Position numbers and translations under genes: made by a program
Part shown: positions 1-64,000 of the stretch, piece by piece
Layout of the letters: every line of letters begins with the position of its first letter
Numbering within the stretch: the stretch's first letter is position 1
Origin: Streptomyces albogriseolus
GTDB taxonomy: Bacteria; Actinomycetota; Actinomycetes; Streptomycetales; Streptomycetaceae
Direction of reading: 5' to 3'
Assembly (NCBI GenBank): GCA_014650475.1
Contig: BMVA01000010.1
Coordinates: 1-64,000 of the forward strand
DNA: 64,000 nucleotides
Notes under the pieces: generated by a model
Told to the model about the DNA's origin: nothing
What the model saw: only the letters and a program-made list of their open reading frames with translations
The model's database searches: none

Positions 1-712
1 CGGGCGCGGACGCCGACGCGGCGGCGGCGCGCTCGGCCGCGGCCTTCCCGGCGGTGAAGCCGGGCCGCCCGCCGCCGGCCGCGCTGCCGGTGTTGTTCTC
101 CCCGGCGCGCGGGGGGACGGCGCGGAAGGTCATCGTGCCCTCGTCGGGGGACGCCGCCGCGCCGCCGGACGGGCCCTGCTGCTGCGCGGAGCCGGCCATG
201 GGCCTGCGGAACACGAACGTCCCGTCGGGCCGCGGGGCGTCCGGCGCGGCGGCCGCCGGTTCGGACGCGGCCGGGGTGTGCGCCACCCTGGGGTCGGCGC
301 CTGCGGTCCCCCAGGAGACCTTGCGGTCCTGGTCGCCGCCGAAGCCGGACTGGCGGGAGCGGTCGGCGCCCCAGGCGGAGGCGGGCTCGGGCCGGCTGCC
401 GTGCTGGGCGTCGGCCGGGGACGGGGCCGCCGGGGCCCCGCCCGCCGGGGCGGGCGCCTCGTCCGGGTCCTCGTCGAAGAAGTGCGGGCCGGTCTCCTCC
501 ACGGACGGCACGGCCGGGGCGGCGCCGGAGGGCGCGGCCGGCGCCGCGCCCGGCGGCGGGGCGAGCGACTCGCCGTCGGCCGGTGCCGGACGGCTGGTGC
601 CCGGCACCCAGGAGGCGCCGTTCCAGTACCGGACGTATCCGGGAATGGAGGGGTCCGGGTAGTACCCCTCGCGGGGCCTGTCGTCTCCGGGTGCCGGGGT
701 TGGGGCGCTCAT
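1..712 (-). CDS. DUF2510-domain protein, C-terminal part cut by window edge
   Basis: The gene starts with ATG at 712 and runs off the left edge, so only about 237 codons are visible. Residues 17-40 hold the short aromatic DUF2510 motif (GYYPDPSIPGYVRYWNG...W), a small domain common at the N-terminus of actinobacterial membrane proteins. The rest is a long Ala/Pro/Gly-rich, presumably disordered stretch with no membrane segment in view. In streptomycetes this arrangement is often followed by an RDD-type membrane domain, but that part would lie outside the window, so the RDD assignment is inference. It is on the same strand as the FAD oxidase, but a hairpin in the 115-bp gap probably separates them. 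Confidence 0.75.
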   Translation of the reverse strand, partial: MSAPTPAPGDDRPREGYYPDPSIPGYVRYWNGASWVPGTSRPAPADGESLAPPPGAAPAAPSGAAPAVPSVEETGPHFFDEDPDEAPAPAGGAPAAPSPADAQHGSRPEPASAWGADRSRQSGFGGDQDRKVSWGTAGADPRVAHTPAASEPAAAAPDAPRPDGTFVFRRPMAGSAQQQGPSGGAAASPDEGTMTFRAVPPRAGENNTGSAAGGGRPGFTAGKAAAERAAAASASAP

Positions 713-776
713 GTCCGTCGTCCCGTATCTGCTCGAGGGATGGGTCGGGGGCCACCACATCTATCAGACGGGCGGG

Positions 777-797
777 GGCCGGACGTCCCGTCCGGCC
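777..797 (-). terminator. GC-rich hairpin after the FAD oxidase gene
   Basis: Perfect 9-bp arms (GGCCGGACG / CGTCCGGCC) with a TCC loop lie 31 nt past the stop of the FAD oxidase. There is no T-tract, which is usual for streptomycete terminators. The hairpin could also act as an mRNA stabiliser. Confidence 0.45.
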
Positions 798-827
798 GGA
801 GCCCACCCCTTTCGGGCACCTTCTCGT

Positions 828-2237
828 TCAGAAGAGCTTGCCCGGGTTCAGAATGTTCAGCGGATCGAAGGCGTGCTTCACGGCCCGCTGCATCTCCATG
901 CTCACGGGGCCCGCCTCCCGCGCCAGCCATTCCTTCTTCAGCACGCCGACGCCGTGCTCGCCGGTGATGGTGCCGCCGAGCTCCAGGCCGAGCGCCATGA
1001 TCTCGTCGAAGGACTCGCGGGCCCGCCGGGACTCGTCCGGGTCGGAGGCGTCGAAGCAGACCGTGGGGTGGGTGTTGCCGTCGCCGGCGTGGGCGACGAC
1101 GCCGATGGTCAGCCCGTGCTTCCCGGAGATCCGCTCGACGCCCTCGATCAGCTCGCCCAGCCGGGAGCGGGGCACGCACACGTCGTCGATCATCGTGGTG
1201 CCCTTGACGGCCTCCAGGGCGACCAGGGACATCCGGCGGGCCTGGAGCAGCATCTCCGACTCGGCGGCGTCCTCGGCGGGGACGACCTGGGTGGCGCCGG
1301 CCTCCTCGCAGAGCGCGCCGAGGGCGGCGAGGTCGGCGGCGGGGTCGGTGGTGTCGAACGCGGCCAGCAGCAGCGCCTCGGTGGACTCCGGCAGGCCCAT
1401 GCGGGCCATGTCGTTGACCGCCTTGACCGTGGTGCGGTCCATCAGTTCGAGCAGGGACGGGACGTGACCGCCGGCCATGATGCGGCACACCGCGTCGCTC
1501 GCGGCGGCCCCGGAGGCGAACTCGGCGGCCAGCACCAGCTGCTCCGGCGGTTTGGGCCGCAGCGCGAGGACCGCGCGGACGACGATGCCGAGGGACCCCT
1601 CGGAGCCGACGAACAGCCGGGTCAGGTCGTAGCCGGCGACGCCCTTGACGGTGCGGCGGCCGGTGGTCAGCAGCCGCCCGTCGGCGAGGACGACGTCCAG
1701 GCCGAGGACGTACTCCGCGGTCACGCCGTACTTCACGCAGCACAGGCCGCCCGAGGCGGTGCCGATGTTGCCGCCGATGGTGCACATCTCCCAGCTGGAG
1801 GGGTCCGGCGGGTAGGCGAGGCCGTGCTCGGCGACCGCGCGGGAGAGCGCGGCGTTGATCACGCCCGGCTCGACGACGGCGATCCGGTCGACCGGGTCGA
1901 TCTCCAGGATGCGGTCCATCCTGGTCAGCGAGAGCACGATGCAGCCGTCGGTGGCGTTGGCGGCGCCGGACAGGCCGGTGCGGGCGCCCTGCGGGACGAC
2001 CGGCACCCGGAGCTCGGTGGCGGTGCGCATGACGTGCTGGACCTGCTCGACCGTCCGGGGCAGCACCACCGCCGCGGGGCTGCCCGCCGGACAGAAGCTC
2101 GCCATGTCGTGGGCGTAGGAGGCCGTGACGTCCGGATCGGTGAGGACGGCCTCCGCGGGGAGGCCGCCGAGCAGCCGGTCGACGAGAGGTCCGGCCGCCA
2201 CCGTGTCTTCATCGCGTCGCGCTTCGATACGGCTCAT
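828..2237 (-). CDS. FAD-binding oxidoreductase, glycolate oxidase GlcD / D-lactate dehydrogenase type
   Basis: A 469-residue flavoprotein of the FAD-linked oxidase type 4 (VAO/PCMH) family, expected to oxidise a 2-hydroxy acid such as glycolate or D-lactate. The N-terminal half has the FAD-binding core (PQGARTGLSG near residue 80, IGGNIGTASGG near 150, GSEGSLGIV near 200). The C-terminal FAD-oxidase cap shows AHAGDGNTHP and TGEHGVG, and the protein ends in the family-typical DPLNILNPGKLF. The length suits GlcD/Dld proteins. ATG at 2237 (MSRIEA) was chosen because the open frame upstream is not protein-like; a GTG two codons upstream is possible. It is divergent from the TPR gene across about 100 bp. 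No GlcE/GlcF partner is adjacent, so the electron acceptor and exact substrate are unknown. Confidence 0.9.
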   Translation of the reverse strand: MSRIEARRDEDTVAAGPLVDRLLGGLPAEAVLTDPDVTASYAHDMASFCPAGSPAAVVLPRTVEQVQHVMRTATELRVPVVPQGARTGLSGAANATDGCIVLSLTRMDRILEIDPVDRIAVVEPGVINAALSRAVAEHGLAYPPDPSSWEMCTIGGNIGTASGGLCCVKYGVTAEYVLGLDVVLADGRLLTTGRRTVKGVAGYDLTRLFVGSEGSLGIVVRAVLALRPKPPEQLVLAAEFASGAAASDAVCRIMAGGHVPSLLELMDRTTVKAVNDMARMGLPESTEALLLAAFDTTDPAADLAALGALCEEAGATQVVPAEDAAESEMLLQARRMSLVALEAVKGTTMIDDVCVPRSRLGELIEGVERISGKHGLTIGVVAHAGDGNTHPTVCFDASDPDESRRARESFDEIMALGLELGGTITGEHGVGVLKKEWLAREAGPVSMEMQRAVKHAFDPLNILNPGKLF

Positions 2238-2346
2238 GATCACAGCGTGGCACCCGGGGCCATCGGTGTGAACCCCACGGGGGCGGCCGGGTCCCGCCGG
2301 AGTGTGATGATCATATGTAGGCGGGGTGTGACGCACAGTGTGCGCC

Positions 2347-3741
2347 ATGGACGACAAGCCTCGTGTGCGCCGGCGGAGGCTCCGCCGCGCGCTGCTCGCC
2401 CCGGCCGCCGGGGCCGCCGTGCTGGGCGGGGTGCTGGTGACGCTGCCGTGGGGCGGACAGCCGGCGCCCCCGGCGCCCACCCCGCAGGAGCGCGCCCTGG
2501 CCGCGGTGACCAGCGGCGTCCCGGCCGCGCTGCCCGACCTGGAGGCGCTGGCCGCGGAGCGCGAGCGGCATCTGCGCACGCACCCCGGGGACGCGCGGGC
2601 CTGGGCCGAGCTGGGCGCGGCCCGGGTGGAGCAGGGGCTGCGGCTGGCCGACCCCCGGTACTGGCCGCGCGCCGAGAAGGCGCTGCGCACCGCGCTGAAA
2701 GTGCGGAAGGACCATGTGCCGGCGCTGCGGACGATGGCCGTGCTGGCGAACGCCCGCCGTGACTACGCGGGCGCCCGCGCCTGGGGCGAGGCGGCGCGGA
2801 AGCTGGAGCCTGAGCGGTGGACGACGTACCCGCCGCTGATCGAGGCGTCCGCCGGGCTCGGCGACGACGAGGAGACCGGCCGGCTGCTGGAGAAGCTCGC
2901 GAAGCTGCGCTCGGGCCCGGAGGTGATGGCGCGGGCGGCGGCCGTGTACCGGGACCGGGGCTGGCGGGAGGACGCGGCCGCGAAGCTCACGGACGCCGCG
3001 TCGGCCGCCGGGGAGCCCGCCGAGCGTGCGGCCTACCTGGAGCGGGCCGGGCAGCTCGCCTGGGAGCGCGGCGACCGGGAGGACGCGCTGCGCCGCTTCC
3101 GGGAGGCGGTGCGCACCGACCCCGACCAGCGGGCGGCTCAGGCCGGACAGGGCAGGGTGCTGGCGGCGCTGGGCCGCACGACGGAGGCGCTGAGCGCGTA
3201 CCGCACGGCGCTGGCGAAGCATCCGCGGCCGGAGTACGCCCTGGAGCTGGGCGAGCTGTACGAGTCGCTGGGGATGCGGCAGGCCGCCGACGCGCGGTAC
3301 GCGCTGCTGCGGGAGCGGGTCCGGCTGGCCGCCGCGCACGGCGCGGACGAGGAGCTGGTGCTGGGCCGGTTCGAGGCCGACCACGGGGACGCGGAGGCGG
3401 CGGTGCGACGGCTGCGGGCGGAGTGGAAGCGGCAGCCGTCGACGGAGGTGGCGGACGCGCTGGGCTGGGCGCTGCACCGGGCCGGGGAGCACGAGGAGGC
3501 GCTGCCGTTCGCGGTGCGGGCCACGGAGGGCACCGAGGGCGGGGGCGTGCGCAGCGCGCTGTTCGCCTACCACCGGGGGATGATCGAGGACTCCCTGGAG
3601 CGGTACGGGGCCGCGCGCCGCCATCTGACGGAGGCGCTGCGGATCAACCCCTGGTTCTCGCCGCTGCACGCGCCGCGCGCGAAGGAGGCGCTGGCCCGCC
3701 TGGGTGAGCCGTCCGTCCAGGCGGGCCCCGAGTCCTCCTGA
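2347..3741 (+). CDS. Membrane-anchored tetratricopeptide-repeat protein
   Basis: About 464 residues. A basic N-terminus (RRRRLRR) followed by a single hydrophobic segment (roughly residues 15-35) suggests a type II anchor or an uncleaved signal peptide. The rest is helical TPR-like sequence from about residue 65 to 455, with recurrent repeats such as AWAELGAARVEQGLRLADP and AERAAYLERAGQLAWERGDREDALRRFREAV. TPR proteins act as protein-binding scaffolds, and no enzymatic motif is seen. ATG at 2347 is preferred; a GTG at 2338 would add three residues. The gene is divergent from the FAD oxidase and convergent with hppD (28 bp between stops). Its partner is unknown. Confidence 0.85.
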   Translation: MDDKPRVRRRRLRRALLAPAAGAAVLGGVLVTLPWGGQPAPPAPTPQERALAAVTSGVPAALPDLEALAAERERHLRTHPGDARAWAELGAARVEQGLRLADPRYWPRAEKALRTALKVRKDHVPALRTMAVLANARRDYAGARAWGEAARKLEPERWTTYPPLIEASAGLGDDEETGRLLEKLAKLRSGPEVMARAAAVYRDRGWREDAAAKLTDAASAAGEPAERAAYLERAGQLAWERGDREDALRRFREAVRTDPDQRAAQAGQGRVLAALGRTTEALSAYRTALAKHPRPEYALELGELYESLGMRQAADARYALLRERVRLAAAHGADEELVLGRFEADHGDAEAAVRRLRAEWKRQPSTEVADALGWALHRAGEHEEALPFAVRATEGTEGGGVRSALFAYHRGMIEDSLERYGAARRHLTEALRINPWFSPLHAPRAKEALARLGEPSVQAGPESS

Positions 3742-3769
3742 CCGGAGGGCGCGGTGCGGGGCGCGGCGC

Positions 3770-5508
<1,739 letters not shown>

Positions 5509-5538
5509 CCGGACCTGGCCGAGCAGGGGTGAGCGGAA

Positions 5539-6186
5539 GTGAACTTCTGGGAGTACCTGGAGAGCCGGCACCAGCAACTGCTCATCGACGCCTACCAGCA
5601 CGCCAGCGTCGTCTTCCAGTGCATGGTGGTGGCCACCGCCATCGGCGTGCTGATCGGGATCCTCACCTACCGCAGCGAGTGGGCGGGCAGCCTCGCCACC
5701 ACCGTCACCGCGACCCTGCTGACCGTCCCCGCGCTGGCCATGATCGGCCTCCTCATCCCGATCGTGGGGCTCGGCGTGGCGCCGACGGTGATCGCGCTGA
5801 CCCTCTACGGGCTGCTGCCCGTCGTGCGCAACGCGATCGTCGGGCTGCGCGGGGTCGACCCGGCGCTGGTGGACGCGGCCACCGGCATCGGCATGTCCCG
5901 GCTGTCCCGGCTGGTCCGGGTGGAGCTGCCGCTGGCCTGGCCGCCGATCCTCACCGGCATCCGGGTCTCCACCCAGATGCTCATGGGCATCGCCGCCATC
6001 GCCGCCTTCGCCTCCGGACCCGGCCTGGGCAACCTGATCTTCCGCGGGATCGCCTCCCTGGGCAGCAAGAACGCGCTGAACCAGGTGCTCGCCGGCACCC
6101 TCGGGATCATCGTCCTGGCCCTGCTGTTCGACGCCGCGTACGTCCTGATCGGACGGTTGACCATCTCCAGGGGGATCCGTGCCTGA
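5539..6186 (+). CDS. Osmoprotectant ABC transporter permease (OpuCB/OsmW-like)
   Basis: A 215-residue integral membrane protein of the BPD-type permease family with about five to six membrane spans. It carries an EAA-like coupling loop (GLRGVDPALVDAATGIGMS near residues 105-125) that docks on the ATPase. It starts with GTG at 5539 after a GAGCGGAA stretch. It is the first gene of a four-gene operon (permease, ATPase, permease, binding protein), the classic OpuC/OsmVWXY order for quaternary-ammonium compatible solutes such as glycine betaine. Its stop overlaps the ATPase start by 8 nt, so translation is probably coupled. Confidence 0.92.
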   Translation: MNFWEYLESRHQQLLIDAYQHASVVFQCMVVATAIGVLIGILTYRSEWAGSLATTVTATLLTVPALAMIGLLIPIVGLGVAPTVIALTLYGLLPVVRNAIVGLRGVDPALVDAATGIGMSRLSRLVRVELPLAWPPILTGIRVSTQMLMGIAAIAAFASGPGLGNLIFRGIASLGSKNALNQVLAGTLGIIVLALLFDAAYVLIGRLTISRGIRA

Positions 6187-7453
6187 GTCCGGTACGACCG
6201 AGGCCGCTCCCCGGTCGGTCGGGGCGACCATCGAACTGGAGGGCCTCACCAAGCGCTACCCGGGCAGCGACCGGCCCGCCGTCGACAACGTCAGCATGGA
6301 GATCGCGGCGGGCGAGACGGTGATCCTCGTCGGCCCCTCCGGGTGCGGGAAGTCCACCACCCTGAAGATGATCAACCGGCTGATCGAGCCGACCGGCGGC
6401 CGGATCCGCATCGGCGGCGAGGACGTCACCGACATGGACCCGGTGAAGCTGCGCCGCACCATCGGCTACGCGATCCAGGCGAGCGGGCTGTTCCCGCACA
6501 TGACCGTCGCGCAGAACATCGCGCTGGTGCCGAAGATGCTGCGCTGGCCGTCCGCGCGGGTGCGGGACCGGGTCGAGGAGATGCTGGACCTGGTCGGCCT
6601 GGACCCCGGCGAGTTCCGCGACCGCTATCCGCGCCAGCTCTCCGGCGGCCAGCAGCAGCGGGTCGGCGTGGCGCGGGCGCTGGCGGCGGACCCGCCGGTG
6701 CTGCTGATGGACGAGCCGTTCGGCGCGGTCGACCCGATCACCCGGGACCACCTCCAGGACGAGCTGATCCGGCTCCAGCGGGAGCTGCACAAGACGATCG
6801 TCTTCGTCACCCACGACTTCGACGAGGCGATCAAGATCGGCGACCGGATCGCGGTGCTGCGCGAGCAGTCCCACATCGCCCAGTTCGACACCCCGGAGGC
6901 GATCCTCACCAACCCCGCCGACGACTTCGTGTCCGGCTTCGTCGGCGCGGGCGCGGCGCTGAAGCGGCTCAACCTCACCCGGGTCAGGGACGTGCCGATC
7001 ACCGACTACCCGACGGTGGGCGTCGACGACCCGCTCGACGAGATCTCCGCCCGGCTGCGCTCCGCCGGCACGGACGAGGTGCTGGTCCTGGACAAGCGGG
7101 GCCGCCCCTACAAGTGGCTGCGGCGCGGCGACATCGTGCGCGCCCAGGGTTCGCTGGCCCGCGCGGGCGTGCTGGTGCACGACACGGTGACCCGGGACGC
7201 GACCCTGCGGGACGCGCTGGAGGCGGTGCTCACCGACAACACGGGCCGCGTCGCGGTGACCGGGCGGCGCGGCGCGTACGAGGGTGTCGTGGACGTGGAG
7301 ACGCTGATGAACTCCGTGCACGAGCTGCTGGAGGCGGACCGGCTGGAGGCGCGGGAGGCGCAGGCCGGCCTGGAGGAGCAGCGGGCCGCGCAGACGCACG
7401 CCGAGCAGGAGGGGGCGCACCCCCCGGGCGACCGCGGGGAGGCGCAGGCGTGA
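6179..7453 (+). CDS. Osmoprotectant ABC transporter ATP-binding protein with CBS domains (OpuCA/ProV-like)
   Basis: 424 residues, starting with GTG at 6179. The ABC domain shows Walker A (GPSGCGKST), signature (LSGGQQQRVGVARAL), Walker B (VLLMDEPFGAVD) and the H-loop (VTHDFDEA). Two tandem CBS motifs follow (about residues 265-385). In characterised homologues such as OpuA these sense ionic strength and gate transport. The C-terminus is an acidic, Ala/Glu-rich tail. It lies between the two permease genes, overlapping the first by 8 nt and the second by 4 nt (GTGA). It energises uptake of betaine-type solutes from the inner face of the membrane. Confidence 0.94.
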   Translation: MPESGTTEAAPRSVGATIELEGLTKRYPGSDRPAVDNVSMEIAAGETVILVGPSGCGKSTTLKMINRLIEPTGGRIRIGGEDVTDMDPVKLRRTIGYAIQASGLFPHMTVAQNIALVPKMLRWPSARVRDRVEEMLDLVGLDPGEFRDRYPRQLSGGQQQRVGVARALAADPPVLLMDEPFGAVDPITRDHLQDELIRLQRELHKTIVFVTHDFDEAIKIGDRIAVLREQSHIAQFDTPEAILTNPADDFVSGFVGAGAALKRLNLTRVRDVPITDYPTVGVDDPLDEISARLRSAGTDEVLVLDKRGRPYKWLRRGDIVRAQGSLARAGVLVHDTVTRDATLRDALEAVLTDNTGRVAVTGRRGAYEGVVDVETLMNSVHELLEADRLEAREAQAGLEEQRAAQTHAEQEGAHPPGDRGEAQA

Positions 7454-8295
7454 GGACCTCCGAGGGGCGGCGGCCCGAGGACGGGCCCGAGGCGCCCGAG
7501 GACGCGGGAGCGGACGGGGAGGAGGCCTCTCCCCCGCCCCGGCCGACCGTGGCGCCCACACGGGTGAGCTGGCAGAAGCTGACGCTCCTGCCGGTGCTGC
7601 TGATCGCCGTGCTGCTGGCGACGTGGCTGTGGTTCGAGCAGGCCGACCTGGACGCCCTCACCCGCAACGCGCTGTCGGACGGGCGGGTGTCGAAGGCGCT
7701 GTGGCAGCACATCGAACTCACCGTGATCTCGACGTTCTTCGTGCTGATCATCGCCATCCCGCTGGGCATCCTGCTGACCCGGGGGCAGGCCGGCCGGGCC
7801 ACCCCGGCGGTGATGGCGCTGGCCAACATCGGCCAGGCCACCCCGGCGATCGGTCTGCTGGCGCTGCTGGTGATCTGGCTGGGCATCGGCCGCCGGGCGG
7901 CCCTGATCGGCATCATCGCCTACGCCGTGCTGCCGGTGCTGTCCAACACCATCACCGGGCTGCGGGCCAACGACCCGGCGCTGCTGGAGGCGGCGCGCGG
8001 CATCGGCATGTCCCCGGTGGGCGTGCTCACGCGGGTGGAACTGCCGCTCGCCGTGCCGCTGATCCTCGCGGGCGTGCGCACCGCGCTGGTGCTGAACGTC
8101 GGCACGGCGACGCTCGCCACCTTCGGCGGGGGCGGCGGGCTCGGGGTGCTGATCACCACCGGGATCACCAGCCAGCGCATGCCGGTGCTCGTGGTGGGGT
8201 CGGTGCTCACCGTCGCGCTGGCCCTGCTGGTGGACTGGCTGGCCTCGCTGGCGGAGCTGCTGCTGCGGCCGCGCGGACTGGAGGCCGGGCCGTGA
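7450..8295 (+). CDS. Osmoprotectant ABC transporter permease (second subunit)
   Basis: 281 residues from GTG 7450, which overlaps the ATPase stop as GTGA; the longer open frame upstream is not coding. About 35 charged, Pro/Glu-rich residues precede the first membrane span (LLPVLLIAVLLATWLW). A BPD-type permease core follows, with the EAA loop GLRANDPALLEAARGIGMSP. It is paralogous to the first permease of the operon, and the two probably form a heterodimer. The last 4 nt overlap the start of the binding-protein gene. Confidence 0.92.
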   Translation: MRTSEGRRPEDGPEAPEDAGADGEEASPPPRPTVAPTRVSWQKLTLLPVLLIAVLLATWLWFEQADLDALTRNALSDGRVSKALWQHIELTVISTFFVLIIAIPLGILLTRGQAGRATPAVMALANIGQATPAIGLLALLVIWLGIGRRAALIGIIAYAVLPVLSNTITGLRANDPALLEAARGIGMSPVGVLTRVELPLAVPLILAGVRTALVLNVGTATLATFGGGGGLGVLITTGITSQRMPVLVVGSVLTVALALLVDWLASLAELLLRPRGLEAGP

Positions 8296-9266
8296 GCGGG
8301 CGTCCGGGGGTGCGGCTGACGCTGGCGGCGGTGCTGCTGGCGGTGGTGTCGGGATGCGGGCTGACCAGCGGGTCGCCCATGGTCGACGATGTGGAGCCGG
8401 GCACCGTCGGCCGGGGGAAGCCGCTGGAGGGCGCGACACTCACCGTCACCTCCAAGGAGTTCACCGAGCAGCTGATCCTCGGCGCGATCATGGGCATCGC
8501 CTTCCAGGCGGCGGGCGCGGAGGTGGTGGACCGGACGGGCATCCAGGGCTCGGTCGGCTCCCGGGAAGCGGTCGTCAAGGGCGAGGCGGACGCCGGGTTC
8601 GAGTACACGGGCACGGCGTGGATCACGTACCAGGGCAACAGCAGGCCGATCCCCGATCCGCGCGAGCAGTGGCTGGCGGTGCGGGACGCGGACCTGAAGA
8701 ACGGCGTGACCTGGCTGGAGCCGTCGGAGCTGAACAACACGTACGCCCTGGCCATGAACCAGGCCAACTACGAGCGGTACCGCACCCGCACCCTGTCGGA
8801 GGTGGCGGAGCTGTCGAAGTCCGACCCGGGCGCGGTGACGCTGTGCGTGGAGGGCGAGTTCGCCAACCGCGAGGACGGGCTGCCCGGCATGCGGAAGGCG
8901 TACGGGATGGACATCCCCGCGGGCAACGTCACGCAGATGGACACCGGGATCATCTACACGCAGACGGCGAAGGGCGCCTGCACCTACGGCGAGGTGTTCA
9001 CCACCGACGGGCGGATCAGGTCGATGAACCTGGTGGTGATGGAGGACGACAGGAAGTTCTTCCCCAACTACAACGCGGCCCCGACCGTGCACAGCGAGAC
9101 CCTGAAGAAGTGGCCCGCGATCGCCGAGGTGCTGGCCCCGGTGACGGAGAAGCTGGACAACGACGTGGCGCAGACCCTCAACGCCCGGGTCGACGTCGAC
9201 GGGGAGGACCCCCATCAGGTCGCGCTGGACTGGATGGTGGCCGAGGGGTTCGTGAAGGAGGGCTAG
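8292..9266 (+). CDS. Osmoprotectant ABC transporter substrate-binding lipoprotein (OpuCC/OsmX-like)
   Basis: 324 residues from GTG 8292 (GTGA overlap with the permease). A short lipoprotein signal ends in the lipobox VVSGC (Cys about residue 24), so the mature protein is anchored outside the membrane. The body is OpuAC/QAT-type: TVTSKEFTEQLILG at the start of lobe one, GSREAVVKGEADAGFEYTG, and a C-terminal LDWMVAEGFVKEG. It captures betaine, choline or related solutes for the operon's transporter; the exact ligand cannot be read from sequence. The gene ends 12 bp before the convergent Lon-like protease gene, with no obvious hairpin between. Confidence 0.93.
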   Translation: MSGRPGVRLTLAAVLLAVVSGCGLTSGSPMVDDVEPGTVGRGKPLEGATLTVTSKEFTEQLILGAIMGIAFQAAGAEVVDRTGIQGSVGSREAVVKGEADAGFEYTGTAWITYQGNSRPIPDPREQWLAVRDADLKNGVTWLEPSELNNTYALAMNQANYERYRTRTLSEVAELSKSDPGAVTLCVEGEFANREDGLPGMRKAYGMDIPAGNVTQMDTGIIYTQTAKGACTYGEVFTTDGRIRSMNLVVMEDDRKFFPNYNAAPTVHSETLKKWPAIAEVLAPVTEKLDNDVAQTLNARVDVDGEDPHQVALDWMVAEGFVKEG

Positions 9267-9278
9267 CGGGGAGCCGGG

Positions 9279-10070
9279 TCAGCAGCTCGGGACCTTCCCG
9301 GTGCCCTTCTCCAGCGCGACCAGCGCGTCGACGGCGCCGCGCAGCGTGGTCACGGGGACCAGGCGCAGGCCCTCGGGCAGTTCTGCCTTCGCCTCGGAGC
9401 ACTCGTCGCGCGGGACGAGGAAGACGGTGGCGCCGTCCCGCCTGGCGGCCTGCGTCTTCAGCGGCACGCCGCCGACCGCGCCGACCCTGCCCTCGGCGTC
9501 GATGGTGCCGGTGCCGGCCACGACCCGGCCGCCGGTGAGGTCGCCGCCGCTGCCGTCGCCGTCCAGCTTGTCGACGATGCCGAGGGAGAACAGCAGTCCG
9601 GCGCTCGGGCCGCCGACGTCAGCGAGCTTCAGGGTGACGTCGACGCCCTGGTTCTCCCGGCCCAGGTACGACAGCGCGGCCCGGGTGGCCTCGTCCTGGG
9701 ACTCCTTCATCTGCTTCCGGTTGAACTGCTCGATCTCCCGCACGTCGCCCCCGCCGGGGTAGACGGCGTCGCGGGGCATGACCGCCTCGTCGGTGCGGAA
9801 CCAGCTGTCGATCACCTGCGGCAGACTGACGCGGGTGTCCGGCGAGGTCGCCTCGATGGTGGTCATCCGCAGCTGGCCCGTGGTCTTCCGCACGGGGGCG
9901 CCGGAGATGGTGATGACCTGCTGCCCCTTGTTCTCGCCGAGCACGTCGGCCGTCATCCCGGGCTGCGCCACGGAGAAGGGCAGCGGCGCGAGCACGGCGG
10001 TGGCCAGCAGCGCGGCGACCGGGGCGGCGCAGACGGCCAGGGCCTGGGGACGTGTGAGGCGAGTGAGCAC
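9279..10070 (-). CDS. Membrane-anchored Lon-like (S16) protease without a PDZ domain
   Basis: 263 residues. An N-terminal hydrophobic segment (residues 11-35) anchors or exports the protein. The C-terminal half is a Lon proteolytic domain, with the catalytic Ser156 in GGPSAGLLFSLGI and Lys205 in GVPLKTQAARRDGATVFLVP. The related actinobacterial YlbL-type proteins usually place a PDZ domain between anchor and protease. Here that interval (about residues 40-130) does not look like PDZ, and the protein is shorter than the roughly 340 residues typical of YlbL. Its substrate is unknown. It is convergent with the ABC operon and 88 bp downstream of the IclR gene. Confidence 0.85.
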   Translation of the reverse strand: MLTRLTRPQALAVCAAPVAALLATAVLAPLPFSVAQPGMTADVLGENKGQQVITISGAPVRKTTGQLRMTTIEATSPDTRVSLPQVIDSWFRTDEAVMPRDAVYPGGGDVREIEQFNRKQMKESQDEATRAALSYLGRENQGVDVTLKLADVGGPSAGLLFSLGIVDKLDGDGSGGDLTGGRVVAGTGTIDAEGRVGAVGGVPLKTQAARRDGATVFLVPRDECSEAKAELPEGLRLVPVTTLRGAVDALVALEKGTGKVPSC

Positions 10071-10158
10071 GGTGCCAATCTAACGTGACGGGCGCGGGAC
10101 CCGGCCGGGCGCCCAGGGGGGACCGGTCCGCTGGAGCCCCTGGCTGCGCGTCCCCCGG

Positions 10159-10809
10159 TCAGCGCAGGGCCTCGGCGACCTCCCGGGCCGCCTCCACCAC
10201 CCGCTTGCCGACCCGTTCCGGCACGACGTCCGCGAGCATGACGACGCCCACGCTGCCCTCGACGCCCGTGACACCCAGCAGCGGCGCGGCCGCCCCGCAG
10301 GCGCCGGTCTCCAGCTCGCCGTGGGTCAGGGTGTAGCCGGGGTCGCCGGGGGCCTTCTGCCGGGCGGCGAGTATCGCCTTGCCCGCCGCGCCGCGGTCCA
10401 ACGGGTGCCGGAAGCCGGCCCGGTAGGCCACGTGGTAGTCGGTCCACGACGGCTCCACCACCGCCACCGCGAGGGCCTCCGCCCCGTCGACCAGGGTCAG
10501 ATGGGCGGTCGCGCCGATGTCCTCCGCGAGGGACCGCAGCGCCGGCATCGCCGCCTCCCGTACCAGCGGGTGCACCTGCCGTCCCAGCCGCAGCACGCCG
10601 AGGCCGACGCGGGCCCGGCCGCCCAGGTCGCGGCGGACCAGCGCGTGCTGCTCGAGCGTGGCGAGCAGCCGGTACACCACGGTCCGGTTCACGCCCAGTT
10701 TGTGGGAAAGCTCGGTGACGGTCAGCCCGTGGTCCGTGTCGGCGAGCAGCTTCAGGACCCGTAGGCCCCTGTCGAGCGTCTGAGAGGTCTCCGCGGTCAC
10801 GACGCCCAC
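10159..10809 (-). CDS. IclR-family transcriptional regulator
   Basis: 216 residues. The N-terminal winged HTH (residues 10-65; SQTLDRGLRVLKLLADTDHG and ELSHKLGVNRTVVYRLLATLE) is followed by the IclR effector domain (about 80-210; RAGFRHPLDRGAAGKAILA). At 216 residues it is somewhat shorter than the usual 240-260, mainly from a compact C-terminal domain. The annotated start is the ATG/GTG at 10809. The target and effector are unknown, and no catabolic operon is immediately adjacent. Direct repeats about 215-245 bp upstream could be its own operator. Confidence 0.9.
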   Translation of the reverse strand: MGVVTAETSQTLDRGLRVLKLLADTDHGLTVTELSHKLGVNRTVVYRLLATLEQHALVRRDLGGRARVGLGVLRLGRQVHPLVREAAMPALRSLAEDIGATAHLTLVDGAEALAVAVVEPSWTDYHVAYRAGFRHPLDRGAAGKAILAARQKAPGDPGYTLTHGELETGACGAAAPLLGVTGVEGSVGVVMLADVVPERVGKRVVEAAREVAEALR

Positions 10810-11124
10810 TCCTTCAGTGGTGAGGTCGACGGCCCCCTCGCCGCATGTGCGTCACCGCGTCCCGGCGGTCACGCGCTTCAGAGGGCCGCCGATCGGCCGG
10901 CGGCCCGGACCAGTCCCGGGCACAGTCGCTTCACGGCTGCGCTCCGCGGCGGCGCTGCCACGGGGCGTGTGCGTAGCGGGGACAGTAGCGAGCCGGTCCG
11001 CTGAGCGGAAGGCTCCGTCCAGAATCCGGTCACCAGTTGAACAAACCGGTCACTTTTGTCCCGGTACGCACGCAGGGTGACCGCTCTCGCACGCCTCACC
11101 GTCCACAGATGACGCCCAGGCGTC
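10810..11124. promoter_or_regulatory. 315-bp gap upstream of the IclR gene with CCGGTCAC direct repeats
   Basis: No convincing gene is seen. Two exact CCGGTCAC copies (11026-11033 and 11046-11053) lie 20 bp apart, that is two helical turns, with AGTTGAACAAA between them. This spacing suits a regulator dimer pair binding one DNA face upstream of the IclR gene. There is no clear terminator after the helicase, which is transcribed into this gap. Functional assignment is inference. Confidence 0.35.
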
Positions 11125-12918
11125 TCACCGCATACGGGTGGCCCACTCCTGCACCTTGGCGATCCGCTGGCGCAGCTGTCCCGCGGTGGCCTCGGCGGAG
11201 GGCGGGCCGCCGCAGACCCGGCGCAGCTCGGTGTGGATCACGCCGTGCGGCTTGCCGCTCTGGTGGACGTAGGCGCCGACGAGCGAGTTGAGCTTCTTGC
11301 GCAGCTCCATCATCTCCTTGTGGGAGACCACGGGCCGCCGCTCGGCGGGCAGTTCGAGCAGGTCGGCCTCCTCGGCCGGCTTCTTCCTGCTGTGCGCGAT
11401 CTGCCGGGCCTGCCGCTTCTGCAGCAGCAGCTGCACCTGGTCGGGCTCCAGCAGGCCGGGGATGCCGAGGTAGTCCTGCTCCTCCTCGCTGCCGGGGTGC
11501 GCCTGCATGCCGAACTCGGCGCCGTTGTACATGACCCGGTCGAAGACGGCGTCGGACTCCAGCGCCTCGAAGGGCAGCATGTCCTGCTCGCCGGTGTCCT
11601 CGTCCTGCTGCTTGTTCGCCTCGTCCATCTCCTTCTCGGACTCGGCGTACGGGTCCTCCTCGCCCTCCTTCTTGGGCTTGTCGAGGACGTGGTCGCGCTC
11701 GCGCTCCATCTCGTTGGCGAAGGAGAGCAGGTTCGGCACGGTCGGCAGGAACACGGACGCGGTCTCGCCACGCCGCCGGGACCGTACGAAACGGCCGACG
11801 GCCTGGGCGAAGAACAGGGGTGTGGAGATGGTGGTGGCGTACACGCCGACCGCGAGGCGCGGGACGTCGACGCCCTCGGACACCATGCGGACGGCGACCA
11901 TCCAGCGGTCGTCGCTCGCGCTGAACTCGTCGATCCGATGGGACGCGCCGGCGTCGTCGGAGAGGACCAGCGTGGCCTTGTGGCCGGTGATGTCGCGGAT
12001 CAGCTTGGCGTAGGCGCGGGCGGACTCCTGGTCGGACGCGATGACCAGGGCGCCGGCGTCCGGGATGGCCTTCCTGACCTCGGTGAGCCGCTGGTCGGCG
12101 GCGCGCAGCACGGACGGCATCCACTCGCCGCGCGGGTCGAGGGCGGTGCGCCAGGCCTGGCTGATCGCGTCCTTGGTCATGGGCTCGCCCAGCCGGGCGG
12201 CGATCTCGTCGCCCGCCTTGGTGCGCCAGCGCATGTTGCCGCTGTACGACATGAAGATGACCGGCCGGACGACGCCGTCGGCGAGGGCGGAGCCGTACCC
12301 GTAGGTGTAGTCGGCCGACGACCGGCGGATCCCGTCGTCGCCCTCCTCGTACGTCACGAACGGGATGGGGTTGGTGTCCGAGCGGAACGGCGTACCGGTC
12401 AGCGCGAGGCGGCGGGTGGCCGGCTCGAACGCCTCCAGACACGCCTCGCCCCACGACTTCGAGTCGCCGGCGTGGTGGATCTCGTCCAGGATCACGAGCG
12501 TCTTGCGCTGCTCGACGCGGTTGCGGTGCAGCATGGGGCGCACGCCGACACCGGCGTACGTGACGGCGACGCCGTCGTACTCCTTGCCGAGCGGGCCCGC
12601 GCTGTACTCCGGGTCGAGCTTGATGCCTATCCGGGCGGCTGCCTCCGCCCACTGCTTCTTCAGATGCTCGGTGGGCGCGACGACGGTCACCTGCTGCACG
12701 ACGTGGTGGTGCAGCAGCCAGGACGCCAGCGTCAGCGCGAACGTGGTCTTTCCGGCGCCGGGCGTGGCGACCGCGAGGAAGTCACGGGGCTGGGCCTGGA
12801 TGTACTTGTCCATCGCCCCCTGCTGCCAGGCGCGCAGCTTGCCGGCCGTGCCCCAGGGGGCACGGCCGGGGAAGGCCGGGGACAGGTGGTGCGAGGCGGT
12901 GCCGGCGGTGGTAGTCAC
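11125..12918 (-). CDS. DEAD/DEAH-box superfamily II helicase
   Basis: 597 residues from GTG 12918, preceded by GGAGAT; the 26 upstream codons are discounted. Motif I is ATPGAGKTTFA, motif II is the DEIH box (VILDEIHHAG), motif III is LTGTPF, and motif VI is the arginine-finger region QAVGRFVRSRRRGE. An Asp/Glu/Lys-rich insertion follows the helicase core, and the C-terminal 150 residues are probably a helical nucleic-acid-binding tail. It is an ATP-dependent DNA or RNA translocase in the broad UvsW/XPB-like group. The protein is highly conserved in streptomycetes but, as far as I know, uncharacterised. It follows the Doc toxin gene on the same strand. Confidence 0.9.
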   Translation of the reverse strand: MTTTAGTASHHLSPAFPGRAPWGTAGKLRAWQQGAMDKYIQAQPRDFLAVATPGAGKTTFALTLASWLLHHHVVQQVTVVAPTEHLKKQWAEAAARIGIKLDPEYSAGPLGKEYDGVAVTYAGVGVRPMLHRNRVEQRKTLVILDEIHHAGDSKSWGEACLEAFEPATRRLALTGTPFRSDTNPIPFVTYEEGDDGIRRSSADYTYGYGSALADGVVRPVIFMSYSGNMRWRTKAGDEIAARLGEPMTKDAISQAWRTALDPRGEWMPSVLRAADQRLTEVRKAIPDAGALVIASDQESARAYAKLIRDITGHKATLVLSDDAGASHRIDEFSASDDRWMVAVRMVSEGVDVPRLAVGVYATTISTPLFFAQAVGRFVRSRRRGETASVFLPTVPNLLSFANEMERERDHVLDKPKKEGEEDPYAESEKEMDEANKQQDEDTGEQDMLPFEALESDAVFDRVMYNGAEFGMQAHPGSEEEQDYLGIPGLLEPDQVQLLLQKRQARQIAHSRKKPAEEADLLELPAERRPVVSHKEMMELRKKLNSLVGAYVHQSGKPHGVIHTELRRVCGGPPSAEATAGQLRQRIAKVQEWATRMR

Positions 12919-13010
12919 GATCTCCGAGGGGTGGGTCGGTCGGCGCATCTGGGTGAGACAACCGGGCCACCCTACCGATGCGGCGGTGACGCACATGCCG
13001 CTACACGGCC

Positions 13011-13030
13011 GTCCCGCCCGAGGGTGGGAC
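13011..13030 (-). terminator. Short imperfect hairpin after the toxin gene
   Basis: GTCCCgCCC / GGGtGGGAC arms with a minimal loop lie 6 bp beyond the Doc stop, between the toxin-antitoxin pair and the helicase. The stem is weak with one mismatch and no T-tract, so terminator function is only possible. Confidence 0.3.
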
Positions 13031-13035
13031 CCACG

Positions 13036-13410
13036 TCACAACTGCCTCAGCCGCCGAGCGATTTCCCCCACATCACTCTCCGCCCCGGATGCCACGTCGA
13101 CGACCAGCGTGTACGCCGTGTCCTGGTCCACGCCCGCGAGGTCGGCCCCGTTCACCGCGAGGAAGGTGGCGGTGGCCAGCCAGGCGGTGCGTTTGTTGCC
13201 GTCGACGAACGGGTGGTTCGTCGCGAGGGCGTGGAGGAGCGCCGCGGCCTGCTCGTGCGGATCCTCGTACGCCGCGGTGCCGAACATCCGGGCGCGGGGG
13301 CGGTGCACGGCCGAGGCCAACAGCCCCGGCGCCCGGGTCTCGGGCGGCTGCCCGCCGAAGGCGACCTCGGCGATGGCCGTGACCTCGTCGACGGTGAGGT
13401 GCCGGGTCAT
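13036..13410 (-). CDS. doc: Doc-type Fic toxin of a toxin-antitoxin pair
   Basis: 124 residues, the usual length for Doc. The Fic-fold catalytic motif is complete: H66-P-F-V-D70-G-N72-K73-R74 (HPFVDGNKRTAW). In phage P1 Doc this motif phosphorylates EF-Tu and arrests translation. The phosphate-binding loop is the Doc variant GNKR rather than the AMPylator form GNGR, so kinase activity is expected from family knowledge. It is translated from an ATG that overlaps the antitoxin stop by 4 nt (ATGA), the normal antitoxin-first layout. All key residues are present, so the toxin looks active. Confidence 0.92.
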   Translation of the reverse strand: MTRHLTVDEVTAIAEVAFGGQPPETRAPGLLASAVHRPRARMFGTAAYEDPHEQAAALLHALATNHPFVDGNKRTAWLATATFLAVNGADLAGVDQDTAYTLVVDVASGAESDVGEIARRLRQL

Positions 13411-13607
13411 TCGCCGAGCCTCCTCAGCAACTCGGCGTGCTCCCGCGCGATCCGCTCGGCGACGGCACGCACCAGCGTGCCCTCCTCGTGCAGGTGGCGG
13501 CGCAGCGCTTCCCGCGCGACCTCCTCCGGGGCGCGGTCCTGCGCGTCCGCGAGGTCGTGGAGAGCTTGGTGCACGTCGGGGTCGAGGCGGAGAACCAGTT
13601 CGGACAT
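13407..13607 (-). CDS. Ribbon-helix-helix antitoxin partner of Doc
   Basis: 66 residues, starting at ATG 13607. The N-terminus ELVLRLDPDVHQALHDLADAQDRAPEEVAREALRRHL reads as a beta strand plus two helices, that is a ribbon-helix-helix DNA-binding fold. The short charged C-terminal helix would mask the toxin. This is not the Phd fold of the classical P1 system but the RHS-fold antitoxin common with actinobacterial Doc toxins. It presumably represses its own operon and neutralises the toxin. Confidence 0.85.
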   Translation of the reverse strand: MSELVLRLDPDVHQALHDLADAQDRAPEEVAREALRRHLHEEGTLVRAVAERIAREHAELLRRLGE

Positions 13608-13655
13608 GGCGGGAGACTACTGTCGGCGATCACCCGACGACGACCGGTTTACGGA

Positions 13656-15107
13656 TCACCGCTCCCGGAGGCGGGTGGCTATCCAGACACCCACCAGCGC
13701 CACCGCCGCCATCGGCAGGAACACCGCCGCGAAGGCGGCCGGGTGGGAGCCGGACGCCTCCGTCGCCGCGTGGCTGACGGTGCCGCCGCCGAGGGCGGCG
13801 AAAGCCGCGCCGCCGATCGCCAGCAGGAGGACGTTGGAGAGGCCGTCGGAGATCTGGAGGGCGGCGGAGTTGGTGCCGGCCTCCTCGGGGGCGGAGAGGT
13901 GGAGCAGCAGCACGCTGGTGGAGGAGATCACCAGGCCCATGCCGAAGCAGCCGAACGCCCACGCGACCGCCAGCGTCCAGGCGGGCACGGCGTGGATCAG
14001 CACGCTCGGCGCGGCCGCGATGGCGAACGCGACCAGCAGCATCCCGGCGGTCATCAGCCGCTCCCGGTGCTGCTCCAGGCGGGGCCGGGACTGCACCCAG
14101 GAGCCCAGCGCCCAGGTGGCGCCGCCCGCCGCGAGGGAGAAGCCGGCCAGCGTCGGGCTGAGCCCCCGCTGGGTGACCAGCATCAGCGGGACGAAGGACT
14201 CCGCCGCGATGAAGGAGCCGGCGGCGACACCGCGCAGCAGCACCACCGACGGCAGACCGCGGGCCGCCCGCCAGGTGCCGGGCGGGAGCAGGCCGAGGAC
14301 CGCGGGGACCAGCAGGGCCACGCCCAGCGCGCCCGGCAGCAGGGACAGCAGGCGCAGGTCCTGGGCGGCGTACTGGAGCAGGCCCGCGCCGAAGGAGATC
14401 GCGAACGCCAGCCGGATGCGGCGGCGGTCGAAGGACGCCGGGGCCTCGGCGTCCCCGACCGGGCCGGCCGCGAGACGCCGGATCTGGGGCAGGGCGAGCG
14501 CCATCGGGAGCACCACGATCACGGGTATGCCGAGGAACACCCAGCGCCAGCCGAGGTGCTCGGTCACCGCGCCGGAGGCGAGCGGACCGACGATGGACGG
14601 GACGACCCACGCGGCCGCGAACGCCGCCATGATCGCCGGGCGCAGCCGCTCCGGATAGGCGCGGCCGACGACGACGTACAGGGCGACGATCACCAGGCCG
14701 CCGCCGAGGCCCTGCACCGCCCGCCCCAGGATGAACAGCCACATCGCGCCCGCCGTGCCGCCGATCAGCAGCCCGGCCGCGAAGGAGGCGATGCCCCAGG
14801 TCAGCGGGGCGAGCGGGCCGCGCCGGTCGGACCACTGGCCGGACAGCACCATGCCGAACAGGCTGGTGGTGAAGTACCCGGAGAACGCGAACGCGTACAG
14901 CGGGACGCCGTTCAGCTCGCGGGCCGCGACGGGCATGGCCGTGCCCACCGCGGTCGCCTCGAAAGCGATCAGCAGCACCACGGAGACGACCCCGATGCTC
15001 AGCGCGCGGTACCGGCTGCTGAGGACGGTGTCGTCGGGGACGACGGCCGGGGCGGGCGCGCCGGCGGGCTCGGCGACACCCGTGTCGCGGGGGTTCGGGG
15101 CGGTCAT
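13656..15107 (-). CDS. MFS transporter, 14-TM drug-exporter type
   Basis: 483 residues from ATG 15107. About 13-14 membrane spans are visible, with the motif-A-like loop SGQWSDRRGPLAPL after span two and motif C-like Gly/Pro sequence in SIVGPLASGAVTEHLGWRWVF. It belongs to the proton-coupled EmrB/QacA-like export families; the substrate is unknown. The gene is flanked by the toxin-antitoxin pair (48 bp from its stop) and by the tRNA-Cys on the other strand. No regulator gene is adjacent. Confidence 0.88.
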   Translation of the reverse strand: MTAPNPRDTGVAEPAGAPAPAVVPDDTVLSSRYRALSIGVVSVVLLIAFEATAVGTAMPVAARELNGVPLYAFAFSGYFTTSLFGMVLSGQWSDRRGPLAPLTWGIASFAAGLLIGGTAGAMWLFILGRAVQGLGGGLVIVALYVVVGRAYPERLRPAIMAAFAAAWVVPSIVGPLASGAVTEHLGWRWVFLGIPVIVVLPMALALPQIRRLAAGPVGDAEAPASFDRRRIRLAFAISFGAGLLQYAAQDLRLLSLLPGALGVALLVPAVLGLLPPGTWRAARGLPSVVLLRGVAAGSFIAAESFVPLMLVTQRGLSPTLAGFSLAAGGATWALGSWVQSRPRLEQHRERLMTAGMLLVAFAIAAAPSVLIHAVPAWTLAVAWAFGCFGMGLVISSTSVLLLHLSAPEEAGTNSAALQISDGLSNVLLLAIGGAAFAALGGGTVSHAATEASGSHPAAFAAVFLPMAAVALVGVWIATRLRER

Positions 15108-15245
15108 GCCCGCCAGCGTAAGGGCCACGACCGTGTTTGACCCCTGTCGGGGGTCGGGTCCGGCACCGGGACCTTGGTCGTAGGACCGGCGCCTCCCCTT
15201 TGTGAACGGGGCATGGCAGTCACGTTGCACGCCACGGAGTTCCCT

Positions 15246-15274
15246 TGAGCCCCGCGAACCCACTCCGTACGGTC
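15246..15274 (+). promoter_or_regulatory. Candidate sigma-70-type promoter for tRNA-Cys
   Basis: TTGAGC at 15246-15251 and TACGGT at 15269-15274 are separated by exactly 17 bp, a good match to the streptomycete housekeeping (HrdB) promoter. Transcription would begin near 15281, about 50 nt before the mature tRNA. Confidence 0.45.
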
Positions 15275-15329
15275 GACGTACCGGTTCGGGACGGTGAGGC
15301 GCCGCACGGCACCTCTCCCCCACCGACAC

Positions 15330-15401
15330 GGCCGTGTGCCCGAGTGGTTCAGGGACTCGCCTGCAAAGCGAGTTACGCGGGTTCGATTCCCGCCACGGCC
15401 T
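15330..15401 (+). tRNA. tRNA-Cys (anticodon GCA)
   Basis: The 72-nt cloverleaf folds by eye. The acceptor stem is GGCCGTG / CACGGCC, the D arm is CCC/GGG, and the anticodon stem CTCGC / GCGAG encloses the loop CTGCAAA with anticodon GCA. The T arm is GCGGG-TTCGATT-CCCGC. The discriminator base is U, as expected for cysteine tRNA. CCA is not encoded. It stands alone here, between an MFS gene on the opposite strand and a SUKH protein, with a strong hairpin 4 nt downstream. Confidence 0.95.
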
Positions 15402-15404
15402 CGG

Positions 15405-15439
15405 CGAAGGGCGGGGCGCTTCAGGCGCTCCGCCCTTCG
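15405..15439. terminator. Strong hairpin after tRNA-Cys and the SUKH gene
   Basis: The arms CGAAGGGCGG / CCGCCCTTCG continue inward as GCGC/GCGC around a TTCAG loop. The hairpin begins 4 nt after the tRNA end and lies 82 nt past the stop of the convergent SUKH gene, so it can terminate both. No T-tract is present. Confidence 0.7.
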
Positions 15440-15520
15440 ACGCGCGCGGCGGTACGACTCACCCGCCGCGCTCCGGTGACACCGTGTCGAAGTGGCCCGC
15501 CCTCGTCGGGGCGACCCGCC

Positions 15521-16696
15521 TCAGAGCACCCCGCCCGCCTCGTCCTGGAAGAGCCGCGTCCAGTAGTGCCAGTCCGTGTCCGGGGTCGTGCCCGTGGGGT
15601 CGACCGAGGCGAGGACCTGGATCATCGTCAGGGCGAGCTGGTCGTAGGCGTCGCTGGTGAGGGCGTGGCCGGAGGCCTCGTCGAGGGAGCGCTCGCGGTG
15701 CAGGAGCCACAGCGTGAACGCCAGGGTGGAGATGTCCGTGTTCAGCGGGCGGAGCGCCCCGTCCCCCTCGCTCCAGCTGAGCACCGCCCCCGTCGCCCCG
15801 TCGACGACCAGGCTGTGGTCGTCGATCAGGTGCCCGACGCGTATCAGGCGGTCGGCGTGGGCGGGGAGGAGCGCCGGCGGGAAGCCGCCGCCGCAGTCGT
15901 CGGCCGCGTACTCCGTGAGCGTGCGCAGCGGCTGGTCGGTGTCCAGGGAGAACAGGAAGCCGTCCTCGGGCAGGCCCGTCTCGCGCAGGAAGCGGCGGGT
16001 CGGCTCGTGCGTGAGCGTCGCGGGGAAGTCGACGTCCTCGAAGCGGACCACGCCGCCCCGGCCGAACTCCTCGTCCAGCAGGCGCAGGGGCAGGTCCAGG
16101 GCGAGGCCGGAGGCCGTGCCGGGGCCCGCGACCAGGGCGAGGGGGCGGATCAGCGCCGCCATCCGCCAGAACGGCGCCGGCTCGCCGTCCACGCCCTCCT
16201 CGAACACCGCGAGCAGCTGCCGAGAGGCCTCCGCGACCGCCTTGGTGCCGTACCGCCCGGCGTAGGCGGCGAACTGGCCGCGCAGTCCCGCCAGTTCGTC
16301 CGTGGCCGCGGCGAAGCGGACCAGGGTGGGCAGGGACGGGGCGAGCGGACGGCAGTCCATGAGGTCGGGCCGGTCGTGGACGTACGCGCTGGAGACCTCG
16401 CCGGTCGCGCCGTCGAGCAGCACCGCCTCCGGCTCCAGGCCGGCCGGGGCGGCGAACGCGCCGATGACGAGCTGGTCGCGCAGCGCGGGCGGCAGCCGGT
16501 CGGCGGCGCCCGTCGCCTCGGCGACCGTGTGCGGCCCGCCGGGGCGGGCCGGCTCCGTGAAACGGAACAGGCCGGTGTCGCACGGCAGTCCGGGTCCGGT
16601 CAGCCAGCTGCGCGTCGACGCGTGCGTGACCTGGGGACCGAGGTCGTCCTCGGTGAGTGTGATCGCCCTCGCGACAACGGTGTCGGTCGTGCTCAT
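15521..16696 (-). CDS. Protein with two SUKH-4-like domains
   Basis: 391 residues from ATG 16696, with GGGGGAAT upstream. Two halves align with each other: LTGPGLPCDTGLFRFTEP near residues 35-55 and LRETGLPEDGFLFSLDTD near 240-260. Each then carries a LVIGAF... or LIRVGHLIDDHSLVVDGATGAVLSW stretch typical of the SUKH (SMI1/KNR4) superfamily. SUKH proteins are commonly immunity proteins against secreted nuclease toxins, but stand-alone copies are abundant in Streptomyces with unknown roles. No toxin gene is adjacent, so this may be an orphan immunity gene or a domesticated regulator. There is no signal peptide or membrane span. Confidence 0.75.
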   Translation of the reverse strand: MSTTDTVVARAITLTEDDLGPQVTHASTRSWLTGPGLPCDTGLFRFTEPARPGGPHTVAEATGAADRLPPALRDQLVIGAFAAPAGLEPEAVLLDGATGEVSSAYVHDRPDLMDCRPLAPSLPTLVRFAAATDELAGLRGQFAAYAGRYGTKAVAEASRQLLAVFEEGVDGEPAPFWRMAALIRPLALVAGPGTASGLALDLPLRLLDEEFGRGGVVRFEDVDFPATLTHEPTRRFLRETGLPEDGFLFSLDTDQPLRTLTEYAADDCGGGFPPALLPAHADRLIRVGHLIDDHSLVVDGATGAVLSWSEGDGALRPLNTDISTLAFTLWLLHRERSLDEASGHALTSDAYDQLALTMIQVLASVDPTGTTPDTDWHYWTRLFQDEAGGVL

Positions 16697-16836
16697 GATT
16701 CCCCCGCGATACGTGTGCTCGGTCCCGGGCCCGCGAACGTCCCGCCCCGGGCAGGACGCCCCGCGCCCTGCCGGACACACGGCCGTCCCCCACTGCTCCG
16801 AAGAGTACGCGGCGCCACTGACAACGCCTCAGGACC

Positions 16837-16861
16837 GACAGGGCGCGACCGGCGCCCTGTC
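16837..16861 (-). terminator. Terminator of the xanthine-dehydrogenase-type operon
   Basis: Perfect 10-bp arms (GACAGGGCGC / GCGCCCTGTC) around GACCG lie 63 nt past the stop of the molybdopterin subunit gene. The hairpin also sits between that gene and the start of the SUKH gene downstream. Confidence 0.6.
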
Positions 16862-16923
16862 CTTCAAGACGCCCGGGAGGCCCCTCGCGTTGCCCGGATG
16901 CGGCGATCGCCCCGGAAATCGGC

Positions 16924-19230
16924 TCAGTTACCGGTGACCACGGCGGCCTGCGGGCGGATCGGCAGCCGGTTCACCGGCCGGCCGGTGGCGGCGCGCACGG
17001 CCGAGGCGATCGCGGCCGGCGAGGTCACCACCGGCACCGCGCTGACCGCCTTCGCGCCGAACGGCGCGACCACGTCCCGCTCCTCCACCAGCTTCACGAT
17101 CCGGATGTCGGGCGCGTCCAGCGCCGTCGGCAGGGCGTACCCGGTGAGGTCGGGGTGGCGGATCAGACCGCGCGGGGTGCGCAGGTTCTCCGTGAGCGCG
17201 GCGCCCAGGCCCTGGGTCACGCCCGCCTCGATCCGCGCGGCGAGCTGCGCCGGGTTGAGCACCCGGCCCACGTCCTGCGCGACGGCCAGCTCCACCACCC
17301 GGACCGAGCCCAGCTCGATGTCGACGTCCACCACCGCCCGGATCGCGCAGAAGGAGATGCCGACGAAGGCGTCGCCCTGCCCCGCGTCGTCCAGCGGCTC
17401 GGTGGGGTGCGGCCGGCACTGCGCGGTCGCCCACAGCTCCTTGCCGTCCATCGCCTCGGTGACGGTCGTGGACAGCACCCCGTCGTACGAGGTGATCTTG
17501 CCGTCGGTGATCTGCAGCAGCTCGGTGGACATGCCGAACTTGTGCGCCAGCGGCTGAAGGAGCTGGGTGCGGACCATCTTGGCCGCGCGCTCCACCGCCC
17601 CGCCCGACACCCAGGTGTGGCGGCCGCGGCAGCCCGCCCCGGCCGGGGGCTGGTCGGTGTCGACGGGCACCACGTGCACCTCGTCGATGCCGAGAGTCTC
17701 CTGCACGATCTGCCGGGCCAGCGTGGAGAAGCCCTGCCCGGTCTCGACGGCCGCGCACAACACGGTCGCCACGCCGTTCTGCACGCGCACGGTGGCCGTG
17801 GACACCTCGTCGGCGCCCTCCGCGCCCAGCATGTGCACCATGCCCAGGCCGTAGCCCACGCCCCGGCGCACCGCGGCCGGCTCGCCCGCGCCCTCGGGTC
17901 CTCCGGGCAGCAGCCACTCGTCCTCGGGGGTGTCCTTGGGCAGCGGGGGCAGCGGGAAGTCCCGTACGGCCTCCAGCAGTTCGGCGACGGGGGCGGGGCA
18001 GGTGACGGTCTGGCCGGTGGGCAGCACGTCGCCGGTGGCCATCACGTTGCGCAGGCGCACCTCGGCCGGGTCCAGGCCGAGCTTCTTGGCGAGCTTGTCC
18101 ATCTGCGCCTCGTACGCGGCGCAGACCTGCATCGCGCCCTCGCCGCGCACATGGCCGGAGGGCGGGTTGTTGGTGCGCACCGCCCAGCCCTCGATGAAGG
18201 CGTTGGGCACGACGTACGGGCCGCACGCGAAGGCGACGGCCGCGGCCAGGGCGTCGGAGGAGGTGCCGGCGTAGGCGCCCGCGTCGAGCAGGATCTGCGC
18301 CTCGACCTTGACCAGCTTGCCCTCGGCGTCGGCGTGGTGGCGGTAGCGCAGCAGGGTGGGGTGGCGGTGGGTGTGGCCGAGGAAGGACTCCTCGCGCGTG
18401 GCGGCGAGCTTCACCGGGCAGCCGGTCTTCAGCGCGAGCAGCCCGAGGGGCAGCTGGAAGCTCTGGTCCTCGCGGTCGGCGGTGGCGCCGGGCACCCCGG
18501 TGACGACGATCTTGACCTGGTCCTGCTGGAGGCCGAACGCGGCGGCGGCGGTGTCCCGGTCGCCGTGCGGGTCGGTGGACGCCAGGTACAGCTCGACCCC
18601 GCCGTCCGGGCGGGGCACGGCCAGCCCGGCCTCGGCCCCTATGGGGGCGGGGTCCTGGCGGCCGATGCGGTACAGCCCCTCGACGACGACCTCGCCGACC
18701 GCCTCCGCGTCGCCGTGGCGCAGCGGGATGTGCCGGATCAGGTTGCCGTCGGGGTGCAGCGGTTCGGCCTCGAAGGCCTGCTCGGGGTCGGTCACCGGGT
18801 CGAGCACCTCGTACTCGACGATGACCGCGGCGGCGGCCATGCGCGCGGTGTCCGGGTGGTCGGCGGCGACGGCGGCCAGCGGCTCGCCGTGGTGGCGTAC
18901 GATCTCGGAGGCGAAGACCGGGCGGTCGGCCTTGCCGCGGCCGGGCACCGGGGTGCCGGGGACGTCCTCGTGGGTGACGACCGCGCGGACGCCGGGCATC
19001 TCGCGCGCGTGCGTGGTGTCGATCGACGTGATGCGCGCGTGGGGGTGCGGCGAGCGCAGCACGGCGGCCCACAGCAGGCCCTCGGCCCACAGGTCGGCGG
19101 CGTAGGGGAAGGTGCCCTCGGTCTTGGCGCGCGCGTCGGCGGCCGGGAGGGAGACGCCGAGTCCGCGCGGGGCGGCCTCCTCCTCGGGGGCCGCCTCGGC
19201 GGTCTGCACGGTGGCTGCCTCGTTGCTCAC
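16924..19230 (-). CDS. Xanthine dehydrogenase family, molybdopterin-binding large subunit
   Basis: 768 residues from GTG 19230, which overlaps the preceding stop as GTGA. It has the aldehyde oxidase/xanthine dehydrogenase alpha-beta-hammerhead domain (about residues 15-125) followed by two Mo-pterin domains. Recognisable segments include GLQQDQVKIVVTGVPGA, GHVRGEGAMQ, the VSGGAVERAA loop, and the C-terminal acid-containing VEERDVVAPFGAKAVS, where the catalytic Glu usually sits in GxxE. Here the last position reads GAK, so the base is not obvious by eye. It hydroxylates a purine or other heteroaromatic or aldehyde substrate using water, with electrons passing to the FeS and FAD subunits encoded upstream. 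Confidence 0.92.
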   Translation of the reverse strand: MSNEAATVQTAEAAPEEEAAPRGLGVSLPAADARAKTEGTFPYAADLWAEGLLWAAVLRSPHPHARITSIDTTHAREMPGVRAVVTHEDVPGTPVPGRGKADRPVFASEIVRHHGEPLAAVAADHPDTARMAAAAVIVEYEVLDPVTDPEQAFEAEPLHPDGNLIRHIPLRHGDAEAVGEVVVEGLYRIGRQDPAPIGAEAGLAVPRPDGGVELYLASTDPHGDRDTAAAAFGLQQDQVKIVVTGVPGATADREDQSFQLPLGLLALKTGCPVKLAATREESFLGHTHRHPTLLRYRHHADAEGKLVKVEAQILLDAGAYAGTSSDALAAAVAFACGPYVVPNAFIEGWAVRTNNPPSGHVRGEGAMQVCAAYEAQMDKLAKKLGLDPAEVRLRNVMATGDVLPTGQTVTCPAPVAELLEAVRDFPLPPLPKDTPEDEWLLPGGPEGAGEPAAVRRGVGYGLGMVHMLGAEGADEVSTATVRVQNGVATVLCAAVETGQGFSTLARQIVQETLGIDEVHVVPVDTDQPPAGAGCRGRHTWVSGGAVERAAKMVRTQLLQPLAHKFGMSTELLQITDGKITSYDGVLSTTVTEAMDGKELWATAQCRPHPTEPLDDAGQGDAFVGISFCAIRAVVDVDIELGSVRVVELAVAQDVGRVLNPAQLAARIEAGVTQGLGAALTENLRTPRGLIRHPDLTGYALPTALDAPDIRIVKLVEERDVVAPFGAKAVSAVPVVTSPAAIASAVRAATGRPVNRLPIRPQAAVVTGN

Positions 19231-21125
19231 GCCTGGCCTCCGTCCTGGCCGTGGGGCTGGTCCTGCGGTGCGACGCCGAACGCCGAGGGGTTGACCCCGC
19301 CGGCGCCGGGGCCCGCCTGGTGCGGGATGCGGGGGATGCCGTCGCCGTCGTCCGCCGCGGCCTCGGCGTGGGCCTCGCGTTCGGCGACGACCTCCTGCAC
19401 GGCGTTCACCACGCCCCGGTAGCCGGAGCAGCGGCACAGGTTGCCGCACAGGGCCTGGCGGGTCTCCAGCTCGGTCGGCGCCGGGTTGCCCTCCAGCAGG
19501 TCGTGGACGGTCATCGCCATGCCGGGCACGCAGAAGCCGCACTGCACGGCGCCGCAGCGGGCGAGGGCGCGCTGCACGTCCGAGGGGCGGCCGTCCTGGG
19601 CCAGTCCCTCGACGGTGCGGACCTCGCTGCCGGCCGCGGTGACGGCGGGGACCAGGCAGGACGCGACGAGCCGGCCGTCCACCTGCACGTTGCACGCGCC
19701 GCACTCGCCCTGCGAGCAGCCGTCCTTGGCGCCCGCCAGGCCGAGCCGCTCGCGCAGCACGTAGAGCAGCGACTCGCCGATCCAGGCGTCGGTGACGGGC
19801 CGGTCGGTGCCGTTGACGCGGAGCACGTAGGAGGCGAGGGGGTGGTCCTCGTGGGGGGCCACGAGGACGTCCGCGACGGGAGCGTCCGGTGCGTCGGCGG
19901 CCTCCGGAGCGCCCGGACCGTCCGCGTCGGGGGCGTCGTCGCCGTCGGAGGGCTCCGGGACCTCCGAGGGCCCTTCGGAGGGCTCGGCGGCCGCCTGGGC
20001 TTCCCCGGCGTCCTCGGGGGTGCCGTCGGCCTCGGACGCGCCGGAGGCGGGCTCCTCGGCGCCCTGGAGGGCGTGCGGGCGCTCGCGGCCTCCGGCGGCC
20101 TCGTCGTCACCGGCGTCCGCGCCGTCGCCGGACTGCCACGGCTGCTCGGGGTGTTCCTCGGCGGGCAGCGGCTGGGACGCGTGCGGTGCCTCGTGGGCGG
20201 GGGCGTCCTCGGCGGCGGGGCGCGCCTGCGGCTGGTCCCCGCCCTGCTGCCCGCCGTACGCGGGAGCGGCGCCGTGTTCGGCGCCCTGGGGGGCGTACGA
20301 GCCGGGCTGCTGTCCGTCGGCGCCGGGCTGCGGCGCGTGCTCGTCGGCGCCGGGCCGCGGGTCGTGGGCGCCAGGCTGCTGCCCGGGGTCACCGCCCCCG
20401 GGGCCGTACTCGCCGCCCTGCGGGACGTGCGCGCCGGGCTGCTGCCCGTGCGGGCCCGCGCCCGTCCGCCCGTCGTGCTGCTCGTGGTCCTGCGGGACGC
20501 CGGGTACACCCGGTCCCCACGGGGTGCCGATGGACTGCGACTCGGCCCAGGGGGCCGCGGCGCCGCCCGGGAGGGTCGCCGGAGGGGTGCCGCCCCACTG
20601 CTCGACCAGGGAGGACGTGGTGAACTCGCCGGACTCGTCCGGCAGGTCGCCGCCCGCCACGGGGATCGACCACTGTCCGGTGACGTCCTGCCCCGGCGCC
20701 TGGCCGTGCCCCTGGTGCTGCCCCGCGGGCTCCTGACCGTGGCCCTGCGCGTGGGGGTCGTAGGTCCACTGACCGCTCGCGCCGGGGTCGTAGCCGTACG
20801 GGTCGCCCGCCGCCGCGTCGTGCTCCGCGGACGCCGGGTCGTGCCACTGGGCGCCGTCGACGGGGGCGCCGGGCGCGGCCCAGCTGCCGGTGGCCGCCGG
20901 GTCGGTGCCCGCCGTGGTGGCCGGCGTGACCGTTATCTGCGGCGGGACGTAGCCGTGGCCGGGCGCGGCCAGCGGGCTCTCCATGGCGTCCAGCAGGGCG
21001 TCGATGCCGCCCTCCGGGAGGTTCACGAAGGCCGTGGCGCCGTCGTCGTAGTCGCCCTGCGGCAGCGGGTCCCAGCGGCTGCCGCCCGGAGGCGTGCCGC
21101 CCTGTCCGTGCTGGTCGTCGGTCAC
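19227..21125 (-). CDS. [2Fe-2S] subunit of the xanthine-dehydrogenase-type complex with a giant disordered N-terminus
   Basis: 632 residues from GTG 21125 (GTGA overlap with the FAD subunit). Residues 434-585 are the complete XdhC/CoxS-type subunit. The plant-ferredoxin cluster ligands are C470, C475, C478 and C490 (CSQGECGAC...C). The second cluster ligands are C529 and C532 (CGFC) with C564 and C566 (CRC). Normal subunits are about 160-200 residues. Here about 433 residues precede the domain, rich in Gly, Gln, Pro, Asp and Ala, with imperfect repeats around GQQPGA and PGADEH, and no hydrophobic span. The frame continues through the tail without stops, and the codon bias resembles the neighbours. 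It passes electrons from the Mo site to FAD; the tail's role is unknown. Confidence 0.9.
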   Translation of the reverse strand: MTDDQHGQGGTPPGGSRWDPLPQGDYDDGATAFVNLPEGGIDALLDAMESPLAAPGHGYVPPQITVTPATTAGTDPAATGSWAAPGAPVDGAQWHDPASAEHDAAAGDPYGYDPGASGQWTYDPHAQGHGQEPAGQHQGHGQAPGQDVTGQWSIPVAGGDLPDESGEFTTSSLVEQWGGTPPATLPGGAAAPWAESQSIGTPWGPGVPGVPQDHEQHDGRTGAGPHGQQPGAHVPQGGEYGPGGGDPGQQPGAHDPRPGADEHAPQPGADGQQPGSYAPQGAEHGAAPAYGGQQGGDQPQARPAAEDAPAHEAPHASQPLPAEEHPEQPWQSGDGADAGDDEAAGGRERPHALQGAEEPASGASEADGTPEDAGEAQAAAEPSEGPSEVPEPSDGDDAPDADGPGAPEAADAPDAPVADVLVAPHEDHPLASYVLRVNGTDRPVTDAWIGESLLYVLRERLGLAGAKDGCSQGECGACNVQVDGRLVASCLVPAVTAAGSEVRTVEGLAQDGRPSDVQRALARCGAVQCGFCVPGMAMTVHDLLEGNPAPTELETRQALCGNLCRCSGYRGVVNAVQEVVAEREAHAEAAADDGDGIPRIPHQAGPGAGGVNPSAFGVAPQDQPHGQDGGQA

Positions 21126-22015
21126 GACAACGCCCTCCCCAGTGCTCGTCGGGCCAGCGCGGCGACGGTGCGCCGCAGGTGCAGTACCGCGGGCGGCAGC
21201 GGCGGAACGGTGCCGTCCTCGCCGGGCGCGGCGTCGGGGATGCAGGCCGCGGCGACGTACTCCCCGAACGCGCTGAGCGCCTCCGGCACGATCGCGCGGT
21301 TGTTGTCCCAGTCGATGAGCTGCGCGACCCACTGCTCGGCGTCCAGGGGCCGCAGCGGCATCGGCGCTATGGCGCCCACCGCGCAGCGCACCCCGCGCCG
21401 GGCGGGGTCGAGCACGAGGGCGACGGAGGCGACCGCGCGGCCGGGTCCGGTGCGGCCGGTCGCCTTCAGGAAGACCTGGGGGGCGTGCAGCAGCGGCACG
21501 CGCACATAGCCGATCAGCTCGCCGGGGCGCAGGACGTCCATGCCGGCCAGCAGGTGCGACACCGGGACCTCGCGGCGGGCGCCGCCCGTGCCCGCGACGA
21601 TCAGCGTCGCCTCCAGGGCGGCCAGCACGGGCAGGGCGTCCCCGGTGGGGGCGGCGGAGGCGATGTTGCCGCCGAGGGTGCCGGCGTTGCGGATGTGCGG
21701 GGGTCCCGCGGCCCGCGCGGCGGCGGCGAGCGCCGGGATGAGCGCGGCGAAGTCGGGACGCCCCATGCGCGCGTGGGTGAGTCCGGCGCCGAGCAGCGCG
21801 TGTCCGTCCAGGTACTGCCAGCCGCGGATCTCGCTGATCTTGCCGAGGCCGACCAGCGCGGCGGGCCTGAGCTGCCCGGAGTTGACGGCGGCCATCAGGT
21901 CGGTGCCGCCCGCCACGGGCACGGCGGCGGGCATGGCGGTGAGCGCCGCCACGGCCTCGTCCAGCGTCGTGGGCAGCGTCACGGCCTGCGCCGCCTGCGG
22001 TGCGTGCGTGCTCAA
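21122..22015 (-). CDS. Xanthine dehydrogenase family, FAD-binding subunit
   Basis: 297 residues. The start is TTG at 22015 (LSTHAPQAAQAV), chosen because family similarity begins there and no ATG/GTG lies nearby. The FAD-binding PCMH-type motifs are PVAGGTDLMAAVNSG (about residues 30-45) and the second FAD loop IRNAGTLGGNIASAAPTGD (about 105-125). A CO-dehydrogenase flavoprotein C-terminal domain follows. The first gene of a three-gene operon (FAD, FeS, Mo subunits) linked by two GTGA overlaps, it reoxidises the complex by donating electrons to an acceptor such as NAD+. Confidence 0.92.
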   Translation of the reverse strand: MSTHAPQAAQAVTLPTTLDEAVAALTAMPAAVPVAGGTDLMAAVNSGQLRPAALVGLGKISEIRGWQYLDGHALLGAGLTHARMGRPDFAALIPALAAAARAAGPPHIRNAGTLGGNIASAAPTGDALPVLAALEATLIVAGTGGARREVPVSHLLAGMDVLRPGELIGYVRVPLLHAPQVFLKATGRTGPGRAVASVALVLDPARRGVRCAVGAIAPMPLRPLDAEQWVAQLIDWDNNRAIVPEALSAFGEYVAAACIPDAAPGEDGTVPPLPPAVLHLRRTVAALARRALGRALS

Positions 22016-22337
22016 AACCGGCTGCCCCTTCCCGCTGCCCCACCTGGTCCCACCCGTGCGCCGTACGGTACGTGCTGACAGGGCGGACGTGGCAACTCTG
22101 GCACATCTTGGCAGGTGCCGAGGACGGGGGTCCGCTAGGAGGCATTCGCCCGCCTGGGCCCGCACCTGGCCGACTCCGTCCCCGAATCGCCGCGGCGCCG
22201 CGCAATCACAGGCTTCGCAGGCTCTTGTGCCGTTATGGACCGACCTGTTCGGCCCGCAGCGAACGCGGGGGCGCGGGTCGTCCCCCGGGGCGGAGGAGCA
22301 CCGGGGGACGACCGGGACACGCGCGACGGGGGCGCGT
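22016..22337. promoter_or_regulatory. Divergence-free 322-bp upstream region of the xdh operon with three TGGCA repeats
   Basis: No gene is seen. TGGCA occurs at 22090, 22099 and 22109, spaced 9-10 bp (one helical turn), and the last forms the dyad GGCA-GG-TGCC. On the minus strand the first copy reads TTGCCA and could be a -35 box, with TACCGT 19 bp downstream as a -10. The iterated sites overlapping the promoter suggest a regulator site for the xdh operon. This is inference from position. Confidence 0.4.
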
Positions 22338-23981
22338 CTACACCGCGGGCGGAGGCCCGTCGACCGGGCGGCCGAGGACGCCCGGTCGGCGCTGCCACGG
22401 AGGCGGGCCGCCGGGCGGACGGTAGGCGACGCCGAGGGCGTCCAGGCGCCGGTAGTGCTCGGTCATGCGCCGCTCGAAGCCGGGGAAGTCCCGGTCGGCG
22501 GGGGCGGGCAGCTCGCTCCAGGCGACCTCGGCCAGCGCGGCGAGCCGGGGGAACGTCTGGTAGTCGACCCGCCCCTGGTCCTCCATCACCTCGGTCCACA
22601 CGTTGGCCTGCGTGCCCAGCACGCGCGTCCGCTCCTCGGGCGTCAGCTCCGCCGGGACCGGCTCGAAGCGGTAGACGTCCTCCAGGGTGCGCACGTACCC
22701 GATCGGCACCGGCTCGTCGGGGCCCGCGTCCTGGCGGTGGTCCAGGTAGACCTGCTGCTCGGGGCACATCACCACGTCGTGGCCCGCGCGGGCCGCGGTG
22801 ACCCCGCCCGCGTAGCCGCGCCAGGACGACACGGCGGCGCCCGGCGCGAGCCCGCCCTGGAGGATCTCGTCCCAACCGATGAGCCGCCGCCCGCGTTCGG
22901 CCAGCCAGCGGTCGAAGTGGCCGATGAACCAGGACTGCAGGGCGTCCTCGTCGGCGAGCCCGAGGGACGCGATCTGTTCGCGCGCGGCGGGCGAGGCGCG
23001 CCACTGGTCCTTGACGCATTCGTCGCCGCCGATGTGCACGAACGGCGAGAACGGCCCGGCGTCGGCGGGGAACAGGTCCAGGACTTCCTCCAGCACCCCC
23101 TCGTAGAAGCGCAGGGTGTCCTCGGTGGGGGCGAGGACGTTCGGATTGATGCCCCAGGTGTCCCAGACGGTCAGCGCGGCGGTGTCGACGACATCGGAGT
23201 TGCCGAGTTCCGGATACGCGGCGATGGCGGCCTGCGAGTGCCCGGGCACGTCGATTTCGGGGACGACGCCGATATGCCGTTCGGCGGCGTAGGCGACGAT
23301 CTCCCGGAGATCGTCCTGGGTGTAGTGGCCGCCGTGCGGCCGGTCGTCCCAGAGCGGCGAGGCGCGGTGGCCGATTTTGGTGCGGGCACGCCAGGATCCG
23401 ACCTCGGTGAGGCGCGGATACCGCTGGATCTCGACGCGCCAGCCCTGGTCGTCCGTCAGATGCAGATGCAGCACGTTGAGTTTGTGCGCGGACATCAGAT
23501 CGAGATAACGCAGCACGCCTTCCTTCGGCATGAAATGGCGTGCCACGTCGAGCATCAGCCCGCGCCAGCGGAAGCGGGGCGCGTCCTCGACGGTCAGGTG
23601 CGGCACCGTCCACACCCGGTCGCGGCGGACGGGCGCCCTGCGGAACGCGTCGGCGCCGAGGAGCTGCCGCAGCGTCTGCGCGCCGTGCAGCACGCCCGCC
23701 GCGTCGCCGCCCTCGACGAGCACGCCCGTACGGTCGCTGACGAGCCGGTACGCCTCGGGAGCGAGCCCCGGCGCGAGCGCGAGCCGGACGCCGTCACGCG
23801 CCTCGGCGGGCTCCCGCGCCTCCCGCCAGGGCAGCCCGGTGGCGGCCCGCAGCACGCCCCCGAGCCACCGCCCCACGCCCTCCGTCCCGGCGCCGGCGTA
23901 CAGCCCCGAGTCCTCCGTCAGGCGGGTCTCCCCGGCGCCGGCGACGACGCCACGGGGCGCCGGAATCAGTGCGGTCGGCAT
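22338..23981 (-). CDS. Beta-N-acetylhexosaminidase, glycoside hydrolase family 20
   Basis: 547 residues with no export signal, so probably cytoplasmic. The N-terminal GH20b domain (to about residue 120) is followed by the TIM barrel, which opens with RFRWRGLMLDVARHFMPKE. The catalytic Asp-Glu pair is in HIGGDECVKDQW. Substrate-binding motifs HLTDDQGWRVEI and PEIDVPGHSQAA are present. ATG 23981 has AAGGAC 8 nt upstream; a GTG one codon earlier is possible. It follows the two sugar permease genes almost without a gap. A cytosolic hexosaminidase in an ABC sugar operon fits intracellular cleavage of imported chitobiose or other N-acetylglucosamine oligomers. Confidence 0.93.
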   Translation of the reverse strand: MPTALIPAPRGVVAGAGETRLTEDSGLYAGAGTEGVGRWLGGVLRAATGLPWREAREPAEARDGVRLALAPGLAPEAYRLVSDRTGVLVEGGDAAGVLHGAQTLRQLLGADAFRRAPVRRDRVWTVPHLTVEDAPRFRWRGLMLDVARHFMPKEGVLRYLDLMSAHKLNVLHLHLTDDQGWRVEIQRYPRLTEVGSWRARTKIGHRASPLWDDRPHGGHYTQDDLREIVAYAAERHIGVVPEIDVPGHSQAAIAAYPELGNSDVVDTAALTVWDTWGINPNVLAPTEDTLRFYEGVLEEVLDLFPADAGPFSPFVHIGGDECVKDQWRASPAAREQIASLGLADEDALQSWFIGHFDRWLAERGRRLIGWDEILQGGLAPGAAVSSWRGYAGGVTAARAGHDVVMCPEQQVYLDHRQDAGPDEPVPIGYVRTLEDVYRFEPVPAELTPEERTRVLGTQANVWTEVMEDQGRVDYQTFPRLAALAEVAWSELPAPADRDFPGFERRMTEHYRRLDALGVAYRPPGGPPPWQRRPGVLGRPVDGPPPAV

Positions 23982-23985
23982 CACG

Positions 23986-24864
23986 TCAGTCCTTTACCGC
24001 GCCGCCCAGTCCGGAGACCAGACGCCGCTGCACGAGTACGAAGAAGATCAGCACGGGAATCGTCATCACGGTGGACGCCGCCATCACCCCGCCCCAGTCG
24101 GGGTCGTCGGGTTTGTAGAACACCAGCAGCGCCATCGGCAGGGTCGACCGGGAGATGTCGCTGATGATGAACGACTTGGCGAACAGGAAGTCGTTCCAGG
24201 CGGAGATGAACGAGAACACACTGGTGGCCACGAGGCCCGGCAGGACGAGCGGGAAAAGGATCTGCCAAAGGAACCGCGCACGGCTCGCGCCGTCCATGTA
24301 CGCGGCCTCCTCCAGCGCCTCCGGAACGCCCTTCACGAACCCCCTGAGCATCCAGATCGCGAAGGGCAGCGAGAAGGCGATGTGCGGCAGGATCAGCGAC
24401 CACAGGGTGTTCAGCTGGCCGAGATCCCGTATCACGAAGAACAGGGGGATCGTCAGTGCCTCCACGGGCACCATCTGGGCCACCAGAAACATGATCAGCA
24501 GGGTGGTCCGCAAACGGAACCGGAATCGCGTCACGGCGGTCGCGGCGAGAAACGCGATGAACGCGGATGCGATCACCACGGCGACCGCGACGACGACGCT
24601 GTTGAGGAAGTAACGGCCGAAGTCCTGCTGCCCGAACACCCTCCGGAACGAGTCCAGCGTCGGCGCGAGCGTCCACGGCCGCGGCTCGCTCGACTCGATC
24701 TCCCCGGCCGGCTTGAAGGCGCTCAGCACCATCCAGTACAGCGGGAAGGCCACCACGGCGGCGACGACCAGGGCGGTCGCCTCGGCCGCCGTCCGGCCCG
24801 GGCGGCGCGTGAACCGGCGCAGAAGATTCACCCGGGATTCCCCGTCCTGCCTCACGAGACTCAC
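23986..24864 (-). CDS. Carbohydrate ABC transporter permease (MalG type)
   Basis: 292 residues from GTG 24864, overlapping the previous stop as GTGA. Six membrane spans are visible. The EAA loop reads EALEEAAYMDGASRARFLWQILFPLVLPG, which couples to a shared ATPase. No ATPase gene is in the operon; in streptomycetes such CUT1 systems usually borrow the general ATPase MsiK, encoded elsewhere. Together with the second permease and binding protein it imports an oligosaccharide, probably aminosugar-based given the GH20 enzyme in the operon. Confidence 0.92.
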   Translation of the reverse strand: MSLVRQDGESRVNLLRRFTRRPGRTAAEATALVVAAVVAFPLYWMVLSAFKPAGEIESSEPRPWTLAPTLDSFRRVFGQQDFGRYFLNSVVVAVAVVIASAFIAFLAATAVTRFRFRLRTTLLIMFLVAQMVPVEALTIPLFFVIRDLGQLNTLWSLILPHIAFSLPFAIWMLRGFVKGVPEALEEAAYMDGASRARFLWQILFPLVLPGLVATSVFSFISAWNDFLFAKSFIISDISRSTLPMALLVFYKPDDPDWGGVMAASTVMTIPVLIFFVLVQRRLVSGLGGAVKD

Positions 24865-25823
24865 AGTTCCTCCCCCTGGCGGCGCAGCAGCCGCAGATAC
24901 ACCAGCGTCACGGCCAGCAGGATCAGCAGCATCACCACGCCGATCGCGGCGCCCAGGCTGTACTGCGAGGACGCGAACGCCTTCTGGTACGCGTACACGT
25001 TGAGCACCAGGTTCTGTCCCGCGATGCCCCCGCCGCCCGTCATGACGTAGATCTGCGTGAAGACCTTGAAGTCCCAGATGACCGACTGGATGGTCACGAC
25101 CACCAGGATCGGGCGGAGCATCGGCGCGAGCACCGACCGCCAGATCCGCCACTGCGAGGCGCCGTCCAGGGCGGCCGCCTCCAGCACCTCGGCGGGCACG
25201 GCGCGGATGCCCGCGTAGACGGTGACCATCACGAACGGGAAGGAGCACCACACCACTTCGAGCAGCACCAGGAAGAACGCGCTGAACCGCCCGTACGTCC
25301 AGGAGTGGTCGCCGAGCCCCAGCACCCGGTTGACCGGGCCGAAGTCGGCGTCGAAGAGGAACAGCCACACCGTGGACCCGGTGATCGCCGGCGTCGCCCA
25401 GGCGCCCAGCGCGGCCAGCATCAACGCCAGCCGCGGCACCGCCCGCACCCGGGTGAGCAGCACGGCGAGCGCACACCCCACGGCCAGCGTGGAGACGACA
25501 CAGGCCGCCGCGAACACCACGGTGGCCAGCAGCACCTCCCAGAACTGCCCGTCCCCGAACAGCTCGGCATAGTTCCCGAACCCCTCGAAGGTGGTCGGCT
25601 CCCCGCCACTGACCTGAGCCTGGGTGTAGTGGAAGACGGAGATCAGCCCGAGCTGGTAGATCGGGTAGGCGAGCAACCCCCCGAGCACGACGAGCGCCGG
25701 CGCGAGATACAGCCACGGGGTGCTGGGACGCCTTGCTCGGGGGCGCGGGGAACTGCGCGCCGAGCCCCCACCGGCCCGCACCCGCGAACGCTCGAGAACT
25801 CCCGAGCTCGTAGGCCCGCTCAC
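24861..25823 (-). CDS. Carbohydrate ABC transporter permease (MalF type) with repeat-derived N-terminus
   Basis: 320 residues from GTG 25823, overlapping the binding-protein stop as GTGA. The first membrane span begins near residue 37 (PWLYLAPALVVLGGLLAYPIYQ), and the EAA loop is EVLEAAALDGASQWRIWRSVLAPML. Codons 12-30 are the reverse complement of a dispersed Streptomyces intergenic repeat (25735-25790) and give an Arg/Ser/Pro/Gly-rich tail unlike other permeases. No usable start codon lies between the repeat and the first span, so the repeat must be translated. It pairs with the MalG-type permease in a CUT1 importer. Confidence 0.9.
   Translation of the reverse strand: MSGPTSSGVLERSRVRAGGGSARSSPRPRARRPSTPWLYLAPALVVLGGLLAYPIYQLGLISVFHYTQAQVSGGEPTTFEGFGNYAELFGDGQFWEVLLATVVFAAACVVSTLAVGCALAVLLTRVRAVPRLALMLAALGAWATPAITGSTVWLFLFDADFGPVNRVLGLGDHSWTYGRFSAFFLVLLEVVWCSFPFVMVTVYAGIRAVPAEVLEAAALDGASQWRIWRSVLAPMLRPILVVVTIQSVIWDFKVFTQIYVMTGGGGIAGQNLVLNVYAYQKAFASSQYSLGAAIGVVMLLILLAVTLVYLRLLRRQGEEL
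25735..25790. repeat. Dispersed Streptomyces repeat, copy 1 (inside the permease gene)
   Basis: It contains the 19-bp core GGGCGCGGGGAACTGCGCG (25741-25759), enclosed by GCTCGG / CCGAGC arms (25735-25740 and 25760-25765), then CACCGGCCCGCACCCGCG. The same core occurs at 29966-29984. From experience this sequence is scattered through intergenic regions of many streptomycete genomes. Finding it within codons 12-30 of a transporter gene is unusual. Confidence 0.75.
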
Positions 25824-27112
25824 CCGACCGACCTGAACGCGTCGTTCATCTTCTTGGCAGCGTCCGCCGCGGCGGAGTCCACATCCTTCTTGCCGGACAC
25901 GACCTCCTGGAACATCGTCGGCAGCACCTGCCCCGCGTCGATCTGCGCCCACGCCGGCGACGCCGGCACGAACTTCGTGTCAGCCGCGAGCGTCTCGACG
26001 AACGGCTTCACGAAGGCCTCCTTCGCGGCCACCTGCTGCCGCACGTCGGAGAAGGTCGGCAGAAAGCCCATCGCCTCGAACAGCTCGCCCTGCGCCTCCT
26101 TGGACGCGAGCCGCTTCATCAGGTCGACGGCGAGGGTGCGGTGGGTGGTGGACTTCAGCACACCGAGGTTGTTGCCGCCGGCGAACGCGGGAGCGATCGA
26201 CCCGGTCTTCACGCCCGGCAGCGGCACGACCGCGTACGCGCCCTTGACCGTGCCGGCCTCCACGGCGGCGTGGCTGAAGTCGCCGCCGATCGCCATGGCC
26301 GCCTTGCCCGCGGCGAAGGCGGTGATCGTGTCGTTGCCGGTCATCGCGGCGCACTTGGCGGCCGGGCAGTTGTCGTCGCCGAACAGCGAGGTGTACGCCT
26401 CGATGCCCTTGCGCGCGGCGGCGCTGTCGATGGCGGCGGCGTACGACCCTCCCTTGCCGGTGGCGAGTTCGCCGCCGTGGGCCCAGATGAAGGGCATCGC
26501 GCCGTAGGTGTAGGCGCCGCCGACGGCGAGCCCGTACAGCTCGGGCTTCGCGGCGCGGATCCGCTTCGCCGTGGAGATCAGCTCGGCCTGGGTCTTCGGG
26601 ACGTCCAGGCCCAGCTCCTCGAACACGTCGGTGCGGTAGTACAGCGCGCGGACGCCGACGAAGTAGGGGACGCCGTAGACCCTGCCGCCGACCGTGACGG
26701 ACTGGCGGGCGGTGGGGTCGGTGTCCTCGGCCTCGCCCCAGGCGCGGAAGTCCTCGGTGACGTCGGCGAGTCCGCCGTCCTTCACATAGCCCGCGGTGTC
26801 GGTGTTGCCGTACTCGATGAGGTCGGGCGCGGACCCGGGGTCGTTGAAGGCGGCCTTGATGCGCTGGGCGCGGGTCTCGACGGGGATGTACTCGACGGTG
26901 ACCTCGGCGCCCTCGTGCTCCTTCTCGAACTCGGCGAGGACGGAGTCGACGACCTGTTCCTTGGGCGTGTTGTTGACCTCCTGGAAGAGCCAGACGCGCA
27001 GGGTGCCGGTCTTCTCGTCCTTGTCGGAGGAGGAGGTGCCGGAGGTCTGAGGGGCGCAGGCGGCGGTGGCGAGAACGGCCGCGACGGCGACCATGCGGAT
27101 GGACAGCTTCAT
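25820..27112 (-). CDS. Carbohydrate ABC transporter substrate-binding lipoprotein
   Basis: 430 residues from ATG 27112, with a strong GGAGGAG ribosome site. The signal peptide ends in the lipobox TAAC (Cys at about residue 19). The rest is the SBP family 1 (CUT1) fold: LRVWLFQEVNNTPKEQVV, APDLIEYGNTDTAGYVKDG, GVPYFVGVRALYYRTDVFEELGLD and a C-terminal KKMNDAF. It is the first gene of the operon with two permeases and the GH20 hexosaminidase, so its ligand is probably a GlcNAc-containing oligosaccharide; this is inference from context. A palindromic operator lies 21 nt upstream of the start. Confidence 0.93.
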   Translation of the reverse strand: MKLSIRMVAVAAVLATAACAPQTSGTSSSDKDEKTGTLRVWLFQEVNNTPKEQVVDSVLAEFEKEHEGAEVTVEYIPVETRAQRIKAAFNDPGSAPDLIEYGNTDTAGYVKDGGLADVTEDFRAWGEAEDTDPTARQSVTVGGRVYGVPYFVGVRALYYRTDVFEELGLDVPKTQAELISTAKRIRAAKPELYGLAVGGAYTYGAMPFIWAHGGELATGKGGSYAAAIDSAAARKGIEAYTSLFGDDNCPAAKCAAMTGNDTITAFAAGKAAMAIGGDFSHAAVEAGTVKGAYAVVPLPGVKTGSIAPAFAGGNNLGVLKSTTHRTLAVDLMKRLASKEAQGELFEAMGFLPTFSDVRQQVAAKEAFVKPFVETLAADTKFVPASPAWAQIDAGQVLPTMFQEVVSGKKDVDSAAADAAKKMNDAFRSVG

Positions 27113-27132
27113 GGAGTGCTCCTCCGAGCGCG

Positions 27133-27147
27133 TTGCAACATATGCAA
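27133..27147. promoter_or_regulatory. Inverted-repeat operator of the aminosugar operon
   Basis: TTGCA-ACATA-TGCAA is a perfect 5-bp-arm dyad directly upstream of the binding-protein gene. The size and symmetry suit a GntR- or LacI-type repressor. It does not resemble the DasR consensus (ACTGGTCTAGACCAGT), so another regulator is likely. No regulator gene is adjacent. Confidence 0.5.
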
Positions 27148-27342
27148 TGGCGATTTCGCTGTGCACAACACACCGGAGGCTAGGGACTGGGTGAACCACG
27201 CCACAAGAGGTCTCCACCACTCTGTGACCGGCCGGCGCACCCTGCGCAACGGGCAAGCAGCACAAAGGCCCCCGCGGGCACGCAAAGCGCACCCCGGGGG
27301 CCTCGGACCGGCGTCAGGAGGAGAGGGGGACCAAGAGGGGGA

Positions 27343-27624
27343 CTACTTGTCGCCCTTGCCCTTGTCGTCGCCGCCGTCGCCCATGGACTCGTAGATCTCC
27401 TTGCACATGGGGCAGACCGGGTACTTCTTCGGGTCGCGGCCGGGCACCCACACCTTGCCGCACAGCGCCACGACGGGAGTGCCGTCGAGGGCGCTCGCCA
27501 TGATCTTGTCCTTCTGGACGTAGTGGGCGAAGCGCTCGTGGTCACCGTCGCCGTGGGAGGTCTGCGGCGTCGGCTCGACGAGGGTCCCCGTACCAGTCCC
27601 GCGCTCGGGCTCAAGAGTGCTCAT
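27343..27624 (-). CDS. DUF3039 protein, probable zinc-binding
   Basis: 93 residues from ATG 27624; an ATG three codons earlier is possible. It matches the actinobacterial DUF3039 family: HERFAHYVQKDKIMASALDGTPVVALCGKVWVP followed by KKYPVCPMCKEIYE. The cysteines (C in VALCG, then CPMC) form a likely zinc knuckle. The C-terminus is Gly/Asp/Lys-rich. The function of the family is unknown. It is followed downstream by the sugar operon region and lies just after the YqgE gene on the same strand (30-bp gap). Confidence 0.88.
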   Translation of the reverse strand: MSTLEPERGTGTGTLVEPTPQTSHGDGDHERFAHYVQKDKIMASALDGTPVVALCGKVWVPGRDPKKYPVCPMCKEIYESMGDGGDDKGKGDK

Positions 27625-27654
27625 AACTGCCAAGGGTACTGAAGCCCGCCCGGC

Positions 27655-28227
27655 TCAGTTGAGCGAAGGGTCGTCCGGATACGTGGCGACCATCGCCAGC
27701 TCGTTGCGCTGCCGGCGCAGCACCTCGCGCCAGAGCCGCTCGGGCACCGGACAGGACACGTCACCGGGCTCGGACTCCACCACGTACCAGGCGCCGTCGA
27801 CCAGCTCGTCCTCCAGCTGGCCGGGGCCCCAGCCCGCGTAGCCGGCGAAGATCCGCAGCGAGCCGAGGACGGAGGCGAGCAGCTCCGGCGGCGCCTCCAG
27901 GTCGACCAGGCCGATCGCGCCGTGCACCCGGCGCCAGCCCAGCGGCGGCTCCTCCCCCGCCGCCCCGCCCGGGACGACGGCGACGCCGAGGGCCGAGTCC
28001 AGCGACACCGGGCCGCCCTGGAACACCACGCCGGGTTCGCCGGCCAGGTCCGCCCAGCCCTCCAGAATGTCGCCCACGTCCACCGGGGTCGGCCGGTTGA
28101 GGACGACGCCGAGGGAGCCCTCCTCGTCGTGGTCGAGAAGGAGCACCACCGCACGGTCGAAGTTCGGGTCCGCCAGAGCGGGAGTGGCCACGAGCAGCCG
28201 CCCTGTGAGCGAGGACACCTCGGTCAT
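27655..28227 (-). CDS. YqgE/AlgH family (UPF0301) protein
   Basis: 190 residues. The family N-terminus SSLTGRLLVATPALADPNFDRAVVLLLDHDEEGSLGVVLNRPT is unmistakable, followed by VFQGGPVSLDSALGV and FAGYAGWGPGQLEDEL. ATG 28227 (MTEVSS) is used; an ATG three codons upstream (28236) is equally possible. In pseudomonads AlgH affects alginate synthesis, but the biochemical role of the family is unresolved. It is divergent from murA across about 310 bp and probably co-transcribed with the DUF3039 gene. Confidence 0.93.
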   Translation of the reverse strand: MTEVSSLTGRLLVATPALADPNFDRAVVLLLDHDEEGSLGVVLNRPTPVDVGDILEGWADLAGEPGVVFQGGPVSLDSALGVAVVPGGAAGEEPPLGWRRVHGAIGLVDLEAPPELLASVLGSLRIFAGYAGWGPGQLEDELVDGAWYVVESEPGDVSCPVPERLWREVLRRQRNELAMVATYPDDPSLN

Positions 28228-28537
28228 GCCAGACATGATCCCGCATCTTCCCGCCGCGCGGGGAGGCAATGCGGGTGACGGAGTGAACACGGCCGCCGCG
28301 CGCGAGAGCTTCCAGGTCGGGCGTCGTCCGGCAGAGGTGAAGGGGTGCGGACGGGCGGCCGGGAGCGCGCCCGGCGCACGGCCGCCCGTGGTGACCCCGC
28401 GTGGCCGCCGGGGAACGGTTCGTGTTGTGACAGACCCATGACGTCCCCGGGGCGTCCTCAGGCTTACGGAAGGGGGGTGGAGGGCGATTACCCTTTCCCT
28501 TCTGACCCTCTGCCCCACTCCACGGAACGCGAGATTC
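28228..28537. promoter_or_regulatory. 310-bp yqgE/murA divergent region with an 11-bp-arm inverted repeat
   Basis: No gene is recognised. ACGGGCGGCCG (28351-28361) and CGGCCGCCCGT (28379-28389) are perfectly complementary, with a GC-rich 17-nt interior. The repeat is about 150 bp upstream of the murA start. It could be a protein site or an RNA hairpin in a leader. No clear -10/-35 pair was identified. Confidence 0.35.
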
Positions 28538-29884
28538 ATGACCGTCAACGACGTCGATGACGTACTGCTTGTCCACGGCGGAACCCCGCTGGAGGGCGAG
28601 ATCCGGGTCCGCGGTGCGAAGAACCTCGTACCGAAGGCCATGGTCGCCGCGCTGCTGGGAAGCTCACCGAGCCGGCTGCGCAACGTCCCGGACATCCGTG
28701 ACGTCCGGGTCGTCCGGGGTCTGCTGCAGCTGCACGGCGTGACGGTCCGTCCGGGCGAGGAGCCCGGCGAGCTGGTGCTCGACCCCACGTACGTGGAGAG
28801 CGCCAACGTCGCTGACATCGATGCCCACGCCGGTTCCTCGCGCATCCCGATCCTGTTCTGCGGTCCGCTGCTGCACCGCCTCGGGCACGCGTTCATCCCG
28901 GGCCTCGGCGGCTGCGACATCGGCGGACGCCCCATCGACTTCCACTTCGACGTGCTGCGGCAGTTCGGCGCGACGATCGAGAAGCGCGCGGACGGCCAGT
29001 ACCTGGAGGCCCCGCAGCGGCTGCGCGGCACCAAGATCCGGCTGCCGTACCCGTCCGTCGGCACCACCGAGCAGGTGCTGCTCACGGCGGTTCTCGCGGA
29101 GGGCGTCACCGAGCTGTCCAACGCGGCGGTGGAGCCGGAGATCGAGGACCTGATCTGCGTCCTGCAGAAGATGGGCGCCATCATCGCGATGGACACCGAC
29201 CGGACGATCCGCATCACCGGTGTGGACAAGCTCGGCGGCTACACCCACCGCGCCCTGCCGGACCGCCTGGAGGCCGCCTCCTGGGCGTCCGCGGCGCTCG
29301 CCACCGAGGGCAACATCTACGTCCACGGCGCCCAGCAGCGCTCGATGATGACGTTCCTCAACACCTACCGGAAGGTCGGCGGCGCCTTCGAGATCGACGA
29401 CGAGGGCATCCGCTTCTGGCACCCGGGCGGGCAGTTGAAGTCCATCGCCCTGGAGACGGACGTGCACCCCGGCTTCCAGACCGACTGGCAGCAGCCGCTG
29501 GTGGTCGCCCTGACGCAGGCCACGGGCCTGTCCATCATCCACGAGACGGTCTACGAGTCCCGTCTGGGCTTCACGTCCGCGCTCAACCAGATGGGCGCCC
29601 ACATCCAGCTCTACCGCGAGTGCCTGGGCGGCTCCGACTGCCGCTTCGGCCAGCGCAACTTCCTGCACTCGGCGGTCGTCTCCGGCCCGACGAAGCTCCA
29701 GGGCGCGGACCTCGTGATCCCCGACCTGCGCGGCGGCTTCTCGTACCTGATCGCGGCCCTGGCCGCCCAGGGCACCTCCCGCGTCCACGGCATCGGCCTG
29801 ATCAACCGCGGCTACGAGAACTTCATGGAGAAGCTCTCCGAACTGGGCGCGAAGGTGGAACTCCCGGGCAAGGCCCTCGGCTGA
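28538..29884 (+). CDS. murA: UDP-N-acetylglucosamine 1-carboxyvinyltransferase
   Basis: 448 residues. It catalyses the first committed step of peptidoglycan synthesis, transfer of enolpyruvate from PEP to UDP-GlcNAc. It has the EPSP-synthase fold with the substrate-binding GAKNL (K29, N30) and the catalytic Cys126 in GLGGCDIGGRPIDFH. Cysteine rather than aspartate at this position means the enzyme should be fosfomycin-sensitive, by analogy with other MurA proteins. The length is slightly above the usual 420. The gene is monocistronic: it has its own upstream region and a 24-bp-arm terminator right after the stop. Confidence 0.96.
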   Translation: MTVNDVDDVLLVHGGTPLEGEIRVRGAKNLVPKAMVAALLGSSPSRLRNVPDIRDVRVVRGLLQLHGVTVRPGEEPGELVLDPTYVESANVADIDAHAGSSRIPILFCGPLLHRLGHAFIPGLGGCDIGGRPIDFHFDVLRQFGATIEKRADGQYLEAPQRLRGTKIRLPYPSVGTTEQVLLTAVLAEGVTELSNAAVEPEIEDLICVLQKMGAIIAMDTDRTIRITGVDKLGGYTHRALPDRLEAASWASAALATEGNIYVHGAQQRSMMTFLNTYRKVGGAFEIDDEGIRFWHPGGQLKSIALETDVHPGFQTDWQQPLVVALTQATGLSIIHETVYESRLGFTSALNQMGAHIQLYRECLGGSDCRFGQRNFLHSAVVSGPTKLQGADLVIPDLRGGFSYLIAALAAQGTSRVHGIGLINRGYENFMEKLSELGAKVELPGKALG

Positions 29885-29897
29885 CCCCCGGCCCACG

Positions 29898-29946
29898 AAC
29901 GCCGATGGGGCGGTCACCCGACTCGGGTGACCGCCCCATCGGCGTT
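29898..29946. terminator. 24-bp-arm terminator after murA
   Basis: The arms run 29898-29921 and 29923-29946 and are perfectly complementary (AACGCCGATGGGGCGGTCAC... on the left). The hairpin begins 14 nt past the murA stop and is symmetric, so it can also stop transcription leaving hupA on the opposite strand. The right arm ends in GTT, with no longer T-tract. Confidence 0.82.
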
Positions 29947-29954
29947 CACTGCAA

Positions 29955-30012
29955 CGCCCCGAAAGGGGCGCGGGGAACTGCGCGACCGGCCACGAGCGGC
30001 CGGCACACGGCA
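29955..30012. repeat. Dispersed Streptomyces repeat, copy 2 (intergenic murA-hupA)
   Basis: The small hairpin CGCCCC-GAAA-GGGGCG (29955-29970) runs into the 19-bp core GGGCGCGGGGAACTGCGCG at 29966-29984, then ACCGGCCACGAGCGGCCGGC, itself a dyad. It shares the core with the copy inside the sugar permease gene. The intergenic setting is the usual one for this element. Confidence 0.7.
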
Positions 30013-30050
30013 CGGGCGCCCAGCCCGAACGGCGCTGACCCGCTCGGGCG

Positions 30051-30074
30051 TGAGGCGCCCGCAGAGGCGCCTTA
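30051..30074 (-). terminator. Hairpin overlapping the hupA stop
   Basis: The arms AGGCGCC (30053-30059) / GGCGCCT (30066-30072) enclose CGCAGA, the last bases overlapping the TAA stop of hupA. A short stem, so a weak terminator or 3' stabiliser. Confidence 0.4.
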
Positions 30075-30353
30075 CTTGCCCTTGGCCGCTTCCTTCAGCT
30101 TCGAGCCCGCCGACACCTTCACGCTGTAACCCGCGGGGATCTGGATCGGCTCACCGGTCTGCGGGTTGCGCGCGGTGCGCGCAGCGCGGTGGGTGCGCTC
30201 GAAGGTCAGGAAGCCGGGGATGGTGACCTTCTCGTCGCCCTTGGAGACGATGTCGCCGACGACGTCGGCGAACGCGGCCAGCACGGCGTCGGCGTCCTTG
30301 CGGGTCACCTCGGCGCGGTCGGCCAGCGCGGCCACCAGCTCACTGCGGTTCAT
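30072..30353 (-). CDS. hupA: HU-family nucleoid DNA-binding protein
   Basis: 93 residues, the canonical single-domain HU length without the Lys-rich C-terminal tail of the second streptomycete HU (HupS). The helical N-terminus NRSELVAALADRAEVTRKDADAVLAAF, the GDEKVTIPGFLTFERTHRAARTARNPQTGEPI arm region with the DNA-intercalating Pro, and the KVSAGSKLKEA end are all present. It binds and bends DNA as a dimer. The 393-bp upstream gap and a stem-loop suggest a long leader. The symbol follows the S. coelicolor orthologue next to the malic enzyme gene, by memory of synteny. Confidence 0.95.
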   Translation of the reverse strand: MNRSELVAALADRAEVTRKDADAVLAAFADVVGDIVSKGDEKVTIPGFLTFERTHRAARTARNPQTGEPIQIPAGYSVKVSAGSKLKEAAKGK

Positions 30354-30746
30354 GTTCTTACTCCCGTGTTCTTCTTGCCGTTGAGGCGTGCCACGCGGCG
30401 GAGCCGCATGTCGGGCACGGCGAAAGCCGATGCTGCCAGGTTCCTCGGTGAGTCCCCGGACCCGGGTCCTTCGTCGGACCCTCGCGCCCAGGGACGCATC
30501 CTGCCTCTACCTGCGGCGGTAATGCCAATCCGGCACCCGCAGGAGTCGTGAGAACACCCGAGGGAGTCACACGAAGAGCGCCACGGCCTCCGCACGGTGA
30601 CGCTCCGTCCGCTTCCGGCAGCGGACAGCAGGGGCCGGAGCCCAGGCCCGGCCGCCCACCCTAGAGGGCGGCCAGGACTACGGGTTCCGCGACGCGCCGG
30701 TTCAAACCTCGTGGCGATCCTCACAGCGTGCGGACCGCCGCGGAGG
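30354..30746 (-). promoter_or_regulatory. 393-bp hupA upstream region with leader stem-loop and malic-enzyme terminator
   Basis: No gene is seen. CCTGCGG (30510-30516) pairs with CCGCAGG (30537-30543), and inside them TGCC (30523-30526) pairs with GGCA (30532-30535), giving a structured element about 160-190 nt before the hupA start. A second hairpin, GTCCGCT / AGCGGAC with a 6-nt loop (30607-30626), lies 120 nt past the malic enzyme stop and may end that transcript. Promoter boxes could not be assigned with confidence. Confidence 0.4.
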
Positions 30747-32156
30747 TCACGCGCCGGCGGCCTTCGCGGCTTCCCGGACGGCGCCGGCGACCGCGCCCGC
30801 GACCTTCTCGTTGAAGACGCTGGGGATGATGTAGTTCGGGTTGAGCTCGTCCTCGGTGACCACGTCGGCCAGGGCCTGCGCGGCGGCCAGCATCATCTCG
30901 GTGTTGACGGTGTGGGACTGGGCGTCCAGCAGGCCGCGGAAGACGCCAGGGAAGACCAGCACGTTGTTGATCTGGTTGGGGAAGTCGGAGCGGCCGGTGG
31001 CCACAACCGCCGCCGTCTGACGGGCGATTGCCGGGTCCACCTCGGGGTCGGGGTTCGCGAGCGCGAACACGATCGCGCCCTCGGCCATCGCGGAGACGTC
31101 CTCGGCGCTCAGCACGTTGGGGGCGGAGACGCCGATGAAGACGTCCGCGCCGCGCACGGCCTCCTTGAGCGTGCCGGTGAGGTTCTCCGGGTTGGTGTTG
31201 TCGGCGATCCAGCTCAGCGCGGAGCCCGGGGCGGCGCCGGCCAGGTCCTCACGGCCGGCGTGCACCACGCCGTGGATGTCGGCCACCACGGCGTTCTTCA
31301 CCCCGGCGGCCAGCAGCAGTTTGAGGATGGCGGTGCCGGCCGCGCCGGCGCCCGACATGACGACGCGGATGCTCTCGATGGTCTTGCCGGTGACCCGCAG
31401 CGCGTTGGTCAGGGCGGCGAGCACCACGATCGCGGTGCCGTGCTGGTCGTCGTGGAAGACGGGGATGTCGAGGGCCTCGCGCAGCCGGGCCTCGATCTCG
31501 AAGCAGCGGGGGGCGGAGATGTCCTCGAGGTTGATGCCGGCGAAACCGGGGGCGATCGCCTTGACGATCTCCACGATCGCGTCGGTGTCCTGGGTGTCCA
31601 GGCACAGCGGCCAGGCGTCGATGCCGGCGAACCGCTTGAAGAGGGCGGCCTTGCCCTCCATCACGGGCAGCGCGGCCTTGGGGCCGATGTTGCCCAGTCC
31701 CAGCACGGCGGAACCGTCCGTCACGACCGCAACGGAGTTGCGCTTGATGGTGAGGCGGCGGGCGTCCTCGGGGTTCTCGGCGATCGCCATGCAGACCCGG
31801 GCCACGCCGGGCGTGTAGATCATGGACAGGTCGTCACGGGTGCGGATGGGGTGCTTCGACGCCATCTCGATCTTGCCGCCGAGGTGCATCAGGAACGTAC
31901 GGTCGGAGACCTTGCCGAGGGTGACGCCCTCGATCTGGCGCAGCTGTTCGACGATCTCGTCGGCGTGGGCGGTGGAGGTGGCCGCGATCGTGACGTCGAT
32001 CCGGAGCCGCTCGTGGCCCGACGCGGTCACGTCGAGGCCGGTCACCAGGCCTCCGTGGGACTCGACTGCCCCGGTGAGCTGGGACACCGCGGTTCCTCCC
32101 GCGGGCACCTCCAGCCGGATGGTCATCGAGTAGGAGACGCTGGGCGCCGTTGCCAT
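30747..32156 (-). CDS. NAD-dependent malic enzyme with N-terminal ACT domain
   Basis: 469 residues from ATG 32156 (GAGGAAG upstream). Residues 5-85 look like an ACT regulatory domain (SYSMTIRLEVPAGGTAVSQLTGAVESHGG). The malic enzyme core follows, with the catalytic Tyr in SMIYTPGVARV, the catalytic Lys in GKAALFKRFAGIDA, metal ligands around HDDQHGTAIV, and the NAD-binding GAGAAGTAI. It decarboxylates malate to pyruvate, giving NADH and linking the TCA cycle to gluconeogenic and acetyl-CoA supply. The orthologue adjacent to hupA in S. coelicolor (SCO2951 by memory) is the NAD-specific isoform; cofactor preference is inferred from that. Confidence 0.93.
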   Translation of the reverse strand: MATAPSVSYSMTIRLEVPAGGTAVSQLTGAVESHGGLVTGLDVTASGHERLRIDVTIAATSTAHADEIVEQLRQIEGVTLGKVSDRTFLMHLGGKIEMASKHPIRTRDDLSMIYTPGVARVCMAIAENPEDARRLTIKRNSVAVVTDGSAVLGLGNIGPKAALPVMEGKAALFKRFAGIDAWPLCLDTQDTDAIVEIVKAIAPGFAGINLEDISAPRCFEIEARLREALDIPVFHDDQHGTAIVVLAALTNALRVTGKTIESIRVVMSGAGAAGTAILKLLLAAGVKNAVVADIHGVVHAGREDLAGAAPGSALSWIADNTNPENLTGTLKEAVRGADVFIGVSAPNVLSAEDVSAMAEGAIVFALANPDPEVDPAIARQTAAVVATGRSDFPNQINNVLVFPGVFRGLLDAQSHTVNTEMMLAAAQALADVVTEDELNPNYIIPSVFNEKVAGAVAGAVREAAKAAGA

Positions 32157-32539
32157 GGCCGACTTCCTCTGCTTTTCAACCGTGTCGCGAATCGTGCCGT
32201 CCGATCGTCGCACCTACCGCCGAGTACGTGGTAGCCGCCCCGGATTGCGGACGTTTTGTTCATGGCCGCCTGCCGGCAGACGGAAAGAGAGTTCCACCGT
32301 ACGAGAGGAATCACGGCAACAGAAGAGGCCCCCGTCACATCTCGTGACGAGGGCCTCCTGCACGCTCATGACACCGACCCGCCATGCTCGCCTCGCGGCA
32401 AGTGGTCGCTCGAAGCGACTAAGGTTGGGCCCGGGGGCTTGGATCGGGCCGGTGCCACGTCCAGGCTAACAAACGGATCGCCCGGGGCCATTCCCATGAC
32501 CCGGGGATATTTCCCGCACCCCTCCCCGGCGCCGTCCGC
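32157..32539 (-). promoter_or_regulatory. 383-bp gap between helD and the malic enzyme gene, with terminator
   Basis: The only strong structure is the terminator at 32325-32357, described separately. The palindrome CTGCCGGCAG (about 32270-32279) lies some 115 bp upstream of the malic enzyme start and may be part of its promoter region. A 51-codon open frame is not convincing. Otherwise nothing is recognised. Confidence 0.35.
32325..32357 (-). terminator. Terminator downstream of helD
   Basis: The 14-nt arms GAGGCCCCCGTCAC (32325-32338) and GTGACGAGGGCCTC (32344-32357) pair with one mismatch around a 5-nt loop. On the minus strand the stem is followed by TTCTGTT, a modest U-tract. It lies 183 nt past the helD stop. 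Confidence 0.6.
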
Positions 32540-34837
32540 TCAGTCCCGCAGCAGATCGGGGACCCCCTCGGCGTCCGGTTCGTCGCGCTCCGCGGACACC
32601 ACGGTGAGCTGCTGCGTCGCGCGCGTCAGGGCGACGTAGAGCACCCGCAGGCCGGCCGGGGACTCGTCGGCGATCTCCGCGGGCGAGACGACCACCGTCG
32701 CGTCGTACTCCAGGCCCTTGGCCTCCAGGCTGCCGAGCGCCACCACCCGGTCGCCGAGCCCGTCGAGCCAGCGCCGCGCCTCCTCGCGCCGCCGCATGGC
32801 GACGACCACGCCGACCATGCCGTCCACCCGCTCCAGCAGCCGGGCGGCCTCGGCGCGCACGGTGGCGCCCAGCGTCTCCCCGGCCACGGCGAAGCGCGGC
32901 TCCACGCCGGTGGAGCGCACCGCGCGCGGCGACTCGGAGCCCGGCATGGCGAGGGCGAGGACCTTCGCCGCCAGCCCGGCGATCTCGGCCGGGTTGCGGT
33001 AGTTCACGGTGAGCTCGAAGCGGCGGCGCGGACGGGTGCCGAGGGCCTCGTCGCGGGCCTGCGCCGCCTCGTCGGGGTCGGACCAGGAGGACTGGGCGGG
33101 GTCGCCGACGATCGTCCAGGTGGCGTGGCGGCCGCGGCGGCCGACCATGCGCCACTGCATCGGCGTGAGGTCCTGCGCCTCGTCGACGATGACGTGCGCG
33201 TACTCGACGCGCTCCTGGGCGAGCCGCTCGGCGCGCTCGCGCTGGGTCTCCTCGCGCACCGGCATCAGCTCCTCCAGGCCGGTGAGCTGGTCCAGCGGGT
33301 CGATCTCGCGCTTCTTGCGGGGCCGGGCGGGGGCGCCCAGGATCGCCTGGAGCTCGTCCAGCATCGCGATGTCGTGCACGGAGCGCCCGTCCCGCTGGAG
33401 GGCGCGCGCCAGCTTGCGCACCTCCCCCGGGTTGAGGATGCGCCGGGCCCAGCGGCCGAGGCGCCGCTCGTCGGCCATGGCGTCCAGGACGGCGGCGGGG
33501 GTGAGTTCCGGCCACCAGGCGCCGAGGAAGGCGGTGAAGTCGTCCTCCGAGGTGATGTCCTCGTCGAAGGAGGAGCGCAGCTCGGCGGCGAGCTCGGGGT
33601 CGGTGTGCCGACTGCCGGCGCCGGAGCGCTCCCACAGGGCGTCCAGGAGCAGCTTGCGGGCGCGGGGGCGCAGCAGGTTGACCGGGGCGGTGCCGCCGAG
33701 GGCGGTGCGGCGGATGCCCGCCAGTTCCTCCGCCTCCAGCTCCAGGCGCCGGCCGAAGGCGACGACCCGCAGCCGCCGCGGCGAATCGTTCAGCTCCAGG
33801 GCGCCGCGCGCGGCCTTCCGCAGCACCTTGAGCATGCGGTACGAGCCCTTGATCCGGGCCACGGCCGGGGAGTCGTACACGGTGGCCTCGGCGCCGTCCA
33901 CGAGGGAGCCGATGGCGCGGATGGCGACCTGGCCCTCCTCGCCGAGGGACGGCAGCACGCCCTCGGTGTAGGCGACCAGCAGCGGCGTCGGGGAGACGAT
34001 CAGGATGCCGCCCGCGTAACGGCGCCGGTCCTGGTAGAGCAGGTAGGCGGCGCGGTGCAGGGCGACGGCGGTCTTGCCGGTGCCGGGGCCGCCCTCGACG
34101 TAGGTGACGGAGGCGGCGGGGGCGCGGATCACCAGGTCCTGCTCGGCCTGGATGGACGCGACGATGTCCCGCATGGTGTGCGTACGGGCCTGGCCGAGCG
34201 CGGCCATCAGGGCGCCGTCGCCGATCACGGCCAGCTCGCGGCCGTCGAGGGCGGCCGTCAGCTCGGGGCGCATCAGGTCGTCCTCGACGCTCTGCACCCG
34301 GCGTCCCTTGGAGCGGATCACCCGGCGCCGCACGACCCGGCCGGGGTCGACCGGGGTGGAGCGGTAGAAGGGCGCCGCGGCGGGCGCCCGCCAGTCGATG
34401 ACCAGCGGGGCGTAGTCCTCGTCGAGAACGCCGATGCGGCCGATGTGCAGGGTCTCGGCGATGTCGGCCGTGTTGTCGGGGCGGACGGCGCCCTCGGCGG
34501 GCTCGACGGCGGTGTACGCGCCGTCCGGGCCCTTCTTGCCGTCCTTGCCGAGCAGCAGGTCGATCCGGCCGAAGAGGAAGTCCTCGTACTCGTGGTGCAG
34601 CCGGTTGAGATGGACGCCGGCCCGGAAGACCTGGGCGTCCCGCTCGGCGAGGGCGCCGGGCGTGCCGACGTGGCCGCGCTGGGCGGCGTCGCGCATGAGG
34701 AACTCGGCCTCGGAGATCTTCTCCTCGAGGCGCCGGTACACCCGGTCCAGGTGTTCCTGTTCCACACGGATCTCCCGGTCGCGAACGGAGTCGTGAACCG
34801 GGACGACCGCGGTTTCCTGTTGAGCCTGAGCGGCCAC
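32540..34837 (-). CDS. helD: HelD-like RNA-polymerase-associated SF1 ATPase
   Basis: 765 residues from GTG 34837 with AAGGGGG upstream. The N-terminal coiled-coil region (residues 20-95) precedes a UvrD/PcrA-like ATPase. Walker A is at 250-256 (GPGTGKT), motif II is VIVDEAQDLTPMQW, motif III is VGDPAQSSW, and motif VI is LYVALTRATQQL. This architecture, without full helicase auxiliary domains, is that of HelD, which recycles stalled RNA polymerase and, in the related HelR group, displaces rifamycins. By position next to the sigma/anti-sigma pair it corresponds to the streptomycete HelD rather than HelR; the distinction is inference. Confidence 0.9.
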   Translation of the reverse strand: MAAQAQQETAVVPVHDSVRDREIRVEQEHLDRVYRRLEEKISEAEFLMRDAAQRGHVGTPGALAERDAQVFRAGVHLNRLHHEYEDFLFGRIDLLLGKDGKKGPDGAYTAVEPAEGAVRPDNTADIAETLHIGRIGVLDEDYAPLVIDWRAPAAAPFYRSTPVDPGRVVRRRVIRSKGRRVQSVEDDLMRPELTAALDGRELAVIGDGALMAALGQARTHTMRDIVASIQAEQDLVIRAPAASVTYVEGGPGTGKTAVALHRAAYLLYQDRRRYAGGILIVSPTPLLVAYTEGVLPSLGEEGQVAIRAIGSLVDGAEATVYDSPAVARIKGSYRMLKVLRKAARGALELNDSPRRLRVVAFGRRLELEAEELAGIRRTALGGTAPVNLLRPRARKLLLDALWERSGAGSRHTDPELAAELRSSFDEDITSEDDFTAFLGAWWPELTPAAVLDAMADERRLGRWARRILNPGEVRKLARALQRDGRSVHDIAMLDELQAILGAPARPRKKREIDPLDQLTGLEELMPVREETQRERAERLAQERVEYAHVIVDEAQDLTPMQWRMVGRRGRHATWTIVGDPAQSSWSDPDEAAQARDEALGTRPRRRFELTVNYRNPAEIAGLAAKVLALAMPGSESPRAVRSTGVEPRFAVAGETLGATVRAEAARLLERVDGMVGVVVAMRRREEARRWLDGLGDRVVALGSLEAKGLEYDATVVVSPAEIADESPAGLRVLYVALTRATQQLTVVSAERDEPDAEGVPDLLRD

Positions 34838-34897
34838 CGGGCCCCCTTCTGACGTGCTGGGCAGCCGTCAACCGTACGCGAAGGGGACCCCGTGAGG

Positions 34898-35737
34898 CTA
34901 CGCGTCGACCTCCACGAGCGTCTTGCCGTCGAAGGTCGCGATCACGAAGTGGTCGATCTGGTTGCGCTCGAAGGCGGCGCCGCCCTGGACGTACAGCGGC
35001 TGCTTGCCCTTGTCGGTCGTGGCGTCGGGCAGTCCGTAGCCCTCGCCGGTGACCGCCCAGGAGTTCACCGTCTCGCGCTCGCCGTTCTTGCCGACGGCGA
35101 TGAGCGAGCACTTCTGTTCGCCCTTGACGTTCTTCAGCTCGGTGACGATCTCGGTGCCCCAGAGCTTGTCCTCCAGGGCCACGGTGGCGGTCACCCCGGT
35201 GCCGGGGTCCGTCGCCGTGATCTTCTCGGAGCTCTTGTCGAAGGCGTCCTTGACCGGGTTGGCCGCGAGGGTGCGGCCGGTGTTGCCCCCGCCGCCGCTG
35301 CCGCCGTCCCCGCCGCTCGCCGCGACGGCCACGAACGGGCCGCTGACGATCAGCGCGCCGGCCGCGGCGACCATGTAGAAGTTGCGGCGGCGCTTGCGCG
35401 CCCGGCGCTCGGCCACCTCGTCGACGAGCTTCTCCACCACGCGCGGCGACGGCTTCGCGGACAGCGACTCGCCGATCGCGGGCGATCCGGCGGCGTCGGG
35501 CAGGTCCGCCAGCGCGGCCAGCATCGGTTCCATCCCGGCGAGTTCGTCGAGCTGCTGGGCGCACCACTCGCACGTCGCCAGGTGGGCCTCGAAGGCGGTC
35601 GCCTCGGCGTCGTCGAGGATTCCGAGGGCGTAGGCGCCGACGGTCTCGTGCTCGTTCGGCACCGGTGATCCCTCCATGGCACCAGACATACCCGTCCCGC
35701 CTGTGCCGAATCCCTGGTTTCCCCCGTACACACTCAT
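34898..35737 (-). CDS. rsuA: Anti-sigma factor with zinc-binding ZAS motif, RsuA-like
   Basis: About 279 residues. The start is ATG 35737 sharing its A with the sigma gene's TGA (TGATG); a GTG one codon earlier is possible. The N-terminal ZAS domain has the HxxxCxxC motif (HLATCEWC, about residues 53-60 of this start). One membrane span (FYMVAAAGALIVSGPFVAVAAS, about 120-141) is followed by a Gly/Ser linker and an external C-terminal sensor domain with a single Cys. It sequesters the adjacent ECF sigma factor at the membrane until a signal outside is sensed. The name follows the S. coelicolor SigU-RsuA pair by synteny. Confidence 0.9.
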   Translation of the reverse strand: MSVYGGNQGFGTGGTGMSGAMEGSPVPNEHETVGAYALGILDDAEATAFEAHLATCEWCAQQLDELAGMEPMLAALADLPDAAGSPAIGESLSAKPSPRVVEKLVDEVAERRARKRRRNFYMVAAAGALIVSGPFVAVAASGGDGGSGGGGNTGRTLAANPVKDAFDKSSEKITATDPGTGVTATVALEDKLWGTEIVTELKNVKGEQKCSLIAVGKNGERETVNSWAVTGEGYGLPDATTDKGKQPLYVQGGAAFERNQIDHFVIATFDGKTLVEVDA

Positions 35738-36297
35738 CACGCCGTCACCCCCCGCTCCTCCAGAGCCAGCTTCATCGACCGCAGGGCGTAGAACACCCGG
35801 GAGCGTACGGTGCCGCTCGGTATGCCGAGTGTCTGGGCCGCCTCATTGACGGTACGCCCCTTGAAGTAGGTCTCGACGAGGACCTCCCGGTGCGCCGGGG
35901 TCAGGTCGTCGAGTGCGTCCGACAGCGTCATCAGCCACAGCGCCTTGTCGATCTCGTCCTCCGCGGGGATGACCTCCAGCGGCGACGGATCGACCTCCTG
36001 CGGCCGGGCCTGCCGGCTGCGGTGGCCGTCGATGACGATGCGCCGGGCGACCGTCACCAGCCAGGGGCGTACCGAACCGGTCGCCCGATTGAGCTGACCG
36101 GCGTTCTTCCAGGCACGGATGAGCGTTTCCTGGACGACGTCCTCGGCGCGCTGCCGGTCTCCGGCGACCAGCCTGAGGACGTACGCCAGCAGGGGTCCTG
36201 CGTGCTCGCGGTACAGCGCACGCATCAGCTCCTCGTCAGGTTCCGAGGGCTGTGAAGACATGCGATGTCGGGCCCTCGTTCCACGTTCATTGGCCAC
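35737..36297 (-). CDS. sigU: ECF RNA polymerase sigma factor, SigU-like
   Basis: 186 residues from GTG 36297, which has AAGGA 7 nt upstream; ATG 36261 is the alternative. Region 2 is LYREHAGPLLAYVLRLVAGDRQRAEDVVQETLIRAWKN, and region 4 is LTPAHREVLVETYFKGRTVNEAAQTLGIPSGTVRSRVFYALRSM. There is no region 3 or region 1, as in other ECF sigmas. It is co-translated with its anti-sigma factor. In S. coelicolor the SigU/RsuA system affects secreted proteins and cell-envelope differentiation. A GAAC-N17-CGTA motif about 70-95 bp upstream looks like an ECF promoter and would give autoregulation. Confidence 0.9.
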   Translation of the reverse strand: MANERGTRARHRMSSQPSEPDEELMRALYREHAGPLLAYVLRLVAGDRQRAEDVVQETLIRAWKNAGQLNRATGSVRPWLVTVARRIVIDGHRSRQARPQEVDPSPLEVIPAEDEIDKALWLMTLSDALDDLTPAHREVLVETYFKGRTVNEAAQTLGIPSGTVRSRVFYALRSMKLALEERGVTA

Positions 36298-36626
36298 GGC
36301 CGCATCCTTGCGCACGCCCACCTCCGGTGTCCGGGGGATCCCCCAGTCGGTCGCTCGACAACCGGTACGCACGGGGGGCGTTGGGTGTTCAAAGAGAGAC
36401 GGCGGTTTTCTCGGGGACGTCACACCGACCGGGACATGAGCGCACATTCCCCCCGCCTCCCCTTCACATTTCCGACACACCGCGGGAGGGAGGTCTCCGA
36501 GGGGCGGCCGCCGGAGCTCAACACGGGCGTGACGGAGATCACTTGAGTGATTTTCGGGATCCTCGGCGCGCGAAAACCGCGAAGGGGATAAGGGAGTTCA
36601 ATCGGGCGCGGGTGGCGGCTGTCCGT
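36298..36626 (-). promoter_or_regulatory. 329-bp sigU upstream region with ECF-type promoter candidate
   Basis: On the minus strand GAAC (36390-36387) and CGTA are separated by 17 bp, ending at 36366, the usual -35/-10 geometry of ECF-sigma promoters. Transcription would start about 60 nt before GTG 36297. The rest of the gap, up to the stop of the CGNR gene, holds no recognisable gene or terminator. Confidence 0.4.
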
Positions 36627-37214
36627 TCAGGCGCGGGTGAGGGCTGCCGTGCGCCGGCGGTGGCGGGCCACGCGTTCGCGGTTGCCGCACACCTCGCTGG
36701 AGCACCAGCGGCGCCGCCTACCCCGGGAGGTGTCGACGTACACGATGGGGCAGTTGTCGCCCTCGCACTGGCGCAGGCTCGCGCGGGCGGCCGGGTCGGT
36801 CAGCAGGTCCACCGCGTCCCGCGCCACCGCGCCGAGCAGCGCGTCGCGGCCGGGCGGGCCGTCCAGCCGGCGCACCAGCGTCCCGTCCGCGCCCGGGACC
36901 GCCCGCGGCGCCGGAGGCGCGGAGCGCGCGAGGTCGTTGACCCGGGCGAGCGCGTGACCGTACGACGGGGAGCGGGGAGCGCGCACCAACGGGACGAGGC
37001 ACGCGCGCAGTTCGCGGAAGGCGTCCAGCCAGGACGGGCCGGCGTGGGCGAGCGGGGTGCCCTCGGGGACGAGTCCGGCGCCGGTGATCCAGGCCCGCAG
37101 CGCGTCGACGGAGCCCAGCCGTTCCCCTGGGTGGGTGGTCGCGAGCAGATCCAGGCAGACCCGCCCGGTGTCGAACCTCAGCTCGTAGGACGCCGTGACC
37201 GTGCCCAGTGCCAT
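36627..37214 (-). CDS. CGNR zinc-finger / ABATE-domain protein
   Basis: 195 residues from ATG 37214. The ABATE (stress-induced) N-terminal domain starts YELRFDTGRVCLDLLATT. The C-terminal treble-clef CGNR zinc finger is complete: C in RQCEGDNCPIVYVD, then RRRRWCSSEVCGNRERVARHRRR. The family is probably DNA-binding, and the sequence looks like a regulator. It is usually found near transporters or enzymes it may control, but neither neighbour is informative here (sigU downstream, HemD fusion upstream). Function unknown. Confidence 0.9.
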   Translation of the reverse strand: MALGTVTASYELRFDTGRVCLDLLATTHPGERLGSVDALRAWITGAGLVPEGTPLAHAGPSWLDAFRELRACLVPLVRAPRSPSYGHALARVNDLARSAPPAPRAVPGADGTLVRRLDGPPGRDALLGAVARDAVDLLTDPAARASLRQCEGDNCPIVYVDTSRGRRRRWCSSEVCGNRERVARHRRRTAALTRA

Positions 37215-37368
37215 GTCCTGCCACCGCCTAGGTGGGCCCCCGCGCGCGTGGGGGGCCGTGCGCGAACCGGGAAACCGTGCTGTCTCCACAGTGCCCGCCC
37301 GCCCCGGCCCCCGGAACCCCTCCCGCCGCCCGCTTTCGGCCCGGCCCTTCCGCCTGGAGGGTTCGGAC

Positions 37369-38526
37369 TCAGTCCCCCGCGTCGTACTTGGCGTCCGCCG
37401 CCGGGTCGAGGGCGAGGCGGTAGCCGCGTTTGACCACCGTCTGGATCAGCTTCGGGGCGCCCAGGGCCGTGCGCAGGCGGGCCATCGCGGTCTCCACCGC
37501 GTGTTCGTCACGGCCGGCGCCCGGGAGCGCGCGCAGCAGGTCCGCGCGGGAGACGACCCAGCCGGGCTTGCGGGACAGCGCCCGCAGCAGGGACATCCCG
37601 GCGGGCGGCACGGGCCGCAGCTCGCCGTCGACCAGCACCGCGTGCCCCCGGATCTCCACCCGGTGCCCGGCGACGGGCAACGTGCGGGCACGGGAGGGGA
37701 GTTCGCGGCACAGCAACTGGACCAGCGGGCCCAGGCGGAAGCGTTCGGGCTGCACCGTGCCGACGCCCCGCGCCTGGAGCGGCAGGGCGGTGACCGGTCC
37801 GACGCAGGCGGGCAGCACGTCGTGGCCGAGCGCGGCCAGCAGGTCGTCCAGCAGACCCCGCTCCTCGGCGCGGGACAGCAGCGACGCGGCGGCGGGCGCG
37901 CTGGTGAAGGTGACCGCGTCCAGGGTGCGGGCGACGACCGCGTCGACCAGGCGGTCCACCGGCCCGATGTCCTCCGGCGGCAGCCACCGGTACACCGGCA
38001 CGCCCACCACCTCCGCTCCCCCGGCCCGCAGCGACTCCACGAACCCGGGCAGCGGCTCCCCGTGCAGCTGGACGGCGATGCGCAGCCCGTCCACGCCCTC
38101 CTCGAGGAGCCGGTCCAGCACCTCCGCCATCGACTCCGAGGCCGGCGACCACTCCTCGGTCAGACCGGCCGCCCGGATCGCGCCCTTCACCTTGGGCCCG
38201 CGCGCCAGGATCCGCACCTCGCGCAGCCGCTCCACCAGGTCCTCGCCGAGCCCCCAGCCGTCGGCGGCCTCCACCCAGCCGCGGAACCCGATGGCGGTGG
38301 CGGCGACCGCGATGTCCGGGGCCCGCCCGATGATTTCCTTGGTGGCGGCCAGCAGCTCGCTGTCGTCGGAGAGCGGCACGATCCGCAGCGCCGGGGCGTG
38401 CAGCACCGCCGCGCCGCGCCGCTCCAGCAGCGCGCCCAGCTCGTCGGCCCGGCGCGCCGCGGTCACGCCCACGGTGAACCCCGCGAGGGGGCCGTGCTCC
38501 GGTGACTGCTCTCGTTCGTCGTACAT
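37369..38526 (-). CDS. hemD: Uroporphyrinogen-III synthase fused to an OmpR-type winged-helix domain
   Basis: 385 residues from ATG 38526. Residues 15-265 are HemD-like (GFTVGVTAARRADELGALLERRGA ... VDAVTFTSAPAAASLL), the enzyme that closes the tetrapyrrole ring. Residues 285-375 form a transcriptional-regulatory C-terminal (OmpR/PhoB) winged helix (HAVLVDGELRPVPPAGMSLLRAL ... LRTALGAPKLIQTVVKRGYRL). Such HemD-wHTH fusions next to nitrate/nitrite transport genes are thought to act as regulators of nitrate/nitrite assimilation rather than as the main HemD; that is inference. It lies downstream of narK, separated by a dyad that contains a TTGACA -35 box. Confidence 0.9.
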   Translation of the reverse strand: MYDEREQSPEHGPLAGFTVGVTAARRADELGALLERRGAAVLHAPALRIVPLSDDSELLAATKEIIGRAPDIAVAATAIGFRGWVEAADGWGLGEDLVERLREVRILARGPKVKGAIRAAGLTEEWSPASESMAEVLDRLLEEGVDGLRIAVQLHGEPLPGFVESLRAGGAEVVGVPVYRWLPPEDIGPVDRLVDAVVARTLDAVTFTSAPAAASLLSRAEERGLLDDLLAALGHDVLPACVGPVTALPLQARGVGTVQPERFRLGPLVQLLCRELPSRARTLPVAGHRVEIRGHAVLVDGELRPVPPAGMSLLRALSRKPGWVVSRADLLRALPGAGRDEHAVETAMARLRTALGAPKLIQTVVKRGYRLALDPAADAKYDAGD

Positions 38527-38588
38527 CACTCTCGTCCCGGCTCGAGTCGGCGTCCTGCACGGAGGTGCGGCTCCACGTCCGTGCCGAG

Positions 38589-38618
38589 CGAGCCTGTCAA
38601 CCAACCATGACAGGCTCG
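38589..38618 (-). promoter_or_regulatory. 11-bp-arm dyad between narK and the HemD-wHTH gene
   Basis: CGAGCCTGTCA (38589-38599) and TGACAGGCTCG (38608-38618) are perfectly complementary around ACCAACCA. It lies 38 bp past the narK stop and 63 bp before the HemD start. On the minus strand the right arm supplies TTGACA, a consensus -35 box, so the element may be both the narK terminator and an operator over the HemD promoter. Confidence 0.45.
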
Positions 38619-38655
38619 GTTCGGCTTCATGTCACCAGTGTTACGTCACCCGCCG

Positions 38656-40014
38656 TCACACCTCGGCATAGCTGAGCTGCGGCTTCTCCTCCGTGGCGGG
38701 GGCCGCTCCGGCCGGGCGGGCGGCGGGCCGGCGAAGGTATACCGCCCATGTGACCGCGAAACAGACCGCGTAGCAGGCGAGGAACGCCACGAACGCGCCG
38801 GTGCCGGAGCCGTAGGAGAGGAAGGACTGGCGGAAGGCCAGGTTGATGCCGACGCCGCCGAGCGCGCCCACCGCGCCGATCAGCCCCATGGACGCCCCGG
38901 ACAGCCGCCGCCCGTACCCGGCCGCCGCCTCCCCTTCGAGGCCCAGCGCGTGCGCCTTGGCCTGGAAGATGCCGGGGATCATCTTGTACGTCGACCCGTT
39001 GCCGAGGCCGGTGAGCACGAACAGCACCACGAAGGCGACGGTGAACAGCGCCAGCGACTCCCGCATGGAGGCGACGATCAGCACGGAGGTCGCCGCGCCC
39101 ATGGCGACGAAGTTCCACAGCGTGATCCGCGCGCCGCCGTACCGGTCGGCGAGCGAGCCGCCCACCGGGCGGATCAGGGAGCCGAGCAGCGGACCGATGA
39201 AGGTGACGTAGGCGGCTTCGAGCGGGGTGCGGTCGAACTGGCTCTGCAGCACCTGCCCGAAGGCGAAGCTGTAGCCGATGAACGAGCCGAACGTGCCGAT
39301 GTAGAGGAAGGACATGATCCAGGTGTGCGCCTCCCTGGCGGCGTCCTTGGCGGCACCGGTGTCGTTCTTCACCGAGGCGAGGTTGTCCATGTACCACGCG
39401 GCGAGCACGGCGGCGACGACGATCAGCGGGATGTAGATGCCGAGCAGCACGCGCGGCCCGCCGCTCGCCCCGATGATCGCGAGGGCGGCGAGCTGGATCA
39501 CCGGGACGCCGATGTTGCCGCCGCCGGCGTTCAGCCCGAGCGCCCAGCCCTTCTTCCTGAGCGGGAAGAAGGCGTTGATGTTGGTCATGGAGGACGCGAA
39601 GTTTCCGCCGCCGATACCGGCCAGCAGGCCGACCAGGAGGAAGGTGGAGAAGGACGTCCCCGGCTCCATCACGGCGAAGGCGGCGACGGTGGGCACGAGC
39701 AGCAGCGCCGCGCTGATCACCGTCCAGTTCCGCCCGCCGAAGATCGCGACGGCGAAGGTGTACGGCACCCGGACCACGGCGCCGACCAGCGTGACCAGCG
39801 ACGTCAGCAGGAACTTGTCGGCGGGCGTCAGCCCGTACTCCGGTCCCATGAAGAGCACCAGTACGGACCACATGGTCCAGACGGAGAAGCCGATGTGCTC
39901 GGACAGGACGGAGAAGAGGAGATTGCGGCGGGCGATCCGCTCTCCGGTGCGGTTCCAGAAGGTCTCGTCCTCCGGGTCCCACTGCTGGATCCAACGGCCG
40001 CTGCGGGCTGTCAT
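38656..40014 (-). CDS. narK: Nitrate/nitrite transporter (NarK, MFS)
   Basis: 452 residues, 12 membrane spans. Both nitrate-signature regions of the NNP family are present: GNFASSMTNINAFFPLRKKGWALGLNAGGGNIG (about residues 137-169) and NGSTYKMIPGIFQ (about 340-352). The substrate-binding Arg residues expected in spans 2 and 8 fall in VVRVPYTFAVAIFGGRN and SLIRPVGGSLADR. It imports nitrate or exports nitrite. No nitrate reductase gene is in the window. It is transcribed toward the HemD-wHTH gene, with which it likely forms a nitrate-related unit. Confidence 0.95.
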   Translation of the reverse strand: MTARSGRWIQQWDPEDETFWNRTGERIARRNLLFSVLSEHIGFSVWTMWSVLVLFMGPEYGLTPADKFLLTSLVTLVGAVVRVPYTFAVAIFGGRNWTVISAALLLVPTVAAFAVMEPGTSFSTFLLVGLLAGIGGGNFASSMTNINAFFPLRKKGWALGLNAGGGNIGVPVIQLAALAIIGASGGPRVLLGIYIPLIVVAAVLAAWYMDNLASVKNDTGAAKDAAREAHTWIMSFLYIGTFGSFIGYSFAFGQVLQSQFDRTPLEAAYVTFIGPLLGSLIRPVGGSLADRYGGARITLWNFVAMGAATSVLIVASMRESLALFTVAFVVLFVLTGLGNGSTYKMIPGIFQAKAHALGLEGEAAAGYGRRLSGASMGLIGAVGALGGVGINLAFRQSFLSYGSGTGAFVAFLACYAVCFAVTWAVYLRRPAARPAGAAPATEEKPQLSYAEV

Positions 40015-40122
40015 GGGGCCTCCACTGCTCTCCGGGGCGCGGCGGTGCCGCGAGGGCTGGTCCCGAAGGTAGGGAGGGAGCGTTTCCGGCCTGTGGCACG
40101 CGGTGACCGGCAGGGAACGTTG

Positions 40123-40152
40123 CTCTCACCCCGGCTGGGGGCGGGGTGAGAG
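40123..40152 (-). terminator. Terminator downstream of the Pro/Gln-rich membrane protein gene
   Basis: Perfect 11-bp arms CTCTCACCCCG / CGGGGTGAGAG around GCTGGGGG, 35 nt past the stop of the gene at 40188. It insulates narK, which starts 108 nt further on. Confidence 0.65.
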
Positions 40153-40187
40153 AAGTCCGTCACCGGTCACCGACGGCGCGGTGAGGG

Positions 40188-41048
40188 TCAGTGCTGCGGG
40201 GGCTGCCCGTAGGGGCCGGGCGCCTGCTGCGGCGGAACGCCGTACGGACCCGGCTGGCCGTAGGCGGGCGGCTGCGGGGCGTACGGGCCGGGCTGCGCGT
40301 ACCCCGGGGCGGGCTGCTGCTGCTGCTGCGGGAACGGTTGACCGTACGCCGGAGGCTGCGGGGCGTATCCCGGGGCGGGCTGCTGCTGCGGGAACGGCGG
40401 CGCGCCCTGGGCCTGCGCGCCGTACGGCCCGTACGGGCCGGCCCCGTACGGGGTGCCGGAGCCCGGCGGCAGGTAGCGCACACGGCCCGTCTCGTCCGCC
40501 ACCGGTGCGAAACCGGCCGCCTGGAGCCGCGCCGCGAACTTGGCGTTGCGCTTGCGGGTGACGACGAACCCGATGCCGAAGACCGCCATGAGCGCCAGCC
40601 AGATGATCCCCGCGATCACGAAGTCGTCCGAGGTGCCGCCCAGCCGGTAGGCGATGATCACGGAGCCGATGGAGACGCCGATCGCGCCGTAACCCATCCG
40701 CTTCTCGGCGCTCTTGCCCGTGAGGTCGAAGTTGATGCGCGCCTTGAGCAGCTCGAACGCGTCCGGCACGAGCGGCGGCACGGAGACGCCGTCGTGGGCG
40801 TTGGGGTACTGCGCCCAGTTCTGGGCGGCGCGGGCCCGCGCCTGCGGGCTGGGGTCGGGCACGATCAGCATCTTCAGCTGGCTGTTGTTCCCGCCGCCCT
40901 GCCGGACGTCGGCGTACTCGTAGCCGAACTGCTGGGCGACGAAGGCGAGTCGGGCGAGTTTCTTCACGGATGCCATGGGGCTGGTGAGCTCCACCGGCTC
41001 CCCGCTCGCCATCAACTGCAGCATCTTCTGCGTCTGCCGCTTGCTCAT
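40188..41048 (-). CDS. Two-span membrane protein with Gly/Pro/Tyr/Gln-rich C-terminal tail
   Basis: 286 residues from ATG 41048. The N-terminal 110 residues are a soluble domain (MASVKKLARLAFVAQQFGYEYADVRQGGG...). Two close membrane spans follow (YGAIGVSIGSVIIAYRLG and FVIAGIIWLALMAVFGIGFVVT, about 128-170). The last 80 residues are repeats of the GPYGPYG and APGYAPQPPAYGQP types. I do not recognise the N-terminal domain. Such Tyr/Pro/Gln-rich tails in actinobacterial membrane proteins are probably cytosolic, low-complexity interaction segments. It is 26 bp downstream of the ATP-binding regulator gene, so possibly co-transcribed. Confidence 0.82.
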   Translation of the reverse strand: MSKRQTQKMLQLMASGEPVELTSPMASVKKLARLAFVAQQFGYEYADVRQGGGNNSQLKMLIVPDPSPQARARAAQNWAQYPNAHDGVSVPPLVPDAFELLKARINFDLTGKSAEKRMGYGAIGVSIGSVIIAYRLGGTSDDFVIAGIIWLALMAVFGIGFVVTRKRNAKFAARLQAAGFAPVADETGRVRYLPPGSGTPYGAGPYGPYGAQAQGAPPFPQQQPAPGYAPQPPAYGQPFPQQQQQPAPGYAQPGPYAPQPPAYGQPGPYGVPPQQAPGPYGQPPQH

Positions 41049-41074
41049 TCGCCCCGCGCCCCCTGGCCCACCGT

Positions 41075-41548
41075 TCACTTCAGCAACAGGGGCAGTGTGG
41101 CACGCCCGCCCACCTCGAACCAGAGCAGCTTTCCCGCTCCCCGCCCCAGCGCCCCGTCACCGAGGGCCCACCCTCCCCAGGAGTCGGCGTACTCCTGCAC
41201 GAGACGCAGTCCGCGCCCGGATTCGGCGCCGGGCCGAGCGGGCGGAGCGGAGTCGTTGCCACCAGCCCCGCTGAACGGGGCGGGGATGTACGGGTGACTG
41301 TCCCACACGCCGACCCGCAGCCGGCCGTCGCTCAGCCCGGTGAGCCGCAGGGAGGCGGGCCCCTTGGTGTGCAGGTAGGCATTGGTGATCAGCTCCGACG
41401 TCAGCAACTCCACGACTTCGAGGGCGTCCTGCCTGCCGTGCCCGTCGAGCGCCGCCCGCACCGTCATGCGTGCGACGCGTACCGCGCGGGGGTCACGGGG
41501 GAGGCGAAGGGCGTACGCCCAGGGGTGGGGCGGGGCTACGGTGACCAT
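41075..41548 (-). CDS. HATPase-domain (anti-sigma-factor-like) regulatory protein
   Basis: 157 residues from ATG 41548. It has the histidine-kinase-like GHKL ATPase fold: N-box EVVELLTSELITNAYLH, a D-box at VWDSHP, and the G-box SGRGLRLVQEYADSWG. There is no phospho-acceptor domain. These short proteins are very numerous in Streptomyces and resemble the SpoIIAB/RsbW anti-sigma kinases, but few have a known partner. It is divergent from an XRE/DUF5753 regulator followed by a DUF397 protein, the triad seen in WhiJ/AbaA-type developmental loci. Confidence 0.9.
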   Translation of the reverse strand: MVTVAPPHPWAYALRLPRDPRAVRVARMTVRAALDGHGRQDALEVVELLTSELITNAYLHTKGPASLRLTGLSDGRLRVGVWDSHPYIPAPFSGAGGNDSAPPARPGAESGRGLRLVQEYADSWGGWALGDGALGRGAGKLLWFEVGGRATLPLLLK

Positions 41549-41688
41549 GGTGTCTCCGGGGATCAGAGGGGGACTTGGGTTTCGCACTCACGGCCACGCC
41601 GGGCGGTGGCAGTGCCTTGGTCGGTGCGCTTCCGGCTTACGAGCGCGACGTGTGAGCGATACCGCTACGGTAGAGCCGATCTGGAAGA

Positions 41689-41714
41689 TAAATCTCCCAA
41701 CTGCGGGAGGTTCA
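41689..41714. promoter_or_regulatory. Dyad in the HATPase / XRE divergent region
   Basis: TAAATCTCCC (41689-41698) and GGGAGGTTCA (41705-41714) are complementary at 8 of 10 positions around AACTGC. It lies about 60 bp upstream of the XRE start in locally AT-rich DNA. A likely binding site for the XRE regulator. Confidence 0.45.
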
Positions 41715-41773
41715 TCTCTATTTAGCTCGTGTGAGGGACGTGAGAGCCGCTTCGCGGCCAGGAAGGACACGCT

Positions 41774-42628
41774 GTGCCGCCCACGAACAATCCGACGCTG
41801 CGGCAACGGAGACTGGGCGCCGAGCTGCGCAAACTCCGGGAGAAGGCGGGGTTCACGGTGACCCGGGCCGCCGAGCACCTGGGCGTCAACCAAGGGCGCG
41901 TGAGCATGATCGAGACCGGTCGCAGCCCGGTGAGCGCCGACCTCGTGCGCGGGATGGCGTCCGCCTACGACTGCTCCGACAAGGCTCTGGTCGACGCGCT
42001 GGCCGCCATGACCGGGCGCCGACGCCGGGGCTGGTGGGACGAGTACCGCGAGCATCTGCCCGCCGCCCTGGTCGACCTGGCGGAGCTGGAACACCACACT
42101 ACTGCGCTACGCGTCGCGCTGGTGATCCACATTCCGGCGCTGTTGCAGACCACCGATCACGCCCGCGCCCTCTTCCGGACCGTAGTGCCGCCCATGCGCC
42201 AGTACGAGATCGAGCACCGTCTCACGTACCGCATCAAACGGCAGGGCATCTTGCACCGAGAGGATCCGCCGTCCTACTCGGCGATCATTCACGAGGCGGC
42301 CCTCCGCATGGGGTTCGGCGGCCCTTCGGTGGCTCACGGCCAGCTCACGCACCTGCTCGACATGGGCGAGTTGCCCCATGTCACCATCAGGGTGATCCCG
42401 TTCGGCACGGACCACTTCCCGAGCACCGGCCAGTCATTCGACTACCTCATGGGCGCCGTACCGCAGCTCGACACGGTCCAACTGGACACGCACCACGGGG
42501 GCTGCGGTTTCCTGGACGCGGAGGCACAGTTGGCCAAGTACCGAGCCGTACTGGACCACATGACGTCCTGCGCACTCGATCCCACCGAGTCCCGCAACTT
42601 CATCCACAACCTCATCCGGAAAGCTTGA
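41774..42628 (+). CDS. XRE-family regulator with DUF5753 domain (WhiJ-like)
   Basis: 284 residues from GTG 41774. The N-terminal HTH is RLGAELRKLREKAGFTVTRAAEHLGVNQGRVSMIETGRSPVSA (residues 13-56). The C-terminal DUF5753 domain (about 95-275) contains QTTDHARALFRTV and the GTDHFPSTGQSFDYL region. Proteins of this type, paired with a DUF397 gene and a HATPase gene, include WhiJ and related regulators of streptomycete development and antibiotic production. The signal sensed is unknown. The DUF397 gene follows 11 bp downstream in the same operon. Confidence 0.93.
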   Translation: MPPTNNPTLRQRRLGAELRKLREKAGFTVTRAAEHLGVNQGRVSMIETGRSPVSADLVRGMASAYDCSDKALVDALAAMTGRRRRGWWDEYREHLPAALVDLAELEHHTTALRVALVIHIPALLQTTDHARALFRTVVPPMRQYEIEHRLTYRIKRQGILHREDPPSYSAIIHEAALRMGFGGPSVAHGQLTHLLDMGELPHVTIRVIPFGTDHFPSTGQSFDYLMGAVPQLDTVQLDTHHGGCGFLDAEAQLAKYRAVLDHMTSCALDPTESRNFIHNLIRKA

Positions 42629-42639
42629 GAAGGAACACC

Positions 42640-42846
42640 GTGCAGACCATCCGTTGGCGCAAGTCGTCCCACAGCGGCGACAGTTCGAACTGCGTAGAGA
42701 TAGCCCCCACGGCCGCCGCCGTCCTCATACGCGACTCGAAGACGACGTCCGGCCCGCGGCTCGGCCTCTCCCCCACCGCGTGGGCCGCCTTCCTCACGCA
42801 CATCGGTCAACGCTCTTCGACGACGTCGATCACAACAGCGAAGTGA
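42640..42846 (+). CDS. DUF397 protein (BldB/AbaA-like small partner)
   Basis: 68 residues from GTG 42640, with GAGAAGGA upstream. The signature IRWRKSSHSGDSSNCVEIA followed by VLIRDSKTTSGPRLGLSPTAWAAFL is typical of DUF397, although the usual C-terminal FLxxVK end is replaced by HIGQRSSTTSITTAK. This suggests the 3' end has been altered: the final 40 bp overlap, tail to tail, the immunity-like gene on the other strand. DUF397 proteins probably modulate their XRE partner by direct contact. Confidence 0.85.
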   Translation: MQTIRWRKSSHSGDSSNCVEIAPTAAAVLIRDSKTTSGPRLGLSPTAWAAFLTHIGQRSSTTSITTAK

Positions 42847-43259
42847 CGTTCGAGGTCGCGGGCGAACTCCTCCCCTCCCTTTCCGGGGACCACGTGATGC
42901 CACCAGGAAAACGCCTGCGGATCGGCAAGCCTGATGGGCACAGTCGCGATCTTGCGAAATCGCTCGTCGACGTCGTGTACGGCACGCCAGAAGTCATCGA
43001 AACCCCTCGTTCCACGGAGGGAGTCCTCAGCGAGTCCACGCTCGATGGCGTCCCGTACGCGAAGGTCATGAAAATACTCAGGCAGCACATCATCGTACCC
43101 TTCCTGACACGCTGCCACGAACTGCCTCCACGAAGCCAAGTCCCTCAAGGCGGAAACACCCTCCCGTCGCCCCGCCCTGACTTGCACTTCCTCGTACCCA
43201 TGGAGAAATTCATTTGCGATACCCACGACCTCTTGCCACCTCCCTGAGGGAACAGTCAC
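42807..43259 (-). CDS. Putative immunity protein for the RHS toxin
   Basis: 150 residues from ATG/GTG 43259, 9 bp downstream of the RHS stop. It has no signal peptide or membrane span, with many aromatic and acidic residues (FDDFWRAVHDVDERFRK, FSWWHHVVPGKGGEEFARDLERHF). I do not recognise the family. The role is inferred from position: in polymorphic toxin systems the gene immediately after the toxin tip encodes cognate immunity. Base composition and codon use are less GC-biased than the core genes around it, as for the adjoining toxin tip, consistent with the two moving together. Its 3' end overlaps the DUF397 gene on the opposite strand. Confidence 0.65.
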   Translation of the reverse strand: MTVPSGRWQEVVGIANEFLHGYEEVQVRAGRREGVSALRDLASWRQFVAACQEGYDDVLPEYFHDLRVRDAIERGLAEDSLRGTRGFDDFWRAVHDVDERFRKIATVPIRLADPQAFSWWHHVVPGKGGEEFARDLERHFAVVIDVVEER

Positions 43260-43268
43260 GATACCGTT

Positions 43269-46200
43269 TCACTCGATGAACGATCCCCCGTATTTCGCCT
43301 GCTGTTCCCGCATGTAACTGTTCAAATTACCGCCCGGACGGAAGAAGGTCTGAACATTTCCTCGACTGTCCAGCACTCCGAAGTACCCAGTAGCACTGTC
43401 CGCCCGGAACAGTGTTCCTTCATTCGACACCAGGTCGCCGCGACGAGGACCGCCCGACATGAATTTACTAGCTGCTTCTTTATAGGCATTGAATCCGCCG
43501 ACGCCGGCGAACTCAGACATGTCCGGCTGATGGTGGCCCTGCATCCCGGTCCAGTTCCCCTTCTTGTTGAGCTGCACTCCAAAGGCGTGCTTCATGTAGT
43601 GCCGGAGGGCTGACATAGGGGAAGCAAAGCCCGGCCCGCAGTTCGAGTTGTGAACCAGTACCGCCGTCCGGCCCGCCAGCACATAGTACGTATGCAGATC
43701 GTCGACTGTGAGATTGTAGGTACGGGCGTGCCTGGTGAAGGCGCGGTTTCCGCTGACGATAACCGTGTGGCCGGTGTGGGTGCGCAGGGTCATGCCCGCG
43801 GTGAGTTCGCCCGCTTCGATCCAGTCCTGTTCGGACGGGGACCAGAAGGGGTGCTCGTGGGTCGCGGTGAGCTTCTCGATGCCGTCGGTCGTGGCGATCG
43901 ACAGTTCGTTGAAGTCTTTGTCGTCCTCGGTGACGATGAGGCGGGTGACCTTATGGGCCCCCGTCTCACCGGTTTCCGGGTCGGAGGCCAGGACCTCGTC
44001 CCCGAGTTCGACATCCTCGATGTCCTTGGTGGTTCCATCGGCCATGAGGACGTCGGTCCCCGCCAGGAAGCACTGGAAGCAGCTTATTACCCTCGCACGC
44101 TTCCCGACGGCCGAGGCCGCCGTCGAGCCCCTTCCTCCGGTGACCAGAGCCGCGATAAATCCCTCGACCAGTTTGCCGCGCTCAAACGCCTTGGAGTCCG
44201 CCACACACTCGTTGAAGTTCGCGATGCAGTAGTTCGCGGCGATGCGCTTGGCCTCCGCCACGTCGTCATGGCGCAACAGGTAAACGTACGCCTGACGGCA
44301 CGCCTCCCGGCCGAAGCACGCGTTGCCCGGGCCGTCGTTCTCGTAGATCGGCGTCACCCAGTAGTCGGTCTCGGGTGAGTCACCGTTCGGACTGTTCATC
44401 TGGAAGTGCTTGAGCAGTTCCTGGAGATCGTTCGTCCGGGGCGTCTGGCCGGCATTCCACGCGGCCATGCGCTTGAAGGTGTCACCGCCCCCATTCGGCG
44501 TCCCCCGCACCGTACCGTCGGAGTCCAGCCCTCCGTCCGGGTCGCCCTGGGTGCCGCCGTCGGGGCGGGTCCAGCCCTTGCCGTCGTTGCAGCTGTCACA
44601 CCAGAGTCCGCTCGGATCGCTGTGGCTGACCGGACTGTTGCCGCTGTACGCGTAGCCGTTCATCTGGAGCGGGTCCGCGATGTCGATGACCGGGTCCGCC
44701 GAGAGGAAGCGTCCGGAGTCCTGGTCGTACTCGCGGGCACCGATGTGGGTCAGCCCGGTGGCCGTGTCGTCGATGCCGACGCCCAGGTAGCCGCGCTTGT
44801 TCGGCCAGACCGACGGCTTGGTCCCGCGGGTCTCGCCGTAGGGCTTGAAGGCACGGCGGGTGACCGCCTGGCCGCTCGACAGGGAGACCGCCGTGTTCGC
44901 CGTGCCGAGGTGGTCGGTGAGCAGCACGCTGAGCTGGTGACCCGTCGTCGCGCCGTTGCTCGTCGTGCGGGTCACCGACGGTGCGCCGACCTGCCCGTAG
45001 GTGCGGGAGGCCCGGACGATCGCCCCGGCGGCGTCGGTCGTCACCTCGGTGTCGCCCAGGTAGAGCGTCGAACCCGACGGGGAGTTCTCCAGGACGCGGT
45101 TTCCGGCGGTGTCGTAGACGTATGTGGTCTTCTTGCCGTCGTCCGTGATCGTGTCGAGCTTGTTCTCCTGCGTCCAGGTGAGGTTCTGCGTGGTGGTGGG
45201 CAGGTCGCGGACCTCGGTGTTGCCCGTCGCGTCGTACGTATAGCTGCTGCCCTTGCCGGCCGGGTCGGAGCTGATCCACTTCATGGTGTGCGGCTGGGGC
45301 GTGCCGTAGCCGTACTCGAGGGAGACGTTCTTCGTCGCGTCCGCCGGGTCGTGCTCGGTCATGGCGGTGCGGTTGCCGAGCCAGTCGAAGGTGAAGGACT
45401 GGTGGTAGGCGGTGCCTCCCGTGGAGACCGTGGCCGCGTCGGGGGCGGTGGCCGCCCGGGTGGAGGCCAGCGCGGTGTCCGGGCTCGACACGTCCGTCGA
45501 CGCGTCGGGGGCGTCGGCCACCGGGCCGGACGAGGCCATGTAGTCCGTGCGGTGTCCCCAGGTCGCGCCGTTCGCCGCCTTGCAGCCGTCGTCGGAGCCG
45601 GTCGGGGTGATGTTCGACGTCCAGGCGTTGAGCAGCTCGCCCATCACGTCGTAGGTGAAGCACTGGGTGTCCCACGACGAGCCCGAGGCGTCCGTCAGCC
45701 GGCGTGCGTGGGAGGTGACGGTGCCGGACTTGTCGTACGAGTAGTAGCCGTCGGCGATGCGGTGCGGGCCGGAGGTCTCACGGTCCGCGACCGTGCGCTG
45801 GAGCCGGCCGGTGTGCGGGTCGACGAAGTTCGTCGTCCACACCCGGTACGGCTGCGCGCCGGACACCGTGCGCAGGGCCTCGCCGTAGGGCGAGTAGGTG
45901 ACGTCGGACGTGTACCAGGCCGAGCCCGACGTCGACTCGGGGAGGCCGTCCGCGTTGTAGCGGGTGACGACCTTCTCCTGCGCCAGCCCGCCCACGGCGG
46001 GCAGCGTGACCGACTGGACCTGTCCCGTGACGGGTGTGTAGGTGTACGCGTAGGCGTACGTTCCGGCGACGCCCGTCGTCAGCAAGCTGGGAGGGATCAC
46101 CGTCTCCGTGCCGGTGGGTCGGTACTCGGTGTCGTAACCGGTGACGCGGTCGGTGTAGTCCCCGTTCAGGGTGCGGCGGATCGAGGCGACCGGTTGCCCG

Positions 46201-49200
46201 AGCGCGCCCGGCAGGCTGTCGTACGTGAACTCCTTGACCGGTACGGCCGTCGCGGAGCCCTCACGGACGAACTCCACCCGGCCCAGCTCGTCGTACTCGG
46301 TGTACGTCGTCCTGGACTCGGCGTCCGTCACCTTCTGAGGCCGGTCGGCCTCGTCGTACCACGTCTTCGTCTCGCCCGTGTCGGGGTCGGTGACGGAGGT
46401 CACCCGTCCCCGTGCGTCGTACGTGTACGTCCACGCGTTGCCGGCCGGGTCGGTGACCTTGGTGCGGTAGCCGCGCGCGTCGTACTCGTACGAGGTGGCG
46501 CGCCCCTCGCTGGTGCTCCCGTCGTCCTTGTAGTGGCGGACGGAGGTGACCCTGCCGAGGGCGTCGGTGAAGGTGCGGGTCCGCGGGACCGTGGAACCGG
46601 CGGGGTCGACGTACGTGCTGGTGTCGCTGTAGTAGGTGTAGGTCGCGTACGCGAAGTCGCCGTCGTGGTACGTCGACTCGCGCTGCTTGCGCTCCAGGCC
46701 GTCGTAGCGGTACTTGATCCAGCTCGGGATCAGGGACCGGGACCTGGGGGCGAAGAGCTCGGCGGCCGGCTCGCCCTTCGCGAGATACCCGCTGGTCTGC
46801 TCGTTGACCAGGCCATGGTCGTTGTAGGTGGTGTCGGTGACGACACGGCCGGGGCCGTGGGCTTCGGACTGCGTCTGCACGGGGCGCATCAGGCCGTCGT
46901 AGATCACCACCTGACGGCTGTACGTCCCGTCGTCCTTGAGGCTCTTGGTGGTGGCCGCGGCGGGGCGGGTCGTCTCGGCGGTGGCGATCGCCGCCTGGTA
47001 CGAGATCTCGACGTCGGGCGACTTGCCGCCGGAGGAGCGGGACGGCGACCAGCCCTTCACCAGGCGCCCGAGGGCGTCGTACTCGTTGCGCGTGACCCGG
47101 CCGTTGGCGTCGGTGACCGTCAGCGCCAGGCTCCGGCCGGGGTCGAAGGTCGTCGTGACGGCATGGCCCTTGGCGTTGATCACCTTGGTGGCGGTGACCG
47201 GCCCGCCGGCGTCCGCGGGGGTGTACTGCGTCTCGGCCGTGCCGACCCCCGGACTGGTGACCGTGCGGACACGGCCCAGCGGGTCGTACGTCGTGCTGGT
47301 GACGACCGAGTAGGAGGTTCCGGCACCGTCGACACCGGCCTGGGAGGTGAGCAGGCCCTTGGTCGGGGTCGCGCCGTACGACAGGCTGTCGTAGCTGTTG
47401 CGGACCGCCTTGACGAGCTTGGTCGCCGGGTCCGCGGTGTCGTACCCCGCGCACGAGGTGCCCGTGGTCCGCTGTTCCTTCGTCAGGCCGATCAGCCACG
47501 CCGTCGTGTTGTGTACGTACGCCGTCCTGGTGCAGCTCTGGTCGGACAGGGTCTCGCCGGTGCCGTTCGGCTTGACCACGGACGTCTCGACCTGGACCGG
47601 CAGACCGTAGGTGTCGTCGACGGTCGTCAGGGTCCGTACCGCCCGCCAGCTCGTGTCGACGGTCTGGATCTCGTCCGACCGTTTGACGCCGGTGCGGTGG
47701 GCGAGCAGCGGGTCGAGGGCGGTGCCGTTCTCGGCCTCACGGGAGCGGGAGGCGGTCTGCCTCGACCAGGGGAAGCTCAGGGCACGCTTCTGCACCCGCT
47801 TGTCGGAGTCCAGGTAGGTGATGCTCTCCGCCGTCATGCCCGCGTACTGCGGTGCGTCGTCGGTGACCAGCGTGTACTTGCCCGTGGAGTCCTTGACCTC
47901 CCCGCCCGTGCCCTGGAAGTACCGGGTCTCGGAGTACGACTGCGCCTGTGGCTCGCCCGACTGGGAGGTGGTCTTGCTCCCCTTGGTGACCGCGACCTGG
48001 CGGTAGCCCTGCCAGACGCTGAACGTCCGCAGGGACGGGCGGGTGAACTCGTCGTCGCTCTTGGCCCAGGCGGGGCCGGTGTACTTGTACGTCGTGTGGA
48101 CGGGTCTGCCGTGCGAGGTGACCTTGTCGGTCTGGGTGACGGAGTGGACGACGTACTTGTTGAACCACGACTTCGCCGGCGTCTTCTCGTCACCGTCCGG
48201 TGACCAGCGGACCGGGTAGCAGGTGCCGTTGTCCTTGCCCTTGTCCTCGGCCGGCTCACCGGCGCAGCCGCCCTTGTACTCGACCTCGATGTCACCGCCG
48301 TGCTCCGTCGCGACCGTGCCGATGCGGGGCCGGGTGAAGGCGGGACGCTGGTCGTTCGGGCCGCTGGGCACGAGGTTGGGAAGCTGGCGGTCCTTCAGTC
48401 TCGCGCGCAGGGGCGACGTGGAGCCGACCGAGTACTCGGCGAAGCTGACACCGTCCTTGTGCTGGAGGGTGCCGGTGGTGTCACCGGGGGCGAAGCCCCG
48501 GCGGGTGATCGAGTTCAGCCACAGGCCGGGGGCCGTGTCGTACCAGTCCTCCGGGAAGGACTGGTGGAGCTGGTAGGTGTCGACCTTGCCCAGGCCGGTC
48601 TGGCCGGCGCGGGCGGCCTTCGTCGTCACCGTGTCCAGACGCATCTGCGTCCAGAACGACGGGAAGGCGGGGCACAGCTTCGACGTCGACTTGCAGTTGA
48701 GGTTGCCGGGGGTGTCCCACCAGGGGCGGTAGGCGCCGGGGTCGTCGGTCTTGGCGAAGTTCGCCGCGTCGCAGGCGGTCTCCGACTTCAGGCAGCGCTG
48801 CTCGGCGCCGAACTCGACCGTCGCGGACGGCTTGGTGAGATCGGAGGAGCGCATGCCGTACTCGATGGTCGTCGGGTAGGCGGAACGCTCGTACTGCTCG
48901 GGGGAGGTGAACTTCTTCTTGACCGCGTAGTGGTTCGTCTCCTGCTTCCAGTTGACGACCATCACGTTGCCATGCACGTCGACGACCTTGTCGAGGCCCC
49001 AGCGCCAGGCCTGCTGCCGGCCGGCCCCGCAGCGGGAGTCGGCGAACGCGGTGGCGTGACAGGGTTCCCCCGGGTGGTTGCCGAAGACGGGCACGGTGGA
49101 GACGGAGTCGGCGTCGGCGTGACCGCCGCCGACCTGGTCGAGGCCGAAGTAGTACTTGGTGCCGTCCGTGGTGGTGACGATCCAGTACTCGCCGTTGTCG

Positions 49201-50573
49201 TCGCCGTTGGTCCCGCCCGTCCTGTGCTCGACGCGGGTGCCGTCGTCGGTCTGGGCACGGTAGACCTCGGTGTCGGTCTCCGGGTCGCTGCCCGCGGGGG
49301 CGTCCCGCACGAGCTCGACGTTCCTGCCCCCCAGGGACATCACCGCGTTGTACGACACCCAGCACAGGTCGGAGGTCTTGTCCGCCTTGGCCGTGTTGTT
49401 GGGGGTGCCGGCGTCCAGGGTCTTGCGGTCGTCCTGGCAGGAGCGGTAGCGGCGCTCGATGTGACCGGGGTCGTAGCCCCAGCCCTCACCGATCCAGGAG
49501 GACTGGGGTGAGGAGACCGCGACGCGGCCGTCCACCGACTGGGAGTTGTAGCTGAAGGTGATCTGTGGAGCGGGACCTGCCGGAGCGGCGGGAACCGTCA
49601 GCGGGTACGACCAGGTGAACGCTCCCGAGGAGCCGCCGGCCTGCCAGGAGCCGCTGGAGGCCAGCGGCGTGGCCTTGAAGGTCCCTCCCGCGCCTCCGCC
49701 GGAATCGACCGCGCCGACGACGGCCGTGTCGCCGCTCGCCGCGGCCGGCGTGACCGAGGTGCGGTACGCGGCCCGGGCGACGGAGGGGCCGGTGGCCCCG
49801 GGGGTCTCCGCCACAGCCGGTGTGACGGTGCCGTCCGCCGCCGTGTCGACCGTCGCGGTGATCGTCTGGGTCCCGGTGTCGTTGGTCGTCTCCAGTTCCT
49901 CGTACGTCTGGCACGCCTCGACATCGGGCGTGGTCAGGTAGCACTCCGGGAACTGGACGAAGCGCAGCCGGGAGGCCCAGTCCGCGCCGTAGAGGTTCTT
50001 GAACTTCGCGTAGTCGAGCTCGACCGAGACGGGGACGGAGCCGGTGGCGGGTGCCTGGACGGTGATGAGCGCGCCGTCGACTCCCTGGGAGACGGGCGCG
50101 GTACGGGCGGCGACGGACACCTGCCAGGTGCCGGTGGGCGCCGGCTGGTCCACGGCCTGCCCGAGGCTGACGGGAAGGTCCTCGACCGGGGTGAGGCCGG
50201 CCTGCCGGGCGTCCGTGCCCGCGCGCACGGTGGCCTGGTCGGCCGTCGCGGCGGAGCCGAAGCTGACGAGCCCGGAGTCGGCGGCGGGCGCCGTCGCCGT
50301 GCCGGCCGGGGCTTGTTCCAGGTCTGCGGGGACGTCGACCTTCAGGGTTTCCAGGTCCCGCTCGAAGGCCTCGCCCGAGAGCGGCTTATCCTGGTCGAGC
50401 GCCTCGAGGTCGAGGGTTTCGCGGCCCTTCTCGGCCACGGACGGATCGGGCGGAAGGGCCAGTGACTGCGTGGGCAGGAGGCCCACCAGCAGGGCCGCCC
50501 CGATGGTGGGCACGACGGCCGCGCGCACACGGCGCGTGCGACCACGGCGGGCAGGTGAGTAGTGACCGAACAC
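43269..50573 (-). CDS. Secreted RHS/YD-repeat polymorphic toxin with C-terminal HINT domain and toxin tip
   Basis: 2434 residues from GTG 50573 (GGGGGGA upstream). A twin-Arg-rich signal sequence with hydrophobic core AAVVPTIGAALLVGLLPTQSLA ends near residue 40. Residues about 300-700 resemble the SpvB/TcB-type N-terminus (SYPLTVPAAPAGPAPQITFSYNSQSVDG). YD repeats run from about 1100 to 1900 (TRNEYDALGRL, TSYEYDARGYRTKVTDPAG, TYTEYDELGRVEF). The RHS core ends at RFLSADPVIDIADPLQMNGYAYSGNSPVSHSDPSGL, near 2000. A HINT autoprotease occupies about 2168-2309 (CFLAGTDV ... LTATHEHPFW ... VLVHN), and a 125-residue toxin-like tip (2310-2434) follows. The RHS shell is expected to encapsulate the tip, and HINT to release it. 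The tip is of uncertain class; a BECR-type RNase is possible. Confidence 0.93.
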   Translation of the reverse strand: MFGHYSPARRGRTRRVRAAVVPTIGAALLVGLLPTQSLALPPDPSVAEKGRETLDLEALDQDKPLSGEAFERDLETLKVDVPADLEQAPAGTATAPAADSGLVSFGSAATADQATVRAGTDARQAGLTPVEDLPVSLGQAVDQPAPTGTWQVSVAARTAPVSQGVDGALITVQAPATGSVPVSVELDYAKFKNLYGADWASRLRFVQFPECYLTTPDVEACQTYEELETTNDTGTQTITATVDTAADGTVTPAVAETPGATGPSVARAAYRTSVTPAAASGDTAVVGAVDSGGGAGGTFKATPLASSGSWQAGGSSGAFTWSYPLTVPAAPAGPAPQITFSYNSQSVDGRVAVSSPQSSWIGEGWGYDPGHIERRYRSCQDDRKTLDAGTPNNTAKADKTSDLCWVSYNAVMSLGGRNVELVRDAPAGSDPETDTEVYRAQTDDGTRVEHRTGGTNGDDNGEYWIVTTTDGTKYYFGLDQVGGGHADADSVSTVPVFGNHPGEPCHATAFADSRCGAGRQQAWRWGLDKVVDVHGNVMVVNWKQETNHYAVKKKFTSPEQYERSAYPTTIEYGMRSSDLTKPSATVEFGAEQRCLKSETACDAANFAKTDDPGAYRPWWDTPGNLNCKSTSKLCPAFPSFWTQMRLDTVTTKAARAGQTGLGKVDTYQLHQSFPEDWYDTAPGLWLNSITRRGFAPGDTTGTLQHKDGVSFAEYSVGSTSPLRARLKDRQLPNLVPSGPNDQRPAFTRPRIGTVATEHGGDIEVEYKGGCAGEPAEDKGKDNGTCYPVRWSPDGDEKTPAKSWFNKYVVHSVTQTDKVTSHGRPVHTTYKYTGPAWAKSDDEFTRPSLRTFSVWQGYRQVAVTKGSKTTSQSGEPQAQSYSETRYFQGTGGEVKDSTGKYTLVTDDAPQYAGMTAESITYLDSDKRVQKRALSFPWSRQTASRSREAENGTALDPLLAHRTGVKRSDEIQTVDTSWRAVRTLTTVDDTYGLPVQVETSVVKPNGTGETLSDQSCTRTAYVHNTTAWLIGLTKEQRTTGTSCAGYDTADPATKLVKAVRNSYDSLSYGATPTKGLLTSQAGVDGAGTSYSVVTSTTYDPLGRVRTVTSPGVGTAETQYTPADAGGPVTATKVINAKGHAVTTTFDPGRSLALTVTDANGRVTRNEYDALGRLVKGWSPSRSSGGKSPDVEISYQAAIATAETTRPAAATTKSLKDDGTYSRQVVIYDGLMRPVQTQSEAHGPGRVVTDTTYNDHGLVNEQTSGYLAKGEPAAELFAPRSRSLIPSWIKYRYDGLERKQRESTYHDGDFAYATYTYYSDTSTYVDPAGSTVPRTRTFTDALGRVTSVRHYKDDGSTSEGRATSYEYDARGYRTKVTDPAGNAWTYTYDARGRVTSVTDPDTGETKTWYDEADRPQKVTDAESRTTYTEYDELGRVEFVREGSATAVPVKEFTYDSLPGALGQPVASIRRTLNGDYTDRVTGYDTEYRPTGTETVIPPSLLTTGVAGTYAYAYTYTPVTGQVQSVTLPAVGGLAQEKVVTRYNADGLPESTSGSAWYTSDVTYSPYGEALRTVSGAQPYRVWTTNFVDPHTGRLQRTVADRETSGPHRIADGYYSYDKSGTVTSHARRLTDASGSSWDTQCFTYDVMGELLNAWTSNITPTGSDDGCKAANGATWGHRTDYMASSGPVADAPDASTDVSSPDTALASTRAATAPDAATVSTGGTAYHQSFTFDWLGNRTAMTEHDPADATKNVSLEYGYGTPQPHTMKWISSDPAGKGSSYTYDATGNTEVRDLPTTTQNLTWTQENKLDTITDDGKKTTYVYDTAGNRVLENSPSGSTLYLGDTEVTTDAAGAIVRASRTYGQVGAPSVTRTTSNGATTGHQLSVLLTDHLGTANTAVSLSSGQAVTRRAFKPYGETRGTKPSVWPNKRGYLGVGIDDTATGLTHIGAREYDQDSGRFLSADPVIDIADPLQMNGYAYSGNSPVSHSDPSGLWCDSCNDGKGWTRPDGGTQGDPDGGLDSDGTVRGTPNGGGDTFKRMAAWNAGQTPRTNDLQELLKHFQMNSPNGDSPETDYWVTPIYENDGPGNACFGREACRQAYVYLLRHDDVAEAKRIAANYCIANFNECVADSKAFERGKLVEGFIAALVTGGRGSTAASAVGKRARVISCFQCFLAGTDVLMADGTTKDIEDVELGDEVLASDPETGETGAHKVTRLIVTEDDKDFNELSIATTDGIEKLTATHEHPFWSPSEQDWIEAGELTAGMTLRTHTGHTVIVSGNRAFTRHARTYNLTVDDLHTYYVLAGRTAVLVHNSNCGPGFASPMSALRHYMKHAFGVQLNKKGNWTGMQGHHQPDMSEFAGVGGFNAYKEAASKFMSGGPRRGDLVSNEGTLFRADSATGYFGVLDSRGNVQTFFRPGGNLNSYMREQQAKYGGSFIE

Positions 50574-50690
50574 GACGGGGTCCCCCCGGACCAGTGAGGC
50601 GGGACCGGGTTCGGACCACGCGTGATGGCGTATCAGATGAGCTGATTTTGTGCAGCGTCTGTGAAGTTCCGCCAGATCGACCGCGCGGAT

Positions 50691-50704
50691 GTGATCGCCA
50701 TCAC
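50691..50704. promoter_or_regulatory. CRP-type palindrome
   Basis: GTGATCGCCATCAC has GTGAT/ATCAC arms. With flanks it reads TGTGA-N6-TCACG, one base from the enterobacterial CRP consensus and close to the streptomycete Crp motif GTG-N8-CAC. It lies 118 bp upstream of the RHS start. Confidence 0.45.
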
Positions 50705-50762
50705 GTTACGCAATACTTCATAACGCTCCGTAACGCACAGTTGTCGCCTATCCGAGGTAACG
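50705..50762. repeat. TAACG repeat cluster
   Basis: GTTACG (50705-50710, inverted), TAACG at 50721 and 50731 (10 bp apart) and GGTAACG at 50757 form a cluster next to the CRP-like site. The 10-bp spacing places two copies on one DNA face. Possible binding sites for a multimeric regulator. Confidence 0.4.
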
Positions 50763-51054
50763 CCGACACCCGCACTTCCCTGAGGTAGCGCGCGATTCAC
50801 CGGATTCAGCCGCAAACACTCGTCGGTGCGGGGAATTTTTGTCCGGCTTGGAACTGAATTGACGTCAGCTCGCGCGTCCCACCAGGCAGTTGACGGCAAT
50901 TCGTGTCCCCCGGAGGTACGGCCCCGGTGCCCGATCCGCTCATCCCGCGGGCTCGACGCGAAGCGTGACGTCGGCGCGCTCATGGGTCATCATCGGCTCG
51001 CCCGGCCGCGCCTGTTTCCGCGCCGGTTCCAAGGGGGGAAGGGGAACTCGCCCG

Positions 51055-54000
51055 ATGACGCGCACAGAGCGCACCCGGCGCCGGGGGCTGCCCGGAAATC
51101 GGACCACCGCCGCCGTACTGACCGCGGCTCTCGCCGCCACCGGCATCACCTTCGTCGGCCTCGGCCTGGACGACTCCGGCTCCCGCGGGGAACCGCACCG
51201 TGACCGGAGCGCGAAGCCGGTGACCGAAGCCGCCGCTGTGTCGCGGGCGCGGAAGACCGGCGAGCTCGTCGAGGTCACCGCATCGCGTACGGCGCGCTCC
51301 ACCACGTGGGCGCGACCCGACGGCCTCATGGTCAAGAACCTGCACTCCTCGCCGGTCCGGGCCAAGGTGGGCGGCGAGTGGAAGGACATCGACTACGACC
51401 TCCACCGCACCGAGGACGGCTGGGAACCGAAGGCGACCAACGCGCGGATGGTCTTCTCGGCCGGCTCCGAGAAGGGCTCGCCGGCGCGGGAGGACCGGCG
51501 GGCCTCGCGCTCGACCGTGCGCCGCGTCTCCCTGCTCAACGGGGCCGGGGCCGCTTCGGACGAGACCGCGAGCCCGCTCGTCACCCTGACCGTCGACGGC
51601 TACGACATCCAGCTCACCTGGCCGGGCGCCGTCCCCGCCCCCGTCATCGACGGTTCGCGGGCCCTGTACCCGGAGATCTTCCCAGGCGCCGATCTGGTGC
51701 TCACGGCCGACGACGAGGGCTTCGCCCAACTCCTCGTCCTGAAGAACCGGGCGGCTGCAGCCAATCCGCTCGCCCAGCGGCTGTCGTACGGCATCACCTC
51801 CGACGACCTGACCTTCCGGCTGGACCCGGTCACGGGTGTCCTGTCCGCCGAGAACGTCTACTCCCAGGAGATCGCGGTCTCGCCGACCCCGCTGATGTGG
51901 GACAGCAGCGGAGCGCCGGCGGTGACGGACGGCGGCGTCGGCGCGACCGCGCAGCCGACCGCTTCGGAGACCCCCGGCCCCACCGAGTCGGCCACCGACC
52001 TGCCGAGCGACAGCCCCAGTCCCACCGAGGAGCTGATCGAGACCGACGAGCAGGCCGACACCAATCCGGAGACCCTGCCGGTGGCCAGCGACGGTCCCGA
52101 GGTGACGGTGTCGGAGTCGCCGTTGCCGTCCGTCCCGGCGGAGCCGACACCCGCGCCCACACCGACCGGCCCGGCGGCCACCCTCGGCCTGGCCGGGCTG
52201 GACGGGCCCTCGCCCGACTCCCGCGGTGAGCTGGTCGAGGCGGAACTGTCCGGGGCGAACTGGGTCCTCACCCCCGAGCCGTCCTTCCTCGACGACCCGG
52301 CGACCACCTATCCGGTGTTCGTCGACCCGTCGGTGAAGAAGCACACCCAGAACTGGACCACCGCCTACAGCCGGCACCCCAACGCCACGTTCTACAACGG
52401 CAAGGGCTTCAACAAGGGCGGTACGCACGAGGCGCGGGTCGGCTTCGAGTCGGACACCTGGGGCACCTCGCGCTCGTACTTCAACATCGCCTTCGACAAG
52501 GGCCTCAAGGGCACAAAGATCACCAGTGCGAAGCTGCGGATGCTGGAGACGTACTCCTGGTCGTGCAGCGCCCGTTCGATGAGCGTGCACCTCACCGGCG
52601 CGGTCAACGGGCACACCAACTGGAAGAACGCGCCGAAGCTGACCGACGGCAACAAGTTCGCGACCAAGAGCTTCGCGCACGGCTACAAGTCCGGCTGCCG
52701 GGACGCCTACGAGACCTTCGACGTGAAGAAGGCCGCGCAGCAGCGGGCCGACCAGGGCAAGGACAGCATCACGTTCGGGCTGCGGGCGCGGGACGAGAAA
52801 TCGCAGTACGCGTGGAAGAAGTTCCGGGCCAACGGCGACAACGCGCCCGTGCTGGAACTCGTCTACAACCGCAAGCCGGTCGTCGACGCCAAGTCGCTCG
52901 ACCTCGGCCCGGACGCCAAGTGCACCACCACCGAGCCGTACGTCCGCATGGGCTCGGGCGACCTGACCTTCACCGCGCGGGCGTCCGACAAGGACAACAA
53001 CCTCGACCGCCTGGACTTCGACCTGTGGCCGACCGGCAAGTGGGACACCACCGGTGACCTCCTGAAGACCACCGGGAACGTCTCCGTCGGCGGCGACAAG
53101 GACGTCGCACTGCGCACCACCGGCGGGTTCGCCACCAGCAAGCTCACCAACAACACCCTCTACTCCTGGCGGGTGCGCGCGGTCGACGACGCCAACTCCA
53201 CCTCCGCCTACGCCCCCGCCAAGACACCCTGCCGCTTCGTCCTGGACACCACCGCACCCAAACCCCCCAAGGTCAGCTCCACCGACTTCCCCAACGCCGA
53301 CGGCAGTGAGAACGGCTTCGGCAACGACGCCGAGGACGCCAACTGGTCCACCAAGAAGTTCGGCACGCCCGGATCCTTCACCGTGCGCGCACTGAACACG
53401 GACGTGGTCCGCTACGAGTACGGCTTCAACTCGGCAAGCTACCCGTTCTCCTTGAGCCGCACCTCCGGAACGGCCACGAGCGTCAGCGCGACGCTGGCGA
53501 ACACCAAACCGCCGACCGCCGGACCCAACGTGCTGTACGTACGGACCGTGGACGCCGCGGGCAATGTGTCGCAGGCGACGAAGTACTTCTTCTACGTCAC
53601 CCCACGCGACCAGGCCGACACCCCCGGCGACTTCACCGGCGACAAACTGCCGGACCTGATGGTCGTCACCGAGGGCGGCAACCTGGCGCTGTACCCCTCC
53701 CAGGCCACCAACGACCTGGCCAAGGGCTCGGGCGACCTGGACTACTCCATGTCCGGCGCCTACCGCTCCAACCCCGACAAGGACCCGGGCGGCGACGACC
53801 TGCCCCCGTACGTCGCCGCGCCCTCCGGCCACTTCAAGGGCGCCCTGATCACCCACAACGGCGACATCTACGGCGGTGACGGCCTCCAGGACCTCATCGT
53901 CCGCGTCGGCGGCAAGCTCTGGGTCTACCCCGGCGACGGCTACGGCGCGGTCGACATCGACCGACGGGTGGAGATCCTCCTCCCCGACAACGCGCCCAGC

Positions 54001-54540
54001 CCCGCCTCCCTCACCCAGATCGTCTCGGCCGGCGACGCCACCGGGGACGGCCGCACGGACTTCTTCGCCACCGTGGGCGAGGAGATCTGGGCCTTCACCG
54101 GCTACCACGGCGCCAGCATCGACAAGGCGATCCGGCTGTCCTCCACCCCCTGGGCCGACCGCGACATCGTCACCGTGGCGGACATCAGCGGCGACGGGGT
54201 GACGGACCTGGTCTACCGCACCGACGTCTCGGGCCGGCTCCTCTTCCGCAAGGGCATCAAGGCCGCCGCCGGCGGAACCGACCTGACCTCCCTGGCCTCC
54301 GCCGCCAACTCCGCCGACGGGGTCGACGCCGTCTACGGTTCCTCCGGCTGGGGCAGCTCCAGCATCTACCTGCTCATCGGCACCCCCGACGCCAACGGCG
54401 ACGCCATCCCCGACATCTGGACCGCGCGCACCGACGGAACCGTACGCTTCTACGCCGGCGGCAGGACCGTCCTGTCCGGATCCGGCACCGAGATCATCGG
54501 AACGGCGAGCTACTGGAAGACCCGCATCGCCATCGGCTGA
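51055..54540 (+). CDS. Secreted DNRLRE-domain protein with C-terminal FG-GAP/VCBS repeats
   Basis: 1161 residues from ATG 51055, after GGGGGGAAGGGG. A signal sequence with hydrophobic core (TTAAVLTAALAATGITFVGL) ends near residue 35. A Ser/Thr/Pro/Glu-rich linker (about 290-370) follows a beta-rich domain. The DNRLRE domain spans about 395-590 (FVDPSVKKHTQNWTTAYS ... APVLELVYN). A fibronectin-like region (600-850) precedes five FG-GAP/VCBS-type Ca-binding repeats (GDFTGDKLPDLMVV, GGDGLQDLIVRV, GDATGDGRTDFFAT, ADISGDGVTDLVYR, PDANGDAIPDIWTA). Proteins like this commonly lie beside RHS genes in Streptomyces and may build the surface or delivery structure. Role inferred. Confidence 0.9.
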   Translation: MTRTERTRRRGLPGNRTTAAVLTAALAATGITFVGLGLDDSGSRGEPHRDRSAKPVTEAAAVSRARKTGELVEVTASRTARSTTWARPDGLMVKNLHSSPVRAKVGGEWKDIDYDLHRTEDGWEPKATNARMVFSAGSEKGSPAREDRRASRSTVRRVSLLNGAGAASDETASPLVTLTVDGYDIQLTWPGAVPAPVIDGSRALYPEIFPGADLVLTADDEGFAQLLVLKNRAAAANPLAQRLSYGITSDDLTFRLDPVTGVLSAENVYSQEIAVSPTPLMWDSSGAPAVTDGGVGATAQPTASETPGPTESATDLPSDSPSPTEELIETDEQADTNPETLPVASDGPEVTVSESPLPSVPAEPTPAPTPTGPAATLGLAGLDGPSPDSRGELVEAELSGANWVLTPEPSFLDDPATTYPVFVDPSVKKHTQNWTTAYSRHPNATFYNGKGFNKGGTHEARVGFESDTWGTSRSYFNIAFDKGLKGTKITSAKLRMLETYSWSCSARSMSVHLTGAVNGHTNWKNAPKLTDGNKFATKSFAHGYKSGCRDAYETFDVKKAAQQRADQGKDSITFGLRARDEKSQYAWKKFRANGDNAPVLELVYNRKPVVDAKSLDLGPDAKCTTTEPYVRMGSGDLTFTARASDKDNNLDRLDFDLWPTGKWDTTGDLLKTTGNVSVGGDKDVALRTTGGFATSKLTNNTLYSWRVRAVDDANSTSAYAPAKTPCRFVLDTTAPKPPKVSSTDFPNADGSENGFGNDAEDANWSTKKFGTPGSFTVRALNTDVVRYEYGFNSASYPFSLSRTSGTATSVSATLANTKPPTAGPNVLYVRTVDAAGNVSQATKYFFYVTPRDQADTPGDFTGDKLPDLMVVTEGGNLALYPSQATNDLAKGSGDLDYSMSGAYRSNPDKDPGGDDLPPYVAAPSGHFKGALITHNGDIYGGDGLQDLIVRVGGKLWVYPGDGYGAVDIDRRVEILLPDNAPSPASLTQIVSAGDATGDGRTDFFATVGEEIWAFTGYHGASIDKAIRLSSTPWADRDIVTVADISGDGVTDLVYRTDVSGRLLFRKGIKAAAGGTDLTSLASAANSADGVDAVYGSSGWGSSSIYLLIGTPDANGDAIPDIWTARTDGTVRFYAGGRTVLSGSGTEIIGTASYWKTRIAIG

Positions 54541-54555
54541 GCCGCACGGCCGCAG

Positions 54556-54610
54556 GCGAAACGGGCGAGGGCCGTCGGAGGTGTTGTCCGACGGCCCTCG
54601 CCCGTTTCGC
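54556..54610. terminator. Bidirectional 24-bp-arm terminator
   Basis: The arms 54556-54579 and 54587-54610 are perfectly complementary (GCGAAACGGGCGAGGGCCGT... on the left) around GGTGTTG. It sits between the convergent DNRLRE gene (stop 54540) and acyltransferase gene (stop 54629) and ends both transcripts. It also marks the right end of the accessory island. Confidence 0.88.
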
Positions 54611-54628
54611 GCGTCAGCGCCGTGACCG

Positions 54629-55906
54629 TCAGCCCCGGTGCGCCCCGGCGCCCGGCTGGGGGCGCTTGCTCCTGCTGCCGTTCGGCCACAGGCGTGGCTT
54701 ACGCTTCGCCCCGAGGTCCTCGATCCAGCCGACTGCGAGGATCATCAGGCCGATGAGCGGCCAGACCAGGGCGAACGTCCAGAGCGTGTACGTGCTGTCG
54801 AGAGCGGCTGTCGCCCGCTCGCTCTGCATGAACGGAAGCTCGTACAGCAGGTCGATGATCGGGAACGTCGCCATGATCATCATGTTGTGCCACAGGTAGA
54901 TGGTGACCGCCCGGTTGTTGGACAGGGTCACCAGCTTGTCCCAGTTCGCCAGGCGTCCGGGGAGCTCCCGCCACGACGGGGAGTACTGGAGCAGGATCAC
55001 CACGAAACCGAACGACCAGGCGGCATCGGCCAGCGGAATGTCGTTGAGGTCCCAGCCCGAGGAACCGAGGTGGCCCGAAGCCCACCACAGGCCGAAGGCC
55101 ATCACCAGGGACGCGCAGGAGACGGAGACGTACCGCGGGATCTGCTTCAGCATGCCGTCGTGATGGGCGAAGCCGAGGACCCAGCAGCCGCCGTAGACCG
55201 CGAAGTCGGTGACCGCGTTGCCCAGCTCGCCGGGGATGGTCACCAGGCCGGTGCCGACGATCGCCGTCAGGCCGAGCGGCGCGAGCAGTGTCGGCCAGGG
55301 AGCCTTGCGGAACAGCCACAGCAGCAGCGGCGACGCGATGACGAACCACAGGTAGGCGCGCAGGTACCACAGCGGCCCCACGGTGTCGTCCGCCCAGGTG
55401 CTCTCCAGCGGACCCACGACTCCGGCCTCCACCGGGTAGGGCGGGGCGCCGATCGGGACGACGTAGTTGACCAGGTTGATCAGACCCCAGACCCCGTCCT
55501 GGTCCGGGTCCTTCGAGGGGCTCCAGTCGACCACGAACAACAGCGTCAGCACGACCGCCGCGAACGCCCACAACGGCGGCAGCAGCCGACGGACCCGCCC
55601 GCGGATCACGCTCCACGCCGGACGCTTCAGCGACCGCGCCATCAGCGAGCCCGCCAGCGCGAACATCACGCCCATCGACGGGAACAGCACCGACAGCCAG
55701 GCCCACCCGAAGAGGTGGTACACCACGACGCGGACCAGAGCGATGGAGCGCAGCAGGTCCAGGTACCGGTCGCGGCCCGGCTTCCCGGGCTCCGGGGCGG
55801 GCACGGGCTCGGTCGTGCGCTGCTGCGGGACGTCGGCGTGCGGTGTTCCGCACGGGCCCGCCGGTTCCGGGCTCACGCCCGTACCGGTCGTGTATCCGTG
55901 GGTCAT
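54629..55906 (-). CDS. Acyltransferase family 3 membrane protein
   Basis: 425 residues from ATG 55906, overlapping the matB stop as ATGA. Ten or so membrane spans and the family start RYLDLLRSIALVRVVVYHLFGW, whose His is the usual catalytic residue of acyltransferase 3. The motif VGPLWYLRAYLWFVIASPL and the WHNMMIM element late in the protein also fit. Cytosolic termini are Pro/Glu-rich at the N-end and Arg/Lys-rich at the C-end. Members O-acylate extracytoplasmic sugars. Translational coupling to matB suggests it modifies the same poly-N-acetylglucosamine-type surface polymer; this is inference. Confidence 0.92.
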   Translation of the reverse strand: MTHGYTTGTGVSPEPAGPCGTPHADVPQQRTTEPVPAPEPGKPGRDRYLDLLRSIALVRVVVYHLFGWAWLSVLFPSMGVMFALAGSLMARSLKRPAWSVIRGRVRRLLPPLWAFAAVVLTLLFVVDWSPSKDPDQDGVWGLINLVNYVVPIGAPPYPVEAGVVGPLESTWADDTVGPLWYLRAYLWFVIASPLLLWLFRKAPWPTLLAPLGLTAIVGTGLVTIPGELGNAVTDFAVYGGCWVLGFAHHDGMLKQIPRYVSVSCASLVMAFGLWWASGHLGSSGWDLNDIPLADAAWSFGFVVILLQYSPSWRELPGRLANWDKLVTLSNNRAVTIYLWHNMMIMATFPIIDLLYELPFMQSERATAALDSTYTLWTFALVWPLIGLMILAVGWIEDLGAKRKPRLWPNGSRSKRPQPGAGAHRG

Positions 55907-58101
55907 GCCACGGGCCTCCGATCATCGCCGCGCCGGCTCTGGCCCGGCACCGCTCCGGCGACGGGCGCCTCGACGACGCCGGTGCGGCGCAGCTTCTGCC
56001 AGCGCAGGCGGCCGCCGGTGAGTGCGGTGATCCAGGACTGGAGCAGCACGACGTACATGAGCTGGCGGTAGAGGATCTGCTGCAACGGCAGCGAGATCAG
56101 GTGGGTCATGCGTTCGCGGTCGAGGCGGAAGGCGAAGGCCGCGCAGACCGCCTGGATGGCGAGGACGCCCAGCCACGCCGTGATCGTCTTCTCGGTCGGG
56201 CCGAAGACGATGCCGTAGAGCAGGAAGACGTCGATCAGCGGGGCCAGCAGCGGGGCCACGATCATGAACAGGGAGACGAAGGGCAGCCCGATGCGGCCGA
56301 AGCGGCCGGAGGGACCCTTGTCGATCACCGCGCGGCGGTGCTTCCAGATGGCCTGCATGGTGCCGTAGGACCAGCGGTAGCGCTGCGACCACAGCTGCTG
56401 GACGGACTCCGGGGCCTCGGTCCAGGCGCGGGCGTTCTCGGCGTAGACCACGCGCCAGCCGGCGCGGTGCAGCGCCATGGTGACGTCGGTGTCCTCGGCG
56501 AGCGTGTCGTCGCTCATGCCGCCGATGGGCTCCAGCGCCGACTTCCGGAAGGCGCCGACGGCGCCCGGGATGGTCGGCATGCAGCGCAGGATGTCGTACA
56601 TCCGGCGGTCCAGGTTGAAGCCCATCACGTACTCGATGTGCTGCCAGGCGCCGATGAGGCTGTCCTTGTTGCCGACCTTGGCGTTGCCGGCGACGGCGCC
56701 GACCCTCGGGTCGCCGAAGGGCTGGACGAGCTCGCGGACGGTGGACGGCTCGAAGACCGTGTCGCCGTCCATCATCACGACGATGCCGTAGCGGGCGTTG
56801 GCCAGGCCCCGGTTGAGGGCGGCGGGCTTGCCCGCGTTGAGCTGGCGGATGACCCGGACGTTGGGCAGGCCCATCGCCTCGACGATGCGGGCGGTGCCGT
56901 CGGTGGACCCGTCGTCGATGACCAGCACCTCGATCGGATGGTCGCTGGCCATCAGGGAGGTGACGGTGTTCTCGATGCACTTGGCCTCGTTGTACGCCGG
57001 GACCAGCACCGTGACCGGCTCGGTGACCGGCGGGCCCCAGCGGAAGCCCTTGCGGCGCACCCGGCGGGCGTGGGCGCCGGACAGCAGCAGCATCAGCACG
57101 AAGCGGGCGATGACCAGGGTGCCGATGACGGCCAGGCCGACCACCAGCACGTCGGTGATCTTCTCGGAGGCCTGCACCAGGAAGATCCAGGCCTTGCCCT
57201 TCCACAGCTCGGGCCCGGTGACCGGGCTGTGCGCGCTGGGGGCGTCCAGGGCCTCGGTCAGGTTGTCGAACTCGTAGCCCTTGTCCTTCAGGTCGGGCAG
57301 GAACCGGTCGAGCGCGGCCACGGTCTGGCTGCGGTCGCCGCCGGAGTCGTGCATGAGGACGATGGCGCCCTTGCCGTTCTCCGGGGTGGCGCGGCGGATG
57401 ATCTCGTCGACGCCGGGCCGCTTCCAGTCCTCGCTGTCGGTGTTGTTCACGACGGTGAGGTAGCCGCGGCTGCCGATGTATTGGGTGACCGGCCAGGACT
57501 CGTTGTCCATGGCGGCGGAGAAGGACGAGTAGGGCGGGCGGAACAGCGAGGTGCGGATGCCGGCCGCGCCGGTGAGGGCGAGCTGGTTCTGCGACAGCTC
57601 CCAGTCGATGCGCTTCGTGGACTGCAGCGACAGGTCGGGGTGGTTGAAGGTGTGCAGACCGAGCTCGTGGCCCTCGTCGACCATCCGCTGGACGAGGTCC
57701 GGGTAGCGGGAGGCCATGGTGCCGGTGACGAAGAAGACGGCGTGCGCGTCGTGCTTCTTCAGCACGTCGAGCACCTTCGGCGTCCAGGTGGGGTCCGGGC
57801 CGTCGTCGAAGGTGAGCACCAGCCGGCGGTCGGGGACGCTGAGGGTGGCGGCCTTGCCCGAGCGGGCGTCGATCACCGGGCCGCCCTCGAGTATCTCCTT
57901 GGGCACCTCGGTGGTGGGCGCCGGGTCCTGCACCCGGTGGTCGGCGAGGATCTCGCTGTGCACGTAGCCGCGGAGCATCAGCATGGCGGCGAGGGCGACC
58001 AGGACGAGCAGCGGCAGCGCCAGGCGCAGGGGGATGCGACGGCGCAGTGCGCCGCGCCGGTCCGGGCGGGGCGCCCGGCGGCGGTGGGACGGGGGTGCCA
58101 T
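55903..58101 (-). CDS. matB: Bifunctional polysaccharide deacetylase / family 2 glycosyltransferase MatB
   Basis: 732 residues from ATG 58101, which shares one base with the matA stop (TGATG). An N-terminal membrane anchor (residues 25-45) is followed by an extracellular NodB-type deacetylase (TFDDGP at 97-102, H150 and H154 in HTFNHP, HDSGG at 251-255). A transmembrane stretch lies at 315-340. The cytosolic GT2 domain has DDGST near 396, DGD at 445-447, EDTD at 536-539 and QRYRW at 573-577. C-terminal membrane spans may form the export pore. It makes and partly deacetylates a beta-1,6-GlcNAc polymer (PNAG) that causes hyphal aggregation in Streptomyces, by published work on the mat locus. 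Confidence 0.94.
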   Translation of the reverse strand: MAPPSHRRRAPRPDRRGALRRRIPLRLALPLLVLVALAAMLMLRGYVHSEILADHRVQDPAPTTEVPKEILEGGPVIDARSGKAATLSVPDRRLVLTFDDGPDPTWTPKVLDVLKKHDAHAVFFVTGTMASRYPDLVQRMVDEGHELGLHTFNHPDLSLQSTKRIDWELSQNQLALTGAAGIRTSLFRPPYSSFSAAMDNESWPVTQYIGSRGYLTVVNNTDSEDWKRPGVDEIIRRATPENGKGAIVLMHDSGGDRSQTVAALDRFLPDLKDKGYEFDNLTEALDAPSAHSPVTGPELWKGKAWIFLVQASEKITDVLVVGLAVIGTLVIARFVLMLLLSGAHARRVRRKGFRWGPPVTEPVTVLVPAYNEAKCIENTVTSLMASDHPIEVLVIDDGSTDGTARIVEAMGLPNVRVIRQLNAGKPAALNRGLANARYGIVVMMDGDTVFEPSTVRELVQPFGDPRVGAVAGNAKVGNKDSLIGAWQHIEYVMGFNLDRRMYDILRCMPTIPGAVGAFRKSALEPIGGMSDDTLAEDTDVTMALHRAGWRVVYAENARAWTEAPESVQQLWSQRYRWSYGTMQAIWKHRRAVIDKGPSGRFGRIGLPFVSLFMIVAPLLAPLIDVFLLYGIVFGPTEKTITAWLGVLAIQAVCAAFAFRLDRERMTHLISLPLQQILYRQLMYVVLLQSWITALTGGRLRWQKLRRTGVVEAPVAGAVPGQSRRGDDRRPVA

Positions 58102-59600
58102 CAGAGGACGTTCTCCGGGGACGGTGCGGCCGGGGCGGAGTCGTCGCCCGCGGCGGGTTCGGCGGCGACCGGGCGGTCGGCGGAGGGAGCGGACAGGCTG
58201 TCGGTGCCGTCGGCCTGGCCGCCGCCGGTGGGGTCGGACGTCGCGGGGGGAGCCGTGTCGTCCGGGGTGATCGGCGTCGTGGGCTGGGTGGCGGTGCCGC
58301 CTCCGGCCGGGGGCGTCTCGACGGCGGTCCCGCCGCCTCCGTCGCCGCCGCCGGTGGCCGGCTGGGAGCTGGCGCGGTCCGCCGGACTGGTCGCCGGGGA
58401 GCCGCCCTCCGGCTGCCGCACCGTGCCGCCGGTGCCGCCCGCCGCGGGGGCGGAGGCGCCAGGCCCGGGCAGGTCGGAGGCGCCCGGGGTGGGCGTGCCG
58501 AGGCCCGGGTCGAGGCTGGTGCCGGAGCTGGGCACGGGGTCGGTCGCGGAGGGCCCGGGCGTGGTCTCGACCTGCTCGGCCGGCTTGCCCTCCTGGCCGG
58601 GAACGGGCATCCACGGGGCGTCGGAGTTGCCGGACAGCAGGGTGGCGACCATGACGACGGCGTAGCCCGCGCAGGCGAGGCCGACGGCCAGGCCGATGCG
58701 GCGGTAGAGCCGGTTGCGGCGGCCCGACTCGTCGACGAACACGGGGGCCGCCTCGGGCGCCGCGCCCGCTCCGGGTGCACGGCGCAGCACCGCGCCGGCG
58801 CTGATCTGCACGGCGTCGAGCTGGACCGTCACCTCGTGCGGGTCGTGGGTGGCCTCGTGGGTGCCGGGCTCCTCCTGCCACGGGTCGCGGACGGCGGTGC
58901 CGGCGTCGCCGGGGACCGCGGCGTCCACGGCGGGGATCCGGGTGGTGGCGCCGGCGTCCGGCGCCGCCGCGGCCGGGGCGGCCGGGCGCGGCACCCGCAG
59001 GGCGGTGGTGCGCTCGGAGTCGTAGGCCTCGTCGGCGGCCCGGCGGGCCGCGGGCGGCTTGCCGAAGGCGTCGAAGCGGTCGCGGCCGGCGGGTGCGGCG
59101 GGCGCGGGCGGCTTGCCGAAGGCGTCGAAGCGGGCACGGCCCGCGGACGCGGCGGGGCCGTCGGCGCGCCGGGTACCGCCGGCCGGGCCGGGGCGGGAGG
59201 GCGGAGCCGGGCGGCCGCCCACCTCGGGCAGCACCTGCGTGCGGTCCTCGCCGGGCCGGGGCGCGCCGGACGGGCCGGGGCGGCCGCCCGTCCCGGGCAG
59301 GCCCTCGGTCCTGTCGTCGCTCCCGATCGGGGGCAGCACCTGCGTGCGGTCGTCGTCCCCGGCGTTCCCGCCGTTCCCGGACGGGAGGACACCGAGACGC
59401 GCCCAGCGTTCGTCCAGGGAACCGGAACCGAGGCTCTCCGCGCCGTCTCTCACGCCGGGTTCGCCGGGCCTCTCCGCCAGGGGGAGCACCCGTGTCTCAC
59501 GGGCGTCCTCGTCCGCTTCCGCGAACCTCCAGGAACCGTCGGCCGGCTGCGGCCGCCCTGGTTGGGCGTCTTCTCGCCACTTCTCCACGCGCTCGCACAT
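58101..59600 (-). CDS. matA: Single-span membrane protein MatA
   Basis: 499 residues from ATG 59600. A long cytosolic N-terminus (1-300), one membrane span (301-323; RIGLAVGLACAGYAVVMVATLL), and an external Pro/Gly/Thr/Ser-rich tail. The N-terminus carries four related Thr motifs (RETRVLPL, DDRTQVLPP, DDRTEGLPG, EDRTQVLPE, residues 33-126) and a tandem RFDAFGKPPA repeat (157-166 and 175-184). MatA is required with MatB for the extracellular polymer and pellet formation; its mechanism is unknown. The acidic TQ-type motifs resemble sites of Ser/Thr kinases or FHA docking, which is inference. Confidence 0.88.
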   Translation of the reverse strand: MCERVEKWREDAQPGRPQPADGSWRFAEADEDARETRVLPLAERPGEPGVRDGAESLGSGSLDERWARLGVLPSGNGGNAGDDDRTQVLPPIGSDDRTEGLPGTGGRPGPSGAPRPGEDRTQVLPEVGGRPAPPSRPGPAGGTRRADGPAASAGRARFDAFGKPPAPAAPAGRDRFDAFGKPPAARRAADEAYDSERTTALRVPRPAAPAAAAPDAGATTRIPAVDAAVPGDAGTAVRDPWQEEPGTHEATHDPHEVTVQLDAVQISAGAVLRRAPGAGAAPEAAPVFVDESGRRNRLYRRIGLAVGLACAGYAVVMVATLLSGNSDAPWMPVPGQEGKPAEQVETTPGPSATDPVPSSGTSLDPGLGTPTPGASDLPGPGASAPAAGGTGGTVRQPEGGSPATSPADRASSQPATGGGDGGGGTAVETPPAGGGTATQPTTPITPDDTAPPATSDPTGGGQADGTDSLSAPSADRPVAAEPAAGDDSAPAAPSPENVL

Positions 59601-59753
59601 CCCCCCAACGGAACCATCGGCGCGCGTACGACCCGAGCACCCGTCGGCGGATCGGGCCCCCCACCCGCTCCGAGCGCCCCGTTTATCACACCGTGCTCGA
59701 GCATCGAATGTAGCGCACGCGGAGGTGGTGTGTTTGCGTGGAGACCTTTTGTG

Positions 59754-60737
59754 TCAGCAGCGAGACATTGGGTGCGCTCCCATCACCTGGGCGTCCGTTT
59801 CCGGGAGCCAGGAGTCCGCTGGGCGCTTCAACCAGCCCCGCTCGGCGGCGAGATCGGCCGCCGTCCTGCGCAGTTCGGTCAGAGCGGGATGGATCATGCC
59901 CTTCCGCCACACAAGAGACACGGGTGAGAGGGGGACCGGCTCCACCAGGGGCCGCGACACGGTTCCGGGAAGTGGCGGAAAAGCGACTACGGCGAGGATC
60001 GGGTTCCGGGTGCGCGCCATCACCCGCTGGAACTCCTCCTCCCCCACCGCCAGCGGGGCGGGCGGCGCGAGCGCGATGCCCCGCCCGTCGAACAGCCGCC
60101 GCGCCAGGTCCGTCCACTCCTCGGTGCGGGTGTTGCCCGCCCCGGCGTAGACGGTCTCCCCGGCCAGCGCGGCCAGCGGCACCTCCGGCAGGCCGGCCAG
60201 CGCGTGGTCCTCGGGCAGCACCACGGCCATCGGCTCGTACCGCACCGGCTGCTGGTCGAGCCCGGCCCGCACGGCCGGGGCGAGCCCCGCGAACCGGCCG
60301 AACGACGCGTCGAGCCGCCCGGCGAGCAGCTCCCCCGCGGCCCAGGTCAGCCCGCTCTCGTAACGGGCCATCAGCTCGTGCCCGGGGGCCCGCTCCCGCG
60401 CCCGGTGCAGCACCTCGCGGTGGGTCTCCAGGCCCGGGGAGTTGAGGTCCACGAGCAGCGGGCGGCTCTGTCCGGCGGCGGCGAGCAGGTCGTCCTGCGC
60501 CTGGAGCGCCGCACGGGCGTAGGGCAGCAGGCGCTCGCCGTCGGCGGTGAGCGTGACCCGGCGCGTGCTGCGGACGAACAGCTCGCAGCCCAGCTCCCGC
60601 TCCAGACGCCGCACATCCCGGCTGAGCGCCTGCTGGGCGACGTAGAGGCGGACCGCGGCCCGGGTGAAGTGCAGCTCCTCGGCGACGGTGACGAAGGCGC
60701 GCAGCAGGCGGGGGTCGATGTGGGCGGGGGCGGGCAT
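59754..60737 (-). CDS. LysR-family transcriptional regulator
   Basis: 327 residues from ATG 60737, in the start used by family alignments; the long upstream frame is a shadow. The HTH is LLRAFVTVAEELHFTRAAVRLYVAQQALSRDVRRLERELGCELFVRSTRRV (about residues 10-60), and the effector domain follows (LNSPGLETHREVL ... PLAALAGETVYAGA). Divergent from an MFS gene across 84 bp that contains CAACAC (60751) and GTGTTG (60782) half-sites, so it probably controls that exporter. Ligand unknown. Confidence 0.9.
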   Translation of the reverse strand: MPAPAHIDPRLLRAFVTVAEELHFTRAAVRLYVAQQALSRDVRRLERELGCELFVRSTRRVTLTADGERLLPYARAALQAQDDLLAAAGQSRPLLVDLNSPGLETHREVLHRARERAPGHELMARYESGLTWAAGELLAGRLDASFGRFAGLAPAVRAGLDQQPVRYEPMAVVLPEDHALAGLPEVPLAALAGETVYAGAGNTRTEEWTDLARRLFDGRGIALAPPAPLAVGEEEFQRVMARTRNPILAVVAFPPLPGTVSRPLVEPVPLSPVSLVWRKGMIHPALTELRRTAADLAAERGWLKRPADSWLPETDAQVMGAHPMSRC

Positions 60738-60821
60738 GGCCGTGAACCTACAACACGGGTGCGTCAATCGGTGCGGAGAAGGTGTTGGACCGGCGCCACC
60801 GCCAGGGGCGACGGTGGGGCC

Positions 60822-62126
60822 ATGCCGCAGCCGACCTCCGGGGACACCCGTCTGTTCACCGTCACCGCCGACACCCTCGTGGCCGTCGACTTCACTCCGC
60901 GCGCCCCGCGCGAGCCGGGCCCGTACCGCCGTCTGTTCGCCGTGCCGGGCGCCCGCGCCTTCACGGCGGGGAACCTGCTCGCCCGGCTGCCGATGGGGAT
61001 GTTCGGGGTGAGCGCGATCGTGATGATCGCCGGGAGCCGCGGGTCGTACGCCCTGGCCGGCGCCGTCACCGCGACCGGGCTCGCCGCCACGGCGGTGGTC
61101 GCCCCGTGGACCGCGCGCCTGGTGGACCGCCACGGGCAGGCCCGCATCGCGCTGCCGGCCACACTGATCGCGGTGCTCGGCTCGCTGGCGCTGGTGCTCT
61201 GCGTGCGGTACGGCGCCCCGGACTGGACGCTGTTCGCCGCCTACGCGGCGACCGCCACCACCCCGAACACCGGGGGCATGTCCCGGGCCCGCTGGGCGCA
61301 TCTGCTGAAGGGCAGACCCGACGCGCTGCACACCGCGAACTCCTTCGAGCAGGCCGCCGACGAGCTGTGCTTCATGCTCGGCCCGGTGCTCGCGGCCGTG
61401 CTGTGCGGGACGTTCTTCCCGGAGGCGGGGACGCTGACCGGCGCGGTGCTGCTGCTGACGGGCGTCGCCCTGTTCACCGCGCAGCGCTCCACGGAGCCCC
61501 CGGCCGTCCGCCGCGCCCCCGGGCGGGCTCCCCTGCGCGCGCCCGGCGTGCGGCCGTTGCTGCTGGTCTGCCTGGCGACGGGCGCGGTGTTCGGCTCGAT
61601 GGAGGTCGTGACGATCGCGTTCGCGGACGGACAGGGGCACCGTACGGCGGCCGGTGCGGTGCTGGCGCTCCAGGCGGCGGGTTCCTGCGCGGCGGGTCTG
61701 CTGTACGGGGCGGTGCGCCCGGCCGGGTCGGCACGGTCCCGCCTGCTGTGGTGCCTGGCCGCAATGGCCGCGCTGATGACGCTGCCGCTGCTGGCCGCCG
61801 CCCTCACCGGTTCGCTCCTGGTCCTGGCGGGCGCGTTGCTGGTGGCGGGCATGGCCACCGCCCCGACGATGGTCACCACGATGACCCTGGTGCAGCGGCA
61901 CACCCCGGAGGGGCGGCTGAACGAGGGCATGACGCTGGCGGTCACCGGGCTGCTGGGCGGGATCGCCTGCGGCAGCGCGACCGGCGGCTGGGTCGTGGAG
62001 CACGTTTCGGCCACCGCCGGGTACGGAGTACCGGTGGCGGCGGCGCTGACCGCCTTCGCGGTCGCCGGATCCCTCCTCTCGTTCGGCTCGTCGAACCGCT
62101 CCATGGATCACCGTCCGCACCATTGA
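60822..62126 (+). CDS. MFS transporter
   Basis: 434 residues from ATG 60822. About 12 membrane spans. The motif-A-like loop is TARLVDRHGQARIALPA between spans 2 and 3. The N-terminal 45 residues are a cytosolic leader. The family resembles the putative drug or sugar-efflux MFS proteins of actinobacteria (DUF-like MFS_1). It is divergent from the LysR gene, its likely regulator. Substrate unknown. The last 10 residues are polar and end 98 bp before the LacI gene. Confidence 0.88.
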   Translation: MPQPTSGDTRLFTVTADTLVAVDFTPRAPREPGPYRRLFAVPGARAFTAGNLLARLPMGMFGVSAIVMIAGSRGSYALAGAVTATGLAATAVVAPWTARLVDRHGQARIALPATLIAVLGSLALVLCVRYGAPDWTLFAAYAATATTPNTGGMSRARWAHLLKGRPDALHTANSFEQAADELCFMLGPVLAAVLCGTFFPEAGTLTGAVLLLTGVALFTAQRSTEPPAVRRAPGRAPLRAPGVRPLLLVCLATGAVFGSMEVVTIAFADGQGHRTAAGAVLALQAAGSCAAGLLYGAVRPAGSARSRLLWCLAAMAALMTLPLLAAALTGSLLVLAGALLVAGMATAPTMVTTMTLVQRHTPEGRLNEGMTLAVTGLLGGIACGSATGGWVVEHVSATAGYGVPVAAALTAFAVAGSLLSFGSSNRSMDHRPHH

Positions 62127-62156
62127 CGGCCACAGATCCCGCACATACCTTCACCC

Positions 62157-62172
62157 GTCGAAGCGCTTCGAC
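62157..62172. promoter_or_regulatory. LacI-type operator
   Basis: GTCGAAGCGCTTCGAC is a perfect 16-bp palindrome with the central CG step typical of LacI-family sites. It lies 53 bp upstream of the LacI-family gene and 31 bp past the MFS stop, so autoregulation is likely. Confidence 0.75.
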
Positions 62173-62224
62173 AAGGGCGTCGGCCGCTTCCTCCCCCCAC
62201 GGACCGTGCCCACGAGGACTCCCG

Positions 62225-63232
62225 ATGGTGAAGATCACGGATGTGGCCCGGCGCGCCGGCGTCTCCCCCAGTACGGTCTCGTACGCGCTGAGCGGCAAGC
62301 GGCCGATCTCCGACGCGACCCGGCGCCGGGTGCAGGCCGCCGTGCGCGAGCTGGGCTACCGCGCGGACGGCGGCGGGCGGTCCAGGTCCGGCGCCAGGGC
62401 GAAGGTGCTCGCGCTGGCGGTGCCGATGCGGCCCGGCATCCATGTGCCGGTGGTCACCCAGTTCGCCGTGTCGGTGGTCACCGCCGCCCGGGCCCGCGAC
62501 CACGACGTACTGCTGCTCACCCAGGCCGAGGGCGACGAGGGCATCGGGCGGGTCACGGAGACGGGGCTGGCGGACGGGGTGATCGTGACGGACGTGCAGC
62601 TGCAGGACCCGCGGCTGCCGCTGCTGCGCTCCTGCTCCCTGCCGTCCGTGCTGATCGGCGTGCCCGCCGAGGCGGACGGCCTGACCTGCGTCGACCTGGA
62701 CTTCCGGGCGGCCGGGGAGCTGTGCGTGGACCATCTGGCGGGGCTCGGGCACCGCGCGGTGGCGCTGGTCGGCTCGCCGCCGGAGGTGTACGTGCGGCGG
62801 ACCGCGTTCGCCCGGCGGCTGGTGGAGGGCTTCACCGCGGCCGCCGACCGGCACGGGCTGGCCTCGGCGGTGCTGCCGTGCGGCACCGGCCGGGAGGCGG
62901 CCCGCGCGGTCGTGGAGCGGCTGCTGCGCGACCTGCCCGCGCTGACCGCGGTGGTGGTGCACAACGAGCCGCTCGTCGACCCGCTGATCGAGGCGTTCGA
63001 GGAGCTGGGGATGCGGGTCCCCGGCGATCTGTCCCTGACCGCCGTCTGCCCGGCCCCGGTCGCCGCGGCGGCCCGCGTCCCGGTCACCTCGGTGGCCGTG
63101 CCGGCCGCCGAGCTGGGCGCCCGCGCGGTGCATCTGCTGGTGCGGAAGCTGTCCGGGGCCCCCGTACCGGGCACCACCCTGCTGCCGCCCAGGCTGACGG
63201 AGCGGGCGAGCACGGCACCGCGCGGGCACTGA
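62225..63232 (+). CDS. LacI-family transcriptional regulator
   Basis: 335 residues from ATG 62225 (AGGA upstream). The HTH with hinge helix is KITDVARRAGVSPSTVSYALSGKRPISDATRRRVQAAVRELGYRAD (residues 3-48). The periplasmic-binding-protein-like effector domain follows (about 65-325; ALAVPMRPGIHVPVVTQFAVSVV...). It recognises a sugar or sugar-derived ligand. The perfect palindrome upstream is the likely operator. It is convergent with the PHB-depolymerase-family esterase (3 bp between stops), whose upstream region lies outside the window. Confidence 0.93.
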   Translation: MVKITDVARRAGVSPSTVSYALSGKRPISDATRRRVQAAVRELGYRADGGGRSRSGARAKVLALAVPMRPGIHVPVVTQFAVSVVTAARARDHDVLLLTQAEGDEGIGRVTETGLADGVIVTDVQLQDPRLPLLRSCSLPSVLIGVPAEADGLTCVDLDFRAAGELCVDHLAGLGHRAVALVGSPPEVYVRRTAFARRLVEGFTAAADRHGLASAVLPCGTGREAARAVVERLLRDLPALTAVVVHNEPLVDPLIEAFEELGMRVPGDLSLTAVCPAPVAAAARVPVTSVAVPAAELGARAVHLLVRKLSGAPVPGTTLLPPRLTERASTAPRGH

Positions 63233-63235
63233 CCC

Positions 63236-64000
63236 TCAGCCGAGCTGCCAGGCCTTCCCCAGCCGGTAGGCGGCGCACAGGTTCACGTCCAGGAAGTACG
63301 CCCCGGCCGCCCCGCACTGCGCGTCCCCGGTCCCGGGGTCGACGGGCTGGCCGTGCCCCATCCCGGTGAGGCTGTACGTCTCCACGACGGCGTTCCCGCC
63401 GGGGCCGCGGTAGACGCGGTGCGGGTGGCCGGCGACGGTGTCGGCGACGTCGGCGGTGCGGTCGGCGCCGTGCACGTTCGTCCACTGGTCCACCAGGGCG
63501 GTCATGTTGACCGGCTTCACCGTGTAGTCGGCCGTGCCCTGGAACACGGTGAGCGCCGGCCAGGGCCCGGTGTACCCGGGCCGAGCGGCCCGCACCCGGT
63601 CGCCCCACTGCGCCGGGGTCTGGGTGGCCCCGACGTACATGCACACGTACGGCGACCCGGCGGCCTGGGCGCAGCCGTAGGGCAGTCCGGCGACGATCCC
63701 GCCCGCGGCGAACTTCTCCGGGTAGGCGGCCATCATCACGGCGGTCATCCCGCCGCCGGCGGACAGCCCGGTGACGTAGACGCGGGACGGGTCGCCGGAG
63801 ACGTCGGCGAGCTGCCGGTCGACCATCTGGGCGACCGAGGCGGCCTCGCCCTGGCCGCGCGTGATGTCGGCGGACTCGAACCAGTTGAAGCACTGGCTGA
63901 GGTTGTTGCCGCTCTGCTGCTGCGGCAGCACGACGGAGAAGCCCCAGCGGTCGGCGAGCGTGGTCCAGCCGGTGCCGGAGGCGTACCCGGCGGCGTTCTG
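63236..64000 (-). CDS. PHB depolymerase family esterase, N-terminal part cut by window edge
   Basis: The C-terminal 254 residues are visible; the start lies beyond 64000. It is an alpha/beta hydrolase with the nucleophile motif GLSAGGGM (Ser) and, near the end, GMGHGQPVD, which supplies the catalytic His. The stretch CFNWFESADITRGQGEAASVAQMV is typical of the LpqC/PHB-depolymerase/feruloyl-esterase group. Family members are secreted and cleave polyhydroxybutyrate or acetyl/feruloyl esters on plant polysaccharides; the substrate here cannot be told. Several cysteines suggest an exported enzyme, but the signal peptide is out of view. Confidence 0.9.
   Translation of the reverse strand, partial: QNAAGYASGTGWTTLADRWGFSVVLPQQQSGNNLSQCFNWFESADITRGQGEAASVAQMVDRQLADVSGDPSRVYVTGLSAGGGMTAVMMAAYPEKFAAGGIVAGLPYGCAQAAGSPYVCMYVGATQTPAQWGDRVRAARPGYTGPWPALTVFQGTADYTVKPVNMTALVDQWTNVHGADRTADVADTVAGHPHRVYRGPGGNAVVETYSLTGMGHGQPVDPGTGDAQCGAAGAYFLDVNLCAAYRLGKAWQLG

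What the first reader, a model, noticed from the sequence alone, without database searches (positions are those of the whole stretch)
42807..50573. RHS-HINT polymorphic toxin with its own immunity gene in a core chromosomal context
A 2434-residue secreted RHS protein ends in a HINT autoprotease (43647-44072) and a short unique tip (43269-43646), followed 9 bp later by a 150-residue gene of unknown family. Shell, autoprotease, tip and adjacent small gene make up the layout of polymorphic toxin systems. The tip and putative immunity protein match no family I recognise, so this may be an undescribed toxin-immunity pair.
Basis: partly seen in the sequence, partly recalled or inferred. Interest (0 to 1): 0.8.

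Follow-up and report, generated by a model that had tools for sequence, protein, structure and literature searches.

The report
Swappable RNase toxin with immunity gene
A Streptomyces surface protein ends in a swappable domain that looks like an RNA-cutting toxin against rival bacteria, followed by a gene that most likely protects the producer; the kind of system is well known, but this protective protein family has no name in the databases searched.

The parts
43269..50573 (-). RHS shell-HINT-tip gene, 2434 aa, GTG start
50439..50573 (-). N-terminal 45 residues, Sec-type signal peptide by eye (no predictor run)
   Evidence: sequence printed; inference
44604..44846 (-). RHS repeat-associated core, residues 1910-1990
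   Evidence: NCBIfam TIGR03696 E 1.8e-16
43647..44072 (-). HINT autoprocessing domain, Cys2168 to His-Asn 2308-2309; belongs to the shell lineage
   Evidence: PF07591 E 2e-20; landmark residues; identities
43269..43646 (-). 125-residue toxin tip, predicted BECR-fold ribonuclease; KH codons 43587-43592, R83 codon 43404-43406, T102 codon 43347-43349 (P0003 numbering)
   Evidence: AF2 model, PDB comparisons, alignments
42807..43226 (-). immunity gene, likely 139 aa from GTG 43226 (longer reading from GTG 43259: 150 aa); predicted all-helical
42807..43646 (-). exchange cassette: tip plus immunity gene, nearest to S. actuosus/MUM 2J, whereas HINT and shell are nearest to loci with other tips; low GC3
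50890..54540 (+). divergent partner gene (FG-GAP repeats), beside the RHS gene in 5 of 5 related loci fetched
   Evidence: Pfam FG-GAP_3 E 1.9e-9

Best explanation
It is a polymorphic toxin system of the Sec-exported RHS type. The large protein is exported with the RHS shell enclosing its C-terminus; HINT cuts itself at the His-Asn junction and frees the 125-residue tip; [quoted passage not shown] The small downstream gene makes an acidic all-helical protein that binds the basic tip and blocks it in the producer. Tip and immunity gene are inherited and exchanged as one cassette; the conserved HINT sequence just upstream is the probable recombination anchor, so that one chromosomal launcher carries different toxins in different strains. 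Shown here by computation: anatomy, predicted fold, linkage, co-variation, tip exchange at a syntenic locus, cassette boundaries. Inferred: export, HINT cleavage, RNase activity, tRNA as target, neutralisation, recombination through HINT.
Confidence: 0.82

Rival explanations
1. Polymorphic toxin and immunity pair as described, but the tip is not an RNase: the BECR-like fold serves another activity, or catalysis is lost.
For: Activity is inferred from fold; Foldseek E is only 5.2e-3. The acidic subgroup of tips is unusual for an RNase.
Against: VIA rows 2 to 7 are BECR RNases (colicin D four times, 3AO9, HigB1; some assigned by recall); [RK]H and [ST] are kept in 8 of 8 members of A1.
Confidence: 0.12
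2. The small gene is not immunity but another cargo or accessory gene that travels with the tip.
For: No neutralisation evidence; no solved structural relative. Distant relatives occur as stand-alone genes (L039, L040, L041, L043).
Against: Position directly after the toxin stop, acidic, distances follow the tip rather than the shell. It also stands behind a different toxin in G225 (L036), as expected of an extra immunity gene.
Confidence: 0.05
3. The RHS tip serves development or adhesion of the producer and the variable tip is drift, not a weapon.
For: Nothing specific found here; antagonism is not shown.
Against: Modular exchange of deaminase-, Fic- and nuclease-like tips; in 6 of 7 alternative-tip loci inspected a small ORF starts within about 30 bp of the tip's end (not in L066).
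Confidence: 0.03

Closest known systems
E. coli O32:H37 contact-dependent inhibition toxin of PDB 8EY4
   Different: Carrier is a PT-VENN protein, not RHS-HINT; the tip has extra residues after the KH motif; the immunity profile A5 has no significant PDB match, so its partner is not recognised as a relative.
Colicin D tRNase domain (PDB 1V74, 5ZNM; 1TFO and 1TFK by recall)
   Different: The published Tox-Colicin D motif Hxx[ED] (PMC3482391, passages) is not met: the tip has His22-x-x-Gly25. ImmD was not matched.
Ntox41 (Zhang et al. 2012, PMC3482391)
   Same: Predicted BECR fold; signature [RK]H, [KR], [ST]xxP; actinobacteria; HINT and RHS (table passage). The tip has KH, Arg at 83 and T102...P106.
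   Different: The last motif here is [ST]xxxP, one residue longer than printed; no immunity family is listed for Ntox41. Its alignment could not be read (supplement look-ups capped at 0).
YxiD-YxxD of Bacillus subtilis 6633 (PMC12700104)
   Same: Gram-positive polymorphic toxin, BECR tRNase with cognate immunity (passages).
   Different: YxiD is an LXG toxin (abstract of PMC9600267 in the listing); YxxD is Sm-like with beta strands, here the immunity model is all-helical.
RHS-HINT polymorphic toxins in general (PMC3482391)
   Same: RHS shell, HINT before the tip, exchangeable C-terminus, adjacent immunity gene.
   Different: Only in the identity of tip and immunity family.

Membership tests
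RHS polymorphic toxin system | RHS repeats and core in a long carrier | tested here: met
   RHS_repeat E 2.1e-20, Rhs_assc_core E 1.8e-16
RHS polymorphic toxin system | Autoprocessing domain before the tip | tested here: met
   PT-HINT E 2e-20; landmark residues
RHS polymorphic toxin system | Tip varies between similar carriers at one locus | tested here: met
RHS polymorphic toxin system | Small gene next to the tip that goes with that tip | tested here: met
   14 of 14 loci counted; partial correlation 0.84
RHS polymorphic toxin system | Export signal | not testable with these tools
   N-terminus looks like a Sec signal by eye; no predictor
RHS polymorphic toxin system | Toxicity and neutralisation | not testable with these tools
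   bench work needed
BECR-fold ribonuclease | Helical segment followed by antiparallel sheet of the BECR type | tested here: met
BECR-fold ribonuclease | Conserved His and a conserved S/T in the last strand | tested here: met
   H22 and [ST]102 in 8 of 8 members of A1; residue 102 lies in strand 100-104 of the model
BECR-fold ribonuclease | RNA cleavage | not testable with these tools
   none
Tox-Colicin D clade | Hxx[ED] motif among [KH]K, Hxx[ED], [ST], [TS]xxK | tested here: not met
   His22-x-x-Gly25, both invariant in 9 of 9; motif list
Ntox41 | [RK]H, [KR], [ST]xxP | tested here: inconclusive
   KH kept, [KR]83 in most members, last motif is [ST]xxxP
Ntox41 | Profile match to the family alignment | not testable with these tools
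   alignment is in a supplement; look-ups capped at 0
Any Pfam or NCBIfam immunity family | Match above the curated cut-off | tested here: not met
   no Pfam match better than E 0.044 among 8 of 8 members of A2; P0002 none in NCBIfam, the other members not scanned there

The most novel reading that the evidence does not exclude
Tip and immunity form an unnamed BECR toxin clade with its own unnamed all-helical immunity family that has no recognised solved relative, shared across Streptomyces chromosomes, a plasmid and a Bacteroidota MAG, and swapped as a two-gene cassette behind a conserved HINT that serves as recombination handle for reloading one chromosomal RHS launcher.
Probability: 0.5. 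Interest if true: 0.45.

Novelty: new member of a known kind. Interest (0 to 1): 0.4.

Why it matters
It gives a concrete toxin-immunity pair, with probable active-site residues and a corrected gene start, for one of the many RHS proteins of Streptomyces without a known function. It supplies an immunity family absent from Pfam and (for the window's protein) NCBIfam that could be used to find further toxins. One locus with different tips in several species, with sharp DNA boundaries at the HINT/tip junction and the immunity stop, makes the way RHS tips are exchanged directly testable.

Tried and rejected
Rejected: (a) chance ORF or artefact - relatives keep the same order. (b) A tip invariant in orthologues - refuted. 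(c) HINT as part of the exchanged unit: one search shows one continuous match with L047/L048 from 44071 to 42805, which first suggested a HINT-tip-immunity cassette; segment identities and HINT protein identities (80% to L064, 83% to L065, 53% to L047) show that HINT follows the shell, so the unit is tip plus immunity. (d) Phage origin - nothing confirmed in viral contigs (40 stretches matched a pattern, 0 confirmed). (e) Colicin D clade membership - fold alike, motif not met.

Rows left out: L057 (truncated), L038 (broken copy), L098 (found later). L038 and the weak L058-L062 are not among the 14 loci. The FG-GAP neighbour was compared out of frame and again in frame; only one search is used.

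Full report
Observation. The window lies in a Streptomyces genome: genus member G168 and the Streptomyces sp. ERV7 record are the same contig by length and place. It holds a 2434-residue ORF at 43269-50573 on the minus strand with RHS repeats, RHS core and HINT. A 150-codon ORF follows after 9 bp. In the two nearest relatives (L047 S. actuosus, L048 Streptomyces sp. MUM 2J) this frame has no start codon before the position equal to GTG 43226, with a 42-bp gap in all three, so the likely protein has 139 residues.

The tip is exchanged. A search with the 611 residues before the tip in 150 relatives matched 93 genomes at E <= 1e-30. Of the 29 best loci other than the window's own (L064-L092), 25 have HINT in the stretch held; 0 of 29 match the tip or immunity profile; among the 25 tips three pairs are alike over most of their length and one pair over 44 residues. 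In the six loci most like the window (L064, L065, L066, L069, L070, L074) DNA identity of 68-82% runs through shell and HINT and ends at 43647-43630, the HINT/tip boundary. Of six alternative tips scanned in Pfam (five of these six loci plus L080), four gave matches: GIY-YIG (E 0.0089) and AHH (E 0.0088), both below cut-off, DddA-like (E 1.9e-11) and Fic (E 6e-5); two gave none at E <= 0.01. In G067, G007 and G049 the locus lies between the same FG-GAP gene and the same narK-like gene and/or the gene at 40188; in G040 and G019 only the FG-GAP side matched.

The small gene belongs to the tip. In 295 genus genomes the tip occurs in 6 and the small gene in 18, with all 6 shared. With the wider searches 14 distinct loci carry a family-level tip (rows of the tip alignments, or profile E 1e-17 or better), and 14 of 14 have the small-gene family immediately downstream. 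They include a Crocinitomicaceae MAG (L052) and S. fumanus (L050), both without HINT, and a linear Streptomyces plasmid (L098, gene annotated as hypothetical; no HINT seen by eye). L057 is a truncated copy. Across 12 pairs, tip and immunity distances correlate at 0.89 (0 of 5000 permutations); with the distance of the last 1000 residues before the tip (HINT included) removed the value is 0.84. Tip against shell is 0.55 and immunity against shell 0.59, but tip against shell given immunity only 0.09. The sequences are few and related, so this is support, not proof.

The exchanged unit. Against L047 the window's DNA identity is 63-68% in HINT, 82% in the tip and 76% in the immunity stretch; against L064, L065 and L066 it is 75-85% in HINT and 40-55% in the first bases of the tip. 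HINT protein identity is 80-83% to those loci and 53% to L047. Similarity to L047 ends at 42805, just past the immunity stop. So HINT belongs to the shell's lineage and the unit that came in is tip plus immunity, with one boundary at the HINT/tip junction. GC3 is 0.68 in the tip and 0.66 in the small gene against 0.935 for shell with HINT, which fits a later arrival. HINT as recombination anchor is inference.

Mechanism and status. The best reading is a Sec-exported RHS launcher whose HINT frees a BECR ribonuclease, probably a tRNase, with the helical partner as immunity. Fold, linkage, co-variation and exchange are shown by computation; export, cleavage, RNase activity, target and neutralisation are inferred. 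The kind of system is known; the searches made here (listings with titles and abstract starts) showed no paper on this pair.

Noticed in passing
window 50890-54540; L093-L097: A divergent FG-GAP gene (a DNRLRE-like part is recalled, not tested) lies beside the RHS gene in 5 of 5 related loci fetched, at 75-83% identity; it may be part of the delivery machine.
   Followed up: partly
window 41075-42628: An XRE/DUF5753 regulator and an ATPase-like gene (by eye) lie between immunity gene and the gene at 40188; neither matched in L093-L097 at E 1e-5, so they may be a local insertion.
   Followed up: partly
L036 4672-5400: The immunity family forms the C-terminal part of a 243-codon frame behind an ART-like tip (by eye) and its own small gene: an apparent orphan or multiple-immunity locus.
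   Followed up: partly
L033, L037, L054: A subgroup of the tips is shorter (110-112 aa) and acidic (pI 4.6-4.7) although KH and S/T are kept.
   Followed up: no
L039, L040, L041, L043: Stand-alone genes distantly related to the immunity family (profile E 1e-9 to 2e-11) with no tip-profile match in the stretch held; role unknown.
   Followed up: no
L058, L060, L062: Weak relatives of the tip end WXG100-type proteins (L058, L062) and an RHS-HINT protein (L060) in other families, without this immunity family in the stretch held.
   Followed up: partly
L034, L035, L038, L046, L057: Fragmented or truncated copies of immunity gene or cassette, two of them (L035, L038) near transposase-like frames by eye: signs of displacement or decay.
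   Followed up: no
L052: A Crocinitomicaceae MAG contig (Bacteroidota) has the tip-immunity pair on an RHS protein without HINT; GC of tip 0.36 and immunity gene 0.29 against 0.36 for the locus, so any transfer between phyla is not recent.
   Followed up: partly
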